Origin: an uncultured Clostridiaceae bacterium
Lineage (GTDB): Bacteria; Bacillota; Clostridia; Lachnospirales; Lachnospiraceae
DNA: 37,353 nucleotides
NCBI GenBank assembly: GCA_949948825.1
Contig: CATLIJ010000002.1
Coordinates: 1 to 37,353 of the forward strand
Direction: 5' to 3'
Each line of letters opens with the position of its first letter. Position 1 is the first letter of the stretch. A program made the position numbers and the translations under genes. Below are positions 1-37,353 of this stretch, piece after piece. The notes under the pieces are model-generated. The model was not told where the DNA came from. It worked only from the letters and a program-made list of their open reading frames with translations, and made no database searches.

Positions 1-323
1 AGCTGACGCCTCTCCACACTCATAGTCTCCGGCATCACAATAATAATCCGGTATCCTCTTGCTGCTGCCATCAAAGCCAGCCCAATCCCCGTATTTCCAG
101 AAGTGGGTTCAATAATCACAGATCCCTGCTTTAAAATCCCCCTCGCCTCCGCATCCTCCACCATGGCCTTAGCCACCCTATCCTTCACTGACCCGGCAGG
201 ATTCAGATATTCCAGCTTTGCCAACACACGTGCCTTCAGCCTATATTCCTTCTCCAGATGGGTCATTTCCAGCAAAGGCGTCCTTCCGATTAACTGCTCT
301 GCCGAAGTGTAAATTTTGCTCAT
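1..323 (-). CDS. cysK: Cysteine synthase A (O-acetylserine sulfhydrylase), 5' part only
   Basis: This PLP enzyme converts O-acetylserine and sulfide to cysteine in the cytoplasm. I translated the minus strand from the ATG at 321-323, which gives a protein starting [20 protein letters not shown]. The family motif NPAGSVKDR, with the PLP-binding lysine, is present. The substrate-loop motif [10 protein letters not shown] is also present. The reading frame runs off the window edge at base 1, so only about 107 of roughly 300 residues are seen. The ORF track lists only an antisense shadow here. A purine-rich AAGGGA lies seven bases upstream of the ATG, and a consensus promoter lies about 100 bases further up. 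The gene is divergent from the GntR operon. Confidence 0.93.
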
Positions 324-424
324 AATTTAGTCCCTTCTTTCCTCCGATTCCTTGTGATATTCTTTCTCCGATGCTTATTTCCTACTGGTTTTATCTTAAT
401 TCATATTATTTTAGTATGTTATAA

Positions 425-453
425 ATCATAAACCCTTCCACCAGATTTGTCAA
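425..453 (-). promoter_or_regulatory. Sigma-A promoter of cysK
   Basis: On the minus strand TTGACA (448-453) is separated by exactly 17 bases from TATGAT (425-430). The predicted transcript has a leader of about 95 nt before the cysK ATG. I see no T-box or other riboswitch signature in that leader. Confidence 0.7.
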
Positions 454-511
454 CAGATTTTCATTCCCTTAATCACAAAAATAAAATAATCTTTACAATA
501 TATTTTCACTT

Positions 512-558
512 AACAGTATATAACAGTTGACAACAGTAATAAACTGTTATATACTGTT
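512..558 (+). promoter_or_regulatory. Consensus promoter embedded in a perfect 17-bp inverted repeat (GntR operator)
   Basis: AACAGTATATAACAGTT (512-528) and its exact reverse complement AACTGTTATATACTGTT (542-558) are separated by 13 bases. A TTGACA -35 box (527-532) begins in the left arm. A TATACT -10 box (550-555), 17 bases downstream, lies in the right arm. A dimeric regulator bound here would cover both promoter elements. The first downstream gene encodes a GntR/YtrA-type regulator, so autorepression is the natural reading. Transcription should start near 562, almost at the ribosome binding site, leaving a leader of about 16 nt. Confidence 0.85.
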
Positions 559-577
559 TACAAGAAAGGAGATGCCC

Positions 578-952
578 ATGGATTTAATCATCAACCACTC
601 TTCCATGCAGCCCATTTATGAACAGATCTCAGGACAAATAAAGGAAAAAATCTTAAAAGGAGATCTGAAAGAGGGAGCCAACCTGCCTTCGGTCCGCACC
701 CTTGCCAAAGAACTACGGGTCAGCGCCCTGACAGTAAAGAAATCCTATGACACTTTAGAACAAGAAGGATTTATCATCACAATCCATGGAAAAGGGAGCT
801 TTATTGCCAGTACAGGCCCGGAACAAATGATGGAAGAAAAAAGAAAAGAAATTGAAAACGAATTTGAACATACAATCCGCAAAGCCAAAAGCTGCGGTAT
901 GAATCACAAAGAAATTGATGAACTTTTTCATATTATACTGGAGGATTCCTGA
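578..952 (+). CDS. GntR family (YtrA subfamily) transcriptional regulator
   Basis: This is a short DNA-binding repressor of the YtrA type. Residues about 10-75 form the GntR winged helix (PIYEQISGQIKEKILKG, then LPSVRTLAKELRVSALTV). A short helical tail replaces the large effector domain of other GntR proteins. The track start at 527 is too early, because it lies upstream of the predicted transcription start. I use the ATG at 578, six bases after AGAAAGGAG, giving 124 residues, which is normal for YtrA proteins. Its stop codon overlaps the ATG of the ABC ATPase gene (952), showing translational coupling. YtrA regulators usually repress the ABC transporter operon they head. The inducing signal is unknown; cell-wall-active compounds are common for this family. 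Confidence 0.9.
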   Translation: MDLIINHSSMQPIYEQISGQIKEKILKGDLKEGANLPSVRTLAKELRVSALTVKKSYDTLEQEGFIITIHGKGSFIASTGPEQMMEEKRKEIENEFEHTIRKAKSCGMNHKEIDELFHIILEDS

Positions 953-1800
953 TGCTGAAACTAAATAATATAGAAAAACAATATCCCCAATTCCACTTAA
1001 AATGCTCTCTCAAAGTGCCCGAAAACCGCATCACTGCGCTAATCGGACCCAACGGAGCCGGTAAGACCACCACCTTCAAAGCTATTTTAGGGCTGATTCA
1101 TTTAGACAAAGGAGACATTCATATTTTTAATAAGCCAGCCGAAAGACTGACTTCCAAAGACCGGGCCTTGATTGGAGTTGCTTTGTCAGATTCCAACTTC
1201 AGCGGTTATCTGACCATTCAGGATGTGATTTCCATGATCACTCCTCTTTACCCGGAATTTAATAAAGAACAATTTGTAAACAACTGCATGCAATTTAACC
1301 TTCCTCTCAACAAAAAAATCAAAGAATTTTCAACCGGAATGAAGGCAAAATTAAAAATTCTCACAGCTGTCTCACACAATGCAAGGCTATTGATTCTGGA
1401 TAAGCCTACCGCAGGTCTGGACGTGCTGGCACGGCAGGAAATACTGGATATCCTCCGGGAATATATGCTCCCGGGAGACCGCTCTGTATTAATCAGTTCC
1501 CACATATCCAGCGATCTGGAAGAACTTTGCGATGATATTTATTTGATTCATCAGGGACAAATACTTCTATATGAAGAGACTCACACTCTCCTGGACTGTT
1601 ACGGAATCTTAAAAGTCACAGAAGAACAATACAAAACCCTAGACCAAACCTATCTGATTCAGAAAAAGAAGGAATCCTATGGATACAGTCTGCTAACCAG
1701 TCAAAAACAATATTATCAGGAAAATGCACCTGAACTGTCCATAGAAAAATGCACCATTGATGAAATGATTTTAATGATGATTAAGGGAGAATCCATATGA
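952..1800 (+). CDS. ABC transporter ATP-binding protein (YtrB/BcrA-like)
   Basis: This is the nucleotide-binding subunit of an ABC-2 type exporter, acting at the inner face of the membrane with the following permease. Walker A GPNGAGKTT lies at about residues 33-41. The signature is FSTGMKAK, a variant of LSGGQ typical of this subfamily. The switch region is SSHIS. The Walker B segment reads LLILDKPTAGLD, so the catalytic glutamate position (residue 151) is lysine, encoded by AAG at 1402-1404. That is a single base from GAG. If correct, ATP hydrolysis should be strongly impaired, although the rest of the fold looks intact. The C-terminal 80 residues are a divergent extension common in this group. 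The gene overlaps the permease gene by ATGA. Confidence 0.9.
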   Translation: MLKLNNIEKQYPQFHLKCSLKVPENRITALIGPNGAGKTTTFKAILGLIHLDKGDIHIFNKPAERLTSKDRALIGVALSDSNFSGYLTIQDVISMITPLYPEFNKEQFVNNCMQFNLPLNKKIKEFSTGMKAKLKILTAVSHNARLLILDKPTAGLDVLARQEILDILREYMLPGDRSVLISSHISSDLEELCDDIYLIHQGQILLYEETHTLLDCYGILKVTEEQYKTLDQTYLIQKKKESYGYSLLTSQKQYYQENAPELSIEKCTIDEMILMMIKGESI

Positions 1801-2450
1801 AAGGACTGTTGATCAAAGACTTTAAATTACTGAAAAACCAGGGCAAATTTCTCTTTATTATATTTATAATGGCAAATATATTTCTGTTTTTTGAGTCTGG
1901 CAGCTCAGGTTTTATTGCAAGCTATATGACATTTGTCTTTTCCATGTTTGCGCTTAATACCCTCAGCTACGACAGCTATGATAATGGAATGCCATTTTTA
2001 CTTTCCCTTCCCATAACCCGCAAAACCTATGTAACAGAAAAATATATATTTTCCCTGTTTTTATCCATCAGCTCCTGGCTTGTATCCATTTTGCTCCGCC
2101 TGATCTTTTTAACCATACAAACCAGCTTAAAAGAAAATGTCATCTTGTTATATGCAGACCCCATTTACCTGATATTATCCATTGTTTCTCTGTCCATTGC
2201 CATACCCATTCACCTGAAATACGGACAGGAAAAAGGACACATTATTTTCTTTGGAATACTGGGGGCCATATTTCTGACCATTTTCACTGCCATCAGAGTC
2301 GGACTGAACACTCATCTCCTGCACAACCTGATAAACAGGATGATGCATCATACCGGAAGAACCATAATCCTATTATGTATCATTTGTATTTCTATTTTTG
2401 CAATATCCTATATATTGTCCTTACGGATAATGAAACGAAAAGAATTTTAA
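1797..2450 (+). CDS. ABC-2 type transporter permease
   Basis: This membrane subunit of 217 residues starts at the ATG that overlaps the stop of the ATPase gene. Hydrophobic segments are visible near residues 20-35, 40-55, 85-105, 120-138, 145-165 and 190-208, so about six membrane spans. It resembles the small ABC-2 permeases (ABC2_membrane_2/YtrC-like) that accompany YtrA regulators. The substrate cannot be deduced. Related operons respond to peptide antibiotics or wall stress, but that is only family knowledge. A bidirectional terminator follows. Confidence 0.8.
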   Translation: MKGLLIKDFKLLKNQGKFLFIIFIMANIFLFFESGSSGFIASYMTFVFSMFALNTLSYDSYDNGMPFLLSLPITRKTYVTEKYIFSLFLSISSWLVSILLRLIFLTIQTSLKENVILLYADPIYLILSIVSLSIAIPIHLKYGQEKGHIIFFGILGAIFLTIFTAIRVGLNTHLLHNLINRMMHHTGRTIILLCIICISIFAISYILSLRIMKRKEF

Positions 2451-2488
2451 TGATTATTATACAATAAAATACTTAATTCCTATTTCAA

Positions 2489-2521
2489 AAAAAGGGCCTA
2501 TCGCAAAGATAAGCTCTTTTT
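2489..2521. terminator. Bidirectional terminator between convergent operons
   Basis: AAAAAGGGCCTATC, GCAAA, GATAAGCTCTTTTT forms a 14-bp stem with one wobble and one mismatch. It is flanked by A and T runs, so it can work for the ABC operon on the plus strand and the unknown operon on the minus strand. Confidence 0.7.
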
Positions 2522-3122
2522 ATTGGGTAGCTATGCTCTTTTCATTATCAATAGGCGTGAATAACGGTAGCTTTGATGCTCTTTCCACAAGAAGTCCATA
2601 TAAATTTGCCATAGAGAGTACATTAAAATTATGATATATCTCGGAAAAAAATAAATCCTTATATACACTCATTAAAAAATCATCATCTCCTTCATACAAT
2701 TCTGTTATTCCTAATTCTTTAAAATAAAAAATTGGCTGTTCTATACTGGCAATATCTTCTTCTTTGTAATCCTGCAGAATGGACCCAATTGCCATAAAAA
2801 AGGCCAGTCTCTGTTTAAGATAATATATATCATATTTCTTTTTCATATTATAATTGTAATTAAGAGGCTCAGATTTAATAATTGCATAAGTCAAAACCGA
2901 TGCACGTTTATACCTGCTTAACTTTTTTTGTGTTTCTTTAAAATATGAATCCTTTACAATACATTTAATCGCTTCATAGGTTTTGTGAATCTGTTCAGCC
3001 GCTCCCATTTTTATAGTACAAATTGAGCCTATCTTCCTCTCAATTTGTCCATCAAAAAAAGTAAGTGTGTACCAATTTTCACTCCAAACATTCCAAAATT
3101 CAATAAATTTTTCCGATGTCAT
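2520..3122 (-). CDS. Hypothetical protein, last gene of an unknown three-gene operon
   Basis: The product has 200 residues, is mostly charged and aromatic, and has no signal peptide or membrane span that I can see. The N-terminus (SEKFIEFWNVWSENWYTLTF) and the middle (LSRYKRASVLTYAII, LKQRLAFFMAIGSIL) look alpha-helical. The mid-section could be a HEPN-like helical bundle, but I do not recognise a catalytic motif. It begins ten bases after the stop of the upstream small membrane-protein gene, so the three genes from 3841 to 2520 are probably one transcript. The DNA is AT-rich compared with the housekeeping genes around it, consistent with acquired DNA. No function is assigned. Confidence 0.65.
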   Translation of the reverse strand: MTSEKFIEFWNVWSENWYTLTFFDGQIERKIGSICTIKMGAAEQIHKTYEAIKCIVKDSYFKETQKKLSRYKRASVLTYAIIKSEPLNYNYNMKKKYDIYYLKQRLAFFMAIGSILQDYKEEDIASIEQPIFYFKELGITELYEGDDDFLMSVYKDLFFSEIYHNFNVLSMANLYGLLVERASKLPLFTPIDNEKSIATQ

Positions 3123-3132
3123 TTCAACACTC

Positions 3133-3351
3133 TCACATTCCTATTTTTGTAACATCGATCTTAAAAATTTTTTTGTTATTTAATGAAGTGCCTCTATTAG
3201 AAACCCCATACAACTGCCTGTTCCTTTTTACATATTCCTGTTCCTCACTATTATTATTTAAATTATTATTCCCAATGCCTTCTTTTACATATAAATGCCC
3301 TATGATGTAAAATACAGCAATTATTAATATAATAAGAGCTATCCTCATCAT
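3133..3351 (-). CDS. Small single-span membrane protein, unknown function
   Basis: The product has 72 residues. It begins with one hydrophobic segment (about residues 3-22, IALIILIIAVFYIIGHLYV) followed by a hydrophilic, Asn- and Lys-rich tail, which suggests an N-terminal membrane anchor. GAGGTG lies just upstream of tandem ATG codons (3351 and 3348). The second ATG has the better spacing, so the true product may be one residue shorter. It is the middle gene of the operon, seven bases after the four-span protein gene. I know of no family for it. Confidence 0.55.
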   Translation of the reverse strand: MMRIALIILIIAVFYIIGHLYVKEGIGNNNLNNNSEEQEYVKRNRQLYGVSNRGTSLNNKKIFKIDVTKIGM

Positions 3352-3358
3352 TTACACC

Positions 3359-3841
3359 TCACTTTACCTCTATACAACTTTCTACAATATCATCAAACGA
3401 CAAATGATGCCTATTATTTTCATGCAATCTATTCTTGCTCTTCTTATAATATGCACAGATTTCAGGTATCGTTATCCCCCCGAAAACAACACAAATACCA
3501 CACGCAAAAATAAAATAATCAAATGATTGCTCACCCAAAAAAGCTACCGATGAATTAAATACAATATCATACAGATATGTAATACTCCCATTTTGGACAA
3601 TATTACTTGTCAATCCAAGAAAAAAGCATATACCACCAGCTATCCCTGCAATTGTCACTAAAATAATAGTATATTTGGTTAGCTGCATTTCTCTTTTCCG
3701 TACCGAATCCACGATCCAAGTACTTGATGTTACAATTACAGGCAACAGCGAAAACATGGTTGCCTCACATGGATATACCAATGTTATAAGCAGACACACC
3801 GCATTTATCACTGCTGCAATTATTTTGATTAAGACTTCCAT
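3359..3841 (-). CDS. Hypothetical membrane protein, about four spans
   Basis: The product has 160 residues with hydrophobic segments near residues 3-22, 26-45, 57-80 and 107-127. The acidic, His-containing tail (HHLSFDDIVESC) is predicted to be cytoplasmic. A strong GGGGGG precedes the ATG by seven bases. It is the first gene of the three-gene operon. I do not recognise the family. A membrane protein, a single-span protein and a soluble helical protein in one tight operon could form a small membrane complex, but that is inference from layout only. Confidence 0.6.
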   Translation of the reverse strand: MEVLIKIIAAVINAVCLLITLVYPCEATMFSLLPVIVTSSTWIVDSVRKREMQLTKYTIILVTIAGIAGGICFFLGLTSNIVQNGSITYLYDIVFNSSVAFLGEQSFDYFIFACGICVVFGGITIPEICAYYKKSKNRLHENNRHHLSFDDIVESCIEVK

Positions 3842-3999
3842 TTCGCATCCCCCCAGTTCTTTAAAAATAATTGATTTTTCTCTTTTTGCATATTATGTTA
3901 AAAGGAATATATCATGTTGTCTGCAAGCTCGTTAATTTATTCTATCATAACAATAACCTTTCTACAAGTGTTAAAAATATCTGTTACTGAGCTTTTGTT

Positions 4000-4878
4000 T
4001 CAACTCTCTCCCCCCAGCAACCCCTGATAAACCTCCCTCTTTCCAATCCCCCTATCCTTAGCCACCTGCTTCATAGCCTCCTTTTTCCCCATCCCCTGGC
4101 CAAGATACATTTCCATATGCTCCTCCAAAGAAAGCTCCTCCCAGGATTTCTCCTGCTCCCTCTTTAGATCCGCAATCCTTCTTCCCTCAATTACAATCAC
4201 ACACTCCCCCTTTGGTTCCTCCTTTTGATACCGTTCTAGGGCCTCCCGAAAATTGGTAACAAACACCTCCTCATGCTTTTTCGTAAGCTCTCTGCATATA
4301 GTAATCCTTCTGTCCTCCCCCAATGCCTGCCCCAGCTCCTCAAGAGTCTTAATCATATGATGAGGCGCTTCATATAAAACAATGGTTCTTGTCTCCTCCT
4401 GAAGCTCCCTTATAATCCACTGCCGCTCCTTCTTATCCACTGGCAAAAAAGCCTCAAAACAAAATCTTCTGGTACCAAGACCAGAAAGAGTCAAGGCAGT
4501 CACACATGCAGCAGCTCCCGGCAGAGAAGTCACCTCAATTCCAACTTCATAACACTCTCTCACCAGCTCCTCTCCTGGATCAGAAATTCCCGGCGTGCCT
4601 GCATCTGTCACCAGAGCAACCTTCCTTCCCTTTAACATTTGGTCCACCAGATATTTTCCCTTATCCTTCTTATTAAACTTATGGTAACTGGTCATGGGAG
4701 TATGAATTTCAAAATAATTCAGAAGCTTCATACTGTTTCTGGTATCCTCCGCTGCAATCAAATCCACCTTTTTCAATGTATTCACAACCCGAAACGTAAT
4801 ATCCTCCAGATTACCAATGGGCGTTGCACACAAATATAATTTTCCTAACGCTTTATCCACAATCCTCCTGCCCTCCAT
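4000..4878 (-). CDS. rsmI: 16S rRNA (cytidine1402-2'-O)-methyltransferase RsmI
   Basis: RsmI uses S-adenosylmethionine to 2'-O-methylate C1402 in the decoding centre of 16S rRNA. The tetrapyrrole-methylase-like fold is evident from LYLCATPIGNLEDITFR at the N-terminus, AAEDTRNSMKLLNYF, LVTDAGTPGISDPG and LPGAAACVTALTLSGL. The track starts at a TTG (4884). I use the in-frame ATG at 4878. A GTG at 4860 directly after AGGAGG, giving VDKALGKLYLCATP, is an alternative and fits family N-termini well. The order holB, ricT, methyltransferase, rsmI matches the Bacillus yaaT-yabB-yabC neighbourhood. About 290 residues is the usual length. Confidence 0.94.
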   Translation of the reverse strand: MEGRRIVDKALGKLYLCATPIGNLEDITFRVVNTLKKVDLIAAEDTRNSMKLLNYFEIHTPMTSYHKFNKKDKGKYLVDQMLKGRKVALVTDAGTPGISDPGEELVRECYEVGIEVTSLPGAAACVTALTLSGLGTRRFCFEAFLPVDKKERQWIIRELQEETRTIVLYEAPHHMIKTLEELGQALGEDRRITICRELTKKHEEVFVTNFREALERYQKEEPKGECVIVIEGRRIADLKREQEKSWEELSLEEHMEMYLGQGMGKKEAMKQVAKDRGIGKREVYQGLLGGES

Positions 4879-4910
4879 CCACAATCACTCTCTGTATTGT
4901 CCCCAACTGC

Positions 4911-5666
4911 TTAATAACCATATACCGTACAAATTTCCTCTGAGTACACTCCAGGCTCCTGAAATACCACAATAGGAGCTTCCACCTCCATCATGGCTCC
5001 TCCTCCCTTCACGGCCTCAATCAATACCATATTCGCATCCTTATCCACAAATGGATGGACCATTTTCATTCTTTTTGGCTCCAGATTATACTTTTTCAAA
5101 ACACAGATAATCTCTGCCAGACGTCTTGGGCGATGTACAAGATAAAATCTTCCTCCTGTCCTCAAAACAAGCCCTGTTTCCCTCACCACATCCTCCCAGG
5201 TACAAAGAATCTCATGGCGGGAAATTGCCTTTACCAGATTGGGATTTTTCATCCCATGCTGATTCACCATATAAGGAGGATTTGATGTAACAACGTCAAA
5301 AGAAGCCCTGCCGAATATCCGGCTGGCTTCCTTAATATCTCCCTGTACAATCCTCACCCGTTCCTCCAGCCCATTGAGCCGTACACTTCTCTCCGCCATC
5401 TCTGCAATGGCCTCCTGAATTTCCAGGCCAGTAAAATGCTTTCCCTTTGTCTTGGCTTCCAGCAAAATCGGAAGAATCCCTGTGCCAGATCCAAGATCCA
5501 GCACACATTCTCCTTCCCTCACCTGGGTAAATCCTGACAAAAGCACTGCATCCATGCCAAAACAAAACCCTTTTTTCTTTTGGATAATCTGGTAATGATT
5601 TCTCTGTAAATCATCCACCCTCTCATCCTCCCCAATCTCCACAGGAACCCTTTGAAAACTACTCAT
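4911..5666 (-). CDS. yabB: TrmN6-type tRNA/RNA (adenine-N6) methyltransferase
   Basis: This is a class I SAM-dependent methyltransferase of the TrmN6/YfiC family, which methylates N6 of adenosine-37 in a valine tRNA in Escherichia coli. The Firmicute substrate is less certain. The SAM-binding motif VLDLGSGTGILPILLEAK lies at about residues 53-70. The catalytic motif NPPYMV, typical of amino-group methylases, lies near residue 130. The start overlaps the end of ricT by eight bases, so the genes are coupled. The ribosome binding site at this ATG is weak. An internal GTG (VDDLQRNHY) preceded by GGGGAGG is a possible alternative. Bacillus has yabB in the same place. The symbol is given by synteny. 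Confidence 0.88.
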   Translation of the reverse strand: MSSFQRVPVEIGEDERVDDLQRNHYQIIQKKKGFCFGMDAVLLSGFTQVREGECVLDLGSGTGILPILLEAKTKGKHFTGLEIQEAIAEMAERSVRLNGLEERVRIVQGDIKEASRIFGRASFDVVTSNPPYMVNQHGMKNPNLVKAISRHEILCTWEDVVRETGLVLRTGGRFYLVHRPRRLAEIICVLKKYNLEPKRMKMVHPFVDKDANMVLIEAVKGGGAMMEVEAPIVVFQEPGVYSEEICTVYGY

Positions 5667-6567
5667 CCAACTTTGATTTCCCCTCTTTTTTCTCCAGTGC
5701 CTCCAGCTTTTTAAGCTCTGCGTCCTCCACCTCTGTCTTTTTCTTTCTCTTTCTCGGCTTAAACCGAAGCTGATCTACCTTATATTCCCGAATCTCCTTC
5801 TCATCATGATTCACCGTAACAATAAGCTTCACCTGCTGGCGCAGCACATTAACACTCTGAACCTCCCCCTTTAATCCATCGTCTGTAGTGACAAAATCTC
5901 CCACATTGGGAAGCTTGCTGTTCAGATATTCATATGTCTCCTCCTCATTTTTCAGGCAGCACATCAGTCTTCCGCACACACCAGAAATTTTAGTAGGATT
6001 CAAAGACAAATTTTGTTCCTTTGCCATTCGGATGGAAACTGGAATAAACTCTGACAAATAAGCATGGCAGCAAAGTTCACGGCCGCAGATTCCCACACCT
6101 CCTACAATTTTAGTCTCATCCCGCACTCCAACCTGACGCAATTCAATTCTGGTCTTAAACACAGACGCCAGATCCTTTACTAACTCTCTGAAATCAATCC
6201 TGCCATCTGCAGTAAAATAAAACAAAATTTTATTGTTATCAAAAGTATATTCCACATCAATCAGCTTCATCTCAAGGCCATGCTTCTGAATCTTCTCCTG
6301 ACAGATCACAAAAGCCTCCTTTTCTTTTCTCCGGTTATTTTCTTCCTTTCCCCGGTCCTCCTCGGTTGCCAATCGAATTACGGATTTCAACGGCTGAATT
6401 ACCTTGCTGTCCTCTACCTCCCGGTTTCCCAGCACCACATATCCATATTCTATCCCTCTGGCTGTCTCCACAATCACATGGTCTCCGCTGTTAATCTCCA
6501 TATCTCCCGGCCCAAAATAGTAGACCTTTCCGCCAGTTCGAAACCTTACGCCAATCACTGTCACCAT
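5659..6567 (-). CDS. ricT: RicT (YaaT), PSP1-domain regulatory iron-sulfur complex subunit
   Basis: In Bacillus, RicT forms the Y-complex with RicA and RicF. That complex binds iron-sulfur clusters and directs RNase Y-dependent processing, sporulation, competence and biofilm control. The PSP1 domain spans about residues 30-230. The cysteine clusters VGICGRELCCHAY and GVCGRLMCCL supply the expected cluster ligands. The C-terminal 40 residues are a Lys/Glu-rich tail. The ATG at 6567 gives 302 residues, slightly longer than Bacillus YaaT. It lies between holB and the TrmN6-type gene, the conserved order. RicA and RicF are not encoded in this window. Confidence 0.93.
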   Translation of the reverse strand: MVTVIGVRFRTGGKVYYFGPGDMEINSGDHVIVETARGIEYGYVVLGNREVEDSKVIQPLKSVIRLATEEDRGKEENNRRKEKEAFVICQEKIQKHGLEMKLIDVEYTFDNNKILFYFTADGRIDFRELVKDLASVFKTRIELRQVGVRDETKIVGGVGICGRELCCHAYLSEFIPVSIRMAKEQNLSLNPTKISGVCGRLMCCLKNEEETYEYLNSKLPNVGDFVTTDDGLKGEVQSVNVLRQQVKLIVTVNHDEKEIREYKVDQLRFKPRKRKKKTEVEDAELKKLEALEKKEGKSKLDE

Positions 6568-6590
6568 ATAATCAGTTCTCCCTTATCCTT

Positions 6591-7595
6591 TTAATGATTA
6601 TTTCTTCCCAAATCTTTCATTGACAAAAGCATCAGCTCCATAACCAGTTCCATATTCACATTGGAATGCAGACGCATTCGTGTTCTGGTAATAGAATCTA
6701 AAATTCTTTCCAAACCATCATAAGCAGCCAGATTACTGACCTCACTTATAGAGTTACATTCATCCTTAAAAATCAGCAAACTCTCATCTTTTGTAACTTT
6801 ATAAAGCAGAACATCCCGATACCACATTTGTATAAAATCAAGACACTCCTCAATATCCAGCTTGTCCTCTTTTAACATACGGATAAAATCAAGAATCTCA
6901 GAAATATCCATACAGTGAATCTTTTTCAGCACTTTTAAAATTTCCTGAATCATAACCTGAAAATCTTCTGAATCTGAAATAGAAATCGCCTTGCCAAGAT
7001 TCCCCCTTGCAAATGCCACATAAATATCTGCATCCGGCCCGCTTACCTGTCTCTTTTCTGTCAGATAAGCTCTCACCATCTCATCCTTCAGCGGCTTCAC
7101 CTTTAACTGGACACATCGGGAAAGTATGGTTGGCAAAAAAGCCTCCTGACTGGTAGTCAATAAAATCAAAACTGCATAAGAAGGCGGTTCCTCAATGGTT
7201 TTTAAAAGCGCATTCTGAGCCTGTACTGTCATCTTTTCCGCTTCATCCACAATATAAATTTTATATGGACTGCTGTAAGGCATAATAAATATCGTATCAT
7301 AAATCTGCTTCCGTATATCCTCCACTCCTATACTGGAAGGCTTTTCATGAGTCACATAAATCAGATCCGGGTGATTGCCGCTTAACACCTGCTTACAGGC
7401 ATGACAAGCCATACATCCTTCCCCTCTGTTCTCCTCACATAACAATGACAATGCAAACGCACGGGCAAGAGATTTCTTTCCCATTCCCGCCTCTCCGTTA
7501 AAAATATACGCATGAGAGACCATCCCCGTCTGCACCGCTTTCTGCAGATGTCCCTTAATTGAATCATGTCCAAGAATATCCTTAAAACCCGGCAT
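6591..7595 (-). CDS. holB: DNA polymerase III delta' subunit
   Basis: HolB is part of the clamp loader that opens the beta clamp (dnaN, also in this window) during replication. I start at the ATG at 7595 (MPGFKDILGHDSIKGHLQ), five bases after AAAGGAG. The upstream track start at 7637 lies before the predicted transcription start. The P-loop is GEAGMGKKS. Zinc-binding cysteines are seen in LLCEENRGEGCMACHAC. The DEAEKMT box and the TTSQEAFLPTILSRC segment, equivalent to sensor 1 and SRC, are present. The length of 334 residues is normal. It is the first gene of the holB-ricT-yabB-rsmI transcript. Confidence 0.95.
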   Translation of the reverse strand: MPGFKDILGHDSIKGHLQKAVQTGMVSHAYIFNGEAGMGKKSLARAFALSLLCEENRGEGCMACHACKQVLSGNHPDLIYVTHEKPSSIGVEDIRKQIYDTIFIMPYSSPYKIYIVDEAEKMTVQAQNALLKTIEEPPSYAVLILLTTSQEAFLPTILSRCVQLKVKPLKDEMVRAYLTEKRQVSGPDADIYVAFARGNLGKAISISDSEDFQVMIQEILKVLKKIHCMDISEILDFIRMLKEDKLDIEECLDFIQMWYRDVLLYKVTKDESLLIFKDECNSISEVSNLAAYDGLERILDSITRTRMRLHSNVNMELVMELMLLSMKDLGRNNH

Positions 7596-7619
7596 GTCAA
7601 CTCCTTTCATACACAAAAA

Positions 7620-7648
7620 AGTATAACATAAAATCAAACATCTGTATA
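7620..7648 (-). promoter_or_regulatory. Promoter of the holB-ricT operon
   Basis: On the minus strand TATACA (7643-7648), a 17-base spacer and TATACT (7620-7625) with an extended TGT preceding it form a plausible promoter. The transcript would begin near 7613, giving an 18-nt leader that contains the ribosome binding site. This supports the holB start at 7595. Confidence 0.6.
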
Positions 7649-7713
7649 GAAAAATCCATTTCCAACAGCTCCATTTATCCCTGCTGCCAAACCGTCAGGA
7701 ATATCTTCTTTGT

Positions 7714-8304
7714 CTATCCCATTTCTCTGTTTTCCAAAATCACTTTCTTAATACTTTCCACACAGCAATCCAGACTCTGATTTTCAAACATTCTGAAAAT
7801 TCCAGATTTCCTTAAATTTTTCTCCGAAAAATCCTCCTCATCTGCTAAAAATCTCCTGCACATTTCCACATAATCCGGTTCTCTTTGCTGGCGCTCTCTC
7901 ATAAGAGCACGCTCCAAACGAACACCAGTTTCTACGACAATATAAATTGGCAGCACAATATCACCAAAATATCCCTTGATTTTCTCATATGACTCCAATG
8001 TCCCAATAGCCAGATAATCCTCTTTTCCCCTTCCGAATTTTCCATCATCTACAGTAGCATAGCTCCACAAGCCTGCAGCTGTATGATAAATCCGTCTCTC
8101 AATCACCTTCCCCTTTTTCTGAAACTCATCTAACTCCCTCTCTGTAATAAAATAATATTCAATCCCCTGCTTCTCCCCATCCCTCATAGGCCGGGTCGTA
8201 TAAAGCAAAACCGGACAAAGCCCCGGACATTCTCCCAACAGTCTTTTATAAATCGTATCCTTTCCTGACGCGCTTTTTCCCATCAAATAGAATATTTTTC
8301 CCAT
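7714..8304 (-). CDS. Guanylate kinase-like P-loop protein
   Basis: The protein (196 residues) has the guanylate-kinase layout. A P-loop MGKSASGKDTIY starts at residue 8. The GMP-binding stretch YTTRPMRDGEKQGIEYYF lies at about residues 36-53. A lid region with several arginines (RALMRERQQREPDYVEMCRR) follows. The P-loop has Asp after Lys where true guanylate kinases have Ser or Thr, and the protein is more divergent than housekeeping Gmk. It may be a paralogue rather than the essential enzyme. It follows the decarboxylase gene with a gap of about 95 bases. A weak AGGAA precedes the ATG. Confidence 0.75.
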   Translation of the reverse strand: MGKIFYLMGKSASGKDTIYKRLLGECPGLCPVLLYTTRPMRDGEKQGIEYYFITERELDEFQKKGKVIERRIYHTAAGLWSYATVDDGKFGRGKEDYLAIGTLESYEKIKGYFGDIVLPIYIVVETGVRLERALMRERQQREPDYVEMCRRFLADEEDFSEKNLRKSGIFRMFENQSLDCCVESIKKVILENREMG

Positions 8305-8398
8305 TTTATATTCCTGATTCCCTTCCTTTTTCCTTCACCCTTTGATGACCATTTCTTCCCATTGACCAAGCTTATCTCTTATCCATTCCGATATTTCC

Positions 8399-10153
8399 CT
8401 ATTCATCCATATCATAAACCGGTGTTTCTGATTCTGCACAAACCTTCAAAAACTCCGCCTTCTGATCCTCCATTCCCTGTACTGAAAATCCGTTTTTCTT
8501 ATATTCCAAAATCTGTTTAAGGACAGAATCCTTCAGCCTCTCTCCCGGAACAATAACCGGAATCCCGGGAGGATACAAATATACAAATTCGCAGGAAATC
8601 CTCCCTGCACACTCTGAAATAGCCACCCGTTCTGATTCAGCCTCAAATGCATCTGCCAAAGTCATACCATCCTCTTTTCTTTCCTTTCCCTTTCTATTCT
8701 TCCATTCCTTTGACTCTCTCTTTTCCTCAATCCGTTTCCGTTCTTTTGAGCTTTCTCTGTCTTTTGAACTTTCTCCTTCTTTCGGGCTTTCTCCTTCTTT
8801 CGGGCTTTCTCCTTCTTTCGGGCTTTCTCCTTCTTTCGGGCTTTCTCCTTCTTTCGAACTTTCTCCTTCTTTCGAACTTTCCCTTTCCCCTTCTCTTTTC
8901 CCTCTTTCTCCTTCCTCCTTCATTAATCTTTCCTTTATCCAACACTCTGTCTTCTTCTCTTGTTTCCCATTTCTGCAATCCTCAGCCAGTCCCCTGTCTA
9001 TCTCCAACAATGCCTTCTCCAGCCGGTCCAATCCTTCCTGTGCATCCAGAACTGTGGTTATCATAACCACATAATCCAGTCCGCACATCTCCACCTCCAA
9101 GCCATATTTCTCCCGAAGGCACATTCCCAGCCTTTCCCCTCCAAAATCTGCGTCTTTACAGGAAACCACAATCTTTGACGGATCTAATTCATATACCCCG
9201 CAGGTTCCCACTGCCGATTCCTCCAACAGCTTTAAAACCTGCATAGTGGCTAATTCTTTCCTCAGCTTCCCAAGTCTTTCTCCAAATCTCTCAAAATCAT
9301 CCCTTCCATTATTCTTCATTTCAAAAATACATTGCTCGATTCCTGCCATCAACACATAAGAAGGACTGCTGCTTTGAAATACCTGGAGATACCACTCAAG
9401 CTTTTTCAAATCCACATATCTGCTTTTTACATGCAAAATTGCGGTCTGTGTAAAACAAGGTAATGTTTTATGTAAACTTTGAATCACAAGATCCGCTCCA
9501 CAATCCAATGCAGAAGCCGGAAAATTTCCTCCAAATGCAAAATGAGCTCCATGAGCCTCATCCACAATCAAAGGAATCCCCTTCCGATGCACAATTCGGG
9601 CAATTTCTTCTATATTTGATACAATTCCTTCATAAGTAGGAGAAACCAGAAATACAGCTCCAGCCTCCGGGCAATGACTCAGTAACTCTTCCACATCCTC
9701 AGCCAAAATACCGCCATTTATCCACAATTTTTCTAATATCTGTGGATAAACATAAGAAGCTTTCATTCTTTTGAGGATAAGTCCATGATATGCACTTTTA
9801 TGACAATTCCGTGCCATTATTATTCGTCCATTAAATCCCACACTTGCACAAATTGCACTTAAAATTCCCCCACTGCTTCCATTAATCAAATAATAACTTT
9901 TATCCGACCCATATATTCTGGCTGCCCAATCCATGGATTCCCGCAAAATTCCTTCCGGATGATGAAGATTGTCAAATCCATCAATCTCTGTAATATCAAT
10001 GGAAAATGGATTTGGAAATTCTCCCAAGACTCCCCCTGTCTGTCTTTTATGTCCCGGCATATGAAATGGATATACGCCAGACTCACTATATTTTTTTAAT
10101 CGCTCTATTAATAAATCTTGTTTCTGCAATTTATCTAACCTTTCCTTATTCAC
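8399..10153 (-). CDS. Orn/Lys/Arg decarboxylase family PLP enzyme with hexapeptide-repeat insert
   Basis: This is a fold-type I PLP decarboxylase of the SpeA/LdcC/CadA group, presumably acting on a basic amino acid to make a polyamine or diamine. The PLP lysine lies in IQSLHKTLPCFTQTA. YPFHMPGHKRQTGG near residue 28 and VDEAHGAHFAFG are typical. The C-terminal domain (FVYLYPPGIPVIVPGERL) is also recognisable. Between the two domains (about residues 395-500) lies a long charged insert with six to eight copies of a SPKEGE/SSKEGE hexapeptide, not expected in the family. The track uses a GTG start (10153) almost on a predicted -10 box. A TTG at 10132 behind AAGGAAAGG may be the real start. Substrate cannot be told from sequence. 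Confidence 0.88.
   Translation of the reverse strand: MNKERLDKLQKQDLLIERLKKYSESGVYPFHMPGHKRQTGGVLGEFPNPFSIDITEIDGFDNLHHPEGILRESMDWAARIYGSDKSYYLINGSSGGILSAICASVGFNGRIIMARNCHKSAYHGLILKRMKASYVYPQILEKLWINGGILAEDVEELLSHCPEAGAVFLVSPTYEGIVSNIEEIARIVHRKGIPLIVDEAHGAHFAFGGNFPASALDCGADLVIQSLHKTLPCFTQTAILHVKSRYVDLKKLEWYLQVFQSSSPSYVLMAGIEQCIFEMKNNGRDDFERFGERLGKLRKELATMQVLKLLEESAVGTCGVYELDPSKIVVSCKDADFGGERLGMCLREKYGLEVEMCGLDYVVMITTVLDAQEGLDRLEKALLEIDRGLAEDCRNGKQEKKTECWIKERLMKEEGERGKREGERESSKEGESSKEGESPKEGESPKEGESPKEGESPKEGESSKDRESSKERKRIEEKRESKEWKNRKGKERKEDGMTLADAFEAESERVAISECAGRISCEFVYLYPPGIPVIVPGERLKDSVLKQILEYKKNGFSVQGMEDQKAEFLKVCAESETPVYDMDE
8751..8880 (-). repeat. 18-bp coding tandem repeat (hexapeptide) in the decarboxylase
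   Basis: Six near-identical 18-bp units of CTTTCTCCTTCTTTCGGG (plus strand) lie at 8769-8876. The first four are identical and the last two end in GAA. A degenerate unit precedes them and a partial one follows. On the coding strand each unit gives one SPKEGE or SSKEGE hexapeptide. Identity at DNA level suggests recent slippage expansion. Confidence 0.95.
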
Positions 10154-10163
10154 ATGATTTCTA

Positions 10164-10230
10164 ATTATATCAACAATAAAAATAAAATGCCATAGAATAA
10201 TCCTGTAAAGTTTGATATAATTTATATCAA
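10164..10230. promoter_or_regulatory. Divergent promoter region with repeated TTGATATAA half-sites
   Basis: TTGATATAA (10212-10220) and its inverse TTATATCAA (10222-10230) form a 9-bp inverted repeat with a one-base centre. A third half-site, TTATATCAA, occurs at 10165-10173. Each contains a -10-like TATAAT or TATAAA element: one pointing right to the 75-residue gene (10216-10221), one pointing left to the decarboxylase gene (10164-10169). Matching -35 boxes are poor, suggesting an activator or a weak promoter. Confidence 0.45.
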
Positions 10231-10248
10231 TGTGAAAGGAGTACCTCT

Positions 10249-10476
10249 ATGAGAGAAGTAGAATTTAAAATGGAACGGCAAGGTCTTGTACAAACCGGAG
10301 ATGAAGTTGAAATTACCGAACGAGAAGGAGTTACCTACAGCTATATTATTGAACCAGCAGTTGCCATGTCCGGCTGCTTTCCTGCCCGTGACCGGATCAA
10401 ATCCCAAAAAGGTATTGTAAAAGAAATCCGCCAAAATGACCGGGGATTCTATGTAATTGTTATGTTTGACGAATAG
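10249..10476 (+). CDS. Small conserved-looking hypothetical protein (75 residues)
   Basis: The start is well supported by GAAAGGAG eight bases upstream of the ATG. The product is acidic and lacks a signal peptide or membrane span. Its alternating pattern (GDEVEITEREGVTYSYIIEP, then KGIVKEIRQNDRGFYVIVMFDE) suggests a small beta-barrel of SH3-like type. I do not recognise the family. It is transcribed divergently from the decarboxylase gene and convergently with the 560-residue membrane protein gene, with a terminator directly after the stop. Confidence 0.7.
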   Translation: MREVEFKMERQGLVQTGDEVEITEREGVTYSYIIEPAVAMSGCFPARDRIKSQKGIVKEIRQNDRGFYVIVMFDE

Positions 10477-10482
10477 TACATC

Positions 10483-10513
10483 AAAAAGGGACTGTATCCC
10501 ACAGCCCCTTTTT
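10483..10513. terminator. Bidirectional intrinsic terminator
   Basis: AAAAAGGGACTGT, ATCCC, ACAGCCCCTTTTT forms a 13-bp stem with one mismatch, with A and T runs on either side. It serves the 75-residue gene and the convergent membrane-protein gene. Confidence 0.88.
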
Positions 10514-10524
10514 AATCTTTCCTT

Positions 10525-12207
10525 TTAATCCTTCATTCTGACCCTGCTCCCATCTGGAATTACAATCACATCCTTCCAAAGAAGCGCTGGGTTCTTATCC
10601 CTTTCCCATTGATAATCCTTCCAATAACAATACACCTGGTTATCCTGCATCATAATAAATTCCAGCTGGTCATTTCCCGTTGTCTCTTTGGCTTCCCGCA
10701 GTTCTTTATCCTCCAGATAACTCATTCTCCCGTCTGAGGTAATCACAGCAATCACACCATAATAACTGTTCCAGCTCTTCGGTAAATAATTTCCATAAAT
10801 CTGCTCATTTTCCTCACAATAATACATATCCATCAACCGGCCCTTAAATTCCCGATGAACCTGTTCCTGCTTCTGATCTTCCGTCAAAGATTTGCGCATA
10901 ATCCTGCTGTACTGCGCTCCTGACCCGCCAGTTCGGATAAATACACTATAATATAACCAATCACCTGCAATACAAAAGCTGTCAATCCCCAATTTTTCCT
11001 GAACAAAAACCTCCTCCATACCTTCCGTAATCCGGTAAATTACTTTCTGAGAATTTTCTGATTCTCTTAACTGATAAACCGCATTTCCTTTTTTCTGCTC
11101 TTTTTGAGATACACTGATAATCCGATCCTGGTCCATATGAAAAACCCTGTCTTCATACTGTATGGTTCCATCTGCTTCCTTTTTTACATCACGTCCCAGC
11201 ATATCTCTAAGATAAATTTCTCCCTCCTCCACATAAACATAAATTCCCGGAATCATCTTGTCAAATTCTTCGTTTCCTTCAATCACCTGAATCCGATCAA
11301 AACTTTCTGTATAAATTCTTCCCTCCAAAAGACAAAAATCCTCTACCTCTCTGGCGACAATTTCAATCTCTCCTTTGCTGTCTTTCATTCGATATAGAGT
11401 ATGAACAAAATCTGGAGAAACATCTGCTAAAATAGACGCCTCCCGCTCAGGACAGGGAAGATAATAAACCCACCCATCACTGCTGACCTGAATCTCCGGA
11501 TTATCCGGTCCCTCCGAAGCCCATTCTGTCTGATCTAAGGGAACAGAATATAATACCTGTCCAATTTCCGACAGATAAACAATCTTGCTTCCAATCTTAA
11601 CATGCTTCTTTTGATTTTTTTGTGCTTCCAGGCGGCTTTCTTCTTCCATGGACATAGATTCCAGGAACGGTTTTTTCACCATGTCAATCTGTTCCTTCAC
11701 TTTATCTGCCCCTGCCACAATTACCCAAATAGCTGCAACAAACAATACACAAGCAAATACATTTTGAAACAAGCTTCTGGCCTTTGAATATTTTCCGTTT
11801 GAATCTGTATTTTCATCTAATTTCAGATAATCCTCAATTTCCAAAAAAGTGGAAATCTGTTTGTCATTTTCGTTTTTGTTTTCTGCTTTCCCATTCTCAG
11901 ATTTACTTTTCTCCCCCAAATTCGCCGCCATACGAGAAGACATAATTTGATCCTGAGAAACTCCCATACTCTTTTTTGCCAGATCATCCGCCCTGTTTTG
12001 AAGCCATTCTACCACATTCTTACCACTTGAAATTTCTTCCAAATTTGCATACAATTCTGCATAAGTAAGAATTAGCAATTCTTTCTCTTCCTCATCATTC
12101 ATTTTCATTAAATGAATATAATGATATAATTTTTGATATGTGCGGATATAAATTTCCTCAAAACGCTCCCGGCGTTCCTGAATACTATTATCCTTCTGCT
12201 CCCTCAT
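10525..12207 (-). CDS. Membrane protein: sigma-region-2-like N-terminus, one span, large outer domain
   Basis: The product has 560 residues. Residues about 14-85 (RRERFEEIYIRTYQKLYHYIHLMK..., then LILTYAELYANLEEIS) resemble region 2 of ECF sigma factors in spacing and aromatic pattern. A low-complexity Lys/Asn/Glu linker follows. A single membrane span lies near residues 147-167 (FACVLFVAAIWVIVAGA). The remaining 390 residues have repeated YY/YW-containing beta segments (WVYYLPCPE, WLYYSVFIR, QVYCYWKDYQW), suggesting a DUF5050-like beta-propeller outside the cell. The topology is that of a transmembrane sensor or anti-sigma-like protein. It lies downstream of DUF4446 and parAB. Only the domain pattern is seen. 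The sigma resemblance is a judgement by eye. Confidence 0.72.
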   Translation of the reverse strand: MREQKDNSIQERRERFEEIYIRTYQKLYHYIHLMKMNDEEEKELLILTYAELYANLEEISSGKNVVEWLQNRADDLAKKSMGVSQDQIMSSRMAANLGEKSKSENGKAENKNENDKQISTFLEIEDYLKLDENTDSNGKYSKARSLFQNVFACVLFVAAIWVIVAGADKVKEQIDMVKKPFLESMSMEEESRLEAQKNQKKHVKIGSKIVYLSEIGQVLYSVPLDQTEWASEGPDNPEIQVSSDGWVYYLPCPEREASILADVSPDFVHTLYRMKDSKGEIEIVAREVEDFCLLEGRIYTESFDRIQVIEGNEEFDKMIPGIYVYVEEGEIYLRDMLGRDVKKEADGTIQYEDRVFHMDQDRIISVSQKEQKKGNAVYQLRESENSQKVIYRITEGMEEVFVQEKLGIDSFCIAGDWLYYSVFIRTGGSGAQYSRIMRKSLTEDQKQEQVHREFKGRLMDMYYCEENEQIYGNYLPKSWNSYYGVIAVITSDGRMSYLEDKELREAKETTGNDQLEFIMMQDNQVYCYWKDYQWERDKNPALLWKDVIVIPDGSRVRMKD

Positions 12208-12257
12208 TTTACTGTCCCCGTCAGAACCAAAAGATTCTTTGCATTTCCTTTATCTTC

Positions 12258-12767
12258 TTATTCTTTATATCCCAACGCCTGCTCCAGCGCCTCTTTCTCC
12301 TCGCTGCCCAATAAAATCTCTGTTTGTCCCCGGTCAACCGCTTTCAGATAAAGGTAACACCCCTCTCTGCTATGAACCGAATTTATTATAAACCCCGTAT
12401 TCGTATAATCCAGCAAAGCAAATGCAAAACTCAAATTTCCTCCCATGCCCTTAAAAGCATTATATCTGACCATACCAAATTTTTGAAAGGATGCTCTCAT
12501 ATTTTTATTATTTGTTCGAATCTGATCCTTATTGGCACGGTCTTGAAATTTCAGTTCCTGAATATCCTGAATATGGCTGATAATAATATCCTCCAGGGTT
12601 TCTGCATCTTTTCCCCGCATAAAATAATCATAACTTCGATACAATTTTTTTATTTTAAAAATACATACAATCACAACAATTAACAAAATCAGAGTCAATA
12701 TTCCCTGACCAAGCATGATATAAAAAGGATCTACTTGCAAGCGATCCAATATACTGATTCCATCCAT
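12258..12767 (-). CDS. DUF4446 family membrane-anchored protein
   Basis: The product has 169 residues with one membrane span at about residues 18-42 (MLGQGILTLILLIVVIVCIF). A short coiled region follows. The characteristic DUF4446 C-terminal domain includes KFGMVRYNAFKGMGGNLSFAFALLDYTNTGFIINSVHSREGCYLYLK. The family is of unknown function but is regularly found beside parB in Clostridia. AGGAGAG precedes the ATG by eight bases and the gene begins 17 bases after parB, so it is likely co-transcribed with parA-parB. A role in origin positioning or the membrane side of segregation is possible but unproven. Confidence 0.88.
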   Translation of the reverse strand: MDGISILDRLQVDPFYIMLGQGILTLILLIVVIVCIFKIKKLYRSYDYFMRGKDAETLEDIIISHIQDIQELKFQDRANKDQIRTNNKNMRASFQKFGMVRYNAFKGMGGNLSFAFALLDYTNTGFIINSVHSREGCYLYLKAVDRGQTEILLGSEEKEALEQALGYKE

Positions 12768-12784
12768 TCACAATACTCTCCTTG

Positions 12785-13732
12785 CTATCCAATGGTCTCA
12801 ATCAATTCAACAATTCTCTCCAATTCTGCCTCCGAATAATATTCGATTTCAATTTTCCCCTTACTACGGTCTTTACGATTAATATTTACCTTTGTTCCCA
12901 CAACCATCTTCATTCGTTCTTCCAGATTTTTAAAAATCAATTCTAAAGCTTCATCCTCTTTTTCCTTTTTCTTTTCCCTTGGTTCCTTTCCCAAAGCTTT
13001 TACTGCTTTCTCAACCTCTCTTACGCTCAAATGCTCCTGCACAATTTTAGCTGCCAAAGCCAACTGCATTTCCGGGTCTGTAACTGCCAGCAATGCCCTT
13101 GCATGTCCGCTGCTAATCAGTCCCTCCACCAGCATCTTCTGCACTTCCGGAGCTAAATTCAAGAGACGTACACTGTTTGTAATAGTAGTCCGGTTTTTGC
13201 ATACCCGCTCCGCAATTTCTTCCTGCTTCAGATGAAACTCATGCATTAATCTCTGATAAGCAACTGCCTCTTCAATGGGATTCAAATTTTCTCTCTGAAC
13301 ATTTTCAATCAATGCAATCTCAATTGCCTGCTGTTTTCCATATTCACGAATAACTACCGGCACCTCTTTTATACCCGCCAGTTTTGCAGCTCTCCAGCGG
13401 CGTTCTCCGGCAATAATTTCATACAGATCCCCCTTCTTCTGAACCAACAAAGGCTGCAGTACACCATACTTTTTAATGGAATCTGCCAGCTCCTGAAGCT
13501 GTTCCTCCCGGAAATCTTTTCTGGGCTGTTCTCCATTAGGCTCAATTAAAGACAGCTTTACAAAAAACTCACTGTGCTCATTTTCCTTATCTTCTGAAGC
13601 GGTCCCTTCTTCTCTTTCTTCCTCAGAAGAATCCTTTTTATCACCCATTTGATCTTTTGTTACTTCTTGTACTACTTCCTCTCCAAAAAATGCACCAAGT
13701 CCTTTACCTAAACCCCTCTTCGCTTTTGCCAT
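12785..13732 (-). CDS. parB: Chromosome-partitioning protein ParB (Spo0J)
   Basis: ParB is a CTP-dependent DNA clamp that loads at parS, spreads, and recruits condensin. I use the ATG at 13732 (MAKAKRGLGKGLGAFFG), seven bases after GAGGAGAGG, not the TTG at 13738. The N-terminal ParA-stimulating KRGLGKGL motif is present. The ParB/CTP motif IIAGERRWRAAKLAG and the ENVQRENLNPIEEA box follow at about residues 110-160. The helix-turn-helix KQEEIAERVCKNRTTITNSV recognises parS. The C-terminal dimer domain ends the 315-residue protein. Two perfect parS sites lie 0.9 and 2.0 kb away. The gene starts two bases after the parA stop. Confidence 0.97.
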   Translation of the reverse strand: MAKAKRGLGKGLGAFFGEEVVQEVTKDQMGDKKDSSEEEREEGTASEDKENEHSEFFVKLSLIEPNGEQPRKDFREEQLQELADSIKKYGVLQPLLVQKKGDLYEIIAGERRWRAAKLAGIKEVPVVIREYGKQQAIEIALIENVQRENLNPIEEAVAYQRLMHEFHLKQEEIAERVCKNRTTITNSVRLLNLAPEVQKMLVEGLISSGHARALLAVTDPEMQLALAAKIVQEHLSVREVEKAVKALGKEPREKKKEKEDEALELIFKNLEERMKMVVGTKVNINRKDRSKGKIEIEYYSEAELERIVELIETIG

Positions 13733-13734
13733 AA

Positions 13735-14502
13735 TCAAACCTCTCCTCTGCTAATCACTTCCGCTGCCAGCATTCGATAACTCTCTGCTCCTGACGACCG
13801 TGTATCATAAAGATTTATTGGCATACCATGGCTGGGCGCCTCTGCCAGCCTGACATTTCTCGGAATAATTGTTTTATAAACCGTCCCCTTTAAATAATTC
13901 TTCACATTCTCTACTACTTCCAAAGAAAGATTTGTACGGGCATCATACATGGTAAACACAACCCCTTCTAATTCCAACTTTGGATTTAATTTTTTCTTCA
14001 CCAAATCCACAGTCTGAATAATCTGGCTCAAACCTTCCAATGCATAGTATTCACACTGAATCGGCACCAAAACTGTATCCGCTGCAGTAAGTGCATTTAT
14101 TGTCAGCAAATTCAGGGATGGCGGACAATCTACTATAATAAAATCGTAATTTTTTTCCACCTTTTCCAGTTCTTTACGAAGCTTTGATTCTTTTTCCGGT
14201 TCATCTAACAATTCAATCTCTGCTCCTGCCAAATCTACATCAGAAGGAAGAATGTCCAGATGCTCCTGAACCTCCGAAATAATACATTCATCAATGTTAC
14301 ACTCTCCCATCAAAAGCTCATATACGGTTTTGCTCATATACCCTTTTTCAAATCCTAATCCACTGGTGGCATTCCCCTGAGGGTCAAAATCCACAGTTAA
14401 AACTTTTTGTCCCGCCTCTGCCAAACATGCGGACAAATTAATTGCCGTAGTTGTTTTCCCTACTCCACCCTTTTGATTTGCAATCGCTATTATTCTTCCC
14501 AT
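13735..14502 (-). CDS. parA: Chromosome-partitioning ATPase ParA (Soj)
   Basis: ParA/Soj is a DNA-binding Walker ATPase that works with ParB in origin segregation and modulates DnaA. The start at 14502 (MGRIIAIANQKGGVGKTTTA) is six bases after AAAAGGA and is preferred over the upstream track start at 14532. The deviant Walker A motif KGGVGKTT is at residues 11-18. The VLTVDFDPQGNATSGLG (A') and FIIVDCPPSLNLLT (Walker B) motifs are present. The length of 255 residues is standard. The extended -10 promoter lies in the region containing a parS site, so ParB binding may feed back on expression. Confidence 0.97.
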   Translation of the reverse strand: MGRIIAIANQKGGVGKTTTAINLSACLAEAGQKVLTVDFDPQGNATSGLGFEKGYMSKTVYELLMGECNIDECIISEVQEHLDILPSDVDLAGAEIELLDEPEKESKLRKELEKVEKNYDFIIVDCPPSLNLLTINALTAADTVLVPIQCEYYALEGLSQIIQTVDLVKKKLNPKLELEGVVFTMYDARTNLSLEVVENVKNYLKGTVYKTIIPRNVRLAEAPSHGMPINLYDTRSSGAESYRMLAAEVISRGEV

Positions 14503-14545
14503 AACTTGTCCTTTTAATTGATTATTCCTCAAAGTACTCTTTATC

Positions 14546-14554
14546 AGTATAACA
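14546..14554 (-). promoter_or_regulatory. Extended -10 promoter of the parA-parB operon
   Basis: On the minus strand TGTTATACT gives an extended -10 element with no good -35 box 17 bases upstream. The start of transcription would be near 14539, about 37 bases before the parA ATG. A parS site lies about 60 bases upstream. Confidence 0.5.
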
Positions 14555-14609
14555 TACTTTCTTTTTTTTTCCTATGTGTAAACAAAATAAATGTTACTTT
14601 TTTTTCCAA

Positions 14610-14625
14610 TGTTTCACGTGAAACA
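14610..14625. promoter_or_regulatory. parS centromere site 1
   Basis: TGTTTCACGTGAAACA is a perfect 16-bp match to the bacterial parS consensus bound by ParB/Spo0J. It lies upstream of parA, between the divergent parA and hydrolase promoters. Confidence 0.97.
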
Positions 14626-14652
14626 TATATAAAAATTTTATTTTATTATCCA

Positions 14653-14681
14653 TTGTAAGATAGTCTGTTTTATATTATACT
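14653..14681 (+). promoter_or_regulatory. Promoter of the alpha/beta hydrolase gene
   Basis: TTGTAA (14653-14658), a 17-base spacer and TATACT (14676-14681) point toward the hydrolase gene. The leader would be about 125 nt. I see no riboswitch in it. Confidence 0.5.
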
Positions 14682-14813
14682 TAGTTTATATACCTGTTTT
14701 TATCTAGTATAATCCAGACATATAAGGTCTTTGTGGACTGTCGCAAGATATTGATTCATTCAAACAAAATTGAAGTTATGTAATTCTTTGTAATGCACAA
14801 AATGGAGGTTATT

Positions 14814-15767
14814 ATGAGAAAAAGAAACAAACTGCTCACTCTCCTGCTTTTCTCAACCAATGCTGCTCTTGCAACTGCATGTCTCAACAAAGCAATAAAA
14901 ATAAATGCCACTCAAAAAAATCTGCTGGCATCAAATCCGGATTTTTCCTGTTACTCCTGGCGCCTTGGAAATGTTTATTATAAAAAAGCAGGCTCCGGCA
15001 AACCACTCCTTTTAATCCATGACTTAACTGCAACCTCCGCCAGCTATGAATGGGATCAAATGATTCCTCTTTTAGCGGAACATTATACTGTTTACGCCAT
15101 AGATCTTTTAGGCTGCGGACGTTCAGAAAAAGTAAATACAACCTATACAAACTATCTCTATGTGCAACTGATCACAAATTTTATTAAATCAGAGATTGGT
15201 CATCGTACAAATGTAATTGCTACTGGTGAATCCTCCTCCATTCCAATTATGGCCTGTGCCAATGAATCTGAATTGTTTAATCACATTATGCTGATCAATC
15301 CTTTAAAACTGTCTGACTTTTGTTTCATTCCAGGAAAGACAGCCAAACTTTACAAAAAAATTGTGGACACTCCAATTCTTGGAACTCTATTTTATTATAT
15401 TGCCGTCAGTAAAAAATTGATAGAACAAGATGCTGCCACAAAGAAATTTTATAACAAGTCTTGCATCAAATCCTCCTGGATAGACTTGTGCTATGAGGCC
15501 TCCCATACAGGTTTTTCACCCAAATCATTATACGGAAGCCAAAAATGTAATTATACCAAATGCAATATTACCAACAGTTTAAAAAAGATTGATAACAGTA
15601 TTTGCCTGATTGGCGGAAAAGAAATCGAGGATATTTCCTCCAGACTGGAAGAATATAAAACGTGTAATCCTGCCATAGAAATATCCTATATACCAGAAAC
15701 AAAATATCTGCCTCAATGGGAAAATCCGGAAAAACTATTTCAATTGATTAAAACCTATTTTGGTTAG
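14814..15767 (+). CDS. Alpha/beta hydrolase-fold protein, catalytic residues degenerate
   Basis: I start at the ATG at 14814, five bases after GGAGG, rather than the track ATG at 14793. Residues about 7-24 form a hydrophobic signal-anchor (LLTLLLFSTNAALATAC). The cysteine could be a poor lipoprotein site. The fold is recognisable from KPLLLIHDLTATSASYEWDQ, YTVYAIDLLGCGRSEK and the nucleophile-elbow-like ATGESSS. The final motif where the catalytic His should sit reads ETKYLPQWENPEKL, so the expected GH is TK. The acid position (GGKEIED) is also unusual. It may be a pseudoenzyme or use other residues. It lies between the two parS sites and opposes replication. Confidence 0.75.
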   Translation: MRKRNKLLTLLLFSTNAALATACLNKAIKINATQKNLLASNPDFSCYSWRLGNVYYKKAGSGKPLLLIHDLTATSASYEWDQMIPLLAEHYTVYAIDLLGCGRSEKVNTTYTNYLYVQLITNFIKSEIGHRTNVIATGESSSIPIMACANESELFNHIMLINPLKLSDFCFIPGKTAKLYKKIVDTPILGTLFYYIAVSKKLIEQDAATKKFYNKSCIKSSWIDLCYEASHTGFSPKSLYGSQKCNYTKCNITNSLKKIDNSICLIGGKEIEDISSRLEEYKTCNPAIEISYIPETKYLPQWENPEKLFQLIKTYFG

Positions 15768-15772
15768 AATAA

Positions 15773-15788
15773 TGTTTCACGTGAAACA
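15773..15788. promoter_or_regulatory. parS centromere site 2, inside a longer palindrome
   Basis: This is a second perfect TGTTTCACGTGAAACA. The palindrome extends five further bases on each side (15768-15793), making 26 bp of perfect dyad. It begins directly after the hydrolase stop codon, where it could also fold as an RNA hairpin. Confidence 0.97.
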
Positions 15789-15836
15789 TTATTTAAAATC
15801 AGAAAAATTCAAAATCAGCAAAGGAGAGATACATTC

Positions 15837-16991
15837 ATGGAACTGAAGTTAAAGTATAAAAACTTCAGATTACACTTAGAATTTCATAACAAAATAACAG
15901 TCATTACGGGCGATTCAGCAACTGGAAAATCGACCATAGTCCATTCTATGTTTGATTACACCAACAATATTAAATATAAACTATCCGATCCCAGTTTTGA
16001 TTGCATGATGATTAACGACCAAAGGAGAGTTATTGACGACCTTTCTCATAATCGCCAGAAAATGATATATATGATAGACAAGTTTCGCATTAGAATTACG
16101 AAAGAAGTAATTGAAGCAATTCGGCAATGTGTGGGATGCTATATCATATTCATATGCCGAAGTAATATAAGTGCAATTAATTATAGTGCAGACGCCCTAT
16201 TAAAACTTAAAACTGATAAAAACGGTATTACCAGAGGAGAGAAATATTTAAAGAATAATCTTCCCATTAGTAATCCTTATCGCTCAAATTTTGATTATAT
16301 CATAACAGAAGATGCAAAATATGGACATGAATGGATACGTCGGCTATTCATTAAAATAGATGCAAAATTCATTATTGCTGGAAGTATTCTACGAGATGGA
16401 ACTGAAATAGCTGTTAGTAATTATGACTCTATAAAAGATGAAATAAAACTGCAATCACAAAATAGATCAGATACAAAATATTACAATAAAAGATATTCAT
16501 TAGATGATATAGGTGGAAAGGAAAAAATTAACCCAACAATTGAAGGAATTAGTAAAATCAATCCGACTGCAAAAATACTGGTATTTTTTGATTTTTGTTC
16601 CTTTGGAAGCGAAATATCACATTTTCAATCTGTATTAGAAAACAAAAAAATGGATATATTATTTTTCCCTCATTTCAAATCCTGGGAATTTGTAATGTTA
16701 AATAGCAATATGTTTAAACACAAATGGATTCCTTACACAATATTTACTCCTGACTTTGAGGAAAGCTATTATGAAGAATTATTACAAGAAGTTTCCAGAA
16801 ATAATGTTGGTACAATAAAACATCAAAATCAAGGTAGTTTACCTGCTTGCTGCTATAAAATATGTTGTGCTTATTCTGGTAAAAATACTGGGTGTAAATA
16901 TGGACTTTCCAATACCTCTGGAGATAAATTTATAGATCTTTTTCTCCATACTTCATTTGAAGTACTACTAAAACTTGCCAGGAGGATCTAG
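15837..16991 (+). CDS. P-loop NTPase with Toprim/OLD-like second half, unknown function
   Basis: The product has 384 residues, and AAAGGAGAG precedes the ATG. A clear Walker A motif, ITGDSATGKSTIV, lies at residues 23-35. A Walker B-like KMIYMIDKF lies near residue 78, and a sensor-like YIIFICRSN near 105. The second half begins FDYIITEDAKYGHEWIRRLF and later has KILVFFDFCSFGSEI, reminiscent of the acidic motifs of Toprim nucleases in OLD-type proteins. The second DxD acid is missing. A Cys-rich patch (CCYKICCAYSGKNTGC) is near the C-terminus. The DNA is strikingly AT-rich. The stop is one base before the DUF4869 ATG, so the two genes form a unit. No function is known to me; a defence or toxin-like role is speculation. 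Confidence 0.7.
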   Translation: MELKLKYKNFRLHLEFHNKITVITGDSATGKSTIVHSMFDYTNNIKYKLSDPSFDCMMINDQRRVIDDLSHNRQKMIYMIDKFRIRITKEVIEAIRQCVGCYIIFICRSNISAINYSADALLKLKTDKNGITRGEKYLKNNLPISNPYRSNFDYIITEDAKYGHEWIRRLFIKIDAKFIIAGSILRDGTEIAVSNYDSIKDEIKLQSQNRSDTKYYNKRYSLDDIGGKEKINPTIEGISKINPTAKILVFFDFCSFGSEISHFQSVLENKKMDILFFPHFKSWEFVMLNSNMFKHKWIPYTIFTPDFEESYYEELLQEVSRNNVGTIKHQNQGSLPACCYKICCAYSGKNTGCKYGLSNTSGDKFIDLFLHTSFEVLLKLARRI

Positions 16992-16992
16992 T

Positions 16993-17538
16993 ATGTTATA
17001 TATTTATGAAGGGCAAATTCGATTTGAAGATATTAACAGACCATCCTATATCTATAATATTGACTTTGTTTTTGATTATTTCTTTGAAGATACCTGGATT
17101 GATGAATGGGCAAAATATATATTGAAGGAAATCGATAAAAGCGAATTTTTATCACCAAAGGTAATACACAGTCCTGTTTTAGATATTATTGATTACACGA
17201 AAATATCTGGCGGAACAAAGACTCTGATTCTTATGAATCATTATAATGATGTTCTCTATAATGGAGACGGCCTTGGAGATAACTGTTGACCCTATGCGCT
17301 GGAACTTGGAAAAACAAAAGATATCATTATGAATTTATCCTACTTTCCCCAATTTCAATGGCTTGAAGGGACAAAAGCCACATTTCTAAACAGAAACAGA
17401 ACTGTCAGTTCAAGAGAAGAATGGCTGGATGAAATATTAGAAAATGCAGATTCCGTAAGAATGGATTATGCCATAGACGCAATTCAATGGCCAATAAAAT
17501 TAAATGAAAATAGATTTATTGATGAGATTGATTTTTAA
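16993..17538 (+). pseudogene. DUF4869-type gene interrupted by an in-frame UGA
   Basis: The ATG at 16993 lies seven bases after AGGAGG. The N-terminal part (98 residues) has the DUF4869 pattern: an MLYI start, then WIDEWAKYILKEIDKSEFLSPKVIHSPVLD, then SGGTKTLILMNHYN and GDNC. A TGA at 17287-17289 then stops translation. The same frame stays open for 83 more codons. It continues as PYALELGKTKDIIMNL and on through the second ORF-track entry (17329-17538), as the family would. It is therefore one gene of about 181 residues with a nonsense codon. Readthrough (the UGA is followed by C) or a sequencing error are alternatives. The two halves should not be annotated as separate genes. Confidence 0.75.
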
Positions 17539-17568
17539 ATTTATATATCAAAAAGGAGAAAGAAAGCT

Positions 17569-17934
17569 ATGATCAAATTTAACCATTTCAACTTTAATGT
17601 TCTCAATCTGGAAAAAAGCCTGAAGTTTTACAAAGATACCCTTGATTTAGAGCCAGTACGAGAAAAGACTGCTTCTGATGATTCTTTTAAACTTGTTTAT
17701 TTAGGAGACAAGACCAGTGACTTCACTTTGGAACTGACATGGCTTCGCGACCGTACCGAACCCTATAATCTGGGAGAATGCGAGTTTCATCTTGCATTCG
17801 TCACAGATGATTTCGAAAATCTTCACCAAAAGCATAAAGACCAAGGCGTAATCTGTTTTGAAAATGAAAAAATGGGGATCTATTTTATCTCTGACCCGGA
17901 CGGTTATTGGATTGAAATTGTGCCTCAAAGATAA
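17569..17934 (+). CDS. VOC-family glyoxalase I-like protein
   Basis: The product has 121 residues and a single vicinal-oxygen-chelate unit of two beta-alpha-beta-beta-beta motifs. It resembles lactoylglutathione lyase (GloA), a metal enzyme detoxifying methylglyoxal adducts. The four expected metal ligands can be placed: His in FNHFNFNV (residue 5), Glu in TLELTW, His in ECEFHLAF, and Glu in YWIEIVP. YFISDPDGYWIEI is the family's C-terminal signature. GGAG precedes the ATG, and a strong terminator follows. Since clostridia often lack glutathione, the natural thiol cofactor is uncertain. It is more GC-balanced than the two genes upstream. Confidence 0.9.
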   Translation: MIKFNHFNFNVLNLEKSLKFYKDTLDLEPVREKTASDDSFKLVYLGDKTSDFTLELTWLRDRTEPYNLGECEFHLAFVTDDFENLHQKHKDQGVICFENEKMGIYFISDPDGYWIEIVPQR

Positions 17935-17944
17935 GCAAAAAGAG

Positions 17945-17985
17945 AAAAAGGAGAGAACATGTCTGGCAATGTTATCTCCTTTTTC
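17945..17985. terminator. Intrinsic terminator after the glyoxalase gene
   Basis: AAAAAGGAGA and its complement TCTCCTTTTT, plus an inner AACAT/ATGTT after one mismatch, enclose an 8-base loop and are followed by a T-rich tail. The element can also serve the convergent rsmG transcript. Confidence 0.85.
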
Positions 17986-18017
17986 TTTTGCGGACCCTTT
18001 TTCATCCCTTATGCTCA

Positions 18018-18752
18018 CTACTCTCCCACTGGCTCCTTACCTGGCATTCCTGCCTTTCTCGGATACCTTTTATCGGTCCTTTTCCTTTTTCTTACCACTA
18101 ACAAATCTCTCTCTGCATCTGTACCTGTTAATACAAACTGCTTTACGCACTCAATCTCTCCGCCTAAAATCTCTACTGCTCTCCTGCCCTTCTCCAGTTC
18201 CTCCTCAATCCTGCCAGATTTATATGCTACAAATATCCCTCCCACCTTCACAAAAGGAATACAATATTCCGCTAAAGTAGAAGTATTGGCTACTGCTCTT
18301 GACACGCAATAATCAAAGCCTTCCCTATAATTCTTTTGCTTTCCAAAATCCTCTGCTCTCCCATGAACCGCACTGATATCTTTTAAGTTTAACTGTTCAA
18401 TCACCTCCTGCAAAAATCTGATTCGCTTATTCAAAGAATCCAAAAGTACCACAGAAAGTTTGGGAAAAACAATCTTTAATGGAATCCCAGGAAATCCAGC
18501 GCCTGTTCCTACATCAATCAGACTTTTCCTCTCCTCCTCCAGTCCCTCCACAACCTTCACAAAAGAAAGACTGTCTGCAAAATGTTTATAAATCACATCC
18601 GAAAGTTCTGTAATTGCTGTAAGATTCATCACTTTATTCCATTCTGTCAAAAGCTCAAAATAAGCATAAAACTGATTCAATTGCTCTTCTGACAAAGAAA
18701 TCCCCAGCTCTCCCACAGCTGAAATCATCCTTTTCTTAAAAACTAAATCCAT
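18018..18752 (-). CDS. rsmG: 16S rRNA (guanine527-N7)-methyltransferase RsmG (GidB)
   Basis: RsmG adds the N7 methyl group to G527 of 16S rRNA; its loss gives low-level streptomycin resistance in other bacteria. The SAM-binding motif LIDVGTGAGFPGIPLKIVFP is at about residues 70-89. NKRIRFLQEV and the CVSRAVANTSTLAEY segment are typical. I use the second ATG (18752), which is six bases after AGGAG; the first (18758) is too close to it. The length of 244 residues is normal. It is the last gene of the mnmE-mnmG-rsmG cluster, separated from mnmG by a gap carrying 30-bp repeats. Confidence 0.96.
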   Translation of the reverse strand: MDLVFKKRMISAVGELGISLSEEQLNQFYAYFELLTEWNKVMNLTAITELSDVIYKHFADSLSFVKVVEGLEEERKSLIDVGTGAGFPGIPLKIVFPKLSVVLLDSLNKRIRFLQEVIEQLNLKDISAVHGRAEDFGKQKNYREGFDYCVSRAVANTSTLAEYCIPFVKVGGIFVAYKSGRIEEELEKGRRAVEILGGEIECVKQFVLTGTDAERDLLVVRKRKRTDKRYPRKAGMPGKEPVGE

Positions 18753-18804
18753 ACCCATCTCCTATTTTCCTGGTTTTCTTTTTCTATCTTTCCACTGGCT
18801 CGCT

Positions 18805-18894
18805 GGCTGCACCCACCTTCGGGCTGCACTCACCGGCTGCACCGACGTTCAGGCTGCACTCACCGGCTTCATCACCATTCGGACTGCACCATAA
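18805..18894. repeat. Three 30-bp tandem repeats between rsmG and mnmG
   Basis: Units at 18805-18834, 18835-18864 and 18865-18894 begin GGCTGCAC or GGCTTCAT and carry an internal TTC(G/A)G(G/A)CTGCAC. The first two are nearly identical; the third is diverged. The block is much more GC-rich than its surroundings. On the minus strand a frame stays open from a GTG at 18897 to a TAG at 18784 (37 codons), giving a 10-residue repeat of CSPNGDEAGE type. There is no ribosome binding site, so I do not call it a gene. Confidence 0.9.
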
Positions 18895-18922
18895 CACAGT
18901 TTTTATGCCATCTTACATCCGT

Positions 18923-20806
18923 TTAAGACTTCCCGCGCTTCTGCTCCAAATATACCAGCAGCACAGAAATATCCGCAGGCGATACACCAGAAATCCGAGA
19001 AGCCTGTCCAATGGAAACCGGCTTATAAAGATTTAATTTTTGAATTGCCTCTCGCCGCAAGCTTCCCACCACACTATAATCAAAATTCACATCTAATTTT
19101 CTGCTCTCCAGCTTCTTAAACTGAGCCACCTGCTGCTGCTGCCGCTTTAGATATCCCTCATATTTTATATGAATATTCACCTGCTCCATTACATCCTCCG
19201 GCAAATTCGGACGCCTGTCATCCAGTTCTCTCAAAACAAAATAATCTAATTCCGGACGCCTCATCAACTCTGCGAGAGTTGCCCCAGTCTTAAGCGGCGT
19301 ACTTCCATGCTTTTCAAGAAATTCCTGAACCACTGCATTTGCACCCACAGGAGTTTTCTCCACCCGTCTGACCTCCTCCTCTATAGCCTGTTCCTTCCAG
19401 ATTATATGCTGATAATCCTTCTCACTTATCAGTCCCATGTCATATCCAATCTTCCTCAGCCTTAAATCTGCATTATCCTGACGCAAAAGCAAGCGATACT
19501 CTGCACGAGAAGTCATCATACGATAAGGCTCATGGTTCTCCTTTGTGACAAGATCATCAATTAACACACCAATATAAGCCTGAGACCGGTCCAAAACAAA
19601 AGGCTCCCTTCCCATAACCTTCATTGCTGCATTGACCCCTGCCATAAATCCCTGAGCTGCCGCCTCCTCATATCCTGAGCTTCCATTAAACTGCCCGCCG
19701 CTGAACAATCCCTGAATTGCTCTGAACTCCAATGACGGCAAAAGCTGTCTGGAGTTAATACAATCATATTCAATGGCATAGGCATTTCTCACTATTTTCA
19801 CATTCTCCAATCCTGCCACAGTACGATACATCTGATACTGAACATCCTCTGGAAGCGAGCTGGACATTCCGCTTAAATACATTTCATTGGTATACAGTCC
19901 CTCTGGCTCAATAAATACCTGATGCCTTTCCTTATCCGGAAATTTTACTACCTTATCTTCAATGGAAGGACAATACCGGGGACCTGTTCCCTCAATCACC
20001 CCTGAAAAAAGCGGGGAACGATCCAGATTTTCCCGAATAATTTCATGGGTTTTTTCATTCGTATAAGTCAGCCAACACGAGACCTGTTCCTTCTGAACTG
20101 AATCTGAATCCGTAGAAAAAGAAAAAGGAATCACCCTTTCATCTCCAAGCTGCTCTTCCATCTTAGAAAAATCAATGCTTCTCTTATCCACCCGTGCCGG
20201 GGTTCCGGTCTTAAAACGAAACATTTCAATACCATTTGCAATGAGGGAATCCGTCAAATGAGTAGCTGCCTGAAGTCCATTCGGTCCCGTAGGATTGCTC
20301 ACATCCCCATAAATACATCTTGCTCTCAAATAAGTTCCCGTTGCCAGCACTACAGCCTTTGCATGATAAAAAGCGCCGGAAACTGTCTTTACTCCCTGAA
20401 TCCGTCCCTGCTCCACCACAATCTCTGAGACCTCTGCCTGACGAATCGTCAAATGCTCTGTATTTTCCAAAGTTTTCCTCATCTCACGGCTATAATCCTG
20501 TTTATCTGCCTGAGCCCGAAGAGAATGAACTGCAGGTCCCTTGGATTCATTTAACATCTTTGACTGAATAAATGTCTTATCTATATTTTTCCCCATCTCC
20601 CCCCCAAGTGCATCCAGCTCCCGCACCAGATGCCCCTTGGAGCTTCCTCCAATGTTAGGATTACATGGCATCAAAGCAATGCTGTCAATACTAACTGTAA
20701 AAACAATTGTTTCCAGGCCAAGACGCCCGCAGGCCAAAGCTGCCTCACACCCTGCATGGCCAGCGCCTACTACCACAATATCGTAAAATTCCTCCAAATT
20801 AGGCAT
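18923..20806 (-). CDS. mnmG: tRNA uridine-5-carboxymethylaminomethyl modification enzyme MnmG (GidA)
   Basis: MnmG uses FAD and methylenetetrahydrofolate, together with MnmE, to install the carboxymethylaminomethyl group on the wobble uridine of several tRNAs. The start at 20806 ([25 protein letters not shown]) follows AAAGGAG by nine bases. The track start at 20914 reaches into mnmE and is rejected. The FAD dinucleotide motif GAGHAGCE, the conserved [21 protein letters not shown], and the second GidA signature [20 protein letters not shown] are seen. The C-terminal tRNA-binding domain ends in [16 protein letters not shown]. The length of 627 residues is standard. It begins 22 bases after mnmE, in the same operon. 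Confidence 0.97.
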
Positions 20807-20828
20807 AAAAGCCCGCTCCTTTCCTGAT

Positions 20829-22217
20829 CTACTTTCCCATACAAAATCTTCCGAAAATCTCATTAACCAAATCTTCCCCCACAGACTCCCCAATAATCCT
20901 TCCCAGCTTTTCATAAGCTTCCATCAAATCAATGGTCAGAAAATCCTCAGAGATTCCATGATTAATTCCTTGTAAAACCATCTGAATACTTTGATATGAG
21001 TCCTCTAATAAGGACTTATGGCGTGTACTTGTAATCAGCACCTCGTCCTCTTGATTCAAATCTCCTTTCAAAAACATTTTCTGAACCACCTGCTCCAATT
21101 CCTCTATTCCAGTCTCCTCTCTGGCAGAAACAACCACCACAGGACACCCTGTCTTCTTCCTCAGCTCCTCCGCCCCCACTTTCATAGTAAGATCCGCCTT
21201 ATTCAAAAGAACAATGGCTTTTCTCCCTTTCATCCAATTTATAATCTGTTCATCATTTTCATCCAGGCCCCGCTCTCCATCTGCCACATAAAGAATTAAA
21301 TCCGCCTCATTTGCCGCTTCTCTGGCCCGATCCACTCCGATTCTCTCCACCACATCCACAGTCTCCCGAATCCCTGCTGTATCCATCAGCCTCAAAAACA
21401 CATCTCCCAGCCGAATCTGTTCCTCCAGCACATCACGAGTCGTACCTGCCACATCAGTCACAATAGCCCTCTCCTCTCCCACAAGCACATTCATCAAAGA
21501 AGATTTTCCTGCATTGGGCTTTCCAAGAATCACTGTCCGAATTCCTTCCAACATAATTTTTCCGTTATCTGCTGAACAAATCAGCCGCTCAATCTCATTT
21601 GCCACAGGCTCCAAAACTTCCTGAAGCAAATCTCCATATCCTTCCAGGGAAATATGCTCAGGATCATCCAAAGCTGATTCAATATAAGCCATATGGTACA
21701 AAATCTTTTCCCTCAGACTCTTAATCCTTTCAGAAACAGATCCCTTAAGTTGCCTTACAGAATTTTTCATAGCATAATCATTTTTCGCCTGAATCAAATC
21801 CATCACAGCCTCAGCCTGAGACAAATCCATACGGCCATTTAAAAACGCTCTTTTCGTAAACTCCCCAGGCTCAGCCAATTCTGCCCCTGCCCGAAGAACG
21901 GCCTCCAAAATCCGCTTTGTCACCAGCATTCCCCCATGACAGTCAATCTCAACCGTATCCTCTCCTGTATAGCTGTGAGGTCCCCGCATCACCACTGCCA
22001 GAACCTCATCCAAAATCCTCCCATTTTCTTTTACTACTCCATAATGCACTGTATGAGAATCTACCTGAGATAAACATTTCCCTTTCCTTCCACTTTCAAA
22101 AACCCGATCCGCCACAGCAATCGCCTCACTGCCGCTAATCCTCACAATCCCAATTCCACCGCTTCCCATAGCTGTGGCCACCGCTGCAATCGTATCTGTC
22201 ATTCTCCCGGTTCCCAT
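20829..22217 (-). CDS. mnmE: tRNA modification GTPase MnmE (TrmE)
   Basis: MnmE is the GTPase partner of MnmG. I choose the ATG at 22217 ([21 protein letters not shown]), six bases after GGAGG, over the track start (22250) and the internal ATG at 22202. The N-terminal folate-binding domain ([12 protein letters not shown]..., [15 protein letters not shown]) is followed by the helical region. The G domain contains [21 protein letters not shown] and LLNKADL. The C-terminal FCMGK carries the conserved cysteine. The length of 462 residues fits the family. It is transcribed after the jag terminator, so it probably has its own promoter, which I could not place convincingly. Confidence 0.97.
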
Positions 22218-22277
22218 ACACTTCCTCCAATTCATCACAAGACAATACAATGCTTCTTAAGAAATCAATATAAAAAA

Positions 22278-22341
22278 GGTCCGCATGAGAAGAATCAGAG
22301 AGCATCGCCAAACTCGTTCTCCCAATTCTCTGTTGCGGACC
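22278..22341 (-). terminator. Large terminator hairpin after jag
   Basis: On the minus strand GGTCCGCA and TGCGGACC (8 bp) close a region of about 48 bases with partial inner pairing of purine-rich and pyrimidine-rich tracts. It is followed directly by six T residues. It should end the rpmH-jag transcript. The unusually long internal part could also give a stable small RNA, though nothing else supports that. Confidence 0.65.
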
Positions 22342-22385
22342 CTCTAATTGCCCCTTATCATGTAAATAAAATTATTTTCTTTCCA

Positions 22386-23606
22386 TTAACTTTCTTTCCC
22401 CTCTTTGCTCTCCTCCCGGTTTCTTCCCCCATATCTTTCTCTCCGGCCTCCATAACCTTCCCTTTTCAGAGAAATCACCACATGACGGTAAGGATCTTCT
22501 CCCTCACTTCTCGTCACCACATACCGGTCATTCTGAAGAGCAGAATGGATAATTCTTCTCTCATAAGGATTCATAGGTTCCAGAGATACAGGTCGTTTTG
22601 TTCTCTTTACCTTATAAGAAATATTCCGGGCAAGAGTTTCAAGTGTATCCTTTCTTCTCTCCCGGTAATTTTCTGTATCAAGTTTTACCCGAAGATATCC
22701 TTCTGTCTCTCTGTTCACCACAAGGCTGACCAGATATTGAAGAGAATCCAGGGTCTGTCCACGCTTGCCAATCAAAAGACCCATATCCTCTCCAGTTAAC
22801 ATAACTTGCATCTCGCCTTCCTCACGATTCACGGAGGTCTCCACAGAAACCTCCATTCCCATGGTTCCAAAAATCTGGCCCAAAAATTCCCTGGCCTTCT
22901 GCTGAACAACCGCCTCGTCCATCTTCACTTCCTGTCTTACCTTAGGCTCCCGTTCTTGTCTTGGCTCCACAGGTCTCCTCTCCCGGTTCTCAGCCCTTCC
23001 TCCATCTCGTCTTCCATACCGCTTTCTGTCAAAATCTCTTGACTCAAAGTTCTTCCGATGGGACCGCTCCCCAAACCTTTCCGTCTTTTCCTGAGCTTTC
23101 TCTGCACTCTCCAGACCTTCTGAATCTCCGGATTTTCCAGGGCGCTCTGTTCTCTCTGACTCAGCTTTTCCCACTGGTTCCTTCTTTATAGCTTCCGCCT
23201 TTGCTTCCCGCTCTTTTCTCTCTGCTTCCGCTCTGGCCGCCTTTTCCTTCTTTTCAGCTTCCGCCTTAGCAAGCTTTTCTTTCCTTTCAGCCTCAGCCTT
23301 TGCTTCTCTTTCCCTTTTCTCTGCTTCTTCTTTTGCCGCCTTTTCTCTCTTTTCAGCCTCTGCCCTGGCAGCACGCTCAGCCTTTTCTTTTTCAGCCTTT
23401 TGTTTTTTGGCTTCTTTCTCCTCCTCTTCTCCCATTACACGAGCGCGAATAATACAGGACTTTCCTCCAAAAAGCCCAAGAAAGCCAGAACTCTCTTTCT
23501 GCACAACCTCATAATATAAATGCTCAGTGGTAGTTTCCAATTCCAGCAATGCCTTTGTAATGGCCTCATCCAATGTTTTTGCAGAAATGGTAATCAAATC
23601 CTCCAT
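22386..23606 (-). CDS. jag: Jag/KhpB RNA-binding protein (SpoIIIJ-associated)
   Basis: Jag (KhpB/EloR) is a cytoplasmic RNA-binding protein linked to cell elongation, sporulation and YidC function. The Jag_N domain covers residues 1-55 (ITISAKTLDEAITKALLEL, SSGFLGLFGGKSC). Residues about 60-135 form a long Ala/Lys/Glu helix in 11-residue repeats. An Arg-rich disordered stretch follows, to about 225. The KH domain has GLLIGKRGQTLDSLQYLVSL. The C-terminal R3H domain has EPMNPYERRIIHSALQ and YRHVVISLKR. At 406 residues it is about twice the length of Bacillus Jag because of the linker. It begins 14 bases after yidC and ends the operon. Confidence 0.95.
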   Translation of the reverse strand: MEDLITISAKTLDEAITKALLELETTTEHLYYEVVQKESSGFLGLFGGKSCIIRARVMGEEEEKEAKKQKAEKEKAERAARAEAEKREKAAKEEAEKREREAKAEAERKEKLAKAEAEKKEKAARAEAERKEREAKAEAIKKEPVGKAESERTERPGKSGDSEGLESAEKAQEKTERFGERSHRKNFESRDFDRKRYGRRDGGRAENRERRPVEPRQEREPKVRQEVKMDEAVVQQKAREFLGQIFGTMGMEVSVETSVNREEGEMQVMLTGEDMGLLIGKRGQTLDSLQYLVSLVVNRETEGYLRVKLDTENYRERRKDTLETLARNISYKVKRTKRPVSLEPMNPYERRIIHSALQNDRYVVTRSEGEDPYRHVVISLKREGYGGRRERYGGRNREESKEGKES

Positions 23607-23620
23607 TCTCCTACACCCCC

Positions 23621-24919
23621 TTACTTATTATGCTTCTCATTATATTTCGCAACCATAGCCGCCTTGGCAGCCAGACTATCCGGATTCGCATTCATATTAT
23701 AATACTCGTTGGATTCCTTCACCTGTTGTCTGGTCTTTTCCAGCTTTTCATTCCTCTGTTTCTCTTCCTTCTCTCTGGCTTCCTGGATATTTTTCATATT
23801 CATTGTGGCATTCTGAGAAATCTTCTGAGGCGGAAGCCCCTGCTTTGCCCGTTTTGCATTAGCCTTTTCCAGGTTTTTCTTAATCATTTCATCCATATCA
23901 ACCTTATTCAGATAAGCATTGACAATCAACTGCTGAATAATCTGAAATACACTGCTGGCAACCCAGTAAATACCAATCGCTGCCGGAAAAGTAAAGCAGA
24001 AAAATACAGACATCAAAGGCATCATCACATTCATCTGCTTCATCATCTGAGCGCTGGTGCTGTTCTCATCCTGCTGAGGCTGATTGGACATCATCAGCTT
24101 TGCGCTGAACCACTGGCTTAAGCCTGCCAGAATCGGAATCAGCCATGCTGCATTGGGCGTCATTCCCTGCCATGGATTCGTTGCCAGGTTAATGCCCAAA
24201 AACTCATTCATCTTCTCAATGGCAACAGAATTCTCCGCAATCACAGAAGCTGCATCCGGAAAACGTCTTCCCAGCTCTGTCCATTGCTCAGGATTCAGCT
24301 TATACAGAATATCTACCATCTTGTTGCCAAGGGCTTCTCCAACCACTCCGGTCAAATCTCCGATTTTTGTAACCCCCACAAGCGGCACATTATTTTCTTC
24401 GGCAAACTGAAGTAAGGCGGCTCCCGCCCCCTCTTTTAAATCAACTGCCGCTGCAGTATTTGTAATTGCATATACCACCTGCATAAAATAAGTCTTCACA
24501 GAGCTTACATAAGCAGGAATATTATAAATCACCCGGTACAAAGCCAGAAGAATCGGCATCTGAATCAGAAGCTGCAGACATCCGCCAGTCATGGAAGTGC
24601 CATATTTCTCATAAACCGCTTTGGTCTCCACATTCATCTTCATCATGGACTCATTGTCCGTCTTACCCTTATACTTATTCTGAATCGCCTGAAGCTCCGG
24701 CTGCATAACAGACATTAATTTTGAAGATTTCTGCTGTTTAATGGTAAGCGGAAACATCAAAACCTTTACAACCAGGGTAAACAAAATAATACACAATCCA
24801 ATATTCAATATTCCCATGGAACTGGTAAATCGAAAAAGCAAATCCATAATCCATCCCAGGATCTGAGAAACCGGCCCCAAAATCATTCCCCCGGTCTTGG
24901 TCAATACTAAGTAATCCAA
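23621..24919 (-). CDS. yidC: Membrane protein insertase YidC (SpoIIIJ/OxaA)
   Basis: YidC inserts and folds membrane proteins, alone or with Sec. The start codon is TTG at 24919, seven bases after AGGAGG; no better ATG is available. The first membrane span and the conserved core (LNIGLCIILFTLVVKVLMFPLTIKQQKSS) are followed by MTGGCLQLLIQMPILLALYRVIY. The arginine for the hydrophilic groove lies in this second conserved stretch. An extra loop of about 90 residues (170-255) precedes the later spans, including FCFTFPAAIGIYWVASSVFQIIQQLIVN. The charged C-terminal tail may contact ribosomes. The length of 432 residues is larger than Bacillus SpoIIIJ but usual in Clostridia. Confidence 0.96.
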   Translation of the reverse strand: MDYLVLTKTGGMILGPVSQILGWIMDLLFRFTSSMGILNIGLCIILFTLVVKVLMFPLTIKQQKSSKLMSVMQPELQAIQNKYKGKTDNESMMKMNVETKAVYEKYGTSMTGGCLQLLIQMPILLALYRVIYNIPAYVSSVKTYFMQVVYAITNTAAAVDLKEGAGAALLQFAEENNVPLVGVTKIGDLTGVVGEALGNKMVDILYKLNPEQWTELGRRFPDAASVIAENSVAIEKMNEFLGINLATNPWQGMTPNAAWLIPILAGLSQWFSAKLMMSNQPQQDENSTSAQMMKQMNVMMPLMSVFFCFTFPAAIGIYWVASSVFQIIQQLIVNAYLNKVDMDEMIKKNLEKANAKRAKQGLPPQKISQNATMNMKNIQEAREKEEKQRNEKLEKTRQQVKESNEYYNMNANPDSLAAKAAMVAKYNEKHNK

Positions 24920-24938
24920 ACTGTTACCTCCTCATACG

Positions 24939-25163
24939 TTACGGAACTGGGTCATAACCGCCTTCTGCCCATGGATGACACCGAAGAATCCTCCTGACAG
25001 ACAACCATAATCCTTTAATTACGCCGTACTTTTCCAGTGCCTCAATGGCGTATTGAGAACACGTAGGCGTATAAATACAGTGAGTCCTCATTTTAAGAGG
25101 AGACAAAAAAATCTGATATCCCCGAATCAGGAGAACCAAACACCTTTTAATCATTTCCCACAC
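24939..25163 (-). CDS. yidD: Membrane protein insertion efficiency factor YidD
   Basis: YidD is a small amphipathic, membrane-associated protein that helps YidC-dependent insertion. The family signature is complete: [35 protein letters not shown], then [18 protein letters not shown], including the three conserved cysteines. The GTG at 25163 directly abuts the rnpA stop. An in-frame ATG three codons later is an alternative, and neither has a strong ribosome binding site, which suggests translational coupling to rnpA. The position between rnpA and yidC is the conserved one. Confidence 0.95.
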
Positions 25164-25508
25164 TCACTTCGATTCTCTGAAAATGTTATGCAGCCCGCAA
25201 AGGTGCAGATATGCACGCTCAATGTTTTTATAATCTGATGCAGCCGCGGCAGCTCTCGCCACCACTATGATGTCCAACCCTGTCGTCAACTGTTCCTGAT
25301 TCAGCCGGAAACACTCCCGAATCAATCGGGTCACACGATGCCTCACTACACTGTTCCCTACTCTTTTGCTGACAGAAATTCCAATCCGTCTTCCTGCCTC
25401 TCCCGTCCTTTTTACATACATCACCAATTCCTTATTGGCATAGGACTTTTTCTCCCCATATACTGCCTGGAAATCCCGTCCCTTCTTAATACTTGGAAAT
25501 CTTCTCAT
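25164..25508 (-). CDS. rnpA: Ribonuclease P protein component
   Basis: RnpA is the protein cofactor of the RNase P ribozyme, which trims the 5' ends of tRNA precursors. I use the ATG at 25508 (MRRFPSIKKGRDFQAVYG), preceded by GGAG at seven bases, instead of the TTG at 25514. The RNP motif RIGISVSKRVGNSVVRHRVTRLIRE, with its conserved basic residues, is present. The length of 114 residues is normal. It lies 63 bases after rpmH and immediately before yidD. Confidence 0.96.
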   Translation of the reverse strand: MRRFPSIKKGRDFQAVYGEKKSYANKELVMYVKRTGEAGRRIGISVSKRVGNSVVRHRVTRLIRECFRLNQEQLTTGLDIIVVARAAAAASDYKNIERAYLHLCGLHNIFRESK

Positions 25509-25571
25509 TAACAATCTCCGGATTCTTTGCTGCTGTGAAAAAAGGCCACAATTTCTTGTGACCTTGATTCA

Positions 25572-25706
25572 TCATGCGGATAATTTTGCTCTTCCCTTTG
25601 CTCTTCTGGAAGCCAATACCTTCCTTCCTCCAGGAGTACTCATTCTTGCACGAAAGCCATGAACCTTTGATCTCTGTCTGTTCTTCGGCTGGAAAGTCAT
25701 CTTCAT
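25572..25706 (-). CDS. rpmH: 50S ribosomal protein L34 (missing from the ORF track)
   Basis: I found this 44-residue gene by translating the minus strand; it is too short for the track, which shows only shadows here. The product begins [20 protein letters not shown] and continues [20 protein letters not shown], then KLSA, the complete L34 sequence. AGGAGG lies eight bases before the ATG at 25706. It is the first gene of the rpmH-rnpA-yidD-yidC-jag operon, as in most bacteria. A consensus promoter lies about 80 bases upstream. Confidence 0.98.
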
Positions 25707-25784
25707 ATATAACACCTCCTCTTACTATCACTTCTCTTTTCCTGATCTGCCTCAATTTGACGAATTTGAATTGACATCTTCTCA

Positions 25785-25813
25785 ATTATATAGAAAACAA
25801 GCTCCTTCGTCAA
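25785..25813 (-). promoter_or_regulatory. Promoter of the rpmH-rnpA-yidD-yidC-jag operon
   Basis: On the minus strand TTGACG (25808-25813), a 17-base spacer and TATAAT (25785-25790) form a near-perfect promoter. Its -35 box overlaps the last codons of the upstream ECF transporter gene. The leader is about 70 nt. Confidence 0.8.
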
Positions 25814-26472
25814 GCATTTTTATCCAAAAAAACGCCCGTTTTCCTGGCAGTATGACGTTTGAATCCCATAAACAACGCCTCACCGATAAATGTCACAATA
25901 ATTGCCGCAGCAATCGCCTCCGGAATCCCAGAAGTAAGTATGGTTGCCATAATCAGTCCCCAAACCGCATCCACAGCCACAGACTTTACAGACGCATAAT
26001 CCCCTGCAAGGAGAATATAAATGCTTCCCATAACAAACACAGTGTTCGTCATAGAGCCGATAAAGCCAGTCAGAGGAAGGGCAAATCCATGATTCATATT
26101 TAACCTTTTGAGCAAAATCCAGAACCAGCCCGAAACCACTCCAATCATAACCCGGCATCCAATGGAAATCCATAAAGCCTTCACAGCCCCCAAAAGTCCG
26201 CTCATACTCATAAAAGGCGAAAATGCAAAGGACAATAAGGTAGGCGCCATGGTATTGCTGATTAAGGAACATACACCAAAAGTCGCCCCAAGAATCGCCC
26301 CTGCCGCAGGACCCAAAAGAACTGCCCCGATAATCACAGGAATGTGTACAGTTGTCGCCTTAATAATAGGAAGCTGTATCATTCCCAAAGGCGTATTCGC
26401 CAAAAGGACCACAACTGCCATCATAAGTGCCACACTGGTAAGCCAACGGGTGTCTTTTCTCTCAATATTCAT
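25810..26472 (-). CDS. ECF transporter S component (substrate-binding membrane subunit)
   Basis: The 220-residue membrane protein has about six hydrophobic segments and the S-component pattern: WLTSVALMMAVVVLL at the N-terminus, then HIPVIIGAVLLGPAAGAILGATFGVCSLISN and FSPFMSMSGLLGAVKALW. It would bind a vitamin or similar micronutrient and dock with shared EcfA/A'/T subunits, which are not encoded here. The sequence recalls the PanT-like (COG4684) group, but substrate assignment is uncertain. GGAGG precedes the ATG at 26472. It has its own consensus promoter, divergent from dnaA. The gene interrupts the usual rpmH-dnaA adjacency. Confidence 0.85.
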   Translation of the reverse strand: MNIERKDTRWLTSVALMMAVVVLLANTPLGMIQLPIIKATTVHIPVIIGAVLLGPAAGAILGATFGVCSLISNTMAPTLLSFAFSPFMSMSGLLGAVKALWISIGCRVMIGVVSGWFWILLKRLNMNHGFALPLTGFIGSMTNTVFVMGSIYILLAGDYASVKSVAVDAVWGLIMATILTSGIPEAIAAAIIVTFIGEALFMGFKRHTARKTGVFLDKNA

Positions 26473-26539
26473 TTTTTTACCTCCTGCTACTGTTCCCGGT
26501 CACGCCAGGATACAATGCATATTATAATGTTTCCTGTAT

Positions 26540-26568
26540 ATAGTATCGGTTTTCTTCTGTTTTGTCAA
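26540..26568 (-). promoter_or_regulatory. Promoter of the ECF S-component gene
   Basis: On the minus strand TTGACA (26563-26568), a 17-base spacer and TACTAT (26540-26545) form a strong promoter. The leader is about 60 nt, too short for a typical vitamin riboswitch, and I recognise none. An inverted pair of DnaA boxes lies 38 bases upstream. Confidence 0.75.
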
Positions 26569-26605
26569 GATTTTTCCCCCTCAACCTGTTTATACTGTGA
26601 ATAAG

Positions 26606-26754
26606 TTATCCACAATCTGTGGATAACTTTGTTGATAAATTCGTATTTTTTCTTTTCTCTTCACAATTTTCGTTGAAAAACCTTAGGTTTTGGTATACAA
26701 TGGATGTAGATTGGGTCAGTTCGCGTATCCACATGACAGACCCAAATATCCACA
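26606..26754. promoter_or_regulatory. oriC: DnaA-box cluster upstream of dnaA (first part of oriC)
   Basis: TTATCCACA (26606-26614) and TGTGGATAA (26618-26626) are perfect DnaA boxes in inverted orientation, three bases apart. GTATCCACA (26725-26733) and ATATCCACA (26746-26754) are one-mismatch boxes in the dnaA leader. Together they suit both origin function and DnaA autoregulation. The non-coding stretch 26473-26801 otherwise holds only the two divergent promoters. Confidence 0.88.
26673..26701 (+). promoter_or_regulatory. Promoter of dnaA
   Basis: TTGAAA (26673-26678), a 17-base spacer and TACAAT (26696-26701) point into dnaA. The transcript would start near 26708 with a leader of about 95 nt containing two DnaA-box-like sites. 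Confidence 0.65.
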
Positions 26755-26801
26755 ACAATGTCACACATTTACTTTCAAAGAATAAATTAGGAGACGGGCA
26801 T

Positions 26802-28175
26802 ATGATAGAGACACTAAAGTCTAAATGGAATGATATCTTACATTATATAAAAGAAGAACATGATATAACCGATGTATCATTCAACACTTGGCTGATTCCT
26901 CTGCGCTTATATTCCTTTGAAAAAGGAAACATTGTCCGAATCATTGTCCCGGACGCCAATTTTCTTGGTTATATTAAGAAGAAATACTGTTTTCTTCTCA
27001 AAGTGGCCATTGAAGAAATCACAGGAGTAAAATGTGAGATCGAGTTCACTGTGGAGGATCAGATTCAGGAAGAAAGCACAGGAACCAATCAGCTGATCCG
27101 CCAGAAGAACAATAAGATAAGCCAGGAAGCCATACAGAACGCAAATCTGAATCCAAAATACACCTTTGATTCCTTTGTGGTGGGAGCCAACAATAATCTG
27201 GCTCATGCTGCTTCCCTTGCCGTAGCAGAATCTCCTGGTGAAATATATAATCCACTGTTTATATACGGTGGTGTGGGACTGGGAAAAACCCACCTGATGC
27301 ACTCCATTGCCAACTTTATCCTGAAAAACAACGGAAGATCCAAAATTTTATATGTGACCTCCGAAAAGTTCACCAATGAACTGATTGACGCAATTCGGAA
27401 TAAGAATAATATCTCCACCACAGAGTTCCGGGAAAAATACCGCAACAATGATGTGCTGCTGATTGACGATATTCAGTTTATTATAGGAAAGGAAAGTACT
27501 CAGGAAGAATTTTTCCACACCTTTAATGCCTTGTACGAATCAAAAAAGCAGATTATTATTTCCTCGGATAAACCTCCAAAGGATATTGAAACCCTGGAAG
27601 AACGCCTTCGTTCCCGGTTTGAATGGGGGCTTACTGTAGATATCCAGTCCCCGGACTATGAGACCCGTATGGCTATTCTCCGGAAAAAAGAAGAGATTGA
27701 AGGCTATAACATTGATAATGAAGTAATCAAATACATTGCAACTAACATTAAATCCAATATCCGTGAACTGGAAGGCGCTTTAACAAAAATTGTCGCCTTC
27801 TCCAAGCTGAACAGCAACAAAGAGATTGATCTGGCTATGGCTGAGGAAGCGTTAAAAGACATCATCTCTCCCAGCGGCTCCAAAAAGATCACTCCTGATG
27901 TGATCATTCAGGTAGTTGCAGAACATTATAACCTGACCACCCTGGATCTTCTGTCTCAGAGACGAAGTAAAGATATTGTCTATCCCAGACAAATCGCCAT
28001 GTACCTTTGCCGCAGTATGACAGACGTTCCATTGCAGGAGATCGGTAAGGCCATGGGAGGAAGAGATCACACTACAATTATTCATGGAATTGAAAAAATT
28101 TCCAAAGACATTGAAAAAACACCTACCTTACAGAACACTGTGGATATCTTAAAGAAAAAACTCAGCCCCAAATGA
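26802..28175 (+). CDS. dnaA: Chromosomal replication initiator protein DnaA
   Basis: DnaA binds the boxes on either side of this gene and melts the origin. I start at the ATG at 26802 (MIETLKSKWNDILHYIKEE), eight bases after AGGAG. The track start at 26619 lies inside the DnaA boxes and upstream of the promoter. Domain I covers about residues 1-85, with a short linker. The AAA+ domain has NPLFIYGGVGLGKTHLMHSI (Walker A) and VLLIDDIQFI (Walker B). The C-terminal domain IV carries the DnaA signature GGRDHTTIIHGIEKI. The length of 457 residues is standard. Confidence 0.98.
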   Translation: MIETLKSKWNDILHYIKEEHDITDVSFNTWLIPLRLYSFEKGNIVRIIVPDANFLGYIKKKYCFLLKVAIEEITGVKCEIEFTVEDQIQEESTGTNQLIRQKNNKISQEAIQNANLNPKYTFDSFVVGANNNLAHAASLAVAESPGEIYNPLFIYGGVGLGKTHLMHSIANFILKNNGRSKILYVTSEKFTNELIDAIRNKNNISTTEFREKYRNNDVLLIDDIQFIIGKESTQEEFFHTFNALYESKKQIIISSDKPPKDIETLEERLRSRFEWGLTVDIQSPDYETRMAILRKKEEIEGYNIDNEVIKYIATNIKSNIRELEGALTKIVAFSKLNSNKEIDLAMAEEALKDIISPSGSKKITPDVIIQVVAEHYNLTTLDLLSQRRSKDIVYPRQIAMYLCRSMTDVPLQEIGKAMGGRDHTTIIHGIEKISKDIEKTPTLQNTVDILKKKLSPK

Positions 28176-28227
28176 CCCTTAATATACCACAAATCCAGGA
28201 ATTATGGGGCTTTTCCCTATATAAAAG

Positions 28228-28323
28228 TTATACACATTTTTTTGTGGATAACGTGTATATTTTGGTGGATAACTCAGTACAATCCATGGACAACCTTTGC
28301 ATTACCCCTGAATCTGTGGAAAA
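28228..28323. promoter_or_regulatory. oriC: DnaA-box cluster in the dnaA-dnaN gap (second part of oriC)
   Basis: TTATACACA (28228-28236) and TGTGGATAA (28243-28251) match the consensus. GGTGGATAA (28264-28272) and TGTGGAAAA (28315-28323) have one mismatch each, and a further TTTTACACA lies at 28410-28418. This cluster lies directly upstream of the triplet run and the AT-rich unwinding element. Confidence 0.88.
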
Positions 28324-28430
28324 ACCGCCTGAATTTAACAATCCTTAAGAAACATTATCAACATACTTTTTAACATGAGATTTATTCTGATCTTCAAGGA
28401 AAAACAGGCTTTTACACAAATTCACAGCCC

Positions 28431-28478
28431 CTACTACGATTACGACGGAATTTAATATTATTTATATCTCTAAAAATT
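28431..28478 (+). other. DnaA-trio-like element plus AT-rich unwinding region
   Basis: After a GC-rich CAGCCC, the sequence CTACTACGATTACGAC (28431-28446) reads as repeated CTA/CGA/TTA triplets. This matches the arrangement of the DnaA-trio element next to the Bacillus origin, whose strand reads TAG-type triplets in complement. It is followed by about 30 bases of almost pure A and T (28449-28478). This is the likely strand-opening site, ending 30 bases before dnaN. Confidence 0.65.
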
Positions 28479-28507
28479 GCTTATCAAACGGAAAGGAACT
28501 TATCAAC

Positions 28508-29623
28508 ATGAAACTGGTATTTCAAAAAGAATCCCTGATGAATGGAATTAACATTGTATCCAAAGCAATCCCCTCCAAAACCACCATGAATATCTTAGAA
28601 TGTGTTCTCATGGATGCTTCTTCCAATGAAATAAAACTGACTGGCAATGATATGGAACTGGGAATTGAGACAAAAGTAGAAGGAACTATAGTGGAACGGG
28701 GAAGCATTGCCCTGGAAGCAAAGATCTTTTCCGATATTATAAGAAAGCTGCCGGACAGTGATACAGAAGTGACCATTGTCTCGGATGAGCGGCTGGTGAC
28801 AACCATTCAGTGTGACAGCGCTTTATTTAAAATCCAGGGACGGGACCCTCAGGAATTTAGTTACCTTCCTTTTATTGAAAAAGACCAGTATATTTGCCTT
28901 TCACAGTTTTCCTTAAAAGAAGCTATCCGGCAAACCATATTTTCCATTGCGCCCAATGACAGCAACAAAATGATGGGCGGAGAATTGATGGAAGTAAAAG
29001 ATAATGTTTTAAAACTGGTTTCCCTGGACGGACACCGTATTTCGATTCGTAATATTCTTTTAAAAGATAATTATGAAAGCAGAAAGGTGATTATTCCTGG
29101 CAAAACCCTCTCAGAAATCAGCAAAATCCTTACTGGTGACAATGAAAAGGATGTACTGATTTATTTTAGCAAAAATCATATTTTATTTGAGTTTAATGAC
29201 ACTATGGTAGTTTCCCGCCTGATTGAAGGCGAATATTTTAAGATTGACCACATGCTGTCCAATGACTATGAGACTCATATTAAAATCAATAAAAAGATGT
29301 TTATGGACAATATTGACCGGGCCATGATTATGATTCGGGACAATGACCGAAAACCGATTATTCTGAAAATAGAAGAAAACAACGTCAATATGAGAATCCG
29401 CTCCTCCTTTGGCTCTATGGATGCTGATGTGGAAGCTCAGAAAACAGGAAATGACATTATGATTGCTTTTAACCCCAAATTTTTATTAGATGCTTTGCGG
29501 GTAATTGATGATGAAGAGGTTGACATTTATATGCTCAATCCCAAATCCCCTTGTTTTCTGAAAGATGACGCGGTAAATTATATTTATCTGATTCTTCCGG
29601 TAAATTTTATTGCTGAGGACTAA
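28508..29623 (+). CDS. dnaN: DNA polymerase III beta subunit (sliding clamp)
   Basis: The beta clamp is a ring-shaped dimer tethering the polymerase to DNA. The 371-residue protein shows the three-domain clamp pattern, with MKLVFQKESLMNGINIVSKAIPSKTTMNILECV at the start and GNDMELGIE in domain 1. LVSLDGHRIS lies in domain 2. The conserved C-terminal YIYLILPVNF closes the family fold. GAAAGGA lies ten bases upstream of the ATG. It is immediately downstream of oriC and likely continues into the S4 gene, recF and gyrB. Confidence 0.98.
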   Translation: MKLVFQKESLMNGINIVSKAIPSKTTMNILECVLMDASSNEIKLTGNDMELGIETKVEGTIVERGSIALEAKIFSDIIRKLPDSDTEVTIVSDERLVTTIQCDSALFKIQGRDPQEFSYLPFIEKDQYICLSQFSLKEAIRQTIFSIAPNDSNKMMGGELMEVKDNVLKLVSLDGHRISIRNILLKDNYESRKVIIPGKTLSEISKILTGDNEKDVLIYFSKNHILFEFNDTMVVSRLIEGEYFKIDHMLSNDYETHIKINKKMFMDNIDRAMIMIRDNDRKPIILKIEENNVNMRIRSSFGSMDADVEAQKTGNDIMIAFNPKFLLDALRVIDDEEVDIYMLNPKSPCFLKDDAVNYIYLILPVNFIAED

Positions 29624-29657
29624 ATTAACTGGATTAATATGTTTGAAAGGATAAATA

Positions 29658-29865
29658 ATGGAAATAATTAAAATCAAAGACGAATATATCCGTTTGGGCC
29701 AGCTTTTAAAGCTGGCCGGAATGTGCGATTCCGGAGTGGATGCCAAAAATGAAATTAAGGAAGGCAGGGTTTCTGTCAATCATCAGACAGAGCTGCAGCG
29801 GGGAAAGAAGCTTCGGGATGGTGATATCGTCACTTATCAGGGAAAGTCTGTCCAGATTAAGAGCC

Positions 29866-29876
<11 letters not shown>
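29658..29876 (+). CDS. yaaA: S4-domain RNA-binding protein (YaaA/RlbA type)
   Basis: This 72-residue protein is a single S4 RNA-binding fold: EYIRLGQLLKLAGMCDSGVDAKNEIKEGRVSVNHQTE, then RGKKLRDGDIVTYQGKSVQI. The family sits between dnaN and recF in most Firmicutes and is suspected to act in ribosome assembly. GAAAGGA precedes the ATG. The end of the gene overlaps the start of recF, so the two are translationally coupled. Confidence 0.95.
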
Positions 29877-32962
<3,086 letters not shown>

Positions 32963-32983
32963 TTTGAAAGCGGAGGTAAAAGT

Positions 32984-35494
32984 ATGGAACCGAATGTTTT
33001 TGATAAAGTGCATGATATAGACCTGAAATCCACCATGGAAAAGTCCTACATTGATTATGCCATGAGTGTGATTGCCGCCCGCGCTCTTCCGGATGTAAGG
33101 GATGGACTGAAGCCAGTTCAGAGGCGGGTTCTGTTTTCTATGATTGAACTGAACAATGGACCGGATAAGCCCCACCGGAAATGCGCCCGTATCGTTGGTG
33201 ATACTATGGGTAAATATCATCCTCATGGAGACAGCTCCATTTACGGTGCATTGGTCAATATGGCTCAGGAATGGTCTACCCGTTATCCTCTGGTGGATGG
33301 TCATGGAAACTTTGGCTCTGTAGACGGGGACGGCGCAGCCGCCATGCGTTATACAGAAGCCCGTTTAAGTAAGATTTCCATGGAGATGCTGGCAGACATT
33401 AATAAAAATACAGTAGATTTTGTCCCAAACTTTGATGAGACAGAAAAAGAACCCACTGTGCTTCCCTCCCGCTATCCCAATCTTTTGGTGAACGGCACAA
33501 CCGGAATTGCAGTAGGTATGGCCACCAACATTCCTCCTCATAATCTGCGTGAGGTGATTTCCGCTGTGGTGAAAATCATGGATAACCGGATTAATGAAGA
33601 CCGGGATACCTCCATAGAAGAGATTCTGGAGATTGTAAAAGGTCCGGATTTCCCCACAGGAGCAACCATTCTTGGAAAGGCTGGCATAGAGGAAGCATAT
33701 CGGACCGGACGGGGGAAGATAAGAGTCAGGGCTGTTTCTGATATTGAGACCATGGCCAACGGAAAAAGCCGGATTATTGTGACAGAGCTGCCCTATCTGG
33801 TCAATAAAGCCAGACTGATTGAAAAGATTGCTGAGCTGGTAAAGGAAAAACGGGTGGATGGCATTACAGATCTGCGGGATGAATCGGACCGGCAGGGAAT
33901 GCGGATTGTCATTGAGCTTCGCCGGGATGTAAATGCCAGCGTGATTTTAAACCAGCTTTATAAGCATACTCAGCTTCAGGACACTTTTGGGGTGATTATG
34001 CTTGCTTTGGTAAATAATGAACCAAAGGTTTTGAATCTTCTGGATATGCTTAAATATTATCTGAGCCATCAGGAAGATGTAGTAACCCGCCGTACTAAAT
34101 ATGATTTAAACAAAGCAGAAGAACGAGCTCATATTTTACAGGGACTTTTAATTGCACTGGACCATATTGATGAAGTAATCCGGATTATCCGGGGGTCTGA
34201 CACAGTACAGAATGCAAAGCTCCAGTTAATGGAGCGCTTTGGGTTAAGTGATGCTCAGGCTCAGGCTATTGTGGATATGCGTCTTCGGACTCTTACCGGT
34301 TTGGAGCGGGGCAGGCTGGAGAATGAATACAATGAGCTGATGGTAAAAATTGAACAGTTAAAAGCAATTCTGGCAGATGAGAAAAAGCTTTTGGGAGTAA
34401 TCCGGGAAGAAATTCTGATTATTTCCGGCAAATTCGGAGATGACAGAAAGACATCCATTGGATTTGACGAGTATGACATGTCCATGGAGGATCTGATTCC
34501 CAATGAAAGAACCATTGTGGCTATGACAAAGCTGGGCTACATTAAGCGCATGAGCATTGACAACTTTAAGAGCCAGAACCGGGGCGGCAAAGGAATCAAG
34601 GGAATGCAGATCATTGATGAAGATTACATTGAAGATCTGATTCTGACACATAATCACAATTATATTATGTTCTTTACCAACAAAGGACGGGCTTATCGTC
34701 TGAAGGCTTATGCTATCCCGGAGGGAAGCCGCACAGCCCGGGGAACTGCGATTGTCAATCTGCTGCAGCTTCAGACCGGAGAAAAAATCAGCGCCATTAT
34801 ACCTGTGAAAAAGTATGATGATCACGATTATCTTTTGATGGCCACCAGAAACGGCATGGTAAAGAAAACTCCAATCCGGGAATACGAAAATGTCCGTAAA
34901 AACGGACTTCAGGCCATTGTATTGCGGGATGGGGATGAGCTGATTGAAGTGAAGGCCACAGACAATGAAAAGGATATTTTCCTGGTGACAGAAAAAGGCC
35001 AGTGCATTCGTTTCCATGAGACAGACGTGCGGGTTACAGGGCGGGTGTCTATGGGTGTTATCGGCATGAAGCTGAACGAAGGAGACCAGGTAGTGGCCAT
35101 GCAGATGCACACTCAGGGAGAATGTATGCTGGTGGTGTCAGCAAACGGAATCGGCAAGAGAACGCCCATTGAGGAGTTTACCAGACAGAATCGCGGCGGC
35201 AAGGGGATTTTGTGTTATAAAATTACAGAAAAGACCGGAGATATTGTAGGAGCAAAGCTTGTCCATGAAGACCATGATATTATGATTATCACTACAGAAG
35301 GCGTGGTGATACGGATTGCTGTAAACGATATTTCCATCATTGGAAGAAATACTTCTGGTGTAAAGCTGATGGATATTGACCCGGATTCGGATGTACATGT
35401 GGCAAGCATCGCAAAGGTTCGGGATGATGGAAAGAAATCAGAAGGAGACGGAATTGAGGAGCTGGATTTGGAGGATGAGCCAGAAAGGGGGTAA
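32984..35494 (+). CDS. gyrA: DNA gyrase subunit A
   Basis: GyrA is the cleavage and wrapping subunit, 836 residues long. GGAGG lies seven bases upstream of the ATG. The catalytic tyrosine is in [10 protein letters not shown]. The quinolone-determining region reads [19 protein letters not shown]: the Ser83-equivalent is Ser, but the Asp87-equivalent is Gly. The C-terminal beta-pinwheel carries QNRGGKG twice, the first at the normal GyrA-box position and a second in a later blade. A Glu/Asp-rich tail ends the protein. The gene starts 21 bases after gyrB. Confidence 0.98.
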
Positions 35495-35499
35495 TTTCA

Positions 35500-36342
35500 T
35501 TGCGGTTTATACAAAGTTTGGAAATTACAAAAAATATCCGTGAAATGTGTATTGAGGCAAACCATGTTTTGTCTTTGGATATGAGACAGGCTTTTGACCA
35601 ATGTGTCAAAGCAGAGAAATCTCCCCTTGGAAAGCAGATTTTGGAGCAGCTGACTGAAAATCTTTCCATAGCAGAAGAGGATCAGATTCCGATTTGTCAG
35701 GATACTGGTATGGCTGTAGTTTTTCTTAAAATAGGGCAGGACGTGCATATAGAAGGCGCTTTATTGGAGGAGGCAGTGAATCAGGGAGTGCGGGAGGGAT
35801 ATGTCCAGGGCTACCTGCGCAAATCCGTTGTAAAAGACCCGATTGAAAGGGAAAATACAAAGGACAATACCCCGGCTGTGATTCATTATGAGATTGTGCC
35901 AGGAGAACAGATTGATATAACTGTAGCTCCAAAAGGTTTTGGAAGCGAAAACATGAGCAGAGTTTTCATGTTAAAGCCAGCAGATGGAATCCAAGGGGTG
36001 AAATCCGCGATTTTGACCGCAATAAGAGAGGCAGGTCCCAATGCCTGCCCTCCTGTGGTAGTAGGAGTGGGAATCGGCGGCACCTTTGAGAAATGTGCCA
36101 TTATGGCAAAGCATGCCCTGACCAGAGACCTGAATGAGTCTTCACCTGTTCCTTATGTACAAAAGCTTGAACAGGAAATGTTAGAGAAAATCAACCGTAT
36201 GGGAATTGGACCCGCAGGGCTGGGAGGCACAGTTACAGCTCTTGCTGTGAATATTGAAACATATCCGACCCACATTGCAGGTCTGCCGGTGGCAGTAAAT
36301 TTGTGTTGTCATGTCAACCGGCATGTGCATCGGGTGATTTAA
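35500..36342 (+). CDS. Fumarate hydratase class I, alpha subunit (FumA/TtdA type)
   Basis: This is the N-terminal catalytic half of an oxygen-sensitive [4Fe-4S] fumarase or L-tartrate dehydratase, split into two subunits. The start is TTG (35500), eight bases after AAAGGGGG. The cluster cysteines lie in IPICQDTGMAV (about residue 66), PNACPPVVVGVGIGG (about 187) and NLCCHVNRHVHR (about 268). ALTRDLNESSP and GPAGLGGTVTALAVNIE are conserved. The length of 280 residues is typical. The beta gene follows after 24 bases. Fumarase is the more common assignment in this family. Tartrate activity cannot be excluded. Confidence 0.92.
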   Translation: MRFIQSLEITKNIREMCIEANHVLSLDMRQAFDQCVKAEKSPLGKQILEQLTENLSIAEEDQIPICQDTGMAVVFLKIGQDVHIEGALLEEAVNQGVREGYVQGYLRKSVVKDPIERENTKDNTPAVIHYEIVPGEQIDITVAPKGFGSENMSRVFMLKPADGIQGVKSAILTAIREAGPNACPPVVVGVGIGGTFEKCAIMAKHALTRDLNESSPVPYVQKLEQEMLEKINRMGIGPAGLGGTVTALAVNIETYPTHIAGLPVAVNLCCHVNRHVHRVI

Positions 36343-36366
36343 GGTTGCTGCCTATGGGAGGGATTT

Positions 36367-36957
36367 ATGAAAAAAGAAATAAAAGCTCCGATTACCAAAG
36401 AAGCTGTCTGTGATTTAAAGGCAGGGGATTATGTATTGATTACCGGAACTATTTACACAGCCAGAGATGCTGCTCATAAGAGAATGCAGGAGAGCCTGGA
36501 TAAGGGAGAGACTCTGCCTTTTGATGTTGCTGGTAATATCATCTATTATATGGGGCCATCTCCGGCACGGGAGGGGCGTCCAATCGGGTCCGCAGGGCCT
36601 ACCACATCCAGCCGCATGGACCGGTATACTCCCCGTCTTCTTGATATGGGCCTTGGAGCCATGATTGGAAAAGGAAAAAGAAGTCCGGAAGTAATAGAGG
36701 CGATGATTCGCAATAAAGCTGTTTACCTTGCGGCAATAGGGGGAGCAGGGGCTTTGCTTTCAAAAAGGATTTTATCATCAGAAGTGATTGCTTATGAAGA
36801 ACTTGGCACAGAGGCAATCCGCCGTTTGACAGTGAAGGATTTTCCAGCAGTGGTTGTGATTGATTCTGAAGGGAACAATTTGTATGAAACAGCGGCTTTA
36901 GAGTATTGCCAAACAGAGGAAAACATGGATGGAGCACCAGATATTTCACAGTTTTGA
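36367..36957 (+). CDS. Fumarate hydratase class I, beta subunit (FumB/TtdB type)
   Basis: This is the C-terminal half of the iron-sulfur hydro-lyase and combines with the alpha subunit. GGGAGGG precedes the ATG. The 196-residue protein has LKAGDYVLITGTIYTARDAAHKRM, then YYMGPSPAREGRPIGSAGPTTSSRMD. KDFPAVVVIDSEGNNLYE lies near the end. These are the swivelling-domain signatures of the family. It ends the gyrase-fumarase gene run. I see no clear hairpin terminator in the following 30 bases. Confidence 0.92.
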   Translation: MKKEIKAPITKEAVCDLKAGDYVLITGTIYTARDAAHKRMQESLDKGETLPFDVAGNIIYYMGPSPAREGRPIGSAGPTTSSRMDRYTPRLLDMGLGAMIGKGKRSPEVIEAMIRNKAVYLAAIGGAGALLSKRILSSEVIAYEELGTEAIRRLTVKDFPAVVVIDSEGNNLYETAALEYCQTEENMDGAPDISQF

Positions 36958-36987
36958 GAAAAAAGTAAAAAAATATAAAAAAATGGC

Positions 36988-37016
36988 TTGACAAGCAGTG
37001 GCTTTTCCCTTATAAT
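36988..37016 (+). promoter_or_regulatory. Perfect consensus promoter of tRNA-Ser
   Basis: TTGACA (36988-36993), a 17-base spacer and TATAAT (37011-37016) match the sigma-A consensus at every position. An A-rich tract lies upstream of the -35 box, as in strong stable-RNA promoters. Transcription would start about 53 bases before the tRNA. Confidence 0.88.
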
Positions 37017-37075
37017 AGGCCATGCGTTTCGGAAATACAAAGTATGAGAGACGCAATCATATGGAATCGTCATTC

Positions 37076-37163
37076 GGAGAAATACTCAAGAGGCCGAAGA
37101 GGCGCCCCTGCTAAGGGTGTAGGTCGGGCAACCGGCGCGAGGGTTCAAATCCCTCTTTCTCCG
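37076..37163 (+). tRNA. tRNA-Ser(GCU)
   Basis: The acceptor stem GGAGAAA/TTTCTCC (37076-37082 with 37156-37162) and anticodon stem CGCCC/GGGTG are present. The anticodon loop CTGCTAA carries GCT at 37110-37112. A long variable arm typical of serine tRNA and the T arm GAGGGTTCAAATCCCTC complete the cloverleaf. The discriminator is G and no CCA is encoded. It reads AGC and AGU codons. Confidence 0.96.
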
Positions 37164-37248
37164 CTCAATTCCACATGATTATTTTTTCGCTCAAAACCAG
37201 GTGAAAATTTGCTTAGAACGAAAAAATAAAAAAAGTTGAAAAAAGTTG

Positions 37249-37277
37249 TTGACAAACTTCGCACAGTATGATATGAT
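37249..37277 (+). promoter_or_regulatory. Strong stable-RNA promoter, probably of an rRNA operon
   Basis: TTGACA (37249-37254), a 17-base spacer and TATGAT (37272-37277) sit behind A-rich tracts. The sequence after it, including AACCTTGAAAATGAAAG near the window end, resembles the leader found before 16S rRNA genes in Clostridia. The rRNA itself would begin beyond the window. An 11-bp inverted repeat (TTATTTTTTCG at 37179-37189 and CGAAAAAATAA at 37219-37229) lies between the tRNA and this promoter. Confidence 0.6.
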
Positions 37278-37353
37278 AAACGAGTTGCTGCTGATGAAGA
37301 AAACAACAAAGAGCAACAAAATGAACCTTGAAAATGAAAGATTGAACAGTGTT

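Follow-up and report, generated by a model that had tools for sequence, protein, structure and literature searches.

P-loop ATPases that hold a Toprim-type toxin in check have been described before. AAA antitoxins neutralise RloB/OLD-Toprim toxins (PMC10440598), and in the PARIS system AriA sequesters AriB (PMC11455837). Class 1 OLD genes are also found as solitary genes (PMC10568477), and Cran1 demonstrates that an ATPase-nuclease of the OLD type can serve the cell cycle (PMC12796447). DUF4869 (PF16163) has no described function and was named in no paper found in a literature search. Here, a DUF4869 gene that adjoins a gene for a P-loop ATPase was examined in a window of 37,353 nucleotides (the whole stretch of DNA analysed), together with relatives of both genes.

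The ATPase-DUF4869 pair in the window and its genomic site

The first gene of the pair (15837-16991, plus strand) is preceded by a ribosome-binding-site-like sequence (AAAGGAGAG, 15820-15828) and encodes a 384-aa protein, P0001, in which a P-loop ATPase is fused to a Toprim-like C-terminal domain (C-domain). It ends in a TAG at 16989-16991, and the ATG of the DUF4869 gene lies one base on, at 16993, with its own AGGAGG (16980-16985) placed within the end of the ATPase gene, as the initial annotation had described. The second gene is a frame of 181 codons (16993-17538, plus strand) interrupted by an in-frame TGA (17287-17289), which in this draft assembly sequence splits it into 98 and 82 codons; relatives have intact copies. 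The 98 codons ahead of the TGA match PF16163 (2.9e-19, 69.6 bits; curated cut-off 28.9), which confirms the family to which the gene had been assigned. They include the motif ISGGTK (17203-17220), corresponding in alignments to the LSGG-x-K motif of the family, which is ABC-signature-like and begins a helix, and the GDNC motif (17275-17286). Reading the TGA as tryptophan was rejected, since tryptophan is otherwise encoded by TGG in this gene.

In the ATPase, also on the plus strand, the Walker A motif GDSATGKS (residues 25-32, 15909-15932) has G, S, G and K residues that are invariant across 18 relatives. The Walker B strand (residues 76-82, 16062-16082), placed by alignment with relatives, retains the aspartate D81, but its end is of the type MIDK, with lysine in place of the catalytic glutamate, where relatives have IDE or DE. 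Hence, of the two Walker motifs that had been called sound, only the first is so. A sensor-like arginine that closes the following strand, R108 (16158-16160), is invariant in the alignments. The C-domain, residues about 150-384 (16284-16988), was assigned from conserved motifs, the model of a relative's domain, Foldseek and hhalign, and its acidic motifs in the window are E158-D159, D252 and E284. An imperfect 21-nt repeat (16300-16320 and 16348-16368) opens a segment of ~40 aa in this domain that is missing from a congener's copy.

A sister pair of the same subtype and gene order, intact in both genes, is present in a congener (L223), where the ATPase of 348 aa is 30% identical to that of the window (blastp) and is followed two bases later by a DUF4869 gene for 176 aa. 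Its Walker B reads IIDEN, and neither lesion of the window is present. Because the DUF4869 gene, the putative brake of the module, is cut short and the Walker B is altered in the window, whereas the sister pair has neither change, the window copy of the module is probably dead.

The pair is AT-rich, with 31% GC against 41% for the window, and sits among chromosome-partition genes and rsmG, in agreement with the housekeeping surroundings reported initially. Its immediate neighbours encode an alpha/beta hydrolase and a glyoxalase-family protein, with parA and rsmG further out. When the window was compared by blastn with the nearest congener (G681, L207), homology on the left stopped at 15790, just past a perfect parS-type palindrome (TGTTTCACGTGAAACA, 15773-15788), and resumed at 17532, just before the ribosome-binding site of the glyoxalase gene. 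The segment between these edges (15791-17531, plus strand; 1.74 kb) consists of the pair, its whole gene content, with its leader, and is absent from the congener, which has ~350 bases of unrelated intergenic sequence at the site. Two perfect parS-type sites of the sequence TGTTTCACGTGAAACA lie beside parA, at 14610-14625 and 15773-15788, the second being the left edge of the segment. In nine congeners, the genes parB, parA and rsmG stand alongside those for the hydrolase and the glyoxalase (one has no detectable hydrolase and one no detectable glyoxalase), and none of the nine has the pair between those neighbours. The empty site is direct evidence that the module was gained, repeated loss being less likely. 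Apart from the parS palindrome, the segment showed no terminal or flanking repeats and no integrase, and a promoter scan gave sites no more numerous than in shuffled sequence. Elsewhere in the window, an open reading frame of 200 aa on the minus strand (2520-3122) has no Pfam match.

Pairing, arrangement and distribution of the family

Of 299 genomes sampled from the same family, Lachnospiraceae, to which most named relatives of DUF4869 belong, 57 have the gene, as do 5 of 24 genomes of the genus, one of which has eight matches. In a 300-genome sample of the phylum, DUF4869 was detected only in the window's own genome. The eight matches in the one congener (G692) are of differing subtypes, and another genome of the family (G111) has thirteen. 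The module is also present on megaplasmids, and it occurs in records of Collinsella (Actinomycetota), of a plasmid of Agathobacter rectalis and of a conjugative plasmid of Ruminococcus albus. On the R. albus plasmid pRUMAL02 (L171), the ATPase (8085-8960) is annotated as 'translation initiation factor 2', and an IS21 transposon separates it from a truncated DUF4869 gene.

The co-occurrence of the two genes, raised as a check in the initial annotation, is clear. In the 299 genomes of the family, 33 of the 35 intact ATPases adjoin an intact DUF4869 gene on the same strand, and the two exceptions are an ATPase at a contig end and that of the window. The pairing is far beyond chance. The genes usually overlap or lie up to 15 bases apart, and they are built from three recurring blocks that occur fused or split, namely DUF4869, an ATPase domain of ~150 aa (ATP) and a C-domain of ~170-230 aa (C). 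With fused blocks in square brackets, four arrangements were seen: DUF>[ATP-C], which is the commonest; [ATP-C]>DUF, the ATPase-first minority order of the window and of L223, L165, L122, L242 and L243; C>DUF>ATP (L126, L149, L157-159, L166 and L167); and DUF>ATP>C (L153, L154, L156 and L160). Homology between the C-domain in its separate and in its fused form was supported by hhalign (probability 97%). The association thus outlasts fission, fusion and reordering of the blocks, which favours a functional unit. The module is a real, previously undescribed three-part family in which a protein of the ATPase-Toprim kind is joined by a new partner, DUF4869. Tandem or back-to-back modules (DUF-ATP-DUF, ATP-DUF-DUF-ATP) are found at L091:9009-10441 and L122:8495-10450, and hint at local duplication or repeated insertion.

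Two viral contigs of 72.6 and 126 kb, both of which may be fragments, carry one and two DUF4869 genes (L143:10001-10453; L144:8883-9422 and 9659-10435) and no recognisable ATPase. Genes in their vicinity encode a phage-type DNA polymerase, methyltransferases, an RtcB ligase, Thg1 and HNH endonucleases. Scans of viral sequences with the ATPase, the DUF4869 of the three-gene forms and P0001 as queries returned nothing new. One of the three phage genes, that of L143, has an in-frame TAG at a tryptophan column; its decoding as tryptophan was not adopted, and it was read as a plain stop. From these two contigs, it is possible that a lone phage DUF4869 acts as a decoy antitoxin or in counter-defence.

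Proximity to defence islands had also been put forward as a check, and it was not observed. On the contigs that carry the module, PADLOC families were not enriched among genes within 3 kb of it relative to those at distances above 6.5 kb. This missing signal is a point against a role in defence, though OLD genes of class 1 are likewise found singly. Assignment to a known defence family was rejected, as PADLOC matches of the module lie only around the P-loop. The isolated position among ordinary genes and the lack of a defence-island signal would suit a housekeeping or metabolic regulator, for example in RNA turnover, in which an ATP-gated nuclease has no link to phages or to selfish persistence, and Cran1 provides a precedent (PMC12796447). 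Against this reading stands the very patchy distribution of the module, which was detected in 57 of 299 family genomes and, within the genus, in 5 of 24, one of them with eight matches. The frequent decay described below, the site that is empty in congeners, and the occurrence on megaplasmids, in another phylum (Collinsella) and in phage contigs also speak against it, and a housekeeping role is considered improbable.

Domains of the module and their decay

In alignments of the ATPase domain, Walker A (GxSxxGK) and the arginine ending the next strand are invariant and the DE of Walker B is present in most sequences, and nothing recognisable as an ABC signature lies between the Walker motifs or downstream of them. 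No match in Pfam, NCBIfam or PDB extends past the P-loop. A housekeeping ATPase was rejected on this ground, and the clear homology to one that would have told against the initial annotation is not seen in these databases.

The conserved core of DUF4869 consists of LS(G/T/S)G-x-K and CG(D/E)NC, with ECGxN in place of the latter in the three-gene forms, and the LSGG motif begins a helix in the model of the protein. Among the profiles tried with hhalign, those of ABC transporters matched DUF4869 best, from LSGG to the end, at a probability of 13-31%. This is too weak for DUF4869 to be claimed as an ABC C-lobe and was kept as a lead only. In a more specific scheme, which is considered unlikely, a minimal P-loop domain with no signature of its own would be completed in trans by DUF4869, whose LSGG-x-K helix would serve as the ABC signature half. 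The two proteins would form a composite ATPase gating a Toprim nuclease, and the lone DUF4869 proteins of phages would be decoy antitoxins against it. In a read-through model of DUF4869 fused to the ATPase, both folds were modelled (pTM 0.58) with no PDB match, and no interface was predicted.

As to the C-domain, the residues E, D, G, D, G, S and E are invariant in 46 sequences including that of the window, in motifs of the types E-D-xxx-G, D-G-xxx-G and (P)ES-F/W-E. With respect to a Toprim metal site, the E and one D are invariant and the second D is not, the DxD being reduced to a single D. An AF2 model of a relative's C-domain (m9411d268e196; pLDDT 87.9, pTM 0.85) has a b-a-b-a-b-a-b core. 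Foldseek gave no match at E<=0.001 in PDB or among viral structures (BFVD). The weak PDB list has response-regulator receiver domains among its top entries by E-value, plus two small Toprim proteins, and the weak BFVD matches include several DnaG/Toprim proteins, the highest TM-score among those listed being that of an RloB-like protein (TMq 0.51). By hhalign, RloB was the best profile match among the sets tried, the module's own effectors aside (E 7.7e-4; score 30, as compared with at most 24 elsewhere), and in the alignment EGxKTE is in register with EDSNSG, DKD with ADGA, and N-x-x-FE-x-W-x-LLHF with PESFEWLIL. Pfam returned no match to the C-domain, including RloB (PF13707), DUF4435 and the OLD-like Toprim, and hhalign against the OLD Toprim set gave background values.

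The evidence on the C-domain is weak but convergent, and the domain is probably a divergent Toprim that is nearest to RloB. The Toprim-like second half of the protein proposed initially is moderately supported by the confident model, the RloB-like viral neighbour and the aligned RloB motifs, though not by any single significant match. By the tests applied, it is not a protein of the OLD family to which it had been likened, with no DUF4435 or OLD-like Toprim match and no ABC signature recognised in the ATPase. If the C-domain had another Rossmann-like fold, receiver-like or other, it would not be a nuclease and the module would be a signalling ATPase. The receiver domains among the top PDB matches by E-value and the one conserved D in place of DxD fit such a fold, but RloB is the best profile match, with the E, D and FE motif in register, and several of the weak viral structural matches are Toprim proteins, and this reading is considered improbable.

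The two genes of the module decay unequally. Of the 55 intact DUF4869 genes in the 299 genomes surveyed, 22 had no intact ATPase gene (most were rechecked on DNA), and the reverse case, an intact ATPase with a broken DUF4869, was found in the window only. With gene length allowed for, this one-sidedness (22 against 1) has p=0.002. Likewise, the ATPase gene is broken or missing in ~40% of a DUF4869-anchored set of 80 loci (a few at contig ends), and in an ATPase-anchored set none of 22 intact ATPases has a broken DUF4869. In 19 of 36 cases, the first break lies where the C-domain begins, at positions 150-198 of the model (p=2e-7 against a uniform expectation, an optimistic value given that the interval was picked after the data were seen), and a fragile linker might account for part of the cluster. 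In the proteins truncated there that were inspected, Walker A is kept in 17 of 17 and Walker B and the arginine in nearly all; the loci inspected had no substitute effector further downstream. On the DUF4869 side, the LSGG-x-K motif is retained in 73 of 74 proteins paired with an intact ATPase, and motifs were lost in 6 of 26 DUF4869 proteins without an ATPase domain as compared with 1 of 74 with an intact partner (p=0.001).

The one-sided decay, the breaks at the start of the C-domain and the pristine ATPase domain together indicate that the C-domain is what cells shed, and that the ATPase and DUF4869 form a unit able to persist without it. Read from sequence, this suggests that the nuclease-like part is toxic and that the other parts restrain it, which gives independent support to the toxin-antitoxin design suggested in the initial annotation. 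The loss of signature motifs from lone DUF4869 genes, as expected of remnants, and the frequency of truncated or missing ATPase genes would also be accounted for if DUF4869 were a required co-factor, such as a sensor, of an abortive-infection nuclease that is lost as costly, with DUF4869 lingering. However, the loss is strongly one-sided even with gene length allowed for, and the ATPase domain is pristine where only the C-domain has gone, which suits a still-useful unit of ATPase and DUF4869. The co-factor explanation is a possible but less favoured one.

Proposed role and comparison with known systems

The preferred reading, to which a probability of about 0.5 is given, is a toxin-antitoxin-like module in which a harmful Toprim-like nuclease is restrained by the ATPase domain and DUF4869, with phage a likely cue. 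The genomes show that the genes pair, that the module has three parts, that decay is one-sided and that the site is empty in congeners, and we infer the nuclease chemistry, the binding of DUF4869 to the ATPase, the trigger and the target. The module would be horizontally mobile in gut Clostridia, the window holding a decayed copy. Its effector would be the C-terminal nuclease domain, RloB/AriB-like and harmful when free, and a short P-loop ATPase domain, in most loci part of the same protein, would act with the separate DUF4869 as sensor and brake, keeping the nuclease off. Most likely, DUF4869 would bind the ATPase domain via the LSGG-x-K helix and the GDNC loop and set its ATP-bound state. 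When the assembly is disturbed by a cue, for which phage infection is the likeliest candidate, the nuclease would be released to cleave RNA or DNA, and growth would cease. The sequestration of AriB by AriA and the neutralisation of RloB/OLD-Toprim toxins by AAA proteins are precedents for such a brake. A point against it is the fusion of the ATPase to the effector in most loci, which differs from a classical separate antitoxin.

DUF4869 is common in Lachnospiraceae, a dominant gut family, and its pattern of decay points to the restraint, with a small ATPase, of a Toprim-like effector. If this is correct, a widespread three-domain ATPase-nuclease module is added to those of gut bacteria, the misleading annotation 'translation initiation factor 2' can be replaced, and some phages, as suggested by the viral contigs, carry the counterpart.

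Of the known systems, OLD and GajA of Gabija share with the module an N-terminal P-loop ATPase followed by a C-terminal Toprim-like domain. However, they have 500-690 aa as compared with ~320-384 aa for the module protein, which has no OLD-like Toprim match and no recognised signature motif in its ATPase. In OLD classes 1-3 a single ABC-type ATPase chain carries the signature as well as both Walker motifs, whereas here an LSGG-like motif is found on DUF4869, a different protein. The module is accompanied by neither a GajB helicase nor a retron, and no helicase gene lies between parA and rsmG.

PARIS (AriA and AriB, OLD class 4) is similar in having an ATPase that would restrain a Toprim nuclease, and in occurring in fused and split versions. 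PARIS lacks DUF4869, however, its AriA is an ABC ATPase of larger size, and the module has no DUF4435 match; its PADLOC matches to AriA are weak and confined to the P-loop domain.

Type II toxin-antitoxin systems resemble the module in their two small overlapping or abutting genes, patchy and multi-copy occurrence, an effector that is lost more readily than its partner, and lone partners in phages. The module differs in that its putative effector has its own ATPase domain.

The ATPase and Toprim pairs of the RloB (PF13707)/AbiL kind, which belong to abortive infection or toxin-antitoxin systems, have no described DUF4869 partner, and the module differs further in having no Pfam RloB match and a much shorter, usually fused ATPase domain. 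Like these pairs, however, it has the motif order E...D...NPxFExW/PESFEW and an effector coupled to a P-loop ATPase.
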